64,000 nt of DNA from an archaeon (GTDB taxonomy: Archaea > Aenigmatarchaeota > Aenigmatarchaeia > QMZP01 > JAFGSV01). A program made the translations under genes and the position numbers. Each line of letters starts with the position of its first letter. Positions within the stretch are counted from its first letter, which is position 1. The notes under the pieces are model-generated. The model had not been told where the DNA came from. It did no database searches and saw only the letters and a program-made list of their open reading frames with translations. Below, in pieces: positions 1-64,000 of this stretch. The stretch lies in assembly GCA_028279705.1 (NCBI GenBank), contig JANQNF010000024.1:112257-176256 (forward strand), given 5' to 3'.

Positions 1-234
1 ATAAAGTGCACAAGCTGGAAAGATACACGAATTCGGTGTTCTGAATTGCTATTCTTTCCTGTGCAGGTAATGAAATTATCTTGAAACGATACTTTTTGTT
101 AAGACGTGATACTACTTCCACAATCCATTTCTCTACAGCACCCCAGCCGGTAGGTGGTATAGAGACAACCTCATTACCGACCTGCGTTACTGTCTTCATG
201 TTAATTATTATTGCAGTTCTGAGTATTATTTATT

Positions 235-1737
235 ATGGTGACGAAAATTTCTGCAATGGCTGGCGAACATGTCATTCTCGGTACAGTAGAAAAGGACGGT
301 AAAGTTCTCTTGCTGATGGATCTTAAAGACAATCAAAACGGCGGCGCTTCGTACGTATCAGGAGATTCAAGGAGATCCGTCAACCTCATAAAGGCAGAAT
401 TCGAAGATTACGAAAAATACAAAAAGGAATGTGCGAGCAGGATCTCGCTTGTGAAGAAAAAAAGGAAGACTGGCAGACTGAAGGCTTCATACGTCTTCAG
501 CGACGGTGAAGAGATAGGGATATCAGCGAAGAAACCTGTCATAGACAATTTCCTGAAGGAATCCAGATTCAACGATTTTCTGCACAGGGTTTCCTCAGCG
601 GCCGCGTCCACCCTTAACGTTCATGGTGCAGTTCCTGAAGAGAAGATAAGGAAATTCTTCCGCAAGCCGAAGAAAAGCGTATTCAGTGATCTCCGTGGCA
701 TGAAGAGCGCACTTTATTCCCATGACGGCGAATGGAAGAAATTCCTGAAAGCTGCCGGGGTGACACTTTCCGTCATAATGCCCACCTACAACGAAGTTAA
801 CTTCGAGAGGAACGTATCACTCGTCGGAAACGTCAAGAAAGCGGGTCTTGTGAACGAGATAATAATCACTGACGGCTATTCTTCCAGGCACGAGCCTGCT
901 GAGGTACTGGAAGGCATGAAAAGCGGAGGCAGTGACCTAGGATGCACTATCATAAGGCAGAACGGCGCCGGAAAGGGTGAGGCCATAGAGTCTGCGGTGA
1001 AATATGCGCTCACACAGAAGCACGACTTCTGCATAATACTGGATTCGGATAACATGGCCGCCCTTTCGAGGGTCTATGATGATCCGCCAGTAGACATTGA
1101 CATAGAATTCTTCCTTCGCAGCTTCATCCGTTCCATAATAACTAACATCCGTGAGAGAGGACCCGACGAAACAAGGAAAACGTTCTTCAAGGCATCGTAC
1201 ATGAGGATGCCGCAACTCAAGAAGAGTTTTGAGCTGAGGTTCGGCTTGGTCACGAGGATAGTGAAGGACTTCTACTCGCGGGCACTCGGTTCAAGCCACA
1301 ACCTTTACGCACTGAGCGGTGAGGTGGCCTTCAATCCGAGGTTTCTCCTGGAAAAACTGAGCCTGAGCAAGCACGTACTCGATCTCATGGGTCTGTCAAA
1401 GTCCCAATACTGCGGTTCCAACGTTCCCGGAGGGTTCTGCCTGGAAACCATATGGAACTCGATCATAGACATAATGGGCTATGACGTCTGCTACGTCAAT
1501 ACGTACCTGCACCATCACGGGCCTGTCGTGAAATCCACGAAAACAGATATAGGCGAGCAGATAGGCGAAGTGCTCACAGGTACATTCGCTGGCATGCTCA
1601 TAGGACTGATTTACAGCGGCAAGTATGACAGGAAAACAACAGATCTGCTGAAGAAGATACCTCTCGACGTTCTGAGGCCGGACAGACTCATTCTCAAACT
1701 TCATGAAGGTAAAACAAAGCCAGAAGACATCAGATGA
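235..1737 (+). CDS. family 2-like glycosyltransferase, resembling glucosyl-3-phosphoglycerate synthase, with ~180 aa N-terminal extension
   Basis: VTLSVIMPTYNE, IIITDGYSS, GAGKGEAIESAVKYA, FCIILDSDN motifs typical of GT-A GpgS/MpgS-like enzymes. Confidence 0.7.
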   Translation: MVTKISAMAGEHVILGTVEKDGKVLLLMDLKDNQNGGASYVSGDSRRSVNLIKAEFEDYEKYKKECASRISLVKKKRKTGRLKASYVFSDGEEIGISAKKPVIDNFLKESRFNDFLHRVSSAAASTLNVHGAVPEEKIRKFFRKPKKSVFSDLRGMKSALYSHDGEWKKFLKAAGVTLSVIMPTYNEVNFERNVSLVGNVKKAGLVNEIIITDGYSSRHEPAEVLEGMKSGGSDLGCTIIRQNGAGKGEAIESAVKYALTQKHDFCIILDSDNMAALSRVYDDPPVDIDIEFFLRSFIRSIITNIRERGPDETRKTFFKASYMRMPQLKKSFELRFGLVTRIVKDFYSRALGSSHNLYALSGEVAFNPRFLLEKLSLSKHVLDLMGLSKSQYCGSNVPGGFCLETIWNSIIDIMGYDVCYVNTYLHHHGPVVKSTKTDIGEQIGEVLTGTFAGMLIGLIYSGKYDRKTTDLLKKIPLDVLRPDRLILKLHEGKTKPEDIR

Positions 1738-1773
1738 TCATCGTTTAAAAATCATCACCCGAGTAATATTCTC

Positions 1774-2454
1774 ATGAAGAAAAAGCTTACTCTTCCGCAA
1801 CCATTCCAGTCACTCATGGAGGGAATAGAACATGGTGCGCTCACAAACTTCTACGGCGCTCCCGGCACCGGCAAGACCAACCTCTGCCTGCTGACGTCGC
1901 TTGAGGTGATAAGAAGTGGCGGGAAGGTGATATTCATAGACACCGAGGGCGGCTTCTCCCAAGAGAGGTTCGCGCAGATATTCCCGAACCCCGAAGAAGC
2001 GCTGAAAAGCGTCCAGATACTTGAACCAAAGGATTTCAAGGAGCAGGGAAAGATGATAAGAAGCCTTCCGGGCATGCCGGCTGACATGATAATAGTGGAT
2101 TCCGCGGCAGCCCTTTACAGGCTAGAGTACTCGGATCCTGAGAAGGAAGCGCTTGAAGCCAACAGGGAACTTTCCAAGCAGATGTCTGTTTTGTCCAACA
2201 TCGCGAGGGAAAGATGCATACCCGTCGTGGTCACCTCGCATACTTACAAGAACTGGGACACCGAGAACAACGAGATAGTAGGAGGCGACGCCATAAAATA
2301 CTGGTCAAAGGCTGTCGTGTTCCTCGAAAGGACCGGAAAGATGTCCGAGAGGAATGCATCAATAATAAAGCACCGCTGGCTTCCCGAGGGCAAGACTGTC
2401 AAATTCGAGATCGTCCATGAAGGAATAAAGCCGTCTGGTAGGAAAATATTCTGA
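1774..2454 (+). CDS. radB: DNA repair and recombination protein RadB
   Basis: RecA-fold Walker A GAPGTGKTNLCL, Walker B-like MIIVDSAAALYRLE, short archaeal RadB length (226 aa). Confidence 0.85.
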   Translation: MKKKLTLPQPFQSLMEGIEHGALTNFYGAPGTGKTNLCLLTSLEVIRSGGKVIFIDTEGGFSQERFAQIFPNPEEALKSVQILEPKDFKEQGKMIRSLPGMPADMIIVDSAAALYRLEYSDPEKEALEANRELSKQMSVLSNIARERCIPVVVTSHTYKNWDTENNEIVGGDAIKYWSKAVVFLERTGKMSERNASIIKHRWLPEGKTVKFEIVHEGIKPSGRKIF

Positions 2455-2455
2455 A

Positions 2456-4540
2456 CTACTTCTTACCTTTCTTGACTTCGCTTGCCTTCTTGATCTCTTT
2501 TTTGTCGCTGTAGTCGAAGCCGTGCTCTATGCAGAGCTTCCATGGGCGCCTTCCCTTGGACTTGATCTCTACAAGGTTCATGCCACACTTGCATGTCTTT
2601 GAGCTTACAGAAAGCGTTCCCTTCTGCGGAAGCGGGAAGGAGTTTGTGCAGTCTGGGTAGTTGTTGCAGCCTGCAAAGCGCTTCCCTGTCTTTTGCGACC
2701 TTATGACCATGATGTTTCCTTTCTTGCATTTCGTACATCGCCCAACGTTGTTCTCTTCCTCTTCGTACTTGCGGACAGCGTCCTTTATTTCACCGCCTAT
2801 GTTGGCTTCCTCTGTCTTGAACTTGTCCAGGATCTTCCCGAGTTCCTTTTCAGCATCCTTTATTATGTCTTCGCGCTTCTTCTGTCCTTCCCTGATCTTT
2901 TCCATGTCCTCCTCAAATCTTCTGGTAAGGTCGACAGAAACTATGTCAGGACAGTGCTTTCGGAGAGCATTTACGACAGCCTTTCCAAGTTCCGTGACTA
3001 TTATGGACTTTTCCTTGATGTAGCCGCGGTCGTAGAGAGTCTCTAGTATGTTTGCCCTCGTTGCCTTCGTTCCGAGTCCAAGGTCTTCCATTTCCTTGAG
3101 AATCGACGCCTGCGTGTACCTCTTCGGCGGCTGGGTCTCCTTCTCGTGCATCTTGAGCTTTTCGACCTTTACGTCGTCACCCTCTTTCATCGAAGGAAGC
3201 TCGACTTCCTTTATGCGAGTGTAAGGCTCATAGAATTTCATCCAACCGGGCTCTATCGTTGTGACACCGTTTGCTGCGAATTCCTCGCTTTCAACGCTTA
3301 CTATCGCTTTCACGGACTCCCTCACAGAAGGATCGGCAAACGCTGCCATGAACCTCTTGACTATGAGGTCGTATAGCTTCTTCTGGTAAGCATTCAGTTC
3401 CTTTGGTTTGTTTCCCGTCGGGAATATGGCAGGGTGTGCTGGGTCTTCCTTCTTGCCCTGCCTTGGGAAAAGCTTGCTCTTAGAAAGCAGCTTCCCGCAC
3501 AGTTCTTCGTACCACTTCTGGCCGGAAAGCTTCTCGATAATCTTTTTGTATCCTATTGTCGGCGGCAGTTTCTGGCTGCTGGTCCTCGGATAGCTTATGA
3601 GCGCCTGCTCGTAAAGTGTCTGCGCTATGTCAAGCGTGGTCTTTGGCGAGAACCCAAAAAGCGCGTAGCATTCCCTCTGCATGGTCGTGAGGTCGAAAGG
3701 CACAGGCGGGTAGTATTGCTGCTGTTCCTTCTTTATCGAAGTGATCTTCCCGTCCTTTCCTTTGCATACTTCCATTACCTTTTCGGCATCGCCCTTTTCC
3801 CAGAACTTGCCGTTGATGTGGAATGCGATCACGTCACCTGCCTTTACACTACCGTTTAGCTCTATCTCCCAGTAGGGCACGGGCTTGAACTTTTCTATCT
3901 CCCCGTCCCTCTTGACGAGGATTTCCAGTGTCGGTCCCTGCACCCTTCCGGTGGAAAGCGTCCTGTAGGCGCCTGCCTTCTCAAGTGATATCGTGAGTGC
4001 TCTAGACATGTTGACGCCGAAGTACCAGTCAAGCTGGTGCCTCGTCAGCCCGGCTTCTATCTGGGGGAAATCCAGATGTTCGGACATATCGTCGAAAGCC
4101 TTTATGAGGTCCGGCGTGGTGAGCGTTGAGAACTTCATCCTCTTGCCATCTTCGACGTCGCAGATGAATTTCAGTACGTTCCATGCGATCACTGAACCTT
4201 CAACATCGTAGTCGCATGCTGATATGTACTCGTCAGCGCCTTCTGCCACCTTCTTCATGCTGTCGAAGTACTTCTTTGCCCACTCGTTTCCTTTCCTTGT
4301 ATACGTCGGCTTCCATTCAACTGAGAACGCCGGGTACTGCCATTTCAGCCCGCCGTTTTTTTCGTCGAGTACGAATAAGTGACCCACTGCGGGCACGACC
4401 ATCATGTCCCTTCCATTCCTCGTTATGCTGTAATAAGAGACCCCTCTCCCGCCGAGTTTTTCAACTTCACCGTCTGCAAGAGCGCTGGCTATCCTCTTTG
4501 CGGCGGATGGTTTTTCGGTGACGACCAGCGTATAAGTCAT
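2456..4540 (-). CDS. topA: DNA topoisomerase I (type IA) with C-terminal zinc ribbons; ATG at 4540 (MTYTLVVTEKPSAAKRIA)
   Basis: TOPRIM N-terminus, ISYPRTSSQKLP active-site region, CxxC zinc motifs at C-terminus. Confidence 0.92.
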   Translation of the reverse strand: MTYTLVVTEKPSAAKRIASALADGEVEKLGGRGVSYYSITRNGRDMMVVPAVGHLFVLDEKNGGLKWQYPAFSVEWKPTYTRKGNEWAKKYFDSMKKVAEGADEYISACDYDVEGSVIAWNVLKFICDVEDGKRMKFSTLTTPDLIKAFDDMSEHLDFPQIEAGLTRHQLDWYFGVNMSRALTISLEKAGAYRTLSTGRVQGPTLEILVKRDGEIEKFKPVPYWEIELNGSVKAGDVIAFHINGKFWEKGDAEKVMEVCKGKDGKITSIKKEQQQYYPPVPFDLTTMQRECYALFGFSPKTTLDIAQTLYEQALISYPRTSSQKLPPTIGYKKIIEKLSGQKWYEELCGKLLSKSKLFPRQGKKEDPAHPAIFPTGNKPKELNAYQKKLYDLIVKRFMAAFADPSVRESVKAIVSVESEEFAANGVTTIEPGWMKFYEPYTRIKEVELPSMKEGDDVKVEKLKMHEKETQPPKRYTQASILKEMEDLGLGTKATRANILETLYDRGYIKEKSIIVTELGKAVVNALRKHCPDIVSVDLTRRFEEDMEKIREGQKKREDIIKDAEKELGKILDKFKTEEANIGGEIKDAVRKYEEEENNVGRCTKCKKGNIMVIRSQKTGKRFAGCNNYPDCTNSFPLPQKGTLSVSSKTCKCGMNLVEIKSKGRRPWKLCIEHGFDYSDKKEIKKASEVKKGKK

Positions 4541-4634
4541 AGTAGAATCTAAAAACATCGCAAGTATTTAAAAGCTTTCGGCGGCAACTTTTGAACGGTT
4601 AATTTATTACATATATAATTGATTATAATACAGT

Positions 4635-4719
4635 GCCGAGGTGGCAGAATCCGGTTCAATGCACCCGCCTCGAAAGCGGGCGTCCTCTGGGCGTGCAGGT
4701 TCAAATCCTGCCCTCGGCG
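4635..4719 (+). tRNA. tRNA-Ser(CGA)
   Basis: Acceptor GCCGAGG/CCTCGGC, anticodon stem-loop CCCGC-CTCGAAA-GCGGG, long variable arm, T-loop TTCAAAT. Confidence 0.93.
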
Positions 4720-4780
4720 CTTCCCTTTTTTCATTTCAAAAAGGCCGCGGCCCGCTGTCAAAGATAGGAAAAAGAAAAGA

Positions 4781-5035
4781 TTAAAAAACTCCACTTTCAT
4801 CTGCTATTGGTTCTCCAGAAGGAAAAACGCTCCAATCCTTACAATAATTGCCAATTTCCTTTCCGTCTAATGTACTAGGCAGTTTTTCATCTTCATGTAG
4901 GCCGAAATTTGTAGCATACGGGCAGATTCCTTTGTACACCCGTCCGTCAGAAGCGTATCTGCAATTAAAACAAATTCTATCCACAATCCCCTCTTTTTTC
5001 CCTATGAAATCGTTTCCTCTTAAAGTATCTGCCAT
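4781..5035 (-). CDS. small Cys-containing protein of unknown function (CxxC...C...C)
   Basis: ORF with GGTGG ribosome-binding-like sequence; ICFNCRYAS...GICPYAT...NYCKDW pattern suggests metal binding. Confidence 0.55.
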   Translation of the reverse strand: MADTLRGNDFIGKKEGIVDRICFNCRYASDGRVYKGICPYATNFGLHEDEKLPSTLDGKEIGNYCKDWSVFPSGEPIADESGVF

Positions 5036-5050
5036 AAATACCACCTTATA

Positions 5051-5070
5051 ATACTACTCTATAGTAGTAT
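5051..5070. promoter_or_regulatory. inverted repeat ATACTAC-N6-GTAGTAT upstream of small Cys protein gene
   Basis: Perfect 7-bp arms, about 7-16 bp upstream of the possible starts on the - strand. Confidence 0.4.
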
Positions 5071-5225
5071 ATATATAATATTGATTTATAAAGATATCTG
5101 ATTTCCTCATGGTATCGATTTTGACATAAAAAATGCCATTTTTTAATAAAAATATGGGGCCGTGGCCCTTTGTCAAAAGAAAGAAATAAAGGAAGAAAGG
5201 GCTTAAAGCCCCACTTCTATGATAT

Positions 5226-6497
5226 TTACTTTGCCTTTACGATGTCAGTGCAGATACCTGCAGCAACAGTCTTGCCCATGTCTCTGATGGCGAACTTGGC
5301 AAGTTCGGGGAAGTCTGCCTGCTTTTCCAAAGCGACAGGCTGCAGTGGCTGGACCTTGACGATTGCTGCGTCACCGGTCTTCAGCGTGTCCGGATTCTCT
5401 GCTACAGTTGCACCAGTCTTTGGATCCATCTTCTTGACGATCTCAGTTATCCTTCCTGCGATGTGCGCAGTGTGGATGTGGAAGACAGGCGTGTATCCCT
5501 TGGTTATCACAGTCGGATGCTGGAGCACGATTATCTGTGCCGTGAACTCCTTTGCGACTGTCGGCGGCTTGTCCGGGTGTCCAAGAACGTCACCCTTCTT
5601 GATGTCCTTCTTGGATGCGCCCTTCATGTTGAATCCGATGTTGTCGCCGGGCTCTGCCTTCTCAAGAGGCTTGTGGTGCATCTCCATGGACTTTACTTCG
5701 GCTACCGTGCCTGACGGCTCGATGACGACCTTGTCGCCTGCCTTAAGCACGCCAGTCTCTACCCTGCCTACTGGAACAAGACCTACGCCAGTGATGGAGT
5801 ATACGTCTTGTACCGGAAGCCTCATGGGCTTGCTGATCGGCTTTTCACCGACCTTGATGTGGTTGTCCATGGTTGCAAGAAGCGTCTCGCCCTTGTACCA
5901 AGGCGTGTTCGTTGACTTCTTGACTACGTTGTCGCCAACGTATGCGGATACAGGAACGAACGGAATTTCGTCCGGCTTGTAACCGATTGATGTCAGAAGC
6001 TGTGTCACCTGGGTCTTGACGTCATTGAACTTGCCTTCATCATAGCTGACTTCGTCCATCTTGTTCACAGCCACGATCAGCTGGTTTATGCCAAGAACCT
6101 TGGACAGGTAAAGATGCTCTTTTGTCTGTTCCTGTACACCGTCTTTGCATGAAACAACAAGGATCGCTGCGTCTGCCTGGCTTGCACCGGTGATCATGTT
6201 CTTAACAAAATCCCTGTGGCCTGGGCAGTCGATTGCCGTGAAGTAAAACTTGTCCGTTATGATAGGCTTGTACATGAGGTCTATTGTTACGCCTCTTTCT
6301 CTTTCCTCCTTGAGATTGTCCATTACGAAAGCAAACTCGAACGTTTCCTTCTTCAGTTCCTTTGCAAGGTCTTTGAGTTTCCTCAGCTCCTGCTCTGGAA
6401 GTGAACCGGAATCGAATAGAAGTCTGCCTAACAATGTTGACTTACCGTGGTCTACGTGACCTTCGGTTATTATGTTCAAATGTGGCTTTTCTGCCAT
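5226..6497 (-). CDS. tuf: translation elongation factor 1-alpha (aEF1A)
   Basis: [52 protein letters not shown] upstream of ATG at 6497. Confidence 0.97.
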
Positions 6498-6592
6498 TTT
6501 ATCTCCTCCTATTTGTTCCTTATGATTACCGCTTTGCACGGTTAAGGACCTTATATTATAAAACATTTATATATTTATAAGTTTTGCTAGGT

Positions 6593-6748
6593 ATGATGAC
6601 AATAAAACAGGCATCAAGCAACACTTTGGAAAATCACTTTGTTGACAATTTTTTGGCAAGTGTGCCAGAAAAAACAATAAAAGAGAGCGAAAGTATTAAA
6701 AGATATTTAATCTATAAAGTACAAGAATCCATAGTCGTAATGGATTAA
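6593..6748 (+). CDS. possible 51-aa small protein upstream of rpS17 (MMTIKQASSNTLENHFVDNFLASVPEKTIKESESIKRYLIYKVQESIVVMD)
   Basis: Complete short ORF in the leader region of the ribosomal cluster; no homology recognised. Confidence 0.3.
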   Translation: MMTIKQASSNTLENHFVDNFLASVPEKTIKESESIKRYLIYKVQESIVVMD

Positions 6749-6765
6749 CAGTTAAGAGGAAGCGC

Positions 6766-7098
6766 ATGAAAAAGGACATCGGAATCGGAATAAAGGGGCC
6801 TGAGAAGTCCTGCGAGGATGCGAACTGCCCGTGGCATGGAAGCATCGGCGTCAGGGGAAGGCTTTTTGACGGCAAGGTGGTTTCCACCAAGTCCAGCCTT
6901 ACGGTTATCATCGAAAAGGGCTACTCTCACATGGTTCCAAAGTATCAGGGTTATGAAAGAAGGAAGTCCAAGATAGCAGCTCACAATCCCCCGTGCATAA
7001 ACGCAAAGGAAGGGGATAAAGTCGTCATTGCAGAGTGCAGGCCACTCTCAAAGACAAAGAATTTCGTTGTTGTTTCTAAAGAAGCGGTGAAATCATGA
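6766..7098 (+). CDS. rps17: 30S ribosomal protein S17 (uS17)
   Basis: CPWHGSIGVRGRLFDGKVVS...YERRKSKIAAHNPPCI; start of conserved cluster. Confidence 0.95.
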   Translation: MKKDIGIGIKGPEKSCEDANCPWHGSIGVRGRLFDGKVVSTKSSLTVIIEKGYSHMVPKYQGYERRKSKIAAHNPPCINAKEGDKVVIAECRPLSKTKNFVVVSKEAVKS

Positions 7099-7493
7099 AA
7101 GCCATATCTTCAAGCAATGCAAAGTCTATCCAGCCTGGAAGTGTTCTAAAGTGTGCTGACAACAGCGGGGCAAACCTTTTTGAGGTAATAGCTGTCATGG
7201 GTTTTAAGGGCATAAGGAGAGCCAAGCCCACTGCAGGGATAGCAGACGTTGTCATGTGCAGGGTGAAAAGCGGCAACGAGAAGGTGAGGCATCAGGTTTT
7301 CAGGGTCGTCATCGTCAGGCAGAGAAACGAGTACAGGAGGGCAAGCGGCATGAGGGTTGCATTCGAGGACAACGCCGGAGCCGTCATCAACGAAAAGTTT
7401 GACCCGACAGCGACATTGATAAAGGGTCCCATTGCGAGGGAGGTCGTAGAGCGCTTCAAAACAGTAGGAAAGATCGCAAGCATAGTAGTGTAG
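7095..7493 (+). CDS. rpl14: 50S ribosomal protein L14 (uL14)
   Basis: CADNSGANLFEVIAVMGFKG...FEDNAGAVINEKFDPTATLIKGPIAREV. Confidence 0.96.
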   Translation: MKAISSSNAKSIQPGSVLKCADNSGANLFEVIAVMGFKGIRRAKPTAGIADVVMCRVKSGNEKVRHQVFRVVIVRQRNEYRRASGMRVAFEDNAGAVINEKFDPTATLIKGPIAREVVERFKTVGKIASIVV

Positions 7494-7499
7494 GTGTTT

Positions 7500-7928
7500 A
7501 TGATGAAGAGCGAATGGTCAAACAAGTGGAAAGCCAGTGCGCAGCCAAGAAAGCAGAAGAAATACGTTCACAACGCGCCTCTCCACGTGAAAAGGAAGTT
7601 CCTTTCCGTGAACCTTTCAAAGCCTCTCAGGGAGAGGTTTGGCAAGAGGTCAATGGTCGTTAGGAAAGGCGACGACGTTATTGTACTGAGAGGCAGCCTC
7701 AGGGGAAAGACGGGAACCGTAGAGAAGGTGAGCATAGCAAGCGGCAAAGTTTATATTGAAGGCGTCAAGATGAAGAAGGTCGACGGTTCGGAGATATCAA
7801 AACCGTTTACCGCGTCCAATCTGCAGCTGACAAAGCTTTCACTTGAAGACAAGAGAAGGCAAAACATCGTCGAGAGAGCAGGCGACAGCTCAGGAAAAAC
7901 AGTTAAAAAGGAGAAGAAAGGTGATTAA
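7500..7928 (+). CDS. rpl24: 50S ribosomal protein L24 (uL24)
   Basis: KOW motif VLRGSLRGKTGTVEKVSIASGKVYIEGV; conserved order. Start could be 7494, 7500 or 7503. Confidence 0.93.
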   Translation: MMKSEWSNKWKASAQPRKQKKYVHNAPLHVKRKFLSVNLSKPLRERFGKRSMVVRKGDDVIVLRGSLRGKTGTVEKVSIASGKVYIEGVKMKKVDGSEISKPFTASNLQLTKLSLEDKRRQNIVERAGDSSGKTVKKEKKGD

Positions 7929-7930
7929 TT

Positions 7931-8608
7931 ATGCATTTGAAGAGATATTCAATGCCCGGCTTCTGGCCGCTTGGCAGGAAGAACAACAAGTTCGTGATAA
8001 CACCGTCACCGGGACCGCACCCAAAACAGTTCAGCATCGCCCTTAGGGTGCTTGTAAGGGACGTTTTGGGTTATGCAGAGAACGCAAAGGAAGCGGGAAA
8101 GATAATCAAGGCAGGTGACGTTCTTATAGACAAGAAGGCAGTCAAGAATGACAACCATCCCGTCGGACTCATGGACGTTGTCGAATTCCCTGCGATAAAA
8201 AAGCAGTTCAGGGTAATTGCATCGGGAAAGGGTGTTGAAATAGCCGAGATACCTGCAGCGCAGGCAAGCAGGAAGACATGTTCGATTAGGAACAAGAAAG
8301 TCGCAAAGGGCGGCAAGTTCCAGCTTTCACTTCATGACGGCAGGAACATAATAGTCAAGGAAAACAAGTACAAGCCGGGCGACTCCGTTGTCATAGAACT
8401 TCCCGGACAGAAGATACTTGAGCACTTCGAGATGAAGACAGGTGCAACTGCAACCATAATGGCAGGAAAGAACTCCGGCGTCAGCGGAAAGATAAAGTCT
8501 GCCGAGGAGAGGAAGACCATGATGGAGAAGGGAAGGGTCGTCCTTGAGACAAAGGAAGGAGAGATAGAGACACTCAGGGAGTACATACTTGTCGGTGAAG
8601 CCAAATGA
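7931..8608 (+). CDS. rps4e: 30S ribosomal protein S4e
   Basis: HLKRYSMPGFWPLGRKNNKFVITPSPGPHPK, typical S4e N-terminus. Confidence 0.95.
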   Translation: MHLKRYSMPGFWPLGRKNNKFVITPSPGPHPKQFSIALRVLVRDVLGYAENAKEAGKIIKAGDVLIDKKAVKNDNHPVGLMDVVEFPAIKKQFRVIASGKGVEIAEIPAAQASRKTCSIRNKKVAKGGKFQLSLHDGRNIIVKENKYKPGDSVVIELPGQKILEHFEMKTGATATIMAGKNSGVSGKIKSAEERKTMMEKGRVVLETKEGEIETLREYILVGEAK

Positions 8609-9108
8609 GCAGCATGAAAGAGATCCGGATAGAGAAGGTGACATTCAACATGAGCACAGGCGCTCCCGGTCCGGAACTCGAGAAGGCAAAAAAGCTTCTG
8701 AAGATGATTACAGGAAAGAAAATAGTCACTACGACGACTCATAAGAGGAGCACGTTCGGTGTCGCCAAGGGAAGGGACATTGGCGCAATGACAACCCTAA
8801 GAGGCGAAGAGGCAAAGAATGTCCTTACAAAGCTTTTCCAGTCGCTTGAAAACAAGATAAAGGCAACGCAGTTTGATGCTAATGGCAACTTCTCGCTTGG
8901 CATAGAGGAATACATAAACATACCTGGCATAAACTACGATCCGGACATAGGCATCATGGGCTTTGACGTTTCCGTCAGCCTTGAGAGGCCCGGTTACAGG
9001 GTCAAGAAGAGGAGTTATGCAAGGTCCAAGGTAGGAAATGCCCACAGGATAACTACCGAGGAAGCCATGGAATGGGTAAAAAAGGAGTTCAAGGTGGATA
9101 TAGTATAA
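8605..9108 (+). CDS. rpl5: 50S ribosomal protein L5 (uL5)
   Basis: Position after S4e; MGFDVSVSLERPGYRVKKRSYARSKVG; ATGA overlap. Confidence 0.95.
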   Translation: MSSMKEIRIEKVTFNMSTGAPGPELEKAKKLLKMITGKKIVTTTTHKRSTFGVAKGRDIGAMTTLRGEEAKNVLTKLFQSLENKIKATQFDANGNFSLGIEEYINIPGINYDPDIGIMGFDVSVSLERPGYRVKKRSYARSKVGNAHRITTEEAMEWVKKEFKVDIV

Positions 9109-9128
9109 TATTTAAATAAGAGGTAGCA

Positions 9129-9359
9129 GTGAATAATATGACTTTCAAGAACGCCAAAAAACAGATAGCAGACAAGCCCGTAAAGCTAGCCAAGTTCCTA
9201 AAGCACTGCAAGCCCACTGAAAGGAAGTTTGGCAGGAACGCAACTCAGTGCAGGAGCTGCGGAAAGACAGAGGGCGTCATCAACAAGTACGGGCTTCAGT
9301 ACTGCAGGCAGTGCTTTCGGGAGGAAGCCAAGAAGCTGGGATTCAAGAAATATGACTGA
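9129..9359 (+). CDS. rps14: 30S ribosomal protein S14 (uS14, zinc-binding form); start may be 9138
   Basis: [25 protein letters not shown] zinc motif. Confidence 0.93.
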
Positions 9360-9751
9360 TGATTATGAGACATGATGTAATTGCGGATACGTTTTCCATA
9401 ATAAAGAATGCAGAGACCATCGGTAAGACCGAGTGCATTACGCCAGCGTCCAACCTGATAAAGAACATGCTTCTTATAATGCAGAAGGAGAAGTACATAG
9501 GAGAGTTTGAGCAAGTAGATGACGGCAAAAGCGGACAGTTCAAGATAAAGCTTCTTGGGAAGATAAACAAGTGCGGCGCAATAAAGCCGAGATTCTCTGT
9601 CAGCAAGACGGGCTTCATCACATGGGAGAAGAGGTTCCTTCCTGCAGCAGAGCTTGGAATACTTCTTGTCAGCACGCCGCAGGGCGTGATGTCACACAAG
9701 GGTGCCAAGGAAAAGAACGTGGGCGGAAAGCTCCTAGGTTATGTTTACTGA
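9359..9751 (+). CDS. rps8: 30S ribosomal protein S8 (uS8)
   Basis: RHDVIADTFSIIKNAE...LGILLVSTPQGVMSHKGAKEKNVGGKLLGYVY. Confidence 0.95.
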   Translation: MIMRHDVIADTFSIIKNAETIGKTECITPASNLIKNMLLIMQKEKYIGEFEQVDDGKSGQFKIKLLGKINKCGAIKPRFSVSKTGFITWEKRFLPAAELGILLVSTPQGVMSHKGAKEKNVGGKLLGYVY

Positions 9752-9761
9752 AGTGATTCAT

Positions 9762-10025
9762 ATGGGCACGGAAAAGATGATAAAGGACGCTGTCAAGAAC
9801 GGCAAGATCCTAATGGGCAGGAATTCGGTAGCTAGGGCACTGAAGGCAGGCTCGCTTGAGGCAGTCGTCTGTCCCACAAACTGCCCCGCAGACCTTACAA
9901 AGGAACTTGATTACTACAGCAAGGTTTCAAAGGTTCCAATCGAGAAGTTTGAGGGAAACTCTGCAGCACTTGGGCAGCTTTGCGGAAAGCCCTTTAAAAT
10001 AGTTACACTAGGTATAGAGAAGTAA
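9762..10025 (+). CDS. rpl30e: 50S ribosomal protein L30e
   Basis: KNGKILMGRNSVARALKAGSLEAVVCPTNCP...VPIEKFEGNSAALGQLCGKPF; followed by NusA. Confidence 0.9.
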   Translation: MGTEKMIKDAVKNGKILMGRNSVARALKAGSLEAVVCPTNCPADLTKELDYYSKVSKVPIEKFEGNSAALGQLCGKPFKIVTLGIEK

Positions 10026-10026
10026 T

Positions 10027-10431
10027 ATGGCCATAAAACTACAGACTCAGAACATAAGGGACATAGGAGTCTTTGAAAGGGTAACGAAAGTCCATGTCAA
10101 GGACTGTATACGCGATGAAAATTGCGTGTATTTCATGATAGAGAGCGGCAAATCCGGGATTGCAATAGGCAAAAACGGCGCCGTGATCAAAAGCGTCAGC
10201 AAGATGCTGGGAAAGACTGTCAAGGTCTTTGAGTTTGCAAATGACCTTGACGTAATGGTGAAGAACATGATACCAAGCGCAAAGAACGTGGAAGTTGGAA
10301 GTGACTCAGTGACAGTCGCCATACCAAACAGCGACAGGTCAGTCGTGATAGGAAGGAGTGGAAGGAACATCAAGGTCATGAAGGAATTTTTAAACAGGCA
10401 CTTCAAAATAAATCACCTGAGGTTGAAATAA
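10027..10431 (+). CDS. nusA: archaeal NusA-like KH-domain transcription elongation factor
   Basis: Two KH GxxG-type motifs ([30 protein letters not shown]); L30e-NusA-S12-S7 order. Confidence 0.92.
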
Positions 10432-10853
10432 TGGGAGAATTCGCAGCAAGGAATTTAGTGAAGAAAAGGAAGAGGTTCAAGTGGAGCCCAAAAGCTGGAA
10501 AGAAGAAGCTTCTGAAGCTCTGGCAGGACGATCCCCTTAAGGGCGCACCGATAGGTAGAGGCATAGTCCTCAAGAAGAAGGGTGTCGAGCAGAAGCAGCC
10601 GCACTCGGGTATAATAAAGTGCGTCAGGGTGCAGCTGATAAAAAACGGCACCCAGGTAACAGCATTCGTTCCGGGAACGAACGCAATCAAGTTCATAGAC
10701 GAGCACGACGAGGTGACGATAGTCGGCGTCGGCGGCTCGCAGAAATCCGCAGTAGGATCGATGCACGGCATCAAGTACAAGGTCATAGGGGTGAACGGCG
10801 CATCGCTAAACGAACTCTTGAAGGGAAAGAAGGAGAAGCCGAAGACGGCTTAA
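10431..10853 (+). CDS. rps12: 30S ribosomal protein S12 (uS12)
   Basis: [48 protein letters not shown]. Confidence 0.97.
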
Positions 10854-10854
10854 T

Positions 10855-11460
10855 GTGATTAACATGCAGAACATGCTTTTGTTCGACAGGTGGAACCTCA
10901 GCGAGGTTGTCGTCACGGACCAGGGACTCGTAAAGTACCTGAACTTGAGGCCGGTCGTCGTTCCAAGGACTTACGGTAGGAAGAGCGGTGACTTTAGGAA
11001 GAACGAAATGAACATCGTCGAGAGGTTCATGAACAAGCTCATGAACACCGGTCACACTGGAAAGAGGCACAAGAGGACATCAGGAAGGTTTACAGGCAGG
11101 TATCAAAACATCATGCGCGAGACCGAGAAGGCCTTTGAGATCATAGAAGAGAAGAAAAAGCAGAACCCGGTACAGGTGCTTGTCAAGGCCATAGAGAACT
11201 CCGCACTTTTCGAGGAGATCGCAGCATACCAGCTTGGCGGCATAATCGCAAGGAAAGCAGTCATAACCTCCCCGCAGAGAAGGGTTGATCTTGCACTGAG
11301 GCTTATAACCCAGGGTATCTACAAGTCCACGTTCAAGAGCAAGAAGAGCCTTGGAGAAGTCATAGCAAGCGACATCATGGCCATCGCAGACAACGATCCA
11401 AAGACCATCCCGATAAGGGAGAGGATCAGGATAGAAAAGGAAGCAGAAGGCGCCAGGTAA
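10855..11460 (+). CDS. rps7: 30S ribosomal protein S7 (uS7); ATG at 10864 also possible
   Basis: Position; NPVQVLVKAIENSALFEE...SPQRRVDLALRLITQGIYKS. Confidence 0.95.
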   Translation: MINMQNMLLFDRWNLSEVVVTDQGLVKYLNLRPVVVPRTYGRKSGDFRKNEMNIVERFMNKLMNTGHTGKRHKRTSGRFTGRYQNIMRETEKAFEIIEEKKKQNPVQVLVKAIENSALFEEIAAYQLGGIIARKAVITSPQRRVDLALRLITQGIYKSTFKSKKSLGEVIASDIMAIADNDPKTIPIRERIRIEKEAEGAR

Positions 11461-11469
11461 TTTCTCTCA

Positions 11470-12663
11470 TCACAGACCGGCCTTGCAAATATTTAGATAT
11501 TCTTTATAAGACTTTGCACTGTTTGCCGTGCTGAGTAGTGACGGGTTGACCTTGTATGCGTCTCCTATCACGTCGGTCGCATTCCTTGCCATTTCCGAGA
11601 ACCTGTACATTGCATTCGGCAGGTCCTTGTAGATGAACCTGTTCACGAACTTATGGTCCACCGGATCATCATGACTTTTCTTGACTATTTTCTCAGCTTT
11701 CAGACCGCTTCCGAAGTATTGCCTCGTATAATCCTTTGTATTATTGTTTACAACGTCTGATGGTATCGAGTTAAGCATCCAGTCCAAAAAATACTCCGTT
11801 GTAAACGCAGTGTACCCATTCATGCCAAAGAAGCATTTGACGAGCGATTTCGCATTTTCTATATTCTCCTTGGTCCATTCACCGGGTTTTACGTAATTGA
11901 AGAACATCCCCCTGGGTTCGTATATTGTCTCCCCCTCTTTATGCGCTTTGATTATCCTCTTGTTAGCCTTTATGAAATCTTTCTCACTCATGTCCCCTTT
12001 ACTGAAAGCGAATCTAGCAGCATCCATACCATTCATCGCATCATTTAGCTCGGTGTATATAGGACCACTGAAGAAGTCTGTGTGGTCCTTTTCGTGTCTC
12101 AATCTTTTCAATGTTTTCGCTTTCATAAACGCTTCTGCTACTGCTGGAGTAATTATTTCCAGTGCGTCCATGGAAACCCCGGATTCAGAAATAAGATAGT
12201 GTTTCATTTTCTCATAATCTACACCTACCATTTCCCAGTAAATGTCGTTTGCTATGCCGGCGTTTTCTGACTCTATTTTCCTTATCGCACTTTCCGGATC
12301 ACAAATAAATGATATAATATCCTTTTCCCTTACCTTCGATTTTTTATTTCCCGCAACGTACAGTAAATCCTCGACACTCGAGAAATAGAACTGGAGATCA
12401 TTAATACCCTTTCTCAGATTTTCATCTTTTCTGTACAGATCACCTATCGCGTATTCTATACCGTACAGCTCTATTATTTTCGGCGGTCCGAGCAATGTAC
12501 GTCCAAGATAACCTCTGCGGTCTAATCCCGTGTTTATGTCGACGTCAAAATCTTGCGTATCACTCAGTCCGAGTTCTTCCCTCTCATTTGCCACGAATTC
12601 CATTTCTTTCTCAATCTTTTCTACGACCGGCTTTAGACTTTCATGTGATACGTTTATTTTCAT
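11470..12663 (-). CDS. hypothetical protein (397 aa)
   Basis: Long intact ORF, AT-richer than neighbours; no family recognised. Confidence 0.75.
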   Translation of the reverse strand: MKINVSHESLKPVVEKIEKEMEFVANEREELGLSDTQDFDVDINTGLDRRGYLGRTLLGPPKIIELYGIEYAIGDLYRKDENLRKGINDLQFYFSSVEDLLYVAGNKKSKVREKDIISFICDPESAIRKIESENAGIANDIYWEMVGVDYEKMKHYLISESGVSMDALEIITPAVAEAFMKAKTLKRLRHEKDHTDFFSGPIYTELNDAMNGMDAARFAFSKGDMSEKDFIKANKRIIKAHKEGETIYEPRGMFFNYVKPGEWTKENIENAKSLVKCFFGMNGYTAFTTEYFLDWMLNSIPSDVVNNNTKDYTRQYFGSGLKAEKIVKKSHDDPVDHKFVNRFIYKDLPNAMYRFSEMARNATDVIGDAYKVNPSLLSTANSAKSYKEYLNICKAGL

Positions 12664-12736
12664 AGTGATTATTAGGAGATAAATTTAAAAAACCACTTTT
12701 CAGTGACAAAAGAAAACAAAGACTCTTCACTCGTTA

Positions 12737-13000
12737 TCAGAGTTTCACAGTTTTCGGAAACCCGTTTATGCCTTCGCCGTAGGAGTTCCTCACGGACCTT
12801 TCGACATCAAGAAAGCTATGGCCATTGAATTTTACACCAGTGCTTACGTATATATCCTCTCCGTTCAACTCTTGTACAACCCAATCGATGTTCGCACCAT
12901 TGTAGGATTTCAGGATCCTGAAATTCATTTGTTTCTCGATGACTTTGTTTGGTTTTACTGTGAAATAGTGCTCTTCTGGGACATTTGCCTCATTTTCCAT
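12737..13000 (-). CDS. hypothetical protein (87 aa)
   Basis: Intact ORF between 397-aa ORF and HTH gene. Confidence 0.5.
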   Translation of the reverse strand: MENEANVPEEHYFTVKPNKVIEKQMNFRILKSYNGANIDWVVQELNGEDIYVSTGVKFNGHSFLDVERSVRNSYGEGINGFPKTVKL

Positions 13001-13100
13001 AACAACACAGGATTAGTAGAATTGATACTTAATTTTTTAAATGTTGTTTTCCCGTCGATCCATTTAAAAAATTTACATACAAGATTCAACATCCCGGTAG

Positions 13101-13727
13101 GTGAAAATTATGAAAAATTACGCTCTCATAGAAGCCCGAAGTAAAATGGTAAGTCTGTACGGGCAAGTTATCGGAATCACTCAGAACGAAGCTGTAGAAC
13201 GCATATATGGTATTAGTCAGTCCCATCTATCCGAATTGGAAAATGGAAAAAGGGAACCTACGGGTAAGGAAAGACTCGTTATAACAGAGTTCTACGTCAG
13301 TCATGGTGCGCATGACCCTAGCGTGGAACTTTTTCCAGACTCTTTTTACGAAGATCGTGTCACTGAAAATCAAGATGAAATTGTAGCTTACAGAGAAGGT
13401 TTGTTCACCCATGTTGAAGCTGATATACCGTTTGATGAAAATGATTACGCAGTACAAGCACACGAATATGAACTGCCTGCCGAGGGCAGAATTGATTTGC
13501 TGAAACATGTCGTTAAGGCGATCCTTCCGAGTAATAAGCAGTACGCTGTGGCAATTCTACGTCCAGGATTGGATGGCGAATCCATGACGTTTTCTGAAAT
13601 TGGTGAGGAATTGTCAACAAACGAGCACACGATGAGCTATCATGCAGCTCATGGTTTTATGAATAGAGCTGCGGAAAATCTGCAGAAAAACAAATTTCTG
13701 ACGAATTTTCTCTACGAAAACGTCTAG
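13101..13727 (+). CDS. putative transcription regulator: N-terminal XRE-type HTH plus sigma70 region 4-like C-terminus; start may be 13110
   Basis: YGISQSHLSELENGKREPT (XRE HTH); RPGLDGESMTFSEIGEELSTNEHTMSYHAAHGFMNRAAENLQKNKFLTNFL resembles sigma region 4. Confidence 0.7.
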   Translation: MKIMKNYALIEARSKMVSLYGQVIGITQNEAVERIYGISQSHLSELENGKREPTGKERLVITEFYVSHGAHDPSVELFPDSFYEDRVTENQDEIVAYREGLFTHVEADIPFDENDYAVQAHEYELPAEGRIDLLKHVVKAILPSNKQYAVAILRPGLDGESMTFSEIGEELSTNEHTMSYHAAHGFMNRAAENLQKNKFLTNFLYENV

Positions 13728-13803
13728 GGTTGGATGTGTTGAACAAAGAAAGCTTAAATATACCATATACTAAACTATAAGATAAAAATTTGAGTGATAT
13801 TAA

Positions 13804-16014
13804 ATGGCAAAAGCAGATTTGACCACGACTGTGAAGGAACTCCAGAGCAAGCCGGATCAGATCAGGAATCTCGGCATAATCGCGCACATAGACCACGGCA
13901 AGACAACGCTTTCTGACAACCTCCTTGCAGGCGCAGGCATGATCTCTGAGGAACTTGCAGGCTCTCAGCTATTCATGGACACCGTAGACCAGGAGCAGGA
14001 AAGGGGAATTACGATTTTCTCAGCCAACGTCAGCATGGTGCACAACGTAGGCGGGCAGGATTACCTAATCAATCTCATCGACACGCCGGGTCACGTGGAC
14101 TTCGGCGGTGACGTCACAAGGGCGATGAGGGCCGTTGACGGTGCCGTCGTCGTCGCTGACGCGGTTGAAGGATGCATGCCGCAGACCGAAACCGTTCTCA
14201 GGCAGGCCTTGAAGGAAAGGGTCAGGCCGGTTCTTTTCATAAACAAGGTAGACAGGATGATAAAGGAACTGAAACTCACTCCAGAGCAGATGGAGGACAG
14301 GTTCAAAAAGATCATCACAGAAGTCAACATGCTAATCCAGAAGTACGCCGAGAAGGAATATGGCGAGAAATATACAGTCAACGTAATGGACGGAAGTGTT
14401 GCCTTTGGTTCGGCGCTGAGGAACTGGGCGATATCTGTTCCCAAGATGAAGGAGACGGGATTATCATTTAAGGACATCATAGAGATGACCAATAACGAAC
14501 AGGAGAAGGAGCTTGCAAAGAAGACGCCGCTTCACGCCGTAGTTCTTGAAATGGCAATCAAGCACCTGCCAAACCCTCTCGATGCGCAGAAGTACAGGAT
14601 AGAAAAGATCTGGCCGGGCGGAGACGAAGACAGCCCGGTAGAGGATACAATGAAGAACTGCGACCCAAACGGCCACCTCGCGGCAGTCGTAACCAAGGTT
14701 TACCCTGACCCGCACGCGGGCTACGTCGCGACTGTGAGGATATTTTCAGGCAAGATAAAGAGCGGCCAGGAGCTTGCGCTCATCGGTTCGCAGAAGAAGG
14801 AGAAGATCCAGCAGGTTTCCATCTACAAGGGTGCCCAGAGGGTTGCAATGGACGAGGTCGTTGCAGGAAACATCGTGGGCATTGTTGGACTCAAGAGCGC
14901 TTTCTCCGGCGAGACGATTGCCGAAAGTGATTATGCTATTCCCGCTTTCGAAGGCATAAAGCACATATTCGAGCCTGTCGTTACGAAGGCAATCGAGCCA
15001 AAGCAGCCAAAGCAGCTGGCAAAGCTTATCGAATTCCTGCGTAAGACCAGCAGGGAAGACCCGACGCTAAAAGTCCAGATCAACGAGGACACTGGAGAAT
15101 ACCTTGTTTCCGGACTTGGCGAGCTTCATATTGATGCAAAGATCGAGAGGCCTCTAAAGGATGCCGAGATAGACGTCAGCGTATCGCCTCCGATAGTCAT
15201 ATACAAGGAAGCTGTCAAGGGCAACACGCCAGAGCCAGTCGAGGGCAAGTCACCAAACAGGCACAACAGGTTCTACATGGTCGCTGAGCCCCTTGACGAG
15301 AAGGTACTCAAGGCCATGGCAAACGGCGACATACCATCTGATTACGAGATGAAGAAAAAGGACCTTGAGCTTGTTGACAAGCTTGTCGAGCTTGGTATGG
15401 ACAGGGATGAGATAAAGAAGCTTAAGCTAATCCACAACAGGAACATGTTCCTCGACACCACGCGTGGTGTCAATGCAATACTTGAGGTCATGGAGATGCT
15501 CAAGCAGTCTTTTGTTGAATCCATGAACGAGGGACCGCTTGCAAGGGAACCGTGCACTGGCGTCAAGATCAAGATAGTCGACGCAAAGCTCCACGAGGAC
15601 GCAATACACAGGGGCCCCGCGCAGGTCATACCAGCTGTCAGGAGCGCTGTCAGGCAGTCCATAACTGGTGCAAAGGCTTTCATACTTGAACCAAAGCAGG
15701 TCATCAGGATAGATGTTCCTTCTGATCAGCTGAGCGGTGCGATGAAGGAAGTTCAGAACAGGAGGGGCCAGATAATCGAGATGAACGAGGAAAGGGGCAC
15801 CACTGTCATAAAGGCAAAGCTTCCGGTCGCAGAGATGTTCGGCTTCAACTCCGCACTCAAGTCAGGCACCGGCGGCCAGGGATTCTTCTTCCTTATAGAC
15901 GTGACGTACGAGCCTCTTCCAAGGGAACTTGAACATGGCGTAATCAAGAAGATCAAGGACAGGAAGGGACTCAAGGACGAGGACCTAAACGAAGAAGTCC
16001 CTGAAGAAGCATGA
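13804..16014 (+). CDS. fusA: translation elongation factor 2 (aEF2)
   Basis: RNLGIIAHIDHGKTTLSDNLL, DTPGHVDFGGDVTRAMRAVDGAVVV, C-terminal EF2 domains. Confidence 0.97.
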   Translation: MAKADLTTTVKELQSKPDQIRNLGIIAHIDHGKTTLSDNLLAGAGMISEELAGSQLFMDTVDQEQERGITIFSANVSMVHNVGGQDYLINLIDTPGHVDFGGDVTRAMRAVDGAVVVADAVEGCMPQTETVLRQALKERVRPVLFINKVDRMIKELKLTPEQMEDRFKKIITEVNMLIQKYAEKEYGEKYTVNVMDGSVAFGSALRNWAISVPKMKETGLSFKDIIEMTNNEQEKELAKKTPLHAVVLEMAIKHLPNPLDAQKYRIEKIWPGGDEDSPVEDTMKNCDPNGHLAAVVTKVYPDPHAGYVATVRIFSGKIKSGQELALIGSQKKEKIQQVSIYKGAQRVAMDEVVAGNIVGIVGLKSAFSGETIAESDYAIPAFEGIKHIFEPVVTKAIEPKQPKQLAKLIEFLRKTSREDPTLKVQINEDTGEYLVSGLGELHIDAKIERPLKDAEIDVSVSPPIVIYKEAVKGNTPEPVEGKSPNRHNRFYMVAEPLDEKVLKAMANGDIPSDYEMKKKDLELVDKLVELGMDRDEIKKLKLIHNRNMFLDTTRGVNAILEVMEMLKQSFVESMNEGPLAREPCTGVKIKIVDAKLHEDAIHRGPAQVIPAVRSAVRQSITGAKAFILEPKQVIRIDVPSDQLSGAMKEVQNRRGQIIEMNEERGTTVIKAKLPVAEMFGFNSALKSGTGGQGFFFLIDVTYEPLPRELEHGVIKKIKDRKGLKDEDLNEEVPEEA

Positions 16015-16089
16015 CAAGTTCTCAGGCGGGTGAATTTAAACTCCCGGACCTGAAATTTAAGTATTTCTAAAGAATATGGTCGATTTAAA

Positions 16090-17307
16090 GTGGCTAACGA
16101 GACATTCGCTCAGAAAAGGCTAATAAGCCTCATAAAGAAGCTTTCTGCAATCAGGGGCAGGCATACCGAGCTCATAACCATTTACGTCCCAAGCGGTACC
16201 AATTTTAACGTTGTGAGCACACAGGTATCCCAGGAGCAGGGGACTGCTGCAAACATAAAGTCCAAAGCTGTCAGGAAGAACGTGCTTGGGGCCCTTGAGA
16301 AGATTTCACAGCACCTCAAGCTTTACAAAGGCACGCCACCAAACGGGCTTGCCATATTCTGTGGAAATGTTTCTGAGAAGGAAGGCGAAAGCGACATAGA
16401 GCTCTGGGCAATAGAGCCGCCAGAAAAGCTGAACCAGAGGCTTTACAGGTGCGACCAGACGTTCGTTCTCGATCCGCTGAAGTACATGGTCAGGGAGAAG
16501 GAGATATACGGCCTGATAGTTCTTGACAAGTCTGATGCCGATATAGGAACGCTTACAGGAAAGCGCATAGAACCGCTGAAGAGCATAGAGTCTCTCGTTC
16601 CAGGGAAGACGAAGAAAGGCGGATGGTCGCAAGCACGTTATGCCCGTGTAAGAGAAGGTCTTCTAAACGACCACCTGAAGAAGGCTGGGGAGCTGGCAAC
16701 GTCATATTTCCGCGAACTTGAAGACCTGAGGGGCATAGTCGTAGGTGGCCCTGGTCCAATAAAGGACATGTTCGTAAACGGCGATTTCATGCCAACGGAC
16801 ATAAAATCAAAGGTCATCGGAGTTGTTGACGTTTCTTACACGGGCGTGCCCGGGCTTGAGGAGATGATAGTTAGAGCCGAAGACATACTTGCAGAGGCAT
16901 CGGTAACAAGAGAGAGGAAGCTTCTTGAGAAGTTCTTCTCAGAACTTTCCAAGGATTCCGGACTTGCCGTGTATGGACTCAACGAGACGCTTCAGGCGCT
17001 CGAAAAGGGTGCAGTAGAGACGCTTCTCGTCTCTGAAGACTTCGACTGGACGTATGTCGAACTCGAATGTCCAGCGTGCAGCAAGAAGATTGAAAAGATG
17101 GTAAAACGCGACAAGAAAAACGATGTCAAGTGCCCAGACTGTCAGGAAGCAATGGAAATCGTTGCCGAAAAGGACGCGCTGGAGAAACTTGACGAATTTG
17201 CAGAACAGGTGAGCACCACGGTAGAAATGATATCAACCGACAGCAGGGAAGGCGAACAGCTCCACGAGATGGGCGGAATTGCGGGACTTTTGAGGTACAA
17301 TATTTGA
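16090..17307 (+). CDS. prf1: peptide chain release factor 1 (aRF1), GTG start
   Basis: eRF1-type NIKS-like motif TAANIKSKAVRKNV, GGWSQARYARVREG (GGQ-region variant), C-terminal CxxC zinc region. Confidence 0.93.
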   Translation: MANETFAQKRLISLIKKLSAIRGRHTELITIYVPSGTNFNVVSTQVSQEQGTAANIKSKAVRKNVLGALEKISQHLKLYKGTPPNGLAIFCGNVSEKEGESDIELWAIEPPEKLNQRLYRCDQTFVLDPLKYMVREKEIYGLIVLDKSDADIGTLTGKRIEPLKSIESLVPGKTKKGGWSQARYARVREGLLNDHLKKAGELATSYFRELEDLRGIVVGGPGPIKDMFVNGDFMPTDIKSKVIGVVDVSYTGVPGLEEMIVRAEDILAEASVTRERKLLEKFFSELSKDSGLAVYGLNETLQALEKGAVETLLVSEDFDWTYVELECPACSKKIEKMVKRDKKNDVKCPDCQEAMEIVAEKDALEKLDEFAEQVSTTVEMISTDSREGEQLHEMGGIAGLLRYNI

Positions 17308-17311
17308 AATC

Positions 17312-17851
17312 GTGTGCATTGACCCATTTTATAAAATTATCGATTTTAATATTATTATGATATGCGGTAGTTTACATGGTGCATATTTCCGTAAGGTTAA
17401 GGAGATTTATGATACACTCAAAGCCACGGACGACTTAGATGCGTATCGCATCGGTGTCAGCATCGTGAAGAATTGTGTCAATAGTTTTCTTTTTGATGGC
17501 CAACGCGGAGATCGCAGTTTAAATTTGCCAATTATAGAAATTGATGTTAAAGGACTTGAAAGCAAATACGAGAAAATCAAGATCGACAATAAATTAAACG
17601 ATATTCTACCCGAAGGGCTGAATTCCATTTATAATATATTGTATGAACTCGGTGACATGGCCTACAGAAACCGTGAACCTGCTTACAAGTACGTCGATGC
17701 CTATTCACTGGAACTGGAAAAAATGCCACCCCAAATTCTTCCGGAAGAATCACATTTAGCTAAAACTTATGACCACGGGGAAAGTGTAATAGAACCCATG
17801 TCGGAAGAAGACCTTGAGAGAAATTTCTTCGGTCCTTTATGCGGTAATTAA
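17312..17851 (+). CDS. hypothetical protein (start may be the internal ATG MICGSLHG)
   Basis: Intact AT-rich ORF; no family recognised. Confidence 0.55.
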   Translation: MCIDPFYKIIDFNIIMICGSLHGAYFRKVKEIYDTLKATDDLDAYRIGVSIVKNCVNSFLFDGQRGDRSLNLPIIEIDVKGLESKYEKIKIDNKLNDILPEGLNSIYNILYELGDMAYRNREPAYKYVDAYSLELEKMPPQILPEESHLAKTYDHGESVIEPMSEEDLERNFFGPLCGN

Positions 17852-17854
17852 TAT

Positions 17855-18385
17855 TTACAATCTTTTTTCTTCCCACTTGAATATTTTCTTCCTGTAATTC
17901 CATACGATCAGCGTGATGGAAATTCCCAAAAAGAAGCCTGCTACCACGTCCTGGACTGTATGGACGTTGAGATAAACCCTGGACGCTGCCACCAGCATGG
18001 GCAGTACATAGATTGGAAGGTACCTTCTTTTTCTCATCAGCAAGAAAATGGCAGTCGTTATCGCGGTCATCGTGGACGCGTGATTTGACGGGAAAGAGAA
18101 TGTATTGGGACAGTAGATGCTGCACCCATCAGCCGGGCAGGGAATGCACGGTCTTGGTATCTGGAAGACAAGCTTTAGCGCTTCTGAGCCGAAAAATGTC
18201 AGCAGAGTGACGGGTATCATTATGAGAAGGAACATCTTCAAGTATTTTTGCAACTTTTCAGAACCCCTGAACTTGATTATACCGTCGCGAATCCCAAAGT
18301 AGAAAATTATCAGTGAAAGCACGATCCCCGTCCACATCAACGGATCACCGGCGTTTGTTACCGTGACCCAGAAAGCCTCGTTCAT
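17855..18385 (-). CDS. PAP2-family membrane phosphatase
   Basis: Multi-TM; FPSNHAST and SRVYLNVHTVQDVVAGFFLG match PAP2 signature motifs. Confidence 0.88.
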   Translation of the reverse strand: MNEAFWVTVTNAGDPLMWTGIVLSLIIFYFGIRDGIIKFRGSEKLQKYLKMFLLIMIPVTLLTFFGSEALKLVFQIPRPCIPCPADGCSIYCPNTFSFPSNHASTMTAITTAIFLLMRKRRYLPIYVLPMLVAASRVYLNVHTVQDVVAGFFLGISITLIVWNYRKKIFKWEEKRL

Positions 18386-18441
18386 GATTCTAATTGGTCA
18401 AGGACTCTTTTATTTATTCGGAAAACAAGCATAGGCGGCAA

Positions 18442-19026
18442 TTATAATTCTTCGGCGGGCTTTACTTTCACGCCGATTTCCCCAAGATTCGCGACAAGCT
18501 TTCCGAGTGCGCGGTGTATGTCTTCTTCGTTTTGCGCCCCTGCCACTATGACCCTTCCTGACCTGAAAAGCAGGAATGCCACCCTCGGTTCGCTTATCCT
18601 GTACACAAGGCCCGGGAACTGCTCAGGCTCATATTCGCTGTTTTCAAGCGTGGTCGCTATATCCTCCAGGCTTATGTCGCCTATGACCTTCGTGGACGCG
18701 ACGATGTTTTCGACCTTCGTTTCATACTTGGTCGGCATGGATATTCCTGCCTTCCTGATATTTGATACTATCTTCTTCATTGCCTTGTCGAGATCCTCAA
18801 GCGACTTTGTTCCCGTGCAGACAACCTTTCCCTGCGAGAAAACTAGTGCAGACGCTCTGGGATCCTTTATCTTGTACACAAGGCCTGGGAACTGCTCCGG
18901 CTGCCACTCCGTGTCCTCGACCTTCTGCAGCATCTCATCCAGCGATATGGGCTTTCCGAGAACCGTGAATGCCACGATGTTCTGTACCTTTATCTTGAAT
19001 TTCAAATCAGCCTTTTTCGCACTCAT
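18442..19026 (-). CDS. tbp: TATA-box binding protein
   Basis: Two direct TBP repeats, each with PEQFPGLVY(K/R)I plus FxxGxVxxxG. Confidence 0.96.
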   Translation of the reverse strand: MSAKKADLKFKIKVQNIVAFTVLGKPISLDEMLQKVEDTEWQPEQFPGLVYKIKDPRASALVFSQGKVVCTGTKSLEDLDKAMKKIVSNIRKAGISMPTKYETKVENIVASTKVIGDISLEDIATTLENSEYEPEQFPGLVYRISEPRVAFLLFRSGRVIVAGAQNEEDIHRALGKLVANLGEIGVKVKPAEEL

Positions 19027-19076
19027 GCATATACATATCCATTAACAAACTTAAATGTTTGGAGCAACACCGCGGT

Positions 19077-20789
19077 CTATTCGCCGTCCAGGAGTTCGAT
19101 CTCGTCTCCCCTGAGCCTGTGCCTGAGCTTGCCAAGAACTTCCTTGTCGTGGTCGGTGATCCTTACGTCCAGTTCATCGCCTTCCTCTATGTTCCTGCCG
19201 ACTATGGCACCGTCTATTGATACCGCAACCTTTTCACCAGCTTTTGCCTCGCTTACGTTCTCGCCCTGGTTTTGGAGTTCCTTTACGTCGCCCACGGTCT
19301 TTCCTTCCTTTTGCAGCCTGCTGTCTGACTTTATTATTCCCTTTGTCACTTCGACCCCGACGATTGCGGGCTTGCTCTGCCTGAAGACGTAACCCGGCAT
19401 TATCTTCATCCTTCCGGGCCTGCTCACTGAAGAAAGCATATCCTCTTCTTTCCTGTTCTTTGAATCCTTCTCCCACTTGTCGTAATCTTCAAGCAGCCTG
19501 TAGATGACGTCGGAGCTGAAGATCTTGACCTTATTATCGGACGCAATTGTGTCTATTTCCGGACTTACCTTCACGTTGAATGCAAATATTATCGGTTTTG
19601 GTATACTCTTCATCTCCATGACGTCCTGCTTTGAGACTTCACCAATTTCCGCCTTCCTTATCGGAACTTCCATATCCTTTAGCGTCTTTACAAGCGCTTC
19701 AAGGGATCCGAGAGTGTCAGCTTTCAGCATGACGCCGCTGTTATCTGTGTCTATCTCGACTTCTGATACCTCCTCCTCGATCTCCTTTTTCACTTCATCT
19801 ATCCTCTTCTCGTCGGCAACAGCTCTCAACGGTGATCCGGCAATGACATTCTCAAGTTCGGGAGCCGCTATCTTTATACCGGATGCGGCTGTGACACTTT
19901 TCACGGGCCTGAACGCCTTTTCCACGCGTATCTCCTTCATCGGATTTGGTTTAAGCAGTGCCCTTGTCTTGGTCACTACCATCCTGTCCGTTCCTATGAC
20001 AAGCCAGTCTCCAGCGTTTATTTCCCCGTCATAAAGTATGACATCAATCGTCGTTCCAAGGCCCTTGTAGTCCTTTATTTCAAGGACAGTTCCTTTTCCC
20101 TCGCCCGGCGTTACGTTCAGCCTGTCTTCGAGATATCTTTGTGCAAGTCCCGTAAGCATCATGAGCAGGTCGGGCATGCCCTCACCCGTTATTCCACTAA
20201 CCGGTAGTATGGAAAGCTTCTTTGTGAAGTCTTCCACCCTGTCGTACCTGTCCGCTTCGAATCCTTCCGAAGACAGCTGGCCGACTATTGTGTAGAATTT
20301 CTTCTCAAACTCGTCCTTTACCCTCTGCGACTGCTTTTCCCACGTGGAAAGGAAGCTTTCACCTTCGTTTGGGTTCCATCCCATTAGCCTGTCTATCTTC
20401 GTCATCGCGATCACAAACGGCGTCTTGAAGTCCTTGAGAAAACGTATGGACTCCATTGTCTGAGGCTGCAGCCCCTCGTTTATGTCTATTATCAGGACAC
20501 CAAGATCTGCCACGGCACCACCCCTTTTCCTCAGCGTAGTGAAAGCCTCGTGGCCGGGGGTGTCTATGAAAAGTAGTCCCGGTATCTTGACGTCGACTTT
20601 CATTTTTTCGAGTAATGGGCCCGATATTTTCTTGATGTACTCAATTGGGACTTCGCTTGCGCCGATGTGCTGCGTGATGAGGCCTGCCTCACCTTTTGCC
20701 ACAATGCTTCCCCGTATGTAGTCAAGTAAAGTTGTTTTACCGTGATCCACATGCCCTAGTATGGAGACTATAGGTTGCCTTAGCCCCAT
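19077..20789 (-). CDS. infB: translation initiation factor 5B (aIF5B)
   Basis: LRQPIVSILGHVDHGKTTLLDYIRGS, FIDTPGHEAFTTLRKRGG, domain order of aIF5B. Confidence 0.96.
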   Translation of the reverse strand: MGLRQPIVSILGHVDHGKTTLLDYIRGSIVAKGEAGLITQHIGASEVPIEYIKKISGPLLEKMKVDVKIPGLLFIDTPGHEAFTTLRKRGGAVADLGVLIIDINEGLQPQTMESIRFLKDFKTPFVIAMTKIDRLMGWNPNEGESFLSTWEKQSQRVKDEFEKKFYTIVGQLSSEGFEADRYDRVEDFTKKLSILPVSGITGEGMPDLLMMLTGLAQRYLEDRLNVTPGEGKGTVLEIKDYKGLGTTIDVILYDGEINAGDWLVIGTDRMVVTKTRALLKPNPMKEIRVEKAFRPVKSVTAASGIKIAAPELENVIAGSPLRAVADEKRIDEVKKEIEEEVSEVEIDTDNSGVMLKADTLGSLEALVKTLKDMEVPIRKAEIGEVSKQDVMEMKSIPKPIIFAFNVKVSPEIDTIASDNKVKIFSSDVIYRLLEDYDKWEKDSKNRKEEDMLSSVSRPGRMKIMPGYVFRQSKPAIVGVEVTKGIIKSDSRLQKEGKTVGDVKELQNQGENVSEAKAGEKVAVSIDGAIVGRNIEEGDELDVRITDHDKEVLGKLRHRLRGDEIELLDGE

Positions 20790-20886
20790 TTCGACACACC
20801 TCTATATGATTATGACCTGATGCCAATAAAAATAGGAAAAGAAGAGAGAAAATAAAAATAAAGTGGGCCAAGAGGCCCTTAACGGT

Positions 20887-21027
20887 TTATCCGCCAATCT
20901 TGAAAACTTTGGTGCTGCAGTTTGGGCAAGTTCCCTTCGTTGCTGGCTTTCCGTTCTTAAGGGTTACCTTCTCTGGACTTGAAACTTCTACTTTCTTTTT
21001 GCACTTTACACAATAAGCCTCTACCAT
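20887..21027 (-). CDS. small zinc-ribbon protein, DUF5679-like (MVEAYCVKCKKKVEVSSPEKVTLKNGKPATKGTCPNCSTKVFKIGG)
   Basis: Translated by hand; two CxxC knuckles; not in supplied ORF track because it is short. Confidence 0.8.
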   Translation of the reverse strand: MVEAYCVKCKKKVEVSSPEKVTLKNGKPATKGTCPNCSTKVFKIGG

Positions 21028-21122
21028 TTGAAAACCTCCGAGTTTTGTATTTGGTACAATATTCGCTTCAGGGTATATAAATGAAATCCGTTATCCGGAC
21101 CTTTATTTATAAAGAAGCGCAC

Positions 21123-21287
21123 TTACCACAGGTTTCCTTTCGGTGCGGGTTTTATCTTGAAAAGCGTTGTTCCGCATTCAGAGCATTTCCCTTTCAGTGC
21201 CTGTTTTCCGTTTCTCATCTCGAAATCCTCTTCCTGCTCCATGTCGACCGTTTCCCTGCACTTTACACAATAAGCTTTGGTGCCCAT
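21123..21287 (-). CDS. small zinc-ribbon protein, DUF5679-like paralogue (MGTKAYCVKCRETVDMEQEEDFEMRNGKQALKGKCSECGTTLFKIKPAPKGNLW)
   Basis: Translated by hand; same architecture as 20887..21027. Confidence 0.8.
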   Translation of the reverse strand: MGTKAYCVKCRETVDMEQEEDFEMRNGKQALKGKCSECGTTLFKIKPAPKGNLW

Positions 21288-21291
21288 GTTA

Positions 21292-22014
21292 TCACTCTAT
21301 CTCTATTACCTTCAGCCCGTCCTTTGTGATATCTATCGGATGTATCAGCGTGGAATGGTTGGTCCTTCTCATCTTCCTTATTGTAAGCGTTCTTTTGAAT
21401 TCCTCAGCGACGGGCACGAATTCCATCTTTATGACAGTGTCCACTATGTATTCGATTATACCGCCTCCTGAGAGCGATTCGCTTGCTTCCGGTACAGTTC
21501 CCGTGAATACCGAGGTAACGCCTGCTTCTTTCAGCGATTCCACCATCTGCATGAGCGCGGCCCTTGCCAGGTACTCATCTTTTATGAACATCTCTATGAA
21601 AGAAACAGAGTCCAGAACTATCCTCCTTGCACCTATTTCCTGAACAGCGCCGATTATACTGTCGGATATGTTGTAGACGTAAGACTTCACAAGCCTTGCC
21701 ATCTCTTCAGGCATTATGCCCTTTGTCGGCAGTTCGGGCTTTATGGACACGAATTTCATGAGTCTCTTTGCCTCCAGCCCGTTTAGGTCCCATCCGAACA
21801 TGGCCATTATGTCATTCTTGACGTCGTCGACCCGCTGTTCCGTTGTGACGTACACCCCGGGTTCACCCTGAAGTGCTCCCTTGTACAGGAAAGACGATGC
21901 GAATATGGTCTTTCCGGTACCGGTCTTTCCTGTCAGAAGGTTGCTGCTTCCGGGATAGAAACCACCTTCCATCTTGGCGTCGAGTCCCTCTACCCCGGTG
22001 TTCATCCTGTCCAT
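21292..22014 (-). CDS. KaiC/RadA-like RecA-superfamily ATPase
   Basis: MDRMNTGVEGLDAKMEGGFYPGSSNLLTGKTGTGKTIFASSFLYKGA; Walker B RRIVLDSVSFIE. The track ORF extends further upstream but this ATG fits the family. Confidence 0.88.
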   Translation of the reverse strand: MDRMNTGVEGLDAKMEGGFYPGSSNLLTGKTGTGKTIFASSFLYKGALQGEPGVYVTTEQRVDDVKNDIMAMFGWDLNGLEAKRLMKFVSIKPELPTKGIMPEEMARLVKSYVYNISDSIIGAVQEIGARRIVLDSVSFIEMFIKDEYLARAALMQMVESLKEAGVTSVFTGTVPEASESLSGGGIIEYIVDTVIKMEFVPVAEEFKRTLTIRKMRRTNHSTLIHPIDITKDGLKVIEIE

Positions 22015-22050
22015 AGTTATTTCTTTAGATACGTTGCTTATATTTTTGTA

Positions 22051-22641
22051 ATGGTGAATATGAAGCTCGAGACGAAAAGGAACCTGCTGCACCTTCTGGT
22101 TGGGGTGGCTTTCGTGACGCTTTTCCACTTCAACGTGATAGACGTGTGGATACTGCTTGGGATAGTGCTTGCAGGCTCGGTCATTTCCATACTGTCCAGG
22201 AAGAGAAGAGTTCTCCTCATAAGATGGTTCTTGGACCGTTTCGAGCGCGAGGAGGACATGGCAAGCATTCCCGGGCGCGGTTCGCTGTTCTTCTTCATAG
22301 GATTTCTCGTAGCTGCTTCTGTCTTTCAGAAGGATGTGGCATTGGCTTCCATGATCATAGTGGTCGTCGGTGATTCTGTGTCGCCTCTCGTGGGAGCCAG
22401 GGCAGGGCGTATAAGGCACCCGCTGAGTAACAAGAAGTTCATCGAGGGCAATATCGCAGGCTTTATCGCAGCGTTCCTTGCTGCCATGCTGTTTGTTTCT
22501 CCCCTGGAAGCGTTCGTCGCATCACTGTTTGCGATGACTGCGGAGGCAGTCGATAGCGTGCGCGGCAGGAGGATCGAGGACAATATCACGATACCTCTGA
22601 TATCGGGACTTGCCATAACTGTCATCAGGACTATTTTCTGA
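22051..22641 (+). CDS. dolichol kinase/CTP-transferase-like membrane protein (SEC59/DGK1/VTE5 type)
   Basis: Multi-TM; VVVGDSVSPLVGARAGRIRHPLSNKKFIEGNIAGF matches the GDxxAxxxGxxxG...KS-EG pattern. Confidence 0.8.
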   Translation: MVNMKLETKRNLLHLLVGVAFVTLFHFNVIDVWILLGIVLAGSVISILSRKRRVLLIRWFLDRFEREEDMASIPGRGSLFFFIGFLVAASVFQKDVALASMIIVVVGDSVSPLVGARAGRIRHPLSNKKFIEGNIAGFIAAFLAAMLFVSPLEAFVASLFAMTAEAVDSVRGRRIEDNITIPLISGLAITVIRTIF

Positions 22642-22647
22642 TACAAA

Positions 22648-23442
22648 TCAGACGAACATTGCAAGAAGGCTTAGTATACCGAGGAATATGCAGAAATAGC
22701 CGAAATTGACCCTTTCTGCGATCTTTAAGAGCGAACCGAGCGTCAGCAGCCCCAGAAGGAAAGATACCGCTATCGCCACGATTGAAAACACGTCAAGTGT
22801 GACCTTCTGCGTTGCGATGAGTCCAATTTCTGCTATCGCGACTGCGGGTATGCTCATAAGAAAGCTCAGTTTCAGCGCGTACTCGGGATCGTGCTTTCTG
22901 AGAAGCAGTGCAGATGTCGTGAGTCCCGACCTGCTAAGACCGGGGAACACTGCGAATGCTTGTATGGCCCCTGCAATAACCGCGTCTATGAACCTTGGCC
23001 TTTCTGAAACCACTCCAGAACGCTTTACAAACTTTTGCAAAAGTCCCGTTATTATGAGAAGCACTCCTATGAAAGCCATCGCGACCCCTCCTGAGAAGTT
23101 GAAGCTTTCAAGCATGAAAAGTACGAGCGGTGCGGCTATCACGGCTGTAGTTATTGTCGAGACGAGCAGGAACCTGGTGAGCCCTGAATAGCCTTCCTTC
23201 TCGTTCGGTTTGCGGACGTACGCGGGCAGGTTCTTCAGTATCGCCTTTATGTCCCCCCAGAAGTACAGCGTTGCGGCAAGCAGCGTTCCTGTGTGAAGCC
23301 ATACTGAAATGTATATTGCTTCGTTGAGACTCTTTCCGAAGAAGTTGATCATAAGCAGTGACGCCATGCCCTCGCTGCTTATGGGCAGCCATTCGGTCAG
23401 GCCCTGTACCACGGCAAGGACGACAGCTTCGAGGAAATCCAT
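22648..23442 (-). CDS. uppP: undecaprenyl-diphosphatase (UppP/BacA family)
   Basis: AVVQGLTEWLPISSEGMASLL and FPGLSRSGLTTSALLLRKHDPEYALKLSFLMSIPA. Confidence 0.94.
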   Translation of the reverse strand: MDFLEAVVLAVVQGLTEWLPISSEGMASLLMINFFGKSLNEAIYISVWLHTGTLLAATLYFWGDIKAILKNLPAYVRKPNEKEGYSGLTRFLLVSTITTAVIAAPLVLFMLESFNFSGGVAMAFIGVLLIITGLLQKFVKRSGVVSERPRFIDAVIAGAIQAFAVFPGLSRSGLTTSALLLRKHDPEYALKLSFLMSIPAVAIAEIGLIATQKVTLDVFSIVAIAVSFLLGLLTLGSLLKIAERVNFGYFCIFLGILSLLAMFV

Positions 23443-23472
23443 AGCAATTATAGCTTTGGCGAGTTTAAATTA

Positions 23473-25005
23473 TCACCTGAATAAACCGCCCTCTTCTGGT
23501 TCCCCGTCGCTTATTACTATCTCCAGGACAGGATTTCCTATCTTCAGCAGCTCTCCCTGTGGGGTGACGTAGTTCATGTTCCCCGTATTTTCCTTGAAAA
23601 CGTAGACTTCGTGATTCCTGCCCTTGATCAATATGTTCTCGACACCTGATATCTCAAAGGACCGTGCTATGTCCATTCCGGCGTCCGGGCTGTAGAGGTG
23701 CGCTATGTACGTCTGCTTTGGTTCAAGCTTTGCCGCCCTGAACATCAGTGCCCAGTGTGATATCATGTTGTTTGCGATAAGGAACGCATCTTCATCGTAT
23801 GGGATATGGAATGTGTCAGTGTAGTTGCCAGCCGTGGTTGACTGCTCCACAAAACCTTCCCCGAAACGGCACAAGATGTTTCTTTCATCACCGTTTTTGT
23901 GTATGGTAGTGTTGTAGAAGAGCGGACGCGCATCCACAGTTGCATAAAGCACGCCTTCTACGTACATCTCGTAATCGTCACCTGAAAGGTTTACCGTTTC
24001 CTCAATTACAAAGGCGTTCTTTCCTTCATATTCTGTTCCACCGGTGAATTCGAATTCAGTGCTTCCTATCTTGCTTCCGTTCATGATGAAATCGTAGCTT
24101 CCCTTGAGGCCGTCGAAGTTGACGTTTCTTCTCTCAAGCTTTGAAGCGACGTTTGGCTGCGCTGCGATAAACGAAGCAGTGACTATCAAGAGCACCAGCG
24201 CCGCTACATAAAATAACGATATCCTTTTCGATTTTCCTCCCTTCTTTTCCGGGTACTTGTGCCTTATCCAGAACATTCCCACTGCAGCCATGAGCCCGAG
24301 CACGACGACGAATGATTCAATGTAATATATGCCTGCAATGGTAGTGCTGTCAAATGTCATTGTAAGAAACGGCAGCGCACCGTCTATCAGTGTCCTGTAA
24401 AGTATAGACAGTATGAAGTACCCTGCACGCCCGCTCTTTACGGACTTTATCACAAGCACCGTGCAGAAAACGTGCACAAGCAGCGTGGATGCCCTCTCTA
24501 TTATGGGTGCCATGAAAAGCACTGCCGGAAGCGTCAGCTGCTGTAGTATTGCTGCCCTCTGCAGCGGAGTCACGAAGTTTAGTATCTGCGGGAATGCCAG
24601 CAGCACTGCAACGTTGAGAAATGAAGACAGCCCGAGCATCACAGCCTCCATTGCGCCAAATCCTATGCCGAAAGCCACGGCCTGGTCGAAGTCCATCTTC
24701 CTCAGTTTTTCCTTCATCGCCACCGCGTACGTGAATCCGGATTCAAGGAGCCCTGTCCTCAGGCCAACGTAAGCGCCTGATATCATGGCTATCCCGACTG
24801 CGGTGTAGATTCCGGTGAGCCATTGGATGATCAATGGTGTTACAGTGAGATCCAACGCCACTTTAACGGCGATTGCGGCCATCCAGACAGCTGCGCCAAG
24901 GAAGAAGTAGCGCCAGTGGACTAGTGTCCTGTACCTCCACCAGACAGCTGAAATGATGCCGACAAGCATCATACCAACGCCGCTTAGAAGGAAAATCGGG
25001 TTTAT
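23473..25005 (-). CDS. membrane protein with YhfC-like intramembrane region and secreted C-terminal DUF3108-like domain; predicted start near 25005 (MINPIFLL)
   Basis: Multi-TM FGIGFGAMEAVMLG motif followed by beta-rich extracytoplasmic domain. Confidence 0.65.
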   Translation of the reverse strand: MNPIFLLSGVGMMLVGIISAVWWRYRTLVHWRYFFLGAAVWMAAIAVKVALDLTVTPLIIQWLTGIYTAVGIAMISGAYVGLRTGLLESGFTYAVAMKEKLRKMDFDQAVAFGIGFGAMEAVMLGLSSFLNVAVLLAFPQILNFVTPLQRAAILQQLTLPAVLFMAPIIERASTLLVHVFCTVLVIKSVKSGRAGYFILSILYRTLIDGALPFLTMTFDSTTIAGIYYIESFVVVLGLMAAVGMFWIRHKYPEKKGGKSKRISLFYVAALVLLIVTASFIAAQPNVASKLERRNVNFDGLKGSYDFIMNGSKIGSTEFEFTGGTEYEGKNAFVIEETVNLSGDDYEMYVEGVLYATVDARPLFYNTTIHKNGDERNILCRFGEGFVEQSTTAGNYTDTFHIPYDEDAFLIANNMISHWALMFRAAKLEPKQTYIAHLYSPDAGMDIARSFEISGVENILIKGRNHEVYVFKENTGNMNYVTPQGELLKIGNPVLEIVISDGEPEEGGLFR

Positions 25006-25042
25006 CATACCTACATGTATGGATCGAGAATTTTTAATGTTT

Positions 25043-26230
25043 CTATATGAGGTGCCTTGCAAGCTTGACTAGCGCGGGCTTTTTCATGAGTATCTTTGCA
25101 AGCGAGAGCATCTTCCCGCCCCTTGTGAGACCTATTGCAACGTCCCCTGTCAGTGATTCCGAGACCATGTTGAAGTCGTCGTCGGAAAGCTTTTCCATGA
25201 CCTGCCTGAGCTTTTCCACTTTCTTAAGCTTGCTGCCCCTTTCCTTCCACCATATCTTGCTGTACTCCGAAAGGACCTTTTCTGAAACGTCGTTTTTCTT
25301 GATGGCCTTGTCTATCACACTTGCGGCTATCTCGCCTGCCAGCGTCGCTTCCTTCAGCCCGCCGCCGTGGATCGGATTCACCTGGTGAGCTGCGTCACCG
25401 ACAACCATGAAACCGTCAAGCACCATGTTCTCGAGGAAACCTCCCACCGGTATGGCACCGCTGTTGGCCTCGATTATGCTGGCCTGCCCGAAAATCCCAG
25501 GATTTTCCTCTATGAACTTGTCAAGATAATACTTCGCGGACCTGCCCGTAAGCCCAGTCCCTATACCGACGTTTGCAACATCATCGCCTTTTGGGAATAT
25601 CCACAGGTAGCCTCTTGGCGCTATCTCATTTCCAAAGTAGAGGAATATCCTCTTGCTGTTCTCAAGCTTGAGGTTTGACATCTCGTACTGGTAGCCGGAA
25701 TCGATGTTCACAAGCTGGTTCGTGGTGTCAAGACCGGCTTTCCTCGATACAGTGGATTCAACGCCGTCTGCAGCGACGACGACCTTTGCCTTTATTTCCC
25801 TTTCCTCTTCACCGCCTATGGTAGCCTTGATGCCGACTATCTTTTCGCCGTCCTTGAGAACATCTGTGACTTCGGAATGTGCAACCACTGTCGCACCTGA
25901 TCTGGAAGCCCTCATGGCGAGCCACTTGTCAAACATCTTTCGCTCGATTATGTACCCGCCTTCCTCGCCGTAATCGATAAGAACGTGGTTTCCGTTGGGC
26001 GCAAATACTGTAGCACCCTTTATCCTTCTTGTTATGCAGTTTTTTGGTATGTCGCCGAGTATGTCTATGGTCTTCATGGTGAGACCCTCGCCGCACCTTT
26101 TGGGTGATCCTATTTCCTGCCTCTTTTCAAGAAGAAGTACCGAGTAGCCCATTTCCGCGACGGTCTTGGCAACGCTTGAACCGCCTGGGCCGGCACCTGC
26201 CACAATGACATCATAGCTGCCCTTTATCAT
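25043..26230 (-). CDS. geranylgeranyl reductase family FAD-dependent oxidoreductase
   Basis: YDVIVAGAGPGGSSVAKTVAEMGYSVLLLEKRQEIGSPKRCGEG, VVGDAAHQVNPIHGGGLKEA. Confidence 0.92.
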   Translation of the reverse strand: MIKGSYDVIVAGAGPGGSSVAKTVAEMGYSVLLLEKRQEIGSPKRCGEGLTMKTIDILGDIPKNCITRRIKGATVFAPNGNHVLIDYGEEGGYIIERKMFDKWLAMRASRSGATVVAHSEVTDVLKDGEKIVGIKATIGGEEEREIKAKVVVAADGVESTVSRKAGLDTTNQLVNIDSGYQYEMSNLKLENSKRIFLYFGNEIAPRGYLWIFPKGDDVANVGIGTGLTGRSAKYYLDKFIEENPGIFGQASIIEANSGAIPVGGFLENMVLDGFMVVGDAAHQVNPIHGGGLKEATLAGEIAASVIDKAIKKNDVSEKVLSEYSKIWWKERGSKLKKVEKLRQVMEKLSDDDFNMVSESLTGDVAIGLTRGGKMLSLAKILMKKPALVKLARHLI

Positions 26231-26403
26231 TTTTTCACCGTTATCGCGTGCGGAGGGCACACTTTTGAGCATATGCCACACGTTGTGCACTTCTTGGCGT
26301 CGTTCTTGACACCGTCTTCTTTTAGGTCAAGCGCAAGCTCAGGACATACCGATACGCATGCTCCGCACCTGAGGCACCTGTTCCTTTCTATTTCCCACGA
26401 CAT
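26227..26403 (-). CDS. 2x[4Fe-4S] ferredoxin
   Basis: CLRCGACVSVCPELAL...CTTCGICSKVCPPHAI; ATGA overlap with downstream reductase. Confidence 0.92.
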   Translation of the reverse strand: MSWEIERNRCLRCGACVSVCPELALDLKEDGVKNDAKKCTTCGICSKVCPPHAITVKK

Positions 26404-26630
26404 GTGACACCAACCAAATCTGATTATAGATAGATGTGCACAAGACCTTTTATATTTTTCAGTCCTGTACAACCAAAAAAATCTCGAAAACCTTAACATG
26501 ATCGTGTACAATCCAGCACCAAGAATAAAGTGCAAATTGTATACCGTTTTCTCTACCGAAAAGTTAGTATTTACGGCAGAAACATTGCACCAACAGTAAC
26601 CTTTAATAAGGTGCTTAACCAATAACATAT

Positions 26631-26783
26631 ATGATGACAACAGTTTCGTCAGAAACTGAGCCACCACCCAACAAATTTGCCAATTCTTTTGACCATCAGG
26701 AATGCGCTTCACTTTTTCAAAAAACACTGTTCTGGAACGGTCTCATCGACATAGATGAATTCCACGGGGAGGCGAAATTCTAG
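26631..26783 (+). CDS. possible 50-aa small protein immediately upstream of 26784 ORF
   Basis: MMTTVSSETEPPPNKFANSFDHQECASLFQKTLFWNGLIDIDEFHGEAKF; stop abuts next ATG. Confidence 0.35.
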   Translation: MMTTVSSETEPPPNKFANSFDHQECASLFQKTLFWNGLIDIDEFHGEAKF

Positions 26784-27218
26784 ATGAAAAAAATTGGCAA
26801 TAGTCGCTATGCTAAAACAGACTTCGGTGAATTTTTCTACCTGAACAGCAATGTCGATACCAGCCTCTTGCTCTTGCGGCCACGTGACAAAAGATACAAT
26901 GTTTTGGTAGCCGATGATGTGAAGGATAGTATTTGGAGTGAAAATGGATATTTCAAAACTGTTGGTGATGAAAATACAAAAAAGATTGTGGATCTTTCGC
27001 GGATATATTTTGTCGATAGTAAAGCATCTCAAGACCTTTTGAAAATGCAAGAGGAATATGGAAATAACTTGAGACTGATCATCAGTGATGAAGTCGACGA
27101 ACTTCTCGAACTTCAGAAGATCAAAAACAAATTTATCATCGAGTCCGGCATTCCTCTCGATGTGTATAACGAATTATTAGAATTGAAGAAAAATATTGAA
27201 ATATGTGAAGGACATTGA
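26784..27218 (+). CDS. hypothetical protein (144 aa)
   Basis: Intact AT-rich ORF; no family recognised. Confidence 0.6.
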   Translation: MKKIGNSRYAKTDFGEFFYLNSNVDTSLLLLRPRDKRYNVLVADDVKDSIWSENGYFKTVGDENTKKIVDLSRIYFVDSKASQDLLKMQEEYGNNLRLIISDEVDELLELQKIKNKFIIESGIPLDVYNELLELKKNIEICEGH

Positions 27219-27268
27219 TTGAAAGAATATTAGAGATGCTGGACTTCAAATTCTAAAAGTGACGAATA

Positions 27269-27919
27269 TCACACACATTCTCCGGCTTCCCAGTATTCAA
27301 CCCCTGCTGAACAGGCACCACATCCGTTGGCGTAGGTTTCAGAACTTCCGTCAGACATGAAGCCGCACACTGGGTTGTAATCCATTGTGCATATTTCCGA
27401 CTGCTTCTCCTCTTCAGTGCACGCGTGGCGCGTCAGGGTATCCCAGACAGCCTTCCAGTTGCTTATGTCCACTGATATGGCGTTTCTGTCCTCGCCCTGT
27501 TCAAGCTTCACGGTGAAGCAGCCTTCGCACCTCCCTTCAGTGACCTCAACGACCGTTGTCGCGTATGACGGGCGTACGTATGCAGCTGCGATCCTTGCGG
27601 CTTCTGTCCGGTTCTCGTCAAGCTCCCAGCTCCTGATACATGCACCAACGTCCTCGTTCCACGTGTAACCTGCCGGACCGAGGCAGCCGTGCTCGTCCCT
27701 CTCGCCTCCTATCAGAGGCTCGTCGATCTCTTCGACGAAGAGCCTACCGTCCGGCGTCCTGCACTGCCTTGGGTGGCTTTCCATTACCTGATTCCCTGCT
27801 GCTGCACAATCCCCGAAGCTTGAGACGGTTTCATTGACACCGCTTTCGGTGGTGCAGCCTGATATGAAAACTAAAGAAAGCAATATAATGACCAACATTG
27901 AAGCTGTCTTTATTGTCAT
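27269..27919 (-). CDS. lipoprotein with C-terminal Kazal-like domain
   Basis: Lipobox VFISGC; C-terminal CTMDYNPVCGFMSDGSSETYANGCGACSAGVEYWEAGEC. Confidence 0.82.
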   Translation of the reverse strand: MTIKTASMLVIILLSLVFISGCTTESGVNETVSSFGDCAAAGNQVMESHPRQCRTPDGRLFVEEIDEPLIGGERDEHGCLGPAGYTWNEDVGACIRSWELDENRTEAARIAAAYVRPSYATTVVEVTEGRCEGCFTVKLEQGEDRNAISVDISNWKAVWDTLTRHACTEEEKQSEICTMDYNPVCGFMSDGSSETYANGCGACSAGVEYWEAGECV

Positions 27920-28047
27920 GATAAAGAATTATGTTCCATACTAATAAAGCGCTTTCGTTTTGTTTCGGCTGTGACCGAAACCTGTTATCAGCGTACAGAT
28001 ATCATGTTTAAACTTAACAATTTAAGCGGGAATCTTCCATTATCATT

Positions 28048-28383
28048 ATGGCAGAAGATTCGTGTTCGACTGATCCTGATGTCAAAATGACACCCGTCGA
28101 GGTTAGGGAATCCATAGTGAAATGCTTCTACGAAGCCCACAGGGACATGATACTTAAGAATTCCAGCATGTCTGATGAGGAGAAGAGCAAGTTCACCGAG
28201 ACTTCAATAAGGGAGATCGTCCGCGGTCAGTTCATAGAGGCCGGCGGTGACTTTGAGAATCCCACGAAGGAATCGCTCTTCTTTGCCATTATCGGGCTTG
28301 CGGAGATTGCAAAGCAGTTCAGGGACATAGACAGGATAGTAGGTAACTTCCTAAAGATACTGAAAATGATAGACAGGCTGTGA
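28048..28383 (+). CDS. hypothetical protein (111 aa)
   Basis: Intact helical ORF with backbone-like codon usage. Confidence 0.65.
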   Translation: MAEDSCSTDPDVKMTPVEVRESIVKCFYEAHRDMILKNSSMSDEEKSKFTETSIREIVRGQFIEAGGDFENPTKESLFFAIIGLAEIAKQFRDIDRIVGNFLKILKMIDRL

Positions 28384-28395
28384 ATGTATACGCGT

Positions 28396-28860
28396 TTAGT
28401 TCCACCTTATATCCCGCCGGTATTGTTCGATTATCGATTTTATTGCACGCTCTGATAGTTCTTTGTGTGTGAGCGGCTTTCGAAAAAAGTTCACACCGTA
28501 CTTTCTTCTTTCCATTATCTTTTTTAATTTATCAATGTCCTCTTCAGAAGTTGACGTTGTGACGAATAGGGGCTTGTATGGGCTATAATTTTTGACCCAG
28601 TCTATAAGTTTTACTGCAGGCCCGTTTTCGTAGTCGTTTCTTTCGACCTTTTCAAATGGTGTCGGATCCGGTAGAGTAATGCCAGTCATTACAGCGTCCA
28701 GTTCTTTTATGTCTTTCATGATACCTAATGGGTTTTCGTATTCTATTCCATAGAGGTTTAATCCTTCAATTTCGTTGTAAGCTGACATAAATTCTTTGTA
28801 CATGTTTGGAGTATCGCCTAGTTCCGGGAGGCACCCAATCTTGATAATTTTACTTCCCAT
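28396..28860 (-). CDS. possible divergent CheY-like receiver domain protein
   Basis: ELDAVMTGITLPDP, PLFVTTSTSEE, NFFRKPLTHKEL resemble receiver D, T and K motifs, but the phospho-acceptor region is atypical. Confidence 0.5.
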   Translation of the reverse strand: MGSKIIKIGCLPELGDTPNMYKEFMSAYNEIEGLNLYGIEYENPLGIMKDIKELDAVMTGITLPDPTPFEKVERNDYENGPAVKLIDWVKNYSPYKPLFVTTSTSEEDIDKLKKIMERRKYGVNFFRKPLTHKELSERAIKSIIEQYRRDIRWN

Positions 28861-28913
28861 ATCTCTAGTGGCGAAGAAAGTTTTATAAAGTGCAGGTTTC
28901 CCTTAGGAAAACG

Positions 28914-30017
28914 TCATTCATAGCGTATTGCTTCTATCGGGTTCAGCTTTGCAGCCTGCCTTGCCGGAAGGAAGCCGGACACTGCGCCTATGAAGACTGC
29001 GAAAAGGATACCCTGCACTACCAGCCTCGGGGTGATGATTGCTATTGGTTCTGGAAGGAGCGAATTCACCGCAGCTGCACCCCCGAAGCTTAACATGACA
29101 CCGACGACCGCGCCGGCAACGCTTATGGTCACGGATTCGAGTATGACCGCCAAGAGCACGCGCCTGTTCGTGGCCCCAATGGCTTTCATTGTACCGATTT
29201 CCCTTCTCCTCTCCCTGACCGATATTATCATGACGTTCATTATGACTACGCCTGAAATGAGCGCGGCGATGCTCCCAAGCGCAAACGTCATCATGTTCAG
29301 CTGCGACGTCATCTCCGCCACGCTGTTCATTATGCTCCTGTCCGTTGCCGCCTGCAGATCGTCGAATTCGTCGTTTATGGTCTGCTCTATGTCGTCAGCG
29401 TCTTCGGGTGTCATGGGCTTTACCATTATGAGCGTGAGCGTTTCTTCCATGTCTGTTATTTCCTGAAGCGTGGTGAGACTCGTGTGGATACCGTTGTCGA
29501 TGTCCATGTCGCCGCTTTCCTCAAGCACGCCCACGACCTCAAGTTCCGCATTCTTGAGTTCCATTTTGTCCCCAATTCCGTAGTCGTTGTTCTCGGCGTA
29601 TGCGCTCCCGAGTACGAGCTCGTATGCCCCGTCGTCATTGTCCCTGCCGTCTGAGATCTCAATGTTGACGCCCCTGAGGACGTTCTCCCTGCCGGGATCG
29701 GTGCCCGTGACGGCTTTTCCGTCAATCGTGACAAACAGTAAGGGTGCCAGTTCGCTTACTCCTCCCAGGCCCTCCAGTTCCTCGATGTACTTTTCGTCTA
29801 TCTCGCTTTCCATGGTCCTCCGCCCGGGAATGTCAGCCTCCATGACCGTCACGAGACCTGACGTTATCGCTATCTGGTCGTTGACATAGTAGGTGACGCC
29901 TTCTGATATGGACGAGACACTCGTGACAAGGAATATGCCTATCATGACGCCAAGCGCAGTGAGGGCTGTCCTCAGCTTGTGCCTTCCAAATTCCCTAAGC
30001 ATCATCTCCCACATCAT
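28914..30017 (-). CDS. MacB/FtsX-type ABC transporter permease
   Basis: ALTALGVMIGIFLVTSVSSIS...REIGTMKAIGATNRRVL, C-terminal PARQAAKLNPIEAIRYE. Confidence 0.92.
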   Translation of the reverse strand: MMWEMMLREFGRHKLRTALTALGVMIGIFLVTSVSSISEGVTYYVNDQIAITSGLVTVMEADIPGRRTMESEIDEKYIEELEGLGGVSELAPLLFVTIDGKAVTGTDPGRENVLRGVNIEISDGRDNDDGAYELVLGSAYAENNDYGIGDKMELKNAELEVVGVLEESGDMDIDNGIHTSLTTLQEITDMEETLTLIMVKPMTPEDADDIEQTINDEFDDLQAATDRSIMNSVAEMTSQLNMMTFALGSIAALISGVVIMNVMIISVRERRREIGTMKAIGATNRRVLLAVILESVTISVAGAVVGVMLSFGGAAAVNSLLPEPIAIITPRLVVQGILFAVFIGAVSGFLPARQAAKLNPIEAIRYE

Positions 30018-30018
30018 G

Positions 30019-31134
30019 TTATCCTTCCCTTATCGCCTTTATGGGGTCGATCTTGATCGCCACCCTTGCGGGGTAAAGCGCCGAAAGCAGCGTCAGTATC
30101 ACACCGTAGGAGACCGCCCCTATCGCGAGCGTCGGGGTTATCACGGCAATTTCCGTGCCACCAAGGAGCACCTGGTTCAGCAGGTCCACGAAGAAGAATG
30201 ATACTCCGACTGCAAGGACGCTGCTCACGACCGAAAGTACCAGAGCCTCCTCCATGATCTGCATCATTATGGTCCTTCCAAGAGCTCCCGTTGCCTTCAT
30301 TATGCCTATCTGCTTCTTTCTCTCAAGAACGGACGTGTACATTGTTATTATTATACCTATTGCGGCAACAAGCGATGCCACGAATCCTATGCCGTATGTC
30401 ATGACATTCAGCGTCGTCGTGGCTTCCTGCATCATCGAGAGCGCGTCCTCCATTGTCATCGCCATGACACCGTCGTTTTCCTCTTCTATAGTCTCCTTTA
30501 TCTCCTCCACGAGGGAGATGTCGTCCGGTTCCATCATGACTTGGGTAGCCCCTCCGTCCGTTTCGTATAATTCATCCGCAAGATCGTATGGGATCAGCAC
30601 TACAAGGTCGTAGCTTCCCGATCCTTCCTCGAATATTCCAAGGACCTCGACTTCCTCCTTTTCAAGCGTTATGTAGTCACCAACCACGACGTTCATGGTG
30701 TTAGCCACGACGTAGCCGATCGCTGCCCCCTCGTCACTGTTTTCCGGCCAGCCCCCCTCCTTGAATTCAAGGTCCTCCCCGCCAAACAGGTCGACACTGT
30801 CCATGTCGAGGCCGTCGACCTCGAAAAAACCTCCCATCTGCCTCGCTATGATGGGTACGCTTCTCTTTATACCCGAAACAGACGACACGGATGCCAGTTC
30901 GTCAGCGTCCATGTCTTCGATCGTAGGCGGTCCTCCCATCTGAATCTCGAATTCCTTCATGACGAATATGGTGTCAGAGCCTATGGAGCTTGTCGACGAC
31001 GTCACGAGTTCGTTTACGCCGGCAGAAATCGATCCAAGCGAGACTATGGCCGTTATCGCTATGAATATGCCAAGGGCTGTCAGGATAGTCCTCGTTTTAT
31101 GCGCAGACAACTCCCTTACCGCTATGTCAAACAT
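30019..31134 (-). CDS. MacB/FtsX-type ABC transporter permease (paralogue)
   Basis: Same family; adjacent to 28914..30017; PARVAIKIDPIKAIREG C-terminus. Confidence 0.92.
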   Translation of the reverse strand: MFDIAVRELSAHKTRTILTALGIFIAITAIVSLGSISAGVNELVTSSTSSIGSDTIFVMKEFEIQMGGPPTIEDMDADELASVSSVSGIKRSVPIIARQMGGFFEVDGLDMDSVDLFGGEDLEFKEGGWPENSDEGAAIGYVVANTMNVVVGDYITLEKEEVEVLGIFEEGSGSYDLVVLIPYDLADELYETDGGATQVMMEPDDISLVEEIKETIEEENDGVMAMTMEDALSMMQEATTTLNVMTYGIGFVASLVAAIGIIITMYTSVLERKKQIGIMKATGALGRTIMMQIMEEALVLSVVSSVLAVGVSFFFVDLLNQVLLGGTEIAVITPTLAIGAVSYGVILTLLSALYPARVAIKIDPIKAIREG

Positions 31135-31139
31135 AAGTA

Positions 31140-31826
31140 TTATTTCACGACCTTCCCGTCAAGCATCCTTATCTCTCTCGGTGCCCTCTTTGCTATCCTT
31201 CTGTCGTGTGTGACTATTATCACGGTCTTTCCCGTGTTCTTGTGAAGGCCTTCTATCACATCCATTATCTCCTTACCCGTCTTGGAATCAAGGTTTCCCG
31301 TGGGCTCGTCTCCCATGATTATGTCAGGGTCGTTTACAAGCGACCTTGCAATAGCCACCCTCTGCTGCTCGCCTCCGGACATCTCGCTTGGCTTGTGGTC
31401 CTCCCTCTCGTCCAGCCCCACCTTCCTTAGAAGTTCTTTTGCCCTCCTCCTGGCGTCTGCACGGCCCACTCCGTTGAACCTCATTGGCAGCGCTATGTTT
31501 TCGGTCGCAGTCAGCCCGGGTATGAGGTTGTATGCCTGGAATACGAAACCAATCTTTTCCCTCCTGACGCGTGCAAGCTCGTTGTCGTCCATGTCGGAGA
31601 CGTCCTTTCCCTCTATGACGACCTTTCCCTTGGTAGGGGTATCAAGGCATCCCATTATGTGCATGAGAGTCGATTTACCAGAACCGGAGGGGCCTACGAG
31701 CGCTGCATACTCTCCTCTCTCCACCCTGAGGTCCACGCCCCTGAGAGCCTGAGTCTCGCATGCGCCATTCTTCTTGCAGTATACCTTCCACACGTTACTG
31801 AGGTCGAATATAGCGTCTTTCTTCAT
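31140..31826 (-). CDS. ABC transporter ATP-binding protein (LolD/MacB type)
   Basis: GPSGSGKSTLMHIMGCLDTPTKG, SGGEQQRVAIARSLVNDPDIIMGDEPTGNLD. Confidence 0.96.
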   Translation of the reverse strand: MKKDAIFDLSNVWKVYCKKNGACETQALRGVDLRVERGEYAALVGPSGSGKSTLMHIMGCLDTPTKGKVVIEGKDVSDMDDNELARVRREKIGFVFQAYNLIPGLTATENIALPMRFNGVGRADARRRAKELLRKVGLDEREDHKPSEMSGGEQQRVAIARSLVNDPDIIMGDEPTGNLDSKTGKEIMDVIEGLHKNTGKTVIIVTHDRRIAKRAPREIRMLDGKVVK

Positions 31827-31851
31827 GTCCCTTCACCTTGCGGGGAAACGG

Positions 31852-33027
31852 TCACTTCTTTTTGAGTTTCTTTCTGAGTCTCCAGATGTAGTATCCTTCT
31901 GCCAGAACGAGCAAGAAAAGAATTGAAGACAACCACGACGTGTCAGTTCCGCTTCCATCTTCCGAACTTGACTGCATCTTGACGTCCACGCGGTTCTCGC
32001 TTGTGAACGCCTCGTTGCTCTCGTCAAGGTACGAAATCTTCACAGTGGCCTCACCGTAACGGAAGCCTGAGAACCGCAGGGTCTTGTGCCTCGTCGGCTT
32101 GAGCTCGCTTGCCACGGAAGAATCTTTCACCTCACCGTCCTGTATGAACTCTATCTTCAGCGCCTTGGCGTTCCCAGTGCCTATGTTTTCTATGTCGACC
32201 TTGAAATCCGAATCATCCACCTTCGCGCTCAGTATCTCTATTATCGGACTTCCCTTCACGGGGATTCCTATGGTCTTCGTTATGGTGGCGTCTTCCCCTG
32301 CCTCGTTTCTGTAGTTGATGGTAAGCGTTGACATGTAAGTCTTGTACTCTGCCTCGTTGTCTATGTCCAGCTTGAACTTGGCTGCCTTCTCTTCTCCGGG
32401 TGCCAGGCTGTCTATGTAGAAGCTGCCGCCTGAAAGCACCGGTACTATGAGACTTTCTTCCGTCTCGCTGTCCTCTTCTGCCTCAAGCGTGAGTTCCAGG
32501 TGGTCCATGTCACCGGTACCGACGTTCTCAAGCTTTACCGAAAACTCCGCCTCGTGGCCGGGCTCTATCACTTCCGGCACTGTCGTTATCTCCCCTATGT
32601 GTATCTTGGGAGTGCCCTGGACGAACACCGAAAGCTTCTTTGTTATGTACGACGTCGGGTCTGAAGAGTAAAGCCTGAACTCTACTTCATATGAAGCGGA
32701 GTCAGCGTCCTTGTCAACGACAAGGTTGTATGAGTGGGTCACTGTGTCGAACGCACTTACCCTGGAAAACGTCTTCACGGGATCCTCGCCGCTTAGAAGG
32801 CTGAACGGTTCTGAAGGTACTATCTGCAGGTTCAGTTCAGATGTGGAAGAACCGAGGTTCTGCAGGGCAACTTCCAGGTTGACGATGCTTCCCGGCTCTG
32901 CCGGGTACGGCGTCTGCGTGTTCAGTATGAGGCTTATGTAAGAGGGAACCGAATACTGTGCCGATGCCATCGCAGGCAGTGTAAGCACGACTACCATGCA
33001 CGCAAGCAGAGCGATTTTGTTTTTCAT
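31852..33027 (-). CDS. secreted, C-terminally anchored protein with NEW3/CARDB-like domains
   Basis: Signal peptide, repeated EVALQNLGSS / SVKLENVGTGDMDHLELTLE / DIENIGTGNAKALKIEF units, C-terminal TM then KKLKKK. Confidence 0.8.
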   Translation of the reverse strand: MKNKIALLACMVVVLTLPAMASAQYSVPSYISLILNTQTPYPAEPGSIVNLEVALQNLGSSTSELNLQIVPSEPFSLLSGEDPVKTFSRVSAFDTVTHSYNLVVDKDADSASYEVEFRLYSSDPTSYITKKLSVFVQGTPKIHIGEITTVPEVIEPGHEAEFSVKLENVGTGDMDHLELTLEAEEDSETEESLIVPVLSGGSFYIDSLAPGEEKAAKFKLDIDNEAEYKTYMSTLTINYRNEAGEDATITKTIGIPVKGSPIIEILSAKVDDSDFKVDIENIGTGNAKALKIEFIQDGEVKDSSVASELKPTRHKTLRFSGFRYGEATVKISYLDESNEAFTSENRVDVKMQSSSEDGSGTDTSWLSSILFLLVLAEGYYIWRLRKKLKKK

Positions 33028-33187
33028 AACAACACCTTGATTTTTCTTTCTAATTAATGATATAGATTGTCAACGGTTCAATAAATATCTTACTGGTTTG
33101 CCAGGGCGTAGCCTTTTAAAAATTTTTAAGTATGTAAGTAGGCATATATTTAAGTCAACACATTCATTAACAGTAAGCAATTAACCA

Positions 33188-33775
33188 ATGCGTGATATGA
33201 TGGCAGAAGAAAAACCCGAAGAGAAGAAAGAAGAGAAAGTGCCTGTCGAGGAAGGCGCTTCCGAGGAAGAGGCCAAGGAAGAAAAACCGAAGAAGAAGGT
33301 CGAGAAAAAAGACAGTCGTGTAAATATAATCAGGGTGGCTGGTAAGGACCTTGACGGTGACGCTCCCCTCAAGAGGGCGCTTTCTGACGTGCGCGGTGTA
33401 AGCTTCATGCTTGCCAATGCCATATCAAAGGTTTCTGGTCTTGGCGAAAAGAAAGTGGGCGAACTGAAAGAGGATGAGATGAAAAAGATCGAGGACATGA
33501 TAGAAAATCCCGGCAACTATAACATACCTGACTGGATGTTCAACAGGCGCCTTGATCCAGAAGACGGAGAGGACCGCCACATCGCATCGGCACAGCTGGA
33601 ACTTAGGCACAAGATGGACATAAACGAGCTGAAGAAAAGGAAATGCTACAAAGGCATAAGGCACATACAGGGGCTTCCCGTCAGGGGACAGAGGACGAGG
33701 AGTTCGTTTAGGAAGGCGGCCACAGTCGGCGTGAGCAGGGCAAAGAACAAGCCAGGCGAGTCCAAGAAGAAGTGA
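33188..33775 (+). CDS. rps13: 30S ribosomal protein S13 (uS13) with charged N-terminal extension
   Basis: NIIRVAGKDLDGD...ALSDVRGVSFMLANAIS; GLPVRGQRTRSSFRK. Confidence 0.95.
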   Translation: MRDMMAEEKPEEKKEEKVPVEEGASEEEAKEEKPKKKVEKKDSRVNIIRVAGKDLDGDAPLKRALSDVRGVSFMLANAISKVSGLGEKKVGELKEDEMKKIEDMIENPGNYNIPDWMFNRRLDPEDGEDRHIASAQLELRHKMDINELKKRKCYKGIRHIQGLPVRGQRTRSSFRKAATVGVSRAKNKPGESKKK

Positions 33776-33780
33776 TGATC

Positions 33781-34254
33781 ATGAGAAGGATAAGCAAGAG
33801 GTTCAAGAAGCCCAGGATGTCCTGGGACTCTGAGAACATTGCAGAGAGAAAGGAAATAATGAAGGACTACGGCCTCAGGCGAAGAAAGGAGATACTTATC
33901 GCACAGGAGATTCTCAGAAACTACAGGCGAAGGGCAAGGGAACTCATCGCAGAGCAGGACGAGAGGAAGGTCAAGCGGCTTCTGGAAAAGCTTGTGAAGC
34001 TTGGGCTGCTCAAGGAAGGGCAGCACCTCGACGACGTCCTGGCACTTTCCGTAAACGACATACTTGAGCGGAGGCTTCAGACGCTCGTCTGGAAGAAGGG
34101 CATGGCAAGCACGGCGCTTCAATCAAGGCAGTCCATAACGCACGGGCACGTCACGATTGACGGAAAGAAGACAAAATCTCCCGCTTACATAGTACCTGTG
34201 CAGGAAGAAGCCAAGATAACGATTTCACGTGCAGCCAAGGAGACGGGTGGTTAA
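33781..34254 (+). CDS. rps4: 30S ribosomal protein S4 (uS4)
   Basis: [19 protein letters not shown]...[42 protein letters not shown]. Confidence 0.95.
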
Positions 34255-34256
34255 TG

Positions 34257-34649
34257 ATGTCAAAGGAAGAGAAGTGGGGCATTGCGCACATATACTCAAG
34301 TGAAAACAATACTATAATTCATATCACAGACATGAGCGGCTCTGAGACCATATCGAGGGTTTCTGGAGGCATGGCAACCGACAAGGACAAGGACAAGGGC
34401 AAGGCGTTCCCTGCCATGATAGCAGCAAGGAGGGCGGCCGAGGAATCCAGGGAGAAGGGACTGACTGGCCTGCATCTCAGGATAAGGGCACCGGGCGGTC
34501 ACAAGAAGAAGATACCTGGCGAAGGCGCCCAGCCTGCGATAAGGGGACTTGTCAGGGCCGGACTGAAGATTGGTAAGATAAAGGACGTCACCCCCGTTCC
34601 GCACGACACGACGAGAAAGCCCGGCGGAAGAAGGGGCCGAAGAATGTAG
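34257..34649 (+). CDS. rps11: 30S ribosomal protein S11 (uS11)
   Basis: [25 protein letters not shown]...[30 protein letters not shown]. Confidence 0.96.
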
Positions 34650-34662
34650 ATGGTGATTTCTG

Positions 34663-35646
34663 ATGGCAAAAGGACACAAGCCGGTTTCGGGAAGCAGGGC
34701 ATTCTGGCCAAGAAAGAGGGCAAAGAGGATATACCCGAAAGCAACCGAAGTCCCGGAGATGAAAGGCGACAAGATCATACCGCTTGCCTTTGCAGGCTAC
34801 AAGGCAGGCATGACGCAGGCAACGTTCACCGATATCAGGAAGGGATCGGCAACGCACGACCAGCAAATTGTCGAGGCGGCGACTGTCATAGACTGCCCGC
34901 CTCTTATTGTTGCCGGCATAAAGATATACAGGGAAGAAAACGGCAAGCTTGTAAACGAGGGAACGATCTGGGAGGAGAAGCTTCCAAAGGACCTTGAAAG
35001 GAAACTGGACGTTCCAAAGAAGCCGCACATGAAAAAGGAACTTGTCGGAAAGAAGCTGGACCAGCTCTCAGATGTCAGGATAATAGTTTCAACAAAGCCA
35101 AGGGAATCCGGCGCTTTCAAGAAGAAGCCTGAGGTCCTTGAGATACCGATTTCAGGCGATGTCGAGAAGCAGTGGGCATATGCGCTTGAGAAACTCGGAA
35201 AGGAAATACGATTTTCAGACGTCTTCTCACCCGGCGAGTTCGTCGATGCCAAGGCAGTCAGCAAGGGCAAGGGCTTCGCAGGCGTTGTCAAGAGGTTCGG
35301 CGTCAAGATCAGGGAAAGAAAAAGCGGCGGAAAGAGAAGGCACATCGGTAACATAGGTTCAGTCGGCCACGGAAGGGTACTTCCGGGTGCAGTCGCCATG
35401 GCAGGCCAGCTGGGCTTTCAGACAAGGACAGAGTACAACAAGAAGATACTCAAGATAGGCGAGGACGGATTCGGACCCAACGGAGGCTTCCTGAAATACG
35501 GAAAGGCTCCAAAGGATTACGCCCTCATCGAAGGGTCAGTTCCGGGACCAAAGAAGAGGCTAGTCATACTCAGAAGGGCAATCAGGTGGGACGGCCAGCC
35601 GCACCCAGTTGAAATCAGCAACGTCTCAACTGTGAGTCAGCAGTAA
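34663..35646 (+). CDS. rpl3: 50S ribosomal protein L3 (uL3)
   Basis: GSRAFWPRKRAKRIYP, GFAGVVKRFGVK, GSVGHGRVLPGAVAMAGQLGFQTRTEYNKKIL. Confidence 0.96.
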   Translation: MAKGHKPVSGSRAFWPRKRAKRIYPKATEVPEMKGDKIIPLAFAGYKAGMTQATFTDIRKGSATHDQQIVEAATVIDCPPLIVAGIKIYREENGKLVNEGTIWEEKLPKDLERKLDVPKKPHMKKELVGKKLDQLSDVRIIVSTKPRESGAFKKKPEVLEIPISGDVEKQWAYALEKLGKEIRFSDVFSPGEFVDAKAVSKGKGFAGVVKRFGVKIRERKSGGKRRHIGNIGSVGHGRVLPGAVAMAGQLGFQTRTEYNKKILKIGEDGFGPNGGFLKYGKAPKDYALIEGSVPGPKKRLVILRRAIRWDGQPHPVEISNVSTVSQQ

Positions 35647-35689
35647 AACGCCCTTTTAAATTTTCACTCTAACACTTAACAGTGTCTGA

Positions 35690-37060
35690 ATGAAATATGA
35701 AATCACTACAGAACTTTTCGTGATTCCGGATGGAAAAAGTCATATAGTCTACTCCCCGTTCAAACGTTTCGCATTTCAAGCTAACCGTCACATGATAATG
35801 CTTCTCGGTAAGATAAAACGTGGCGAAGAGATCAAGGAAAATGCCGATATTAAGAAAGTTTTGAATTTCTTGAAAAGGCACAAAATCGTTAACGGACCGA
35901 AGGATCATGTCTTTGTTGGTACGAAAGAAACGAAATTTCACCCGACATCCGTTACATTGCTGCCCACTTCTGATTGTAACCTCAGATGCGTTTATTGTTA
36001 TTCAAATGGTGGCGAGAAACGTGAATACATGGATTGGGAAGTCGCGAAGGCTGCCATAGACACAATTGTTGAAAATGCAATGATACTCGAGTCCAAACGC
36101 ATTCACGTTGGTTTCCACGGTGGTGGTGAGCCCACAATTGCATGGGAAACACTAACCAAGTCCGTTGATTATGCTAGAAAGCTTGCCAGAAAAAACTCCA
36201 TCAAAATTCGCACGAGTATGGCAACTAATTGCTCTTTTGACGAGAGGAAGCGAGACTGGGTAGTTAAAAACATGAACCATGTGAATGTATCTTTTGACGG
36301 GCCGAAAAATATACATGACACTCAGAGACAGTTCGCTGACAAGACTGGGAGCTTCGATGTGGTTTTCGGAAACATGAAATATTTCGACAAAATCGGTTAC
36401 TCCTATGGAATAAGGACGACGGTGACAAGGATGAGCGTCAAACGTATGACTGATATAGTAAAATTCATTCATCGCGAGAATCTCTCTGCCTCTAATATAC
36501 ATTTCGAACCTCTCTTCTCATGCGGTCGCTGCTCCGGAACAAAATGGACATCGCCTGACCCGGAAGTTTTTGTTCGCGAGTTCAATAGAGCATCAGAAGC
36601 CGCTGAAAAATGCGGCATCGATTTATACTCATCAAGTTGCAGGATAGAGAAGTTGGGTAACATTTTCTGCGGTGCCTGTGGAACTAATTTCTGCCCCACT
36701 CCCGATGGTCATGTTACATCATGTTATGAGGTAAGTTCTAGCGATGACCCCAAATCCGGTGTATTCTTTTATGGAAAATATAACAAGAAGCGGCAGAAAT
36801 TCGAGTTCGACCGAAAAAAACTGGATACACTGCGTAAAAGGACGACGGAAAATATGGAATCGTGCGCTGGATGTTTTTCTAAATGGCACTGCTGTGGCGA
36901 TTGTCTATCAAAGGCCGTTTTGACAAGTGGGTCAATTCTAAAACCGTGTGAAGATAGATGTATAATCAATAGAGGAATAACGAAGTACTACATAAAACGA
37001 CTCCTTCAGGGCAAAAAACTTGCTAAAAGTAGACTGAGTGCTGAGATAATTGAATGTTAG
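35690..37060 (+). CDS. radical SAM/SPASM domain protein, putative peptide (RiPP) maturase
   Basis: CNLRCVYC (CxxxCxxC), GGGEPTIAWE, SFDGPKNIHD, SPASM pattern CPTPDGHVTSC...CAGCFSKWHCCGDC...CEDRC. Confidence 0.9.
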   Translation: MKYEITTELFVIPDGKSHIVYSPFKRFAFQANRHMIMLLGKIKRGEEIKENADIKKVLNFLKRHKIVNGPKDHVFVGTKETKFHPTSVTLLPTSDCNLRCVYCYSNGGEKREYMDWEVAKAAIDTIVENAMILESKRIHVGFHGGGEPTIAWETLTKSVDYARKLARKNSIKIRTSMATNCSFDERKRDWVVKNMNHVNVSFDGPKNIHDTQRQFADKTGSFDVVFGNMKYFDKIGYSYGIRTTVTRMSVKRMTDIVKFIHRENLSASNIHFEPLFSCGRCSGTKWTSPDPEVFVREFNRASEAAEKCGIDLYSSSCRIEKLGNIFCGACGTNFCPTPDGHVTSCYEVSSSDDPKSGVFFYGKYNKKRQKFEFDRKKLDTLRKRTTENMESCAGCFSKWHCCGDCLSKAVLTSGSILKPCEDRCIINRGITKYYIKRLLQGKKLAKSRLSAEIIEC

Positions 37061-37089
37061 TTTAAAAAACTTCTTTTCAATTTTTTATT

Positions 37090-37305
37090 ATGCCAGAAGA
37101 GGATTTCAGGCTGAAGAATAAATCTGATGGTAAAGAGAATAAAGCTTACAGGAGTCCCCAGATATATAAGGCGCTTCTGCTGACAGTATTTTACGAAAGC
37201 GATTTTGTGTCTTGTGCCCCAGCACCGTCATGTACGTGTAAGGGTGTATGTCATTGCGAGGATGATTGCATTGATGCTTGCCCCGGGGATTGCAGCGTCG
37301 CTTGA
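37090..37305 (+). CDS. putative Cys-rich RiPP precursor peptide (71 aa, 8 Cys in last 30 residues)
   Basis: C-terminal SCAPAPSCTCKGVCHCEDDCIDACPGDCSVA; immediately 3' of radical SAM maturase; A/T box TTTAAAAAACT just upstream. Confidence 0.75.
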   Translation: MPEEDFRLKNKSDGKENKAYRSPQIYKALLLTVFYESDFVSCAPAPSCTCKGVCHCEDDCIDACPGDCSVA

Positions 37306-37314
37306 TTTTCCCTT

Positions 37315-37902
37315 TTATTCGTGTTCAAGCGAGAACAGATCTATTATGAATATGGCGAACGGTGTGAATATCAGCAGTAACGCGAAAGCTATTAATGCAA
37401 TTATCACGTTTATGGTTGGTATGCTATAGCCAAGCATTATTAAGATAGATACGTAGCTTAATACCAGAATAATCAAAACTATGGTCGCGAGTGTACTTGT
37501 TGCCATAGCTATGACACTTCTCCATGCAAGTAAAATAAGTACCACCAGCAATATTACCGCTGCCACTGCGAGTATTATTGCAGAGCTTCCCATTATCACG
37601 AAAATTGCAGCTATGGCGAGTACTGTGATTATTGCAACGAATAGTGGACTTCCGGCCAACGGAAGCGACCACATCTTACCAGCAGTTACGACACTTCCTG
37701 TCACTAATGCATAAAGAATGAAAATTGAGCCGAAAAACAGTGCAGTACTCGGCGGCAGAATCTCAATGAAAGGATATCCCCTGAGAGCCGCGAATACAGT
37801 CCATATGAGAAAAAGGAATATGAAAATTACGAGCGCGACCACGACGTAGCCCCACTTGCTTCCGTGGAACGTCTCCTCGCGGGTCTTCCATGTCTGGCTC
37901 AT
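37315..37902 (-). CDS. multi-pass membrane protein of unknown function (~195 aa)
   Basis: Several long hydrophobic segments; convergent with the precursor gene, 9 bp apart. Confidence 0.75.
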   Translation of the reverse strand: MSQTWKTREETFHGSKWGYVVVALVIFIFLFLIWTVFAALRGYPFIEILPPSTALFFGSIFILYALVTGSVVTAGKMWSLPLAGSPLFVAIITVLAIAAIFVIMGSSAIILAVAAVILLVVLILLAWRSVIAMATSTLATIVLIILVLSYVSILIMLGYSIPTINVIIALIAFALLLIFTPFAIFIIDLFSLEHE

Positions 37903-37925
37903 GGTAAATAATTATTCATGCAAGG

Positions 37926-38351
37926 TTAAAAAATGGAAGTGTGACAATCCGTATCGAATCTGTACCCGCACCAATCGCCCTCTATGCCGACTATGGGCGA
38001 TTCGTAAACTTTAGACGCAATGGATTTGATATAAAATTTGGGACCGTTTTTTGCGCATTCTCCATACGAAATTTCCGACTTCTTACCGGTCAGGTGTGGA
38101 TATAGACCTATGCCGGGTATTAAGAAGTTTCTTGTCGACTCGCAGCCCACTTTCGCAGGAATCCACGAAAATAGTATATATTCTCCTGTTTCCTCTTCGA
38201 TGTACTCTGGAACCTTTATGCAGTCGACACGCTTGATCTTTGCAATTTTTATCCTTGTATCATCTTCAAGCAAGATACAGTGCTCGCCTGCCGTCTTTTC
38301 AAAATCAACCTCACTGCCGTCTATGATCCTTTTTATTGTTTCTATTGCCAT
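37926..38351 (-). CDS. hypothetical protein (141 aa)
   Basis: Intact ORF upstream of the membrane protein gene. Confidence 0.6.
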   Translation of the reverse strand: MAIETIKRIIDGSEVDFEKTAGEHCILLEDDTRIKIAKIKRVDCIKVPEYIEEETGEYILFSWIPAKVGCESTRNFLIPGIGLYPHLTGKKSEISYGECAKNGPKFYIKSIASKVYESPIVGIEGDWCGYRFDTDCHTSIF

Positions 38352-38448
38352 ATTACGCTAAGATGTAAAGAAATAAAAACACATTTTCTGCACACAGCCG
38401 CGAAAGCTTTTAAATATCAATCCCACGATATAATTTCAAGTGATTTTA

Positions 38449-39246
38449 ATGAAGGCACCAGTTTACGACGTCAATGGCGCAAAGAAGGGAGAGGTTACTC
38501 TAGGCAAGGCGTTCACTAGGCCCATGAGGGCAGACATCATAAAGAAAGCGGTCCTCGCAGAACAGGCCGGAGCAAGGCAGGCTTACGGAACGGACCCGCT
38601 TGCAGGCCAGAGGACATCCGCACTGTACAAAGGAAGAAGGGGCATCCGGGGCAGCATGATGAACCGTGAGATGTCCAGGATGAAGAGGATAACAAACGGC
38701 GGATTCCTTCGATGGAGGGCCAGGGCAATACCAGGCGTCACCAAGGGAAGGAAGGCTCATCCTCCAAAGGCGGAAAAGAACTGGTCAGTCAAGATCAACA
38801 AGAAGGAAAGGCTTCTTGCGCTTCTTTCTGCAATATCCGGCACGACCGACAGGAAGCTGGTCGAAGGAAGGGGTCATGCAGTGGAAGATGCAAAGCACAT
38901 ACCGCTTATCATGGACGACAAGTTCCAGGAAGTCAAGAAGAACAAGGATGTCGTCAAGCTTCTAGAGGCACTCGGCCTTGGAAAGGAACTAAAAAGGTGC
39001 GCAGAGACCAAGACGAGGGCAGGAATCGGCAAGCTGAGGGGCAGGAAGAAGATAAAGAGGAAAGGCCCGCTCATAGTCGTTTCCGAGGACAGGGGCATAT
39101 CGAAGGCCGCAAACAACATCCAAGGCGTCGAGATCGTTTCAGCAAAGGACATCAACGTCGAGATGCTCGCGCCAGGAACAGTGCCAGGAAGACTTGCAAT
39201 CTGGACGAAGTCAGCTGCAGAAGCTGTTGACAAGCTTGCTGCATGA
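38449..39246 (+). CDS. rpl4: 50S ribosomal protein L4 (uL4)
   Basis: LAEQAGARQAYGTDPLAGQRTSALYKGRRG; GKLRGRKKIKRKGPLIVVSEDRGISKAANNIQGVEIV. Confidence 0.95.
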   Translation: MKAPVYDVNGAKKGEVTLGKAFTRPMRADIIKKAVLAEQAGARQAYGTDPLAGQRTSALYKGRRGIRGSMMNREMSRMKRITNGGFLRWRARAIPGVTKGRKAHPPKAEKNWSVKINKKERLLALLSAISGTTDRKLVEGRGHAVEDAKHIPLIMDDKFQEVKKNKDVVKLLEALGLGKELKRCAETKTRAGIGKLRGRKKIKRKGPLIVVSEDRGISKAANNIQGVEIVSAKDINVEMLAPGTVPGRLAIWTKSAAEAVDKLAA

Positions 39247-39315
39247 ACACCGAAACTTATAAATACCTTCTCTCATAATCATAAGGAATAACCATATAGT
39301 ATAACAGGTAACAAT

Positions 39316-39705
39316 ATGGCAAAAAAGGTACCAAAGGAAGAGAAGAAAGGTGCCGTAAAAGCCGCTGAGAAAAAAGAGACAAAGACAGATAAATCGGCTT
39401 CTACGGCAAAGACTGCTACTGTTAAGTCTAAAGCTACCGGCGCAAAGGATCCATGGAAGGTCTTAATCTACCCACACCTTGCAGAGAAGAGCATGAACAT
39501 GGTGGAATTCGAGAACAAGCTCACTTTCATTGTCAGGAGGACTGCCACAAAAAAGGACATAAAGGAAGCAGTCGAGAATCTTTTCGACGTCAAGGTGCTT
39601 AAAGTGCAGACAGAAACCACCACAAAAGGTACCAAGAAGGCTTATGCAAAACTAAGCCCTGAAACGCCTGCAAGTGAAATAGCTGCAAGGCTCGGAATGG
39701 TTTAA
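39316..39705 (+). CDS. rpl23: 50S ribosomal protein L23 (uL23) with Lys/Ala-rich N-terminal extension
   Basis: [48 protein letters not shown]; ~50 aa basic extension. Confidence 0.93.
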
Positions 39706-39716
39706 GGTGATACTCA

Positions 39717-40388
39717 ATGGGTAAGAGGATAATCCAGCAGAGAAGGGGAAGGGGAACTTCCACCTACAAGGTAAGGAATGCAAACTTCAAGCTCAAGCTG
39801 GAATTCAAGGACTCCGGCGGCGTCGTAAAGGACATCGTGCAGGACCCTGGCAGGACAACGCCCGTTGCAATGGTCCAGTACGATGACGGGACCACCGGAT
39901 ACATCCCTGCAAGGGAAGGCATCGCAGTAAACGACAGCCTCGACGGCGTTGTAATGAAGCTTTCCGAAATACCCGAATCCAAGCCGATATTTGCAATAGA
40001 GAGCGCCCCAAACACAGGACCTGTATTCTGCAGGTCAGGCGGCTCCTCAGCTTTCATAGTCTCAAAGGACAGCAAGAACTGCGTTGTCCAGTTCCCAAGC
40101 AAGAAGACGAAAGTGTTCAACCTTTCCTGCAGGGCAATAGTAGGAACGCCCGCAGGCGCTGGACGCGGAGACAAGCCCTGGATAAAGGCGGGCAATAAGT
40201 GGATAGCAATGCACAAGAAGGGCAAGCTGTACCCGATCACGTCAGCAAACGCGATGAATGCTGTTGACCACCCATTCGGCGGTTCGTACAGCGGCGTCAA
40301 CAAGCCGAAAACGGTTTCCGGCGACGCGCCGCCTGGCAGGAAGGTCGGTACGGTTGCATCCAAGAGAACAGGGAGGAAGAAGAGGTAA
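39717..40388 (+). CDS. rpl2: 50S ribosomal protein L2 (uL2)
   Basis: QQRRGRGTSTYK...GRGDKPWIKAGNKW...NAVDHPFGG...APPGRKVGTVASKRTGRKK. Confidence 0.96.
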   Translation: MGKRIIQQRRGRGTSTYKVRNANFKLKLEFKDSGGVVKDIVQDPGRTTPVAMVQYDDGTTGYIPAREGIAVNDSLDGVVMKLSEIPESKPIFAIESAPNTGPVFCRSGGSSAFIVSKDSKNCVVQFPSKKTKVFNLSCRAIVGTPAGAGRGDKPWIKAGNKWIAMHKKGKLYPITSANAMNAVDHPFGGSYSGVNKPKTVSGDAPPGRKVGTVASKRTGRKKR

Positions 40389-40417
40389 GTATTTATAATA
40401 ACCAAGGATTGATTATT

Positions 40418-40798
40418 ATGGCAAAATTCGCGTACAAAGGGAAAAGTGAGGAAGACATACAAAAGCTCAGCATCGATGAGTTCAGCCAGCTCATCACAAG
40501 CAGGGCAAGAAGGGCCCTTAAGAGGGGCTTTCCCGCTGACCAGAAGAAGCTTCTTGAAGAGATAAGAAAGAACCCGCAGAAGTTCCACAAGACCCACAGC
40601 AGGGACATGGTCATCATTCCGGAGATGCTCGGAACGAAGATAGGAGTTTACAACGGAAAGGAATTCGTTGCAATCGACATAAAGGATTACATGCTCGGAC
40701 ACAGGCTCGGTGAGTTCGCAGTCACAAGAAAGCAGGTCAAGCACTCGTCACCTGGTTTCGGTGCAACCAAGTCTTCCAAGTTCGTTCCGCTCAAGTAA
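40418..40798 (+). CDS. rps19: 30S ribosomal protein S19 (uS19)
   Basis: KTHSRDMVIIPEMLGTKIGVYNGKEFVAIDIKDYMLGHRLGEFAVTRKQVKHSSPG. Confidence 0.95.
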   Translation: MAKFAYKGKSEEDIQKLSIDEFSQLITSRARRALKRGFPADQKKLLEEIRKNPQKFHKTHSRDMVIIPEMLGTKIGVYNGKEFVAIDIKDYMLGHRLGEFAVTRKQVKHSSPGFGATKSSKFVPLK

Positions 40799-40807
40799 GT
40801 GATTATT

Positions 40808-41191
40808 ATGTTAAAATATGCCCTTAACCCGATGAAGAAGAACACGGTCAAGGTATACGGCAGGGGACTTAGGATATCCCCAAAGGACAGTAAAATACTG
40901 TGCAGCGAGATAAGCGGCAGGCCGCTTCCTAAGGCAAAGGCGTTCCTTGAGAGGCTGCTTTCCCAGACGCAGAGCCTCGATGGAAAGTACTACACCAAGA
41001 CGGCTGGCGAGATACTGGAACTGCTCAAGTCGGCGGAAAACAATGTCGAGTTCAAGGGTCTTGAGGCAGAAAGGATGATAGTGAACGCATCCGCGCACCA
41101 GGGCTTTCGGTTCATGAGACCTAGGAGATTTAAGATGAGGAGACAGCAGAGGAAGGTTGCAAACGTGCAGCTTGTGCTCTGCCAGAAGTGA
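40808..41191 (+). CDS. rpl22: 50S ribosomal protein L22 (uL22)
   Basis: Position; GLRISPKDSKILCSEISGRPLPKAKAFLERLL; RMIVNASAHQGFRFMRPRRF. Confidence 0.94.
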   Translation: MLKYALNPMKKNTVKVYGRGLRISPKDSKILCSEISGRPLPKAKAFLERLLSQTQSLDGKYYTKTAGEILELLKSAENNVEFKGLEAERMIVNASAHQGFRFMRPRRFKMRRQQRKVANVQLVLCQK

Positions 41192-41196
41192 TGATC

Positions 41197-42006
41197 ATGT
41201 CATTCAACAAGTATTTCGTCAAGCAGAGCATAAAGGAAGTCTCGATAGACCAGTTCATACGAAGGAATTTCCCGTCGACTGACTATTCTGACATAGAGTT
41301 GCAGAGGACGCCTCTTGGAATAAAGATAGTCATATACACACACAAGCCCGGAAGGGTCATTGGGCGGAGCGGGAGCAAGATAAACAAGATGAGCGAGATA
41401 CTGAAGGACAAGTTCGAGCTTGACAACCCTCAGCTTGATGTCAAGTCCATACCAAACCCAAACCTCGACGCAAAGATAGTCGCAAAGCAGATAAAAAGCG
41501 CTCTTGAGAGGGGCTACAACTACAAGAAGATAGGAAACCTTTCACTCAAGAAGATAATCGAGGCAGGTGCAATAGGCACAGAGATAGTCATAAGCGGCAA
41601 GCTTGGTGGCAGCAAGGGCAGGGTAGGCAAGTTCAGCGGCGGTTACCTAAAGCATTGTGGTCACAGTGCAGAGGAGCTTGTTGATTACGGTTTCGAGGAA
41701 GCCAACACAAAGCCTGGCAAGATCGGCATAAAGGTCAAGATAATGAAGGAATTCAGGGACATCACAGGCACCCTTGTCAAGAAGGAGAAGGTCAAGGAAG
41801 AAGCAACGAAGGCTCTGAAAAAGGCCGAGCCTGAAGAGAATTATGATACGGTCGAAGTCGAGGGAAGCCTTGACTTCGATTATTCTGAAGACAGTTCTAA
41901 TAAAGAGGCAGAAAAGCCCAAAACCGATGAAAAGAAACCGGCAAAGAAGCCCGCAAAGAAACCGGCGAAGAAGAAAACAATAAAAGAGGCAAAAAATAAA
42001 GAATAA
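41197..42006 (+). CDS. rps3: 30S ribosomal protein S3 (uS3) with Lys/Pro-rich C-terminal tail
   Basis: KH motif GRVIGRSGSKINKMSEIL; GTEIVISGKLGGSKGRVGKFSGGYLKHCG; tail KKPAKKPAKKPAKKK. Confidence 0.95.
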   Translation: MSFNKYFVKQSIKEVSIDQFIRRNFPSTDYSDIELQRTPLGIKIVIYTHKPGRVIGRSGSKINKMSEILKDKFELDNPQLDVKSIPNPNLDAKIVAKQIKSALERGYNYKKIGNLSLKKIIEAGAIGTEIVISGKLGGSKGRVGKFSGGYLKHCGHSAEELVDYGFEEANTKPGKIGIKVKIMKEFRDITGTLVKKEKVKEEATKALKKAEPEENYDTVEVEGSLDFDYSEDSSNKEAEKPKTDEKKPAKKPAKKPAKKKTIKEAKNKE

Positions 42007-42020
42007 GCAGGTCAACAAAA

Positions 42021-42221
42021 ATGGCTGTATTAAAGACGCGTGATGCAAGGAAACTGGGAAAGGAAGAACTTGACAAGAAAGCCCAGGAATTAAGACTTGA
42101 GGTTGCAAAGGAGAAGGCTAACATTGCCATAGGTGCTCCTGTTTCTTCTCCTGGCAAGATGAGGGACATGAAAAGGACGATTGCCAGGATCTTAACAATA
42201 AAAAAGGAAAAGGGTGCATGA
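42021..42221 (+). CDS. rpl29: 50S ribosomal protein L29 (uL29)
   Basis: Short helical protein after S3; MRDMKRTIARILTIKKEK. Confidence 0.92.
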   Translation: MAVLKTRDARKLGKEELDKKAQELRLEVAKEKANIAIGAPVSSPGKMRDMKRTIARILTIKKEKGA

Positions 42222-42529
42222 GCGAAAGCGGAGTTTGTCAGAAGTGCGGTCTTCCAGCGGACCTTTGTATCTGCGAGACAATGGCGCGTGAGGAAGAAAA
42301 GATAAAAGTCTCGCTGACCGACAAGCGCTACAGGAAAACTGTCACCGTAATCGAAGGTATAAGCGGTGACGTTGACATAAAAAACGTCTTAAAAGAGCTC
42401 AAGACCAAGTTCGCGTGCGGCGGAACGTACAAGAACAAGACGGTCGAGCTTCAGGGAAATCACCTGAAGAGGATAAAGGACGTGCTTGTCAAGATGGGGT
42501 TCCCTGCGGAAAAGATTGAGATTGCCTGA
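42218..42529 (+). CDS. translation initiation factor aIF1/SUI1
   Basis: CQKCGLPADLCICE; VTVIEGISGDVDIKNVLKELKTKFACGGTYKNKTVELQGNH. Confidence 0.94.
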   Translation: MSESGVCQKCGLPADLCICETMAREEEKIKVSLTDKRYRKTVTVIEGISGDVDIKNVLKELKTKFACGGTYKNKTVELQGNHLKRIKDVLVKMGFPAEKIEIA

Positions 42530-42563
42530 AAAACAGTTTAAATCCCGGAACCAAAAATAGCTT

Positions 42564-42845
42564 ATGATAACGCCTGAAAATATAGTAAGGCACGAGCTTA
42601 TCGGCCTTCGGGTAAGGATTTCTGAGTCCCCTGACAGTGAGATGCTTGGCGTTGACGGCAGGGTCGTAAACGAGACCAGGAACACAATAACGGTCGAAAC
42701 TGACGGAAAAGAAAAGGATATTGCAAAAGAGCATACCACTTTCAGCTTCAAGCTGCCGCAGTCAGAAATGTGGGTCAAAGTGCGCGGTTCCCTTCTCGTG
42801 GCACGTCCAGAGGACAGGATAAAGAAAAAGCAGGAAAAGTGGTGA
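42564..42845 (+). CDS. rnp1: RNase P protein component 1 (Rpp29/Pop4 homologue)
   Basis: HELIGLRVRISESPDSEMLGVDGRVVNETRNTITVET; position after L29-SUI1. Confidence 0.92.
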   Translation: MITPENIVRHELIGLRVRISESPDSEMLGVDGRVVNETRNTITVETDGKEKDIAKEHTTFSFKLPQSEMWVKVRGSLLVARPEDRIKKKQEKW

Positions 42846-42849
42846 TTTT

Positions 42850-43314
42850 ATGGAAATCCACAAGACTGTGGGGCTTCTCGTTGTCGAAAAGGGAAAGATA
42901 CTTCTAATAGAGCGCCTTAACGAGCCTTCTATTGGCATGTTGGCACTCCCGGGCGGTCACGTCGATGGAGGCGAAACTGTGAAGGAAGCAGCGGTAAGGG
43001 AAGCTCACGAAGAGGTGAATGGAGTAGAAGTAGTCGGAAATCCCGTTCACGTTTTTAACCACGACGTTGGTGAAAACGAGTCCAATTGCCCTGAGAAACA
43101 CAAACACGAATGCTACGTCTTTGCCTGCAAAGTCTCCGGCAATATCGTGACGGGTTCTGACGCCGGAAAGTTCATTTGGCTGGATCCCAGAGATTTCCAA
43201 AAATACGGACCCAAGATTACAGATTCTTCGCAAGAGATAATAAGATGGTATCTCGACCAGCTTGGCAAGCTTTCGTGCATGTCCGACACCATTTCCTCAC
43301 TCCCGGGCGAGTAA
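42850..43314 (+). CDS. NUDIX hydrolase
   Basis: Nudix box GGHVDGGETVKEAAVREAHEEVNG. Confidence 0.94.
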   Translation: MEIHKTVGLLVVEKGKILLIERLNEPSIGMLALPGGHVDGGETVKEAAVREAHEEVNGVEVVGNPVHVFNHDVGENESNCPEKHKHECYVFACKVSGNIVTGSDAGKFIWLDPRDFQKYGPKITDSSQEIIRWYLDQLGKLSCMSDTISSLPGE

Positions 43315-43366
43315 CACTTAAATAACGGGAAAGACAATTACATTCATCAGATTAGGAGGGATTATC

Positions 43367-43672
43367 ATGGCATGTTACGCAGTGCCGCTTGCCGCAGGAT
43401 TAATACACGGTCTTTGGAGAAAGTCAGCGAAAAAAACTGACATGCATGGTTTCTGGCTTACGCTGATGTTCTTAGGCGCATCAGTTTTTGGCCTTGTCGA
43501 TCATGCATGGCATGGGGAACTTTTCGCTCTCAGCAGCAATCTTATGATGGATCTTGGACTTGGCTCGACGATAACGACCGGAATATTCGCAGCATGGAAG
43601 TTTGTCGTATACAAAACCAAGATGCCGAGCACGACAGTTTCAATGAGTAGGATTATCGGGATCCACAAGTGA
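43367..43672 (+). CDS. small membrane protein of unknown function (101 aa)
   Basis: Several hydrophobic segments; GGAGGGATT upstream. Confidence 0.65.
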   Translation: MACYAVPLAAGLIHGLWRKSAKKTDMHGFWLTLMFLGASVFGLVDHAWHGELFALSSNLMMDLGLGSTITTGIFAAWKFVVYKTKMPSTTVSMSRIIGIHK

Positions 43673-43759
43673 TTACATTCCCGGTCCTTTGAATTATCTC
43701 TAGTGCTAAGTCGATAACCACAGACTAAATTTTAGTATATTGCGATCCAATTATTATCC

Positions 43760-43981
43760 ATGGTGGAACTTTTCCAGATTCCGGGAATACTCGGAATCAT
43801 CTTTCTCATATCGGGAATACTCGCAAAGAAGAAGATCAAGTCGCACAACCCATTTTTCATTCTCGGCGGTATATCACTTCTGATATACAGCTACACCATA
43901 GGTGACATGATATTCATAATGTTACAGGTGGTCTACATCATAGCTTCTGTTTACGAGTTCTTCAAGATACGCGGACGATAA
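43760..43981 (+). CDS. small two-TM protein of unknown function (73 aa)
   Basis: Hydrophobic segments around a KKKIKSHN loop. Confidence 0.6.
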   Translation: MVELFQIPGILGIIFLISGILAKKKIKSHNPFFILGGISLLIYSYTIGDMIFIMLQVVYIIASVYEFFKIRGR

Positions 43982-43998
43982 AAACGAGTATCTTCAGA

Positions 43999-44362
43999 TC
44001 ATTCATTTAGCCATTTACGTGCATTTTCTACGTTTCCAAACACCTTCATCACAAAATCATCACTATTTGCTCTCATGAAAATTGATGCAATGATTTTTGC
44101 TAGGTGGTTATTGATAACAAAAGCGGCTTTGGTTATCTTTGCAGGCTTCATGGTATCTGCCAATATATTCCTTGACTTAGACGGAAGATATAGAGTTCCT
44201 CCCGTGTTGATAAGTAATTTCCTCTCGCCTAATGGAAATTCCAAAATAAACTTTTTTGCAACATTTGAAATCTTTTCCGCATTCCGGCAATACGCTCTCA
44301 CCCAGCATCTCAATGTTGAGTATACCACCGCCCTTCCATATTTTTGCTTTTCCATCGATCAC
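43999..44362 (-). pseudogene. STAS/SpoIIAA-like protein gene, apparently frameshifted (two overlapping frames give one plausible product)
   Basis: Frame A VIDGKAKIWKGGGILNIEMLGES joins frame B RNAEKISNVAKKFILEFPLGERKLLINTGG...AAFVINNHLAKIIASIFMR...VFGNVENARKWLNE. Confidence 0.5.
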
Positions 44363-44420
44363 TATCGTGTCACTAGTTTATTTCAATGCTTGTTTGCACA
44401 AATAACAATACACAGATATA

Positions 44421-45368
44421 CTACTTTATAGCGCTAAGAACGAACTTGTCCAATGCATCAACATGATTTCTGTACTTTTCTGCTTTTTCATAAAGGTCCG
44501 CAGGGCCTTGAGTAGATTGCAGATACTCAAATCTTTTGAAATTTCTTTCATTTAATACAGGATCAAAAACTTGTTTAAACCTTTCAGTGTACATTGCTAT
44601 ATCATCACAGTTGTATGCAGGATCATACTTTATTTCCCTTACAAACTCGCCTTCAATACGCGCAATCTCGTAGCTGTCTTTGGCAAACCAGTTCATGTAG
44701 TAAATTGCCTGAGCAACCTCAAAGTCTGTACAGTCACCAATATTTATGTCAAAATCAAATATCCTTAGCTCTTCTGATCCGGAACTATTTTCAACTATTG
44801 TGTTTGAACATCCCCTGTCGCCAATCGCCATTCCAATTCCACCTTCGCTTACTGGTTTATGTCCATTTCTTATCATATCAAGCCACGCGTATGCATTTTT
44901 GTAGTCACCTGAACTTATCTTCATTTTGAGAACATCGCCATCAACATACTCCCTTAGGATAAAATCCTTTCCTGATGCGTGTATCTTCAATGGTCTCACA
45001 AAGCCGGCATTCTCAATCAATGCTGACTGTTCAGTATGCCCGCTGTAATTCTCATTTCCAATATACGAAAACCAGTTAATTTTGTCACCGATCTTGTCCT
45101 GGGTAACAGCTTTTAGAACGCTAAGAACGCCAACAGGATTATTAAACACATGCTCTCCCTGCTTTAACTTTACAAGATTTCCAGTTGTATCTCTAAACTC
45201 TTTTGGAGTTATGTATGAAAACTTTTTTCCAGTCTGCATATTTTCAACAACTTCAATTTTGTTTAAGCCTCCAATTATCTCTTTAACTGGCCTATAATCA
45301 CCTGGACAGCCTGACAGAAAATTAGAGATTACACTTGCTGCACCATCAGATATTTTATCATTATCCAT
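44421..45368 (-). CDS. hypothetical protein with APH/kinase-like motif pattern (315 aa)
   Basis: AIGDRGCSNTIV...LRIFDFDINIGD resembles the GDxxxxNxxx...IDFD catalytic/metal motifs of APH-like kinases; weak. Confidence 0.55.
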   Translation of the reverse strand: MDNDKISDGAASVISNFLSGCPGDYRPVKEIIGGLNKIEVVENMQTGKKFSYITPKEFRDTTGNLVKLKQGEHVFNNPVGVLSVLKAVTQDKIGDKINWFSYIGNENYSGHTEQSALIENAGFVRPLKIHASGKDFILREYVDGDVLKMKISSGDYKNAYAWLDMIRNGHKPVSEGGIGMAIGDRGCSNTIVENSSGSEELRIFDFDINIGDCTDFEVAQAIYYMNWFAKDSYEIARIEGEFVREIKYDPAYNCDDIAMYTERFKQVFDPVLNERNFKRFEYLQSTQGPADLYEKAEKYRNHVDALDKFVLSAIK

Positions 45369-45551
45369 ATTGTAGTTATTAAAAAGTAGTTATTTAAAGT
45401 GACAACTTATACGCTTTAATAAAGCATCAGAATTGCATGTGTGTTTTTAACATTAGAAAATTGGCATGATTGAAGTTTTATTGACGGATTTATAAATGCT
45501 GGGTGTATAGAAATCAATATCAATAGTCCTATCGTGGACAAAAAGAAACTA

Positions 45552-45572
45552 TGCCCCCGCCGAGGCCCGAAC
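45552..45572 (-). other. possible degenerate tRNA 3' end fragment (GTTCGGGCCTCGGCGGGGGCA)
   Basis: Shares TGCCCCCGCCG (+ strand) with the tRNA-Glu 3' end at 49783..49793; no 5' tRNA half nearby. Confidence 0.4.
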
Positions 45573-45711
45573 AGTTTGTTCGTGTTGCGTTTGATTATTT
45601 GGTAGGATACTTAAGAATCTATATTATATTTCTGATATCTTGCATAATCTTTCCATGATAAGAAATATGTTAAAAGTGATAAGCATGTAATGCAGAATAA
45701 TGCAATAACGG

Positions 45712-46137
45712 TCAGTGTTTTATTCCCTTCTTTATATTTTTTAATTCATTTTCCTGCTTTTTAATTTTTTTCTCACCTTTTTTGATTCTCATTTCTTGCT
45801 TGTCTATCTCTTTTTCATGCTGTTTTAGTTTACTGTGATTGAAAAATATCTTTCCTATATCTCTTCCCCTTCTAAATAAAAACGAACCTATCACGTAACG
45901 CAAAATGTACAACATTATACCTATGCCAAAGATTGCATATAAAGCTGTGAATAGTTTTCCAACGTCAGTTTGAGGGGTGAAATCTCCATATCCAATCGTG
46001 GTCAGGGTTATGGTTGAGAAATAGAAAGAATCTACTAAAGACCACCCTTCTTGATAGTGATAGAATACCGTACCGATTCCCAGAATGGCTACCAAAACAA
46101 GGATTGCAATCAGGAAATGCGATCTTTCATTAAACAT
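45712..46137 (-). CDS. two-TM potassium channel with C-terminal coiled coil
   Basis: Selectivity filter STITLTTIGYGDFTPQT; Lys/Glu-rich C-terminal helix. Confidence 0.92.
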   Translation of the reverse strand: MFNERSHFLIAILVLVAILGIGTVFYHYQEGWSLVDSFYFSTITLTTIGYGDFTPQTDVGKLFTALYAIFGIGIMLYILRYVIGSFLFRRGRDIGKIFFNHSKLKQHEKEIDKQEMRIKKGEKKIKKQENELKNIKKGIKH

Positions 46138-46140
46138 CTT

Positions 46141-46605
46141 TCATCCCCTATCGATTTTTACTTTTTTACATGACTTTTTGTCACACTTCATATGAGACTT
46201 ACTCAGACCGTATACCAACTCGAATACGTCCAGCTCTCCGATAAGTTTACCATTTTTACAGACCGGAACATCCCGCATTCCCAAAATCACAGCCTTTCTT
46301 AGCCCAGTTTCCATGCTGTCATCCAACGTTACTGCCTCTTTGGGTTCAACCATTACATCTTCTGCTGTTTTTAATCTGTCACCCTTTAAGAAAAAATTAA
46401 TTTCGTCCAGAGTTATATCGGGTCTAAGGGAAGTGAATATCCCCTTTACGGTTATTATACCAATTAGTTTTTTTGAATCGTCAACAACATAGACACTTCT
46501 TCTCTCTCTGTTCTTTGCGAAAATATGTATTACCTGATTTATCGGTGTTTTGAGTTTAACCATGTCCACATCTTTAGAGAATTTTTTATAAGCATTTTTC
46601 ACTTT
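46141..46605 (-). CDS. CBS-domain pair protein; predicted start near 46605 (MKVKNAYKKF)
   Basis: Two CBS-like units: VYVVDDSKKLIGIITVKGIF and VPVCKNGKLIGELDVFELV. Confidence 0.85.
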   Translation of the reverse strand, partial: KVKNAYKKFSKDVDMVKLKTPINQVIHIFAKNRERRSVYVVDDSKKLIGIITVKGIFTSLRPDITLDEINFFLKGDRLKTAEDVMVEPKEAVTLDDSMETGLRKAVILGMRDVPVCKNGKLIGELDVFELVYGLSKSHMKCDKKSCKKVKIDRG

Positions 46606-46754
46606 CATACACACCACAATGATGTATTATTTTTATTTCAGCCTACTCAATCTGATTAATTATTATTACTATGTCCGGTTGTTTATAAGTTTTCCATGTT
46701 TCTCAACTGTGCAACAGAGAAATATTTTTATGTTTTACAATTCAATATAGTATT

Positions 46755-47033
46755 ATGCCCGATGAGAAGCTTGCAAGAGCAATAAGATCCAAAACTAGAA
46801 GAGACATGTTGCATATACTTAAAAAGAGAGGACCGACAACTGTTCACTACTTTGCAGAAAAACTGAACATAACAGAATCTTCGTCATCCAAGCATTTGAA
46901 ATTACTATACGATCTGGGATTCCTAGATTTTGAAGAAAGGCCGCCAGAGAAACTCTACTTTCTTAAATTTAAGGAAATTGGAGATCTGTTCAAGGTGTAT
47001 GACCGTATTGTTGAAAAGATGAAAAAGATGTGA
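46755..47033 (+). CDS. ArsR-type winged-helix regulator
   Basis: SKTRRDMLHILKKRGPTTVHYFAEKLNITESSSSKHLKLLYDLGFLDFEERPPEKLYFLK. Confidence 0.88.
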   Translation: MPDEKLARAIRSKTRRDMLHILKKRGPTTVHYFAEKLNITESSSSKHLKLLYDLGFLDFEERPPEKLYFLKFKEIGDLFKVYDRIVEKMKKM

Positions 47034-47057
47034 CAATATTTTCTATGGTGATTGAAT

Positions 47058-49670
47058 ATGGCAGAAAAGGGCCTAACAAAAAAAGAGGCGAACAGAAGAC
47101 TAAAATTGCACGGATATAATGAAATAAGAGAACTTTTTCACGTTTCTCCATTTAAAATATTATTCGGTCAAATCAAGAACAATTTTGTCATATATTTATT
47201 GGTGGCTGCAGCAGCAATATCAGCAATTGTTGGTAAAGCTGCAACAGAATATGTAATTATCGGAGTTATTACCGTTGTAATATCAGTTGGATTTTTTCAG
47301 GAATATAGAGCGGAGAAAGCTATCAAATCATTAAAGAAAATGATAATGCCTGTTTATACTGCCATGAGGGAGGGTGAGGAAATTGAAATTCCTACAAGAG
47401 AAATTGTTCCTGGTGATGTACTTGTCCTGAGAACTGGTGAAAAAATTCCAGCCGATTGCGTAGTTTTACAGGAAAATGATTTGAAAATAAATGAATCTGT
47501 ACTCACAGGCGAATCCAAAGAGATAGAAAAATTCGCAATTAAAGGCGGCAGAACCCCCGACAAGAAGAATAAAATCTTCATGGGCACTCTTATCGTTAAT
47601 GGGTCCTGTGTAGCAAAAGTCTTGGATACTGGCATGAAAACAGAGTTTGGGAAAATCGCGAAAATGATTTCTGCTGCAGAAAAGGAACTACCATTAAAGA
47701 ATAAAGTAAATCAGATCACAAAGTACATGGCACTGGGAGCTATTTTCTTCTCTGTCTTTATAGGAATTTTGATGATAACGAGAGCCGGATCATTTTCTTA
47801 TGATATCTTAACAGGTATACTAATTGTTGTCATAGCTATTGCTGTATCAGCATTTCCTGAAGGATTTCCGGTTGTTCTAATGTCCACTCTCGCTTCCGGT
47901 ACCAGGCATATGGCAAAGAAAAATGCAATAGTAAACAGGATGTCTATTATAGAAACTCTTGGAGAAACAACTGTTATATGCTCAGACAAGACAGGAACTT
48001 TAACAACCGGGGAGATGACAGTAAAGCATGTTTTCACAGACGGAAAAACGCTTGACGTTTCTGGTGTTGGCTATGAGGCAGAAGGTAAATTCTCCTATGA
48101 TGATCAGGTAGTAGACATCAATAAAAATTTCCCTTTAAAGATGCTACTTAAATCGTCAGTCCTGTGTAATGATGCCAAAATAGAAAGGAAGGGGACAGAC
48201 AGTGAATTCTTCTTGAAGGGAACTCCGACAGAAGGTGCATTGCTTATTATGGCTGCAAAAGCTGGCATATTCAGGGAAGATATACCATCAGAAAGAGTGG
48301 AGGAAATATCATTTAATTCAGTGCGGAAGTTGATGTCGGTTTTGTGTAACGAAAGAGGGAAGACGATAGTGTATTCAAAGGGAGCTCCCGAGATTCTAAT
48401 GAAAAAATGCAAATACTTACAGTCTGGGGACAAGATTGTAAAATTGAGTAGTGAAGAAAGAGACAAAATAATGAACTTTGATAAAGACTTTTCAGCAAAA
48501 AAATTCAGAGTTATAGCTTTAGCTTATAAGAGGACAAAAACATTGAAAAAGGAAAGTTTCGAAAAGGATCTGGTTTTTCTTGGTCTTGCCGCCCTCGAAG
48601 ATCCTCCAAGAGAAGAGGTTAAATCCACCCTGGAAACTTGCAGACTGGCAGGAATAGACGTGAAAATGATCACAGGTGATAACAGGGAGACTGCAATTGA
48701 AATTGGAAAGGAGATAGGAATAATAGGTGATGTTCTTACAGGTGATGATATAGATAAACTTACCGAAAAGGAACTTGAAAAGACTGTAAAGAATATTTCA
48801 ATATTTTCAAGAGTCCGGCCAGACCATAAAATCAGGATCGTAAAGGCACTAAAAAACAACAATGAGATTGTTGCTATGACAGGGGACGGTGTAAATGACG
48901 CACCAGCACTTAAGGAAGCTCATATAGGTGTTGCAATGGGGAAAACCGGAACAGATGTATCAAGAGAATCGGCAGATCTCGTATTAAAGGATGACAATTT
49001 TGCAACAATTGTTTCTGCTATCCGAGAAGGAAGGACAATTTTCAGTAATATTCAAAAATTCATTACATACCAACTCTCATGCAACTATGCTGAACTTTTC
49101 ATCATTTTCTTTGGTATTCTTTTAGGAATGCCTCTGCCATTATTGGCGTTGCAAATACTCTTTATGAATATTGTTACCGACAATATGCCGGCAATTACTC
49201 TGGGATTCAACCGGCCCGCTAATTATATCATGCAGGGACGGTCTATCAGTATGTCGAGTATCATGGACAAGAGACTCCTTCGTTTACTCATAATTGCAGG
49301 AACCACAATGGGCATAGCTACATTAGCGGTTTTCCATTTTTCACTCAATATACTTAATCAGGACATTACTGTAGCGAGGACAACAGCTTTAATGACATTA
49401 ATATTTTTTGAAATTGCAAATGCGTTCAATTTCAGGAGTTTTGTAAACCCAGTTCTAAAATCATCCCCATTTGATAACAGGTATTTGGTGTATGCCGCAA
49501 TAGCTTCTCTCATAGCATCATTGTTGATAATCTATACACCATTGAATATAGCTTTCGAAACTGCGCCCATTGGTTGGTTCAATATGATTCTTGGGTTACT
49601 GATATCTATTACTGTTATCATAGTTTTCGATTTACTTAAAATCAGAAAACAGGAAGACAGAATAATTTAA
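47058..49670 (+). CDS. P-type cation-transporting ATPase (P2-type, Ca2+-like)
   Basis: CSDKTGTLTTGEMT, MITGDNRETAIEIGKEIGI, MTGDGVNDAPALKEAHIGVAMGKTGTDV; cation N/C domains. Confidence 0.95.
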   Translation: MAEKGLTKKEANRRLKLHGYNEIRELFHVSPFKILFGQIKNNFVIYLLVAAAAISAIVGKAATEYVIIGVITVVISVGFFQEYRAEKAIKSLKKMIMPVYTAMREGEEIEIPTREIVPGDVLVLRTGEKIPADCVVLQENDLKINESVLTGESKEIEKFAIKGGRTPDKKNKIFMGTLIVNGSCVAKVLDTGMKTEFGKIAKMISAAEKELPLKNKVNQITKYMALGAIFFSVFIGILMITRAGSFSYDILTGILIVVIAIAVSAFPEGFPVVLMSTLASGTRHMAKKNAIVNRMSIIETLGETTVICSDKTGTLTTGEMTVKHVFTDGKTLDVSGVGYEAEGKFSYDDQVVDINKNFPLKMLLKSSVLCNDAKIERKGTDSEFFLKGTPTEGALLIMAAKAGIFREDIPSERVEEISFNSVRKLMSVLCNERGKTIVYSKGAPEILMKKCKYLQSGDKIVKLSSEERDKIMNFDKDFSAKKFRVIALAYKRTKTLKKESFEKDLVFLGLAALEDPPREEVKSTLETCRLAGIDVKMITGDNRETAIEIGKEIGIIGDVLTGDDIDKLTEKELEKTVKNISIFSRVRPDHKIRIVKALKNNNEIVAMTGDGVNDAPALKEAHIGVAMGKTGTDVSRESADLVLKDDNFATIVSAIREGRTIFSNIQKFITYQLSCNYAELFIIFFGILLGMPLPLLALQILFMNIVTDNMPAITLGFNRPANYIMQGRSISMSSIMDKRLLRLLIIAGTTMGIATLAVFHFSLNILNQDITVARTTALMTLIFFEIANAFNFRSFVNPVLKSSPFDNRYLVYAAIASLIASLLIIYTPLNIAFETAPIGWFNMILGLLISITVIIVFDLLKIRKQEDRII

Positions 49671-49782
49671 AATCTAATAGCGAATTTGTGTGTTATTCCC
49701 CCGTAATTATGTGTTATTCCTCAGCAGGGATTTGGAAAATAATGTCAAAAACGATATTAATCGACGCTGTAAAAAATCTGAG

Positions 49783-49936
49783 TGCCCCCGCCGGGATTTG
49801 AACCCGGGTCATCGGCTGTCTTCTTCGGACATCCGGATCATCTTTTTATGTCACTGCCTGGCAAGTCTTGCCAGACTCAAACCTTCCGAACCGAATCGAA
49901 AGGCCGGTATCCTTGGCCGGACTAGACGACAGGGGC
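49783..49936 (-). tRNA. tRNA-Glu(UUC) with 79-nt intron at 37/38 (intron 49818..49896)
   Basis: Acceptor GCCCCTG/CGGGGGC, anticodon loop CTTTCG|A, T-loop TTCAAAT; exons join to canonical CUUUCGA-GCCGA; bulge-helix-bulge-like pairing of TTTC with GAAG. Confidence 0.9.
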
Positions 49937-50014
49937 TTTGTTTTCTATATTCTATGTTCCGATATATTAATAAATTTAATATATAGCGCCAAATATTCTA
50001 TCTGGGTGATTTAC

Positions 50015-50914
50015 ATGAAGAAGAGTGTCAAGAGGAAAACTGGCACGTTCAAGCTCAAGGACGGGCTTGCACGGATGCTTAAGGGTGGCGTTATAATGGA
50101 CGTCACGACTCCGGAACAGGCAAGAATTGCTGAGAAATCGGGAGCAGTTGCAGTCATGGCACTTGAGCGCGTTCCTGCTGACATACGTGCTGCAGGAGGC
50201 GTTGCGCGAATGGCAGACCCCGCAGTCACCGAGAAGATAACAAAAGCGGTCACAATACCGGTGATGGCAAAGAGCAGGATAGGTCATTTTGCAGAGGCAC
50301 AGGTACTTGAATCACTCGGCGTGGACTTCATAGACGAGTCGGAAGTCCTTACACCTGCTGATGAAGTTTACCATACTGACAAGACAAAGTTTACCGTTCC
50401 TTTCGTCTGCGGTGCACGCGACCTCGGCGAAGCACTCAGGAGGATCAACGAGGGTGCTGCCATGATAAGGACAAAAGGCGAGGCAGGCTCCGGTGACATA
50501 GTGCAGGCAGTAAGGCACGTAAGAAGGATAACATCTGACATAGACGAGATAAAGAGGATGGGTGACGCTAGTCTTAGGAAGAAGGTAAAGGAATTCAGGG
50601 TTCCATTCGAGCTTGTCAGGAAGACAGCAAAGCTTGGGAGGCTTCCTGTAGTCAACTTCGCTGCAGGCGGCATCGCGACACCTGCGGATGCATCGCTTAT
50701 GATGCAGCTTGGAGTTGACGGGGTTTTCGTTGGTTCCGGTATATTCAAGTCCAGTGCGCCTTCGAAAATGGCAAAGGCGATCGTGCAGGCGGTCAACTTC
50801 TACAATGACCCGAAAGTGGTTGCCAAGGTCTCAAAGGGCATCGGCGGTGCAATGAAAGGCCTTGACAGCTCGAAACTCAAACCAGAAGAGCGCCTGCAGG
50901 ACAGGGGAAATTGA
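50015..50914 (+). CDS. pdxS: pyridoxal 5'-phosphate synthase subunit PdxS
   Basis: [57 protein letters not shown]. Confidence 0.97.
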
Positions 50915-50915
50915 C

Positions 50916-51476
50916 ATGTTAGTTGGTATCCTTGCGATACACGGTTCCGTTTCTGAGCACGAATCGATGCTTTACAGGCTTGGGGTGCGAAGCGTTCTTG
51001 TGAAAACCCCTGAAGACCTGAATGGCATCAGAGGACTGATAATTCCTGGAGGGGAAAGTACCACTGTCGGAAAATTCCTTTCAGGCACTCTTGGCAATGC
51101 TATAAAGAAGCTTGCCATGAAAGGAACGCCAATATACGGGACATGTACAGGCATGATCGTTCTTGGGAATGTAGCGTCCAGGGAACCGCACACTCTCGGT
51201 CTCATGGACGTCACTGTAAAGAGAAACGCTTTCGGAAGGCAGGTTGACAGCTTTGAAGAAGACCTTGCGATACCTGCACTTGGCAAGAAGCCGTTTCACT
51301 GCGTCTACATACGAGCACCCGTCATATCCCGTGCGGGCGCAAACGTGGACATACTCGCGCGCTCAGGTGGGAACATAGTCTTTGCTAAACAGGGGAACTT
51401 GCTGGCATCTTCATTCCACCCGGAACTCACAAACGACACGAGGATGCATGAGTACTTCCTGAAGATGTGCAAGTGA
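50916..51476 (+). CDS. pdxT: pyridoxal 5'-phosphate synthase glutaminase subunit PdxT
   Basis: IPGGESTTVGKFL, GTCTGMIVLG, SSFHPELTNDTRMHEYFL. Confidence 0.96.
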   Translation: MLVGILAIHGSVSEHESMLYRLGVRSVLVKTPEDLNGIRGLIIPGGESTTVGKFLSGTLGNAIKKLAMKGTPIYGTCTGMIVLGNVASREPHTLGLMDVTVKRNAFGRQVDSFEEDLAIPALGKKPFHCVYIRAPVISRAGANVDILARSGGNIVFAKQGNLLASSFHPELTNDTRMHEYFLKMCK

Positions 51477-51511
51477 ATATATTTGATTCGTGCTTAAAAG
51501 CGGATGCTTCG

Positions 51512-52717
51512 TTAGCTATCGTCGCAGGGACTTGCCGTCAGGAGATCCGTTATGTTGAACTTTGCCGCATCGGAACTGTCCATGCCAAACCATCCTTCCG
51601 TGTTCTCTACCTTGTAGCATTCACCGTCGTCTGAGAAATAGCGATACGCTGCCCTTGAGTAGCTGCTGACAGGGAATGCCTGTTCCAGAAGTTCTGGGAC
51701 ATATATGAATGTCACAATCCCGTTTGGCGACGGGGTATAGTTTCCTTCCATTCTCTGCAGGAACGTCGGGCCTTCTGCCTCATAGTAGTAACGTTCCGCC
51801 AGGTTCTCTGAGACTGGAAGCGACCATGCGGATTTGGTACCCTGGTCTATGTATATGGTTTCGTAGCCTGATTCAATAGCGCTTGTGACGAGTGACACTG
51901 CACTGCCATTTCCGGTCACCCAGCAGCTGACGTCTCCTGAAAGGTTTGCTTCGTCCTCAAGAATTATCCCAAGATGGTAGCCGTATGTCACGCTGCTTAG
52001 GTTCTCTGCTACCAGTATCTTCGTGTCGTCATCTTCGGACTTGTTGAACGTTACATCCCCTGAGCATGTCCCGGACGAGTTCTGGGAACCAGTGACCACG
52101 TTCATACCGACGTAGCCTGGGTCTGCTGGTACAACCATCCTTCTTATGAACCCTTGAGTTTCCAGCGGGAAAATGGGATCTTCAAGTCCCGCAAGCGATA
52201 TGGTCACGTACTTTCGCACACCGCTCTTTTCTATCTTCGACTCCTTCATGATATCATTTACGGTTATGCTGAGGTCCATTCCGACCCTTATCGAGAACCC
52301 ATCCAGGTTTTCTATGCTTATGTTACCGTAAGAAAGTGCAACCTCAAAGTCTACAGGCTTACTTGATATCCTTTCGCTCCAGTTCGGCATCGTGTTATTG
52401 AGCATGAGGAACGCCTCGCTTCCGTTTATCCTTCCTTGCAGCATGAGCATTGTAAGGTTCTCGACCGAGTCGTCGAGGAACTCGCCGGAGTTTATGACGT
52501 GATTTGTCGCTGCAAGAAGAGCCCTCCTTCCCGATATTTCCATGGCTTTCGTAGTGTCTACTTCTATCGAATGTACAAGCTGGTTTATCTGGTCGGATAT
52601 GACCCTGTCAGAGACCACTTCCCCGATCTGCTCGGTGTAACCGAGATAATTGACCGTAAATAGGAGCATAGGAACTGCCAAAAGGAGTGAAATCAGAGAA
52701 TAGAATTGTGCCTTCAT
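51512..52717 (-). CDS. membrane-anchored exported protein of unknown function (401 aa)
   Basis: N-terminal TM segment, N-glycosylation-rich exterior; no recognised family. Confidence 0.7.
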   Translation of the reverse strand: MKAQFYSLISLLLAVPMLLFTVNYLGYTEQIGEVVSDRVISDQINQLVHSIEVDTTKAMEISGRRALLAATNHVINSGEFLDDSVENLTMLMLQGRINGSEAFLMLNNTMPNWSERISSKPVDFEVALSYGNISIENLDGFSIRVGMDLSITVNDIMKESKIEKSGVRKYVTISLAGLEDPIFPLETQGFIRRMVVPADPGYVGMNVVTGSQNSSGTCSGDVTFNKSEDDDTKILVAENLSSVTYGYHLGIILEDEANLSGDVSCWVTGNGSAVSLVTSAIESGYETIYIDQGTKSAWSLPVSENLAERYYYEAEGPTFLQRMEGNYTPSPNGIVTFIYVPELLEQAFPVSSYSRAAYRYFSDDGECYKVENTEGWFGMDSSDAAKFNITDLLTASPCDDS

Positions 52718-52814
52718 ACTTAAAATAGGAGAGAAGTTGGTTATATAATCATTAACCAGATAAAATTTTCAGTTTCTGGTGAAAGATTTAAAAATTTCGT
52801 GTCAATAACTTAAC

Positions 52815-55800
52815 ATGAGCCTTAAGTCCATAATTTATTTCGTTTTATGTTTATCCATTTTATTGTCATCATTCCCGGCCAGTAGTGCTATCGTACCTCA
52901 GATAATTTCCCCTCAAAACGTCACATATTATATTTCCGAGATACCACTTATAGCGGAAACTAGCTGGACCGTCGATAAAATGTGGTATAGTTTTCCCAGT
53001 GATAGTTGGCCTATGCCCAATTCAAATTCACAAAACTGGGCTTATACTGATAGTTATGTCATGCCCGACGTAATTAGCGTGCACTCATATATGGAAAATC
53101 CCGATGAGGTTTCCTGTGTACCTGAAACAAGGCCCGTTTTTCATGATGGTTTCATTTATTATTCCTGTGAAAATGGTATTTTTTCTGTTTATTTGAATTT
53201 TTCAATTAGATGGCAATATGAAACTGAAGAAATCGTAATAGACCCTCCTTCGATAATCGATGATACGGTATACTTCCGTGATGCTTTAAGATTATACGCT
53301 CTTCATACAGACGGTTCTGTGAAATGGGTAAAGGAGTTTGAACAGGGTGTAGAAGTGGACAGTTTCGTGGTTTCCGAAGAATATGTTTTTGCGACTATCT
53401 ATCTGAGTAATGGGGATATAGAACTTCGCGCTTATGATTCAGGTGGAACCGAAATTTGGTCTAATCGATATTATTTGCATCTTCCACCTACCGTTGACAA
53501 CGACATTATCTTTATAATCGATGAGGATGAAATCGCAGATGAGGTTTATGTGAGAGCACTTCAAGCAAACGACGGTTCAGAAATATGGAGCTTCATCGAC
53601 CCTATATTTTCAAGTCAGGATAAGAGCTTTCCTCTAGTAATTTCCGAAGATAAGGTGTACATGATATTGGATGAATATGTTTTCGTGTTGAATAAAGATT
53701 ATGGTTCTTATTTTTCATCGTATGGAAACGATTTTGAACTGCTCATCAATGAAGCTTTGCCTGCCTTCTTTGAAGATGTTTTCTATTTTATTTCTGCGGA
53801 AAATGAACTGAAAGCGATTGGTGCGAATGACGGTTCTGAGTTGTGGTCTTATCCTCTCAATGAAGAACCACTTTCTCCTGTTGTCGGTAATGATGTCGTG
53901 TATGTAGCTGATTATGATAGTCTTCACGCCCTATACACAGAAGACGGGTCAACGAAATGGGATTATGATGATCCAGAAGATTCGTCAGAATTTCTGTCAC
54001 CGCCTTCTGTTGTAGGAGGCATGATCATCATCGGGTGTGAGCCTGATGTTCTATGTTTGTTTTCTGACGGCATAGAAAATGGAGATAATATAGAGCGTAC
54101 ACTTGTGCTCGAGGAAGGTTCCTATAATCTCATGGTATCTACTTGGACGAGCTATCCCCCGACAATACCGGAATATAGCAGTGTCCATTTTACTGTTAAA
54201 TCCGGGGGACCCCCACCCAAAGTAAAAATACTGGCAGTTCCTATGAACTGGGAGGGTGGTGGTCAAATGTACTTCGATCGCATAGTCGATGAACAGGCAG
54301 GTTTTTTCATCAATGATACCATCCTTAGTGATTGTCCAGAAAGAGTGGTCGTTGAAAAATTGGACGTTGATGCACAAAATTATGCAGATTTTCAATGCGG
54401 TTCCCTCTTTGTTCCAAGTACGCAGTTAATCCGGAATTTTGTTGGCAGTCTGGGGATAAATCCAACTGAATATGATGTGATAATGGGAGTCTCTTTGGAG
54501 TCACCGTGCCACCCCGTGGCAGGTGAAAGTAACATGAAAGACACTATATGGATAGTGGGTCTGGAATCCCCCTTCACGAGTATCATGGCACACGAGATGG
54601 GTCATATCTATGGTTTATCTGACGAATATTGTAGCAATAGGGCAGGTTCTTTCATGTGTGGCTGTAATGATGGTGGAATACCTTTGATATACTGCCCTGA
54701 AGACATAAACTACCTTGGCGCTGATTTAGGATGTGACCCTGAAAGTGGTAATGGGTGCTGTTCAGATTGTGCCCCATTGGAATATCCTTGTTTTTGCTGT
54801 GAGGGAAACATAAACTCCAATGGTGGCAGGGCTACTATGTCATATGCTAATGCTGATGGTCCTAGGGGTTACGACTATCGTAGTCGGGCTCATCTGGACA
54901 CAATATCAGATCTCACGTGTGACGGAAATGGTAAAGAAACACAGCAAATAATGGACATCAGCTTTACTGTCTTTAGAAATGGTACTGTCAAAGATTCACA
55001 GATTATCCTCACCGAAGGTAGGCCGACTACCTACTATCACAATGGCGGCGATTTTAGATTTGAGATAAGCGAGGATGTTTCTACTGTAGTTGAAAACTTC
55101 ATCATGTCATCCTTCAATTATAATGGTCCGGTATTTTCAGATACAGACTACTCAAATGTTACTTACGAGACATCTGATCTGAATTTCAGGGTACCGTACG
55201 AAAAATCCTATGAAAAGATAACGCTGTATCACGGCGAAAACGTTTCCATTTATACTGATCTTGATTTCTGCAACAATGATACAATTTGCGGAAACACCGA
55301 AACGTATAATACCTGCCCTTCTGACTGTCCTCTGGATGAACAAGATAAAATCTGTATCAATGCCATAGATGGCGTATGTGATCCTGATTGCCTTATTGGA
55401 GTAGACCCAGACTGCGATGCCAAAGATGGTGATGGCGATGGTTTCAATGCCAGCGTTGACTGTGATGACACAGATCCAGATGTCTATCCTGGCGCCACCG
55501 AGATATGTGATGGTGATGATAATAACTGTGACGGCGTTGTGGACGAAGATGCTGACACTTTATGCGATGATGGACTGTTCTGTAATGGCATGGAGACTTG
55601 TCACGGAATTCTTGGTTGCCAGTCCGGTACCAATATCAACTGCTCGTTTAATGATATCGCAGAGATAGCTACATGCTTTAACGATCCTGATAATAGTGAA
55701 AGCACATGGGATTATTTCCCAGGATTCACATCTACATGCGACGAGAATCATGATTTATGTACGGTAGGAGAGATTGATCTAACCCATAGTTGCAATGTAA

Positions 55801-56384
55801 TTGAATGCAATGCTCAGTGTGAAATTGATGATGATTGCGAAGATACAGAGTGTGACATATTAGACGGGTGCTATGATGGACTGTACAGGAATTATGTTGA
55901 CACTGAGAATAGTTGCATTGGTGACTGCTCTTGCGAATCCAACGTGTGCTTAATTTATACCGAAGAAGAGGATTCTGACAACGATGGTTATTCGGGAACA
56001 TGCGGCGATTGTGATGACACAAATCCAGATGTTAGTCCCATAGCAGATGAAGTTTGCGACCTGATTGACAACGATTGTGATGCTGAGATTGACGAAGGTG
56101 GTGTATGCGATGCCGATAATGATGGCGTACCGGACATGGATGATACTTGTCCAGATACGGAATATGGTGCGCCGGTAGACACTTTTGGTTGTTCTTCGGA
56201 TCAATTTTGCTCAGGTATAGAAATACCTAAAAGTGGCTGGTCTATGTTCAGGGGAATGATTGCTTGCATTTTTGCAGACTGGGATGATAACGAGGGCTGG
56301 TTACCTAGAGATTGTAAGGTAAAAAGGGTAGGTTGGAAAAGGAACTCCCATTTTGTATGCAGCGCAAGAAAAAGCGCTGATTGA
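52815..56384 (+). CDS. large secreted protein: PQQ-like propeller, zincin (HEMGHIYGLSDEYC), MopE-type metal-binding repeats
   Basis: Signal peptide; repeated DGSxxWxY units; HExxHxxGxxD; DGFNASVDCDDTDPDVYPGATEICDGDDNNCDGVVDED. Confidence 0.88.
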   Translation: MSLKSIIYFVLCLSILLSSFPASSAIVPQIISPQNVTYYISEIPLIAETSWTVDKMWYSFPSDSWPMPNSNSQNWAYTDSYVMPDVISVHSYMENPDEVSCVPETRPVFHDGFIYYSCENGIFSVYLNFSIRWQYETEEIVIDPPSIIDDTVYFRDALRLYALHTDGSVKWVKEFEQGVEVDSFVVSEEYVFATIYLSNGDIELRAYDSGGTEIWSNRYYLHLPPTVDNDIIFIIDEDEIADEVYVRALQANDGSEIWSFIDPIFSSQDKSFPLVISEDKVYMILDEYVFVLNKDYGSYFSSYGNDFELLINEALPAFFEDVFYFISAENELKAIGANDGSELWSYPLNEEPLSPVVGNDVVYVADYDSLHALYTEDGSTKWDYDDPEDSSEFLSPPSVVGGMIIIGCEPDVLCLFSDGIENGDNIERTLVLEEGSYNLMVSTWTSYPPTIPEYSSVHFTVKSGGPPPKVKILAVPMNWEGGGQMYFDRIVDEQAGFFINDTILSDCPERVVVEKLDVDAQNYADFQCGSLFVPSTQLIRNFVGSLGINPTEYDVIMGVSLESPCHPVAGESNMKDTIWIVGLESPFTSIMAHEMGHIYGLSDEYCSNRAGSFMCGCNDGGIPLIYCPEDINYLGADLGCDPESGNGCCSDCAPLEYPCFCCEGNINSNGGRATMSYANADGPRGYDYRSRAHLDTISDLTCDGNGKETQQIMDISFTVFRNGTVKDSQIILTEGRPTTYYHNGGDFRFEISEDVSTVVENFIMSSFNYNGPVFSDTDYSNVTYETSDLNFRVPYEKSYEKITLYHGENVSIYTDLDFCNNDTICGNTETYNTCPSDCPLDEQDKICINAIDGVCDPDCLIGVDPDCDAKDGDGDGFNASVDCDDTDPDVYPGATEICDGDDNNCDGVVDEDADTLCDDGLFCNGMETCHGILGCQSGTNINCSFNDIAEIATCFNDPDNSESTWDYFPGFTSTCDENHDLCTVGEIDLTHSCNVIECNAQCEIDDDCEDTECDILDGCYDGLYRNYVDTENSCIGDCSCESNVCLIYTEEEDSDNDGYSGTCGDCDDTNPDVSPIADEVCDLIDNDCDAEIDEGGVCDADNDGVPDMDDTCPDTEYGAPVDTFGCSSDQFCSGIEIPKSGWSMFRGMIACIFADWDDNEGWLPRDCKVKRVGWKRNSHFVCSARKSAD

Positions 56385-56397
56385 ATTTCACAGACTT

Positions 56398-57237
56398 TTA
56401 CGGGTATATTAGCTGTATATATTCAGCAAGTTCACCTTCACACCACCTGACGGACACGCTGTTTATGGGGAAGTTCTTGAGAGGTATGGTGCACGTCATG
56501 TTGCTTCCTATGGTGCTTGGCGGTATCTCAGGCGGAAGGTTGACTGCGTTGACGAGTTCATGGTATATCCCACACCGTTCCTGGAGCTTCTGCGTTTGCG
56601 TGTATTCGACCGGGAGCTGATCAATGAGTATTGAAATAGTCCAGTAACTTGTTCCCCCCTGGAGGTGATTTACTTCCATGTCCATGAGTATGTCCGCGAG
56701 CCAGCAGTTCTTTATGTAATTCGCCGCTTCTGCCTTGCAGTCGTCTGCTTCTAGTGAACAGTATGCCTGGTAAATGTACTCTCCCCCACCAGAACCTCCT
56801 CCGTTGTCTCCCTCACTGCTGGGCGATACGTAGTTGAGAAGAGAGCCTTCGCAGCCATGCAGACCGTATTTTTCCCAGAGTTCAGGCGGCATGTCGCATG
56901 ATATGTTGTACCCGGTCAGATTATAGTACGTGATACCCGAATTGCAATCATTCAGGACTTCCTCATTCACTATGCAGTTTTCACCTTTCTTGTGTGTGGT
57001 GACCTTTATGGTTATGTTGTTCGTCGTGTTACCGACTGTTACTATGGATTCTGACGGTGTACAGTTCGATCGAAGCGATTTTACCCTTTCCAGACATTCG
57101 ATGTCACCTGGCGGGCATTCTGACCTTACCATTATCAGTGAAATGAACATTTCGTCTAGCGGGAAAACGAAAAGGTGCACACTCAGGATTATCACAAGTA
57201 TTGACACCACGGCCAATGCTATTTCATTTCTTTTCAT
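56398..57237 (-). CDS. membrane-anchored exported Cys-containing protein of unknown function (279 aa)
   Basis: N-terminal TM, many Cys and N-x-S/T sites. Confidence 0.7.
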   Translation of the reverse strand: MKRNEIALAVVSILVIILSVHLFVFPLDEMFISLIMVRSECPPGDIECLERVKSLRSNCTPSESIVTVGNTTNNITIKVTTHKKGENCIVNEEVLNDCNSGITYYNLTGYNISCDMPPELWEKYGLHGCEGSLLNYVSPSSEGDNGGGSGGGEYIYQAYCSLEADDCKAEAANYIKNCWLADILMDMEVNHLQGGTSYWTISILIDQLPVEYTQTQKLQERCGIYHELVNAVNLPPEIPPSTIGSNMTCTIPLKNFPINSVSVRWCEGELAEYIQLIYP

Positions 57238-57266
57238 TTTTATCCATTACTCCTCTTTGTTAAAAA

Positions 57267-60200
57267 TCACGACCATATCCTTATCTCCATTACCGACGGT
57301 CCCCAGAGAGACGGCAATTCGGACACGTACTGGTATGGAGTTACTATTTCAAGTGCAGTTATGTTGAATTCCGACAGCTTGGACTCTAGTCTGCTTGTCG
57401 CATCATTTGTCGCGTTATCAAGCGTCGAGAATACTTCTCCATAACCTACTATACCTTCGACGCCCACATGATATATTGCCATGTCGTCGGGCGAGCCTCC
57501 CGTCGTTACACCCTCACTGAGTGCAGTGTCCACCAAGATCGTGTTATTTTCCCCGGCTGAAATGAGGTTGACTGGTATGTTCACTGCAAACGGATCTCCT
57601 ATGTCCGTGTATTCACTTCCGTACTGACTTATGTTATACACCGTAGAGAATGCGCTTCCAGTCTCGCTGCTGTTGATTGCAACAGCGCTTGTCCAGTATT
57701 CAGAAGAATAAGACGTCACCTCTGCGTCAAGTACCCTACCGGACGGCACATAGAAGTTCCCGTACTTCGGTGATTCCACGTTTCCTCCGAACCTGTCGGA
57801 TTCGAGTGATATCGATACCTCGCCGTAATTCAGTGTTGTGTGCGGCGTATAGTTATACCTGATGAAAGAGTCACTGTAGATCGCATTCTCAAGCGAGATG
57901 TCACCGGAAAGGGTTATGCTCTGCTCTTCATAGCTTGCCTGGCCCATACTCTGCGCTATGCTCTTGTACATTTCTTCCAGTTCTTCTGCACTGTTGCTCT
58001 GGTAATACCTGCTGCAGTTTTCTTCCTCTTCACCAGGAATCCAGTCATTCGTGGTGCAGTTCCAGCATGCAATCTTCTGCATGACCAGTTCATCAGCGCC
58101 GATACCGAATGCCACAGAATAGACTTCAATCCCTTTATCCCTAGCATTGCATGAAGAGTTTATCGCCCAGCCTTCTTCCTCACTACTTGAGCCATCATCC
58201 CCTGTATAGTCATCGAAGCTCGTGCAGTGTCTTGTCGCCTCACCGTCGCTCATGACAAGTATTGCCGTGTAGCGGCCCATTGTGAAATTCAGTTCAATGT
58301 TATCGAATGCTACAACCGTCTCGCCACCACCGTCTGTGACATCTGCGCCGCATTCCAGCGTGTATGTGAAGTCCTCGTCCTGCATATGATACGATAGGTT
58401 TACGGTTTCTTTTACCGGGCCGGTAGGGTTATCTGCCGAAGTCCATGAAGCTGACCATAAAGTTTCAGTAGTGATATTGTAGCCTCCTCCCGTATAGTTC
58501 AGATACGTCAGGTTACAGAATGCGTATGCCGTTCCGTCAAAGTATGAATCAGATGTCGAATGATCCACAGTGAGGTATCCCTCTTCAAATGTTCCGGTAG
58601 GTAATGTGAAGTTTTGTTTTAGCGAGCCGGAACTGCCGTCACTGCTGTTGACTTTCCAGTAATCTGTGAGGCCGAAATCCCTTTCACCCATCAGTACAGT
58701 ACTTACCCAGCCATCACTTCCCGGCCCTCTATATACTATCGAATAAACATTCCCTGAACCATTTGTGACGCTGACGTAACTCACGTCGGAGTTCATAAAC
58801 TCTATAACGTCACCGGATTCACTCAACTTTCCATTACCCGTCATTTCCACTATCTTTGCCCACCCATCATTTCCGGATCCCCTGTATGCTATCAGCAACG
58901 AATTGCCATACATTTTTGTCACTGACGGATATCGGCAGTTATTTTCATCAAATTCAAGGTCATCGAGTGGACCGCTTATGTTACCTGACGAATCTATCTC
59001 TATTGTTTTTACCCAACCATCATCATCACCGTCTCTTCTGTATACAACGGCATAGAATTCCTGAGATACGTGCACTATCTGGGGATCGTATGCTTCAAAA
59101 GCTGAACTACCACTTTCAAACTGGGATGTGTCCACAGTACCTACAATGTTACCGTTATTCTGGATTTCAACTGTCTTTATCCTCCCTTCGTCTGTCCCGT
59201 CCAGTCTGTATGCGATGGCATAAATATCTCCTGATACGCTGACAATTGAAGGTTCGAATGCCTCATAATTGTAGTAGGGACTCTCGAATTGGTACGAATC
59301 GGACTGGCCGACTATGTTGCCGTTTGAAGATATTTCTATCGTCCTCAACCTCCCCTCATCGCCACTTCCCCTGTGTGCAACCGCGTATATATCCCCTGAC
59401 ACATGTATTACTGAAGGATCATAGAAAGCGGAAGTCTCGAATTCCAGAAAGTCTATTTCTCCTACAATCGTCCCATCTGTCCGTATCTCTATTGTTTTTA
59501 CCCAACCATCACTGCCACTGTTTCTGTAGAATACAGCGTAAACGTCCCCTGACACGTGTATGATTTTAGGTTGCTCGCCGTATCCACTTTCAAACCTATA
59601 GTCGTCCAAAAACGGTTGCGTTATGTCACCGTCAGTGCTATCTATCTCAACAGTCTTTATCCAGCCGTCGCTTCCGGATTCGTATTCGTAAGCTATCGCG
59701 TAAACATCACCGGATACGTGTATTATGTCAGGGCTGTACGTGTTCGATGTATGGAATTCATAGTCTTCCGCGTCGCTTCCAATTGATGAGAGGCTGACTG
59801 TCCCACTATCGTTCCAGTACTGAATTGACGGTCCCGTGAACAGACTGTTTTCAAGCATGTTAAAGTCCCTGCTCTTTGTGAGGATGTTCACTGCCTTGTT
59901 TATGCCGCAACATATACATGTTCCAGAGCAGTCGTCGTCGTAGTCATCCACCCTAGAATCCAGATAAGTCTGGTTAGTTGTGAGGTCGTCATAACTGCAT
60001 ACATCAGTTCCATATGCACTCAGGCCCGCCCGGCTTCCCTGATAACCTATGATAGTATCCAAGAATTCCTTGTTAGCGTCTTTTGCGACGTTTATCCTCT
60101 CTCTGGTCCCGTAAGTGCCCCCGCACTGATTGCATGCTGTCTGGTTGTCGCAGCATTCAGCCGGTTCCCCACTGCACACGTAAACGGCAGGAGTCACTTC

Positions 60201-61565
60201 AGTCCATGTACCGCCGCATATGTTCTCGCATATGCTCTGGGAGTCATCGCATGTGGCACTACACCTGTCCTCACATGCTGACAGTTCACATTCATAGCTT
60301 TCATTAGACCAGACATCGCATGTATCCATTGAACCAGATCTGTCCGTTATCAGCACCACGTCGCTTGACCCTTTGCCTGCAAGCACATGGAACGTCTCCA
60401 TGCCGAGTCTTACGGGAACGGTGGAATCGCTCATGTTCGCATAGTTCAGCAGCGTACTGAGCTCGTTGTCAGTCATGCTGACCTCCACTATCCCACTGTC
60501 ATTCTTCCTGAATATTTCAGTGTCACCTATGATGAGATAAACAGGTATGCCAGTCCCGTTCACTGTTATGTTGTTATTGTACTTGAGATGGAGAGTGAGA
60601 TTGTTGAGAGTTCCCGGAATACGTAGGCCAGAATAAAGGTTTATTATGCCCATGATTCCCGGGAACCAGTAGTTGTCCTCGTACGTCTGGTTGGATACGG
60701 AGAATAATCCCCTGCTGTCAGGCTTCGTTGTGTTATACGTCAGTCGCATGAACCCGCCACCGACGTAGCTTTTCGTGATGTCGGTAAAGTTGAGCGTTAT
60801 GACATTATCGTCAGGATCGAATATTGCATCACATGATGCAAAATCAGAGCATATTGTCCAGTTATCTGCAGTGAAATTAGCGGGCGTCGAGGAGAAACTG
60901 CCCACGTTATTCCCGTTCACATAAAGCGTGAAATTCGTTCCCGTGTTCGCTTCCATGTACACTTCCGTGACTTTGGCGTCATCTGGCAGCGTTACCTTCT
61001 TAGTGACGTTTCCGTCTCCCTCATAGCCGCCGAAATATATGTAGCTGGAAGTGCTTCTCGACATCCTTGAAATGTAAGCGCTCGCAAAATAACCAGACAC
61101 CGGCTTACCGAGCTCGTAGCCGGAAACGATCGTGTGCAGCCTTGACAGGTAGTTCTGCGTACCGCCTTCCGTGTAAAGGCTAACGTCGTCTATCAGTACT
61201 TCGTATCCGAAACCTTCAGGAAGTGTTGCATTCAGCATCTCCCTTGTAAGGTTTTCAGCGCACTCATTCAGCTCTGTCGAGTTCTGCGCCCACAGATAAC
61301 CGAGCGCGTCCAGTATGGACTTCTCAAGATCGGCATCACTTATGTTGCAGTCGGTTGTGAAGTTTTCCGGCATCATGTCGATTATTGCAGAAAGGTTTGC
61401 CCTCTCAAGGACATTCATTGCGTCCTTTCCGGTGTAGTAAAGTCTCTGGTATTCCAGTTCAGGTGACGTGTGAGTTATGGTAAGCGTTGTCACAAAAGAC
61501 GCTATTATGAAGAGAATACCAACGGCAATGATTGCGTCCATCGACAGGAGGAAAGCCCTTTTCAT
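57267..61565 (-). CDS. giant surface protein: pilin-like N-terminus, VWA domain interrupted by seven propeller-like repeats
   Basis: VVLITDRSGSMD MIDAS-like motif, later YTAILVMSDGEAT...GIEVYSVAFGIGADE; seven xPxIIHVSGDVYAIAYRxxGSDGWxKTVEI units. Confidence 0.85.
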   Translation of the reverse strand: MKRAFLLSMDAIIAVGILFIIASFVTTLTITHTSPELEYQRLYYTGKDAMNVLERANLSAIIDMMPENFTTDCNISDADLEKSILDALGYLWAQNSTELNECAENLTREMLNATLPEGFGYEVLIDDVSLYTEGGTQNYLSRLHTIVSGYELGKPVSGYFASAYISRMSRSTSSYIYFGGYEGDGNVTKKVTLPDDAKVTEVYMEANTGTNFTLYVNGNNVGSFSSTPANFTADNWTICSDFASCDAIFDPDDNVITLNFTDITKSYVGGGFMRLTYNTTKPDSRGLFSVSNQTYEDNYWFPGIMGIINLYSGLRIPGTLNNLTLHLKYNNNITVNGTGIPVYLIIGDTEIFRKNDSGIVEVSMTDNELSTLLNYANMSDSTVPVRLGMETFHVLAGKGSSDVVLITDRSGSMDTCDVWSNESYECELSACEDRCSATCDDSQSICENICGGTWTEVTPAVYVCSGEPAECCDNQTACNQCGGTYGTRERINVAKDANKEFLDTIIGYQGSRAGLSAYGTDVCSYDDLTTNQTYLDSRVDDYDDDCSGTCICCGINKAVNILTKSRDFNMLENSLFTGPSIQYWNDSGTVSLSSIGSDAEDYEFHTSNTYSPDIIHVSGDVYAIAYEYESGSDGWIKTVEIDSTDGDITQPFLDDYRFESGYGEQPKIIHVSGDVYAVFYRNSGSDGWVKTIEIRTDGTIVGEIDFLEFETSAFYDPSVIHVSGDIYAVAHRGSGDEGRLRTIEISSNGNIVGQSDSYQFESPYYNYEAFEPSIVSVSGDIYAIAYRLDGTDEGRIKTVEIQNNGNIVGTVDTSQFESGSSAFEAYDPQIVHVSQEFYAVVYRRDGDDDGWVKTIEIDSSGNISGPLDDLEFDENNCRYPSVTKMYGNSLLIAYRGSGNDGWAKIVEMTGNGKLSESGDVIEFMNSDVSYVSVTNGSGNVYSIVYRGPGSDGWVSTVLMGERDFGLTDYWKVNSSDGSSGSLKQNFTLPTGTFEEGYLTVDHSTSDSYFDGTAYAFCNLTYLNYTGGGYNITTETLWSASWTSADNPTGPVKETVNLSYHMQDEDFTYTLECGADVTDGGGETVVAFDNIELNFTMGRYTAILVMSDGEATRHCTSFDDYTGDDGSSSEEEGWAINSSCNARDKGIEVYSVAFGIGADELVMQKIACWNCTTNDWIPGEEEENCSRYYQSNSAEELEEMYKSIAQSMGQASYEEQSITLSGDISLENAIYSDSFIRYNYTPHTTLNYGEVSISLESDRFGGNVESPKYGNFYVPSGRVLDAEVTSYSSEYWTSAVAINSSETGSAFSTVYNISQYGSEYTDIGDPFAVNIPVNLISAGENNTILVDTALSEGVTTGGSPDDMAIYHVGVEGIVGYGEVFSTLDNATNDATSRLESKLSEFNITALEIVTPYQYVSELPSLWGPSVMEIRIWS
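58690..59775 (-). repeat. seven tandem coding repeats (~45-60 aa each) inside the VWA surface protein
   Basis: Consensus (D/Q/E)P-I-I-H-V-S-G-D-V-Y-A-I-A-Y-R-x-x-G-S-D-G-W-x-K-T-V-E-I counted seven times. Confidence 0.85.
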
Positions 61566-61575
61566 TAATTAAATA

Positions 61576-62367
61576 ATGGATTTGACTGGTTATATTGATT
61601 CGCCGGTAACCGTTAGGATTAAAAAATCTCACGTCAAAAAACTGCACGGTGATACTGTGGGAAGGAATTATCTTGAAAATCTGTATAAAACCAATGCGCG
61701 TTCCGACATAGTCATCACAGGCATATCCATGAATGATATGGAAACCCCCGTAAGCGATAACCACTACCGCGGTGGAGGCTTCATGGGAAAATGGATGACC
61801 ATAATACCCAATACTAGGTACAGTTTCAAGGAAACTATCAACGACGCCTATATAGCTGAACCTCCAAGGGTAGGCAGAAACGGGCAGTACTATGTCATCG
61901 CCGGTCACGACAACATCAAAATGAAAAGGGACGGTGAGAAGAGGAACATATTCGTCTGGCCATGGAAGCATGACGAACCATCATTTCATGGTGTGAAGAA
62001 TAGAATGAAGGGTTTCCCGAGAAACTGCTACGGGATCTTTTTTGACAATGGCCGTGGTCAGCGCAAAATCATGACAAGAAATCTCGTTGACGGAAGACCA
62101 ATCGTAGATTGTGACAGTATAAGTGATTCGCTCATCATATACAGGCAAAAAGGACTTGGTTATAAGACAAACATAGGAATCCTGCTCCTTGAACAGGAAC
62201 TGTTTGATGAGTACATGGATGAATCGTTCGGACCAGTTTTTGACGCCTTTCCGGACTCTGATTTCAACGTTGATATAGTAGACCCCAGAGAATGGGAAGC
62301 GCTTCCAGGAAATTCCAAACGTGCTTTTCGTGGGAAACGAAAGAAGATCAAAGGCCATAAATGGTAG
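61576..62367 (+). CDS. hypothetical protein (263 aa), basic C-terminus
   Basis: Intact ORF; no recognised family. Confidence 0.7.
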   Translation: MDLTGYIDSPVTVRIKKSHVKKLHGDTVGRNYLENLYKTNARSDIVITGISMNDMETPVSDNHYRGGGFMGKWMTIIPNTRYSFKETINDAYIAEPPRVGRNGQYYVIAGHDNIKMKRDGEKRNIFVWPWKHDEPSFHGVKNRMKGFPRNCYGIFFDNGRGQRKIMTRNLVDGRPIVDCDSISDSLIIYRQKGLGYKTNIGILLLEQELFDEYMDESFGPVFDAFPDSDFNVDIVDPREWEALPGNSKRAFRGKRKKIKGHKW

Positions 62368-62410
62368 ATGAACATATAAAAAGCAACAGCCACAATTCTT
62401 AATTGATATC

Positions 62411-63031
62411 ATGGACATCAAAAGCTTCCTGAAGAACAAGTTCGGAAAGAACGTATTTTCTCTCAAGCCAGACGACCTTCTAAAGGAGAGGCTTAAGAGC
62501 GAGAAGAACGTCGAGAGGCTTTCTGCTGACATAAAGACCATCCAGGACAAGATACAAAAGCTCATGATCGAGGCAAAGGGTCAGCCGAAGACTCTGAAGA
62601 TGCTTAACGTGCAGAAGATAAAGTCACTGAGGCTTGAGGCTTCGACAAAGCAGCAGCAGGCAAACAGGTACCTTCGGGAACTGCAGGTCCTTCTTTTGAT
62701 AGAGGCCATGCATGAGCAGCAGAAGTTTGAGAAGGAATCGGACTTTGTCGAGAGGATAATGAACACAGACATTGAGCAGCTTACCGACGCCATGGTTGAC
62801 ATAGATGTCAAGAAGGCCATTGAAGAAGGAAGGCTGGATCTTGTCAAGGGCAAGCTTTCAAACATATTCGGACGCGAGGAGATGGCAGTCGACGAAGAAT
62901 CCCAGGACATAATGAGTGCCATAAACGACCTTGAGGACGTCGACGAGGAGACAGCGCTCAAGATGGCTGGCGAGAAGGCCAAGAACCTTGCAGAAGAGAC
63001 AAACAAGAAGAAGATAGCAGAAAGCGAGTAA
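62411..63031 (+). CDS. helical/coiled-coil protein of unknown function (206 aa)
   Basis: Long amphipathic charged helices throughout. Confidence 0.7.
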   Translation: MDIKSFLKNKFGKNVFSLKPDDLLKERLKSEKNVERLSADIKTIQDKIQKLMIEAKGQPKTLKMLNVQKIKSLRLEASTKQQQANRYLRELQVLLLIEAMHEQQKFEKESDFVERIMNTDIEQLTDAMVDIDVKKAIEEGRLDLVKGKLSNIFGREEMAVDEESQDIMSAINDLEDVDEETALKMAGEKAKNLAEETNKKKIAESE

Positions 63032-63054
63032 AGCTTTTTCTACGGTTAATTCCG

Positions 63055-64000
63055 TCAAATCTTTATTGCAAGTTTACTGCCGTATTTTAGTTCCTTTATA
63101 CCGTGCGTTGCCTTCATGTCCTTCTCTATGCTTTTCAGCTTCTTTGGAAGCTTTGCGGAATTGATGCCTTCCCTAAGTGAGAGCCCTTTGTCTTTTTTTG
63201 CCTTCCATATTGCAGAGTTTGCGGTCATGAGGTCTTCTGCGCTGAAATCGCACTTCTTTTTCAGGAGCTTCTCGTCAGGCTCTGGGAAAGCTTCAGCGTG
63301 TACGTCCTTTCTTCTGAGGTCCCCGTAGACCGAATGTGTCAGGAACGGAAGCACGGGTGCGAGCACCCGCATTAACCTGTCAAGGACGTGGTGAAGCGCG
63401 TAGCGTGCTGATTCCGCTTCCTCTTTTGCGAATTTACCTTCTTCATTGTACGCCCTCTGCTTTACAAGCTCCATGTAATGTGATGCAAACGTCTCCCAGA
63501 TGAAGTTCTTTATCCTTGCCACGGGGTTGTGGAAATCGTAGCGTTCGTAGCTTTTTTTGGCGTCATTGACTATACCGTCGACTTCTGAGATTATCCATTC
63601 ATCAAGCGGCGTCAGCTTTCCCGGCCTTGATTTTGGTTGTGGGAACATCGATATGAAGCGGGAAACGTTCCAGAGCTTTGTGAGGGTCTTTCCTGCACCC
63701 TGTATCCTCTCAAATGAGCACCTGAAATCCGTCTTCTCAAGATTGCCCTCGATTGCTGCCCACAGCCTGAAAGGCTCTGCTCCAAACATCTTCAGAACCT
63801 TCTGGGGGTCTATGACGTTACCAAGGGACTTGCTCATCTTCTTTCCCTTCTCGTCTAGTATGTGGTAGTTTATCCACACGTCGTCAAAGATGACTTTTCC
63901 TGTGAGCAGCCAGTCCTTTAAGACTGTATAGTAGAGCCACGTCCTTATGATTTCCTTTCCCTGCGGCCTGAGCGAGCATGGGCTGTTCTTCTCGAAAAAG
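63055..64000 (-). CDS. valS: valyl-tRNA synthetase, C-terminal part (gene runs off the window end)
   Basis: Open frame continues upstream to 64000 (FEKNSPCSLRPQGKEIIRTWLYYTVLKDWLL); KMSKSLGN motif, anticodon-binding domain. Confidence 0.92.
   Translation of the reverse strand, partial: FFEKNSPCSLRPQGKEIIRTWLYYTVLKDWLLTGKVIFDDVWINYHILDEKGKKMSKSLGNVIDPQKVLKMFGAEPFRLWAAIEGNLEKTDFRCSFERIQGAGKTLTKLWNVSRFISMFPQPKSRPGKLTPLDEWIISEVDGIVNDAKKSYERYDFHNPVARIKNFIWETFASHYMELVKQRAYNEEGKFAKEEAESARYALHHVLDRLMRVLAPVLPFLTHSVYGDLRRKDVHAEAFPEPDEKLLKKKCDFSAEDLMTANSAIWKAKKDKGLSLREGINSAKLPKKLKSIEKDMKATHGIKELKYGSKLAIKI

Follow-up and report, generated by a model that had tools for sequence, protein, structure and literature searches.

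The locus described here raises the question of whether a radical SAM/SPASM gene and the small cysteine-rich ORF behind it, both lodged in an archaeal ribosomal-protein cluster, encode a peptide maturase and its substrate. An earlier note on this DNA had read them as a RiPP system. We analysed the whole stretch of 64,000 nucleotides (the window) and conclude, with a probability of roughly 70%, that the two genes form a RiPP cassette in which the 71-aa peptide is the precursor; a single archaeal species probably acquired it.

A two-gene cassette between rpL3 and rpL4

The features of the locus are listed in window coordinates.

35647..37314, plus strand: two-gene cassette, without counterpart in sister genome G001
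35651..35661, plus strand: TATA-like box upstream of the maturase gene (CTTTTAAATTT / CTTTTAAAT), assigned only by resemblance to the consensus
35690..37060, plus strand: radical SAM/SPASM gene for a putative peptide maturase, 456 aa (RRE-like N-terminal region, residues ~1-65; CNLRCVYC, 96-103; SPASM cysteines, 327-424)
37060..37070, plus strand: TATA-like box upstream of the peptide ORF (GTTTAAAAAA), likewise assigned only by consensus resemblance
37090..37305, plus strand: candidate precursor peptide, 71 aa (leader, residues ~1-41; Cys-rich core, 42-71)
37315-37902, minus strand: membrane-protein gene between rpL3 and rpL4, common to the sister genomes and outside the cassette
37926-38351, minus strand: 141-aa gene between rpL3 and rpL4

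The coordinates and lengths given in the earlier note were exact, as were the 29-bp gap and the CNLRCVYC motif (C96, C100, C103). For both the maturase gene and the 71-aa ORF the in-frame codon scores exceed those of all five other frames, and on reading the sequence a TATA-like box lies ~20-37 bp before each ATG; a leaderless transcript of the peptide ORF would fit the spacing of its box. The arrangement by which RiPP loci are recognized, a modifying-enzyme gene next to a small ORF that divides into leader and core, is present: 29 bp separate the maturase gene from an ORF in which 41 Cys-free residues, the leader-like part claimed earlier, precede a tail of eight cysteines. The cassette itself holds no transporter or protease genes.

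The surrounding genes, named from reading their sequences, are S13, S4, S11 and an rpL3-type gene upstream and rpL4 and rpL23-type genes downstream, and the whole cluster follows the archaeal order. The placement between rpL3 and rpL4 described previously agrees with this, but the same interval also contains the two minus-strand genes listed above, of which the 141-aa gene has no Pfam match and no counterpart in the sister regions. GC3 is 0.43-0.47 across the island from the maturase gene to position 38351. The ribosomal genes immediately before it have values of 0.61-0.66, and rpL4 has 0.62; because the rpL23-type gene also has a value of 0.48, the low GC3 of the island is by itself no proof of foreign origin.

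In sister genome G001, the homologue of the membrane-protein gene at 37315-37902 begins 9 bp after rpL3. Because it follows rpL3 directly, the maturase and peptide genes are the sole extra genes at this site relative to G001, and the joint absence of exactly these two therefore makes them look like a cassette. The rpL3-adjacent slot is variable, since sister genomes G002 and G003 hold an ornithine carbamoyltransferase-like gene there instead; within the genus, the rpL3-rpL4 gap (window 35647-38439; sister regions L145-L147) thus contains the radical SAM cassette, the ornithine carbamoyltransferase-like gene or other genes. The cassette was probably gained in the window species, which would seem likelier than its loss three times over.

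A separate pair of genes was seen in G002, where another radical SAM/SPASM gene adjoins a 75-aa ORF (the pair at L147:478-1545 and 1562-1789, minus strand) ~2 kb past the same membrane-protein gene. This ORF contains repeated F-x-x-S-C-x-S-x-G units, and two further genomes have weak matches to it (E 0.005-0.008).

A SPASM enzyme outside the curated families listed

The maturase matches PF04055 above the cutoff. The SPASM-like C-terminal cysteine pattern pointed out earlier proved complete, and C327, C345, C392, C395, C401, C405 and C424 are kept in relatives together with C96/C100/C103. Among the NCBIfam families listed in the family-model scan, the maturase reaches no cutoff and scores far below each. 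The best curated family among them is PapB (NF047865; 134.3 bits, cutoff 340), which also ranks first for six out of seven scanned members of the maturase's clade; it is followed by the nif11-like peptide maturase (TIGR04064; 127 bits, cutoff 519), and the SCIFF maturase is within the top three (TIGR03974; 118.5 bits, cutoff 425). The CXXX-repeat target maturase scores 83 bits (TIGR04115; cutoff 350), and cyclophane and sactipeptide maturase families likewise score.

By sequence and by fold (full model pLDDT 73), the top PDB matches are 5wgg and 5why, structures of the thioether-forming RiPP maturase CteB, at ~22% identity. The N-terminal 88 residues, modelled alone, adopt a beta-beta-beta-alpha-alpha arrangement at low confidence (pLDDT 52), and its four highest-ranked PDB fold matches all come from RRE-containing RiPP proteins, though without significance (E 0.2-1). 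Pfam found no PqqD/RRE match on the N-termini. An RRE is defined as BBB-AAA (PMC12710340); the weak model hints that the maturase N-terminus is likely such a leader-binding domain.

The earlier note had named membership in a sulfatase-activating clade as an outcome that would count against its reading. Crystal structures of anaerobic sulfatase-maturating enzymes (anSMEs) do occur among the sequence and fold matches, but the score against TIGR03942 is 66-69 bits for a cutoff of 349, and on reading the sequences the two full-length sulfatase-family proteins of the genome carry Thr, not Cys, at the formylglycine position. We rejected an anSME identity on this score and on the lack of a CxPxR sulfatase partner in the 92% complete genome, and give it practically no chance.

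A non-random cysteine-rich candidate precursor

As described before, the last 30 residues of the 71-aa ORF contain eight cysteines, located within residues 42-68 (positions 42, 48, 50, 54, 56, 60, 64 and 68). Their spacing is CxC in the first half of the core and C-x3-C for the last four. One exact Cys-X3-Asp pair is present (C54-D58), and three further cysteines have an Asp at n = 1-2. Among the window's 386 ORFs of 40-200 aa this is the only one with at least eight Cys per 30 residues, and none of 18,646 ORFs simulated from 2.56 Mb of first-order Markov sequence reached this density; since genuine genes differ from Markov sequence in numerous respects, the test demonstrates non-randomness, not function. 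The leader may resemble the Clo7bot type (YxSPxI...ESDF), a likeness to which we attach no evidential weight.

The CxC and CxxxC spacing would also suit a metal-binding protein of metallothionein type, either one with no need of the maturase or one whose modified form chelates metal. We hold this to be quite improbable: the peptide has no Pfam or NCBIfam match, metallothionein models included, its gene adjoins that of a SPASM enzyme, and a Cys-free N-terminal part of 41 residues is atypical of metallothioneins.

Searches of 156 genomes from the phylum, of the rest of the genome that encodes it and of plasmids gave no homologue of the peptide. The pattern CxCxGVCxC was discarded as a family signature: it matches in 3 of the 156 genomes, and the two besides the window have no Cys-rich peptide adjoining a maturase relative. 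On viral contigs, none of 46 matches adjoins such a relative, which makes the signature unusable alone.

Relatives of the maturase and their neighbours

In the same 156 genomes, the closest kin of the maturase are found at four loci (G076, G054, G063 and G113; 30-39% identity), with weaker matches besides, and five plasmid relatives share 28-33% identity; a single-protein scan of genome contigs gave one distant Bacilli enzyme and no other relative. In the tree, the window enzyme, the five plasmid relatives and five archaeal entries form one clade (support 100/98) whose inner branching order is without resolution; viral relatives fall outside it.

The neighbours of these enzymes differ. None of the genomes G076, G054, G063 and G113 contains the 71-aa peptide, and the close maturases at L040, L042 and L065 have no adjoining Cys-rich ORF; the L040 sequence ends short upstream, and an M50-like peptidase gene (below the Pfam cutoff) immediately follows its maturase. 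In archaeal locus L041 (G054), a 248-aa Cys-rich ORF lies 1.6 kb from the maturase and has a sub-cutoff match to the His-Xaa-Ser model HxsA3. On the Methylocystis plasmid a 19-Cys ORF lies ~32 bp downstream of the maturase; on that of Chlorohelix a Tat-like protein whose tail is rich in Cys is encoded 24 bp upstream; and on that of Caballeronia a Tat-like ORF with a brief CxC stretch overlaps or follows the maturase. The Edwardsiella and Salmonella plasmids have CCRGG...GGG peptides, an ABC transporter and an S8 peptidase beside the maturase, and these Gly-rich partners contain two Cys each only.

The maximum is 8-10 Cys per 30 residues in the window, Methylocystis, Chlorohelix and L041 ORFs, compared with never more than 7 at other radical SAM loci of the class (~128 kb). 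The core aligns with the Chlorohelix tail better than full shuffles (p 0.002) and Cys-fixed shuffles (p 0.016), and with the Methylocystis ORF at p 0.016 and 0.049, respectively (values uncorrected, from four pairwise comparisons of which two failed). Likeness to the L041 and Caballeronia ORFs was no better than shuffles and was set aside.

Several other radical SAM loci were observed in this survey. Radical SAM/SPASM genes accompany HxsD-like small genes at L043 (4752-7593), L044 (135-2793) and L065 (7708-10322); L043 and L044 also encode a His-Xaa-Ser repeat peptide, that of L043 matching the HxsA3/HxsA4 models below cutoff, and L065 has a related leader and no clear HXS repeat within the part read. 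On the phage-type IMG/VR contigs L052, L053, L055, L057 and L140, radical SAM/SPASM genes adjoin very Cys-rich proteins or peptides of CxxxC type. The Chlorohelix plasmid cluster (L061, 1-5329) combines three radical SAM genes with the Tat-like protein.

Interpretation and proposed chemistry

The locus is best read as a RiPP enzyme with its precursor: a PapB-like SPASM enzyme with an RRE-like N-terminal fold adjoins a non-random Cys-rich partner, the two occur together at a site where a sister genome has neither, and Cys-rich ORFs lie beside some distant clade members. To this extent the original proposal stands. Conservation of the 71-aa ORF beside homologous maturases, the lack of which the earlier note had said would tell against it, is not seen, and formally this counts in part against the reading: the pair is not conserved across related genomes, and distant maturases have only unlike Cys-rich ORFs, near some of them. 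This absence and the differing neighbours within the clade would also be expected of a SPASM peptide maturase whose substrate is encoded elsewhere, with the 71-aa ORF an unrelated passenger gene. RiPP precursors, however, diverge fast, the slot that is empty in G001 holds both genes and no others, and ORFs as dense in cysteine as this are very rare, yet recur near clade members; we therefore regard a passenger as unlikely.

For the enzyme-precursor pair, the modification is probably thioether formation. The leader (~41 N-terminal residues) would be recognized by the enzyme's RRE-like N-terminal region, and SAM would be cleaved at a [4Fe-4S] cluster held by C96/C100/C103. By analogy with PapB and CteB, a hydrogen would then be taken from an acceptor residue of the core and the acceptor joined to a Cys thiol, which may yield several thioether rings within the last 30 residues. 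Under PapB's Cys-Xn-Asp rule, the candidate pairs would, speculatively, be C54-D58, C56-D59, C60-D62 and C64-D67; because PapB tolerates n = 0-6 (PMC9413430), four such pairs are possible, yet little is predicted. Nor can Cys-Asp chemistry be a rule of the clade, because acidic residues are all but missing from the core of the Chlorohelix protein. To free the core of the 71-aa peptide, a protease and an exporter encoded outside the cassette would be needed.

A genuine pair might instead perform another chemistry, such as a sactionine (C-alpha thioether), a C-C cyclophane or a different radical modification in place of a ranthipeptide linkage. The maturase reaches no family cutoff, cyclophane and sactipeptide maturases score in the same scan, and the probable substrates differ across the clade; on the other side, the PapB and SCIFF thioether maturases rank within the top three families, and thioethers are the natural guess for eight cysteines. 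We consider such a chemistry possible but doubtful, and as a sub-case of the preferred reading it shares part of that reading's weight.

Clusters for radical SAM-modified RiPPs (ranthipeptides and sactipeptides) have already been predicted widely in archaea, including DPANN, and before that 2025 study experimental validation existed for only two archaeal lanthipeptides (PMC12144867). The suggestion that the system is possibly undescribed thus holds at the family level only. What is new here, judged from sequence, is a putative maturase-peptide pair outside the curated families listed, with a hint of a cross-domain maturase clade with Cys-rich substrates. We propose tentatively, and at clearly less than even odds, an undescribed RiPP family of a PapB-like maturase clade with CxC-rich substrates, exchanged by horizontal transfer among bacteria and archaea with small genomes, in many cases on plasmids, and lodged in this instance in a ribosomal-protein cluster. 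If confirmed on more genomes, Cys-rich ORFs beside plasmid-borne relatives in distant bacteria would point to a family that current models miss, and the minimal two-gene pair offers an easy test case for archaeal radical SAM peptide chemistry.

Comparison with known systems

The window enzyme has the radical SAM/SPASM fold of anSME (TIGR03942) but scores far below its cutoff, adjoins a Cys-rich peptide gene and comes from a genome in which no Cys-type sulfatase was seen. With the CXXX-repeat target system (TIGR04115) the core shares the C-x3-C spacing of its last four Cys, whereas its first half is CxC rather than a CXXX repeat and the maturase scores 83 against 350 bits. The nif11-like system (TIGR04064) provides the second-best curated family, but at 127 against 519 bits and with no nif11-like leader match in the peptide. 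The CteB/SCIFF maturase (5wgg, 5why; TIGR03974) has the same order of N-terminal domain, radical SAM and SPASM and a Cys-rich substrate; the differences are a score of 118 against 425 bits, ~22% identity and a window peptide without NCBIfam match. In PapB/PapA (freyrasin, a ranthipeptide; NF047865) the cutoff of 340 bits compares with 134 for the window maturase, whose partner has one exact Cys-X3-Asp and mostly CxC and CxxxC spacing, but this system is the best curated match and shares the SPASM layout and, in the candidate precursor, an abundance of Cys along with several Cys-Xn-Asp pairs.
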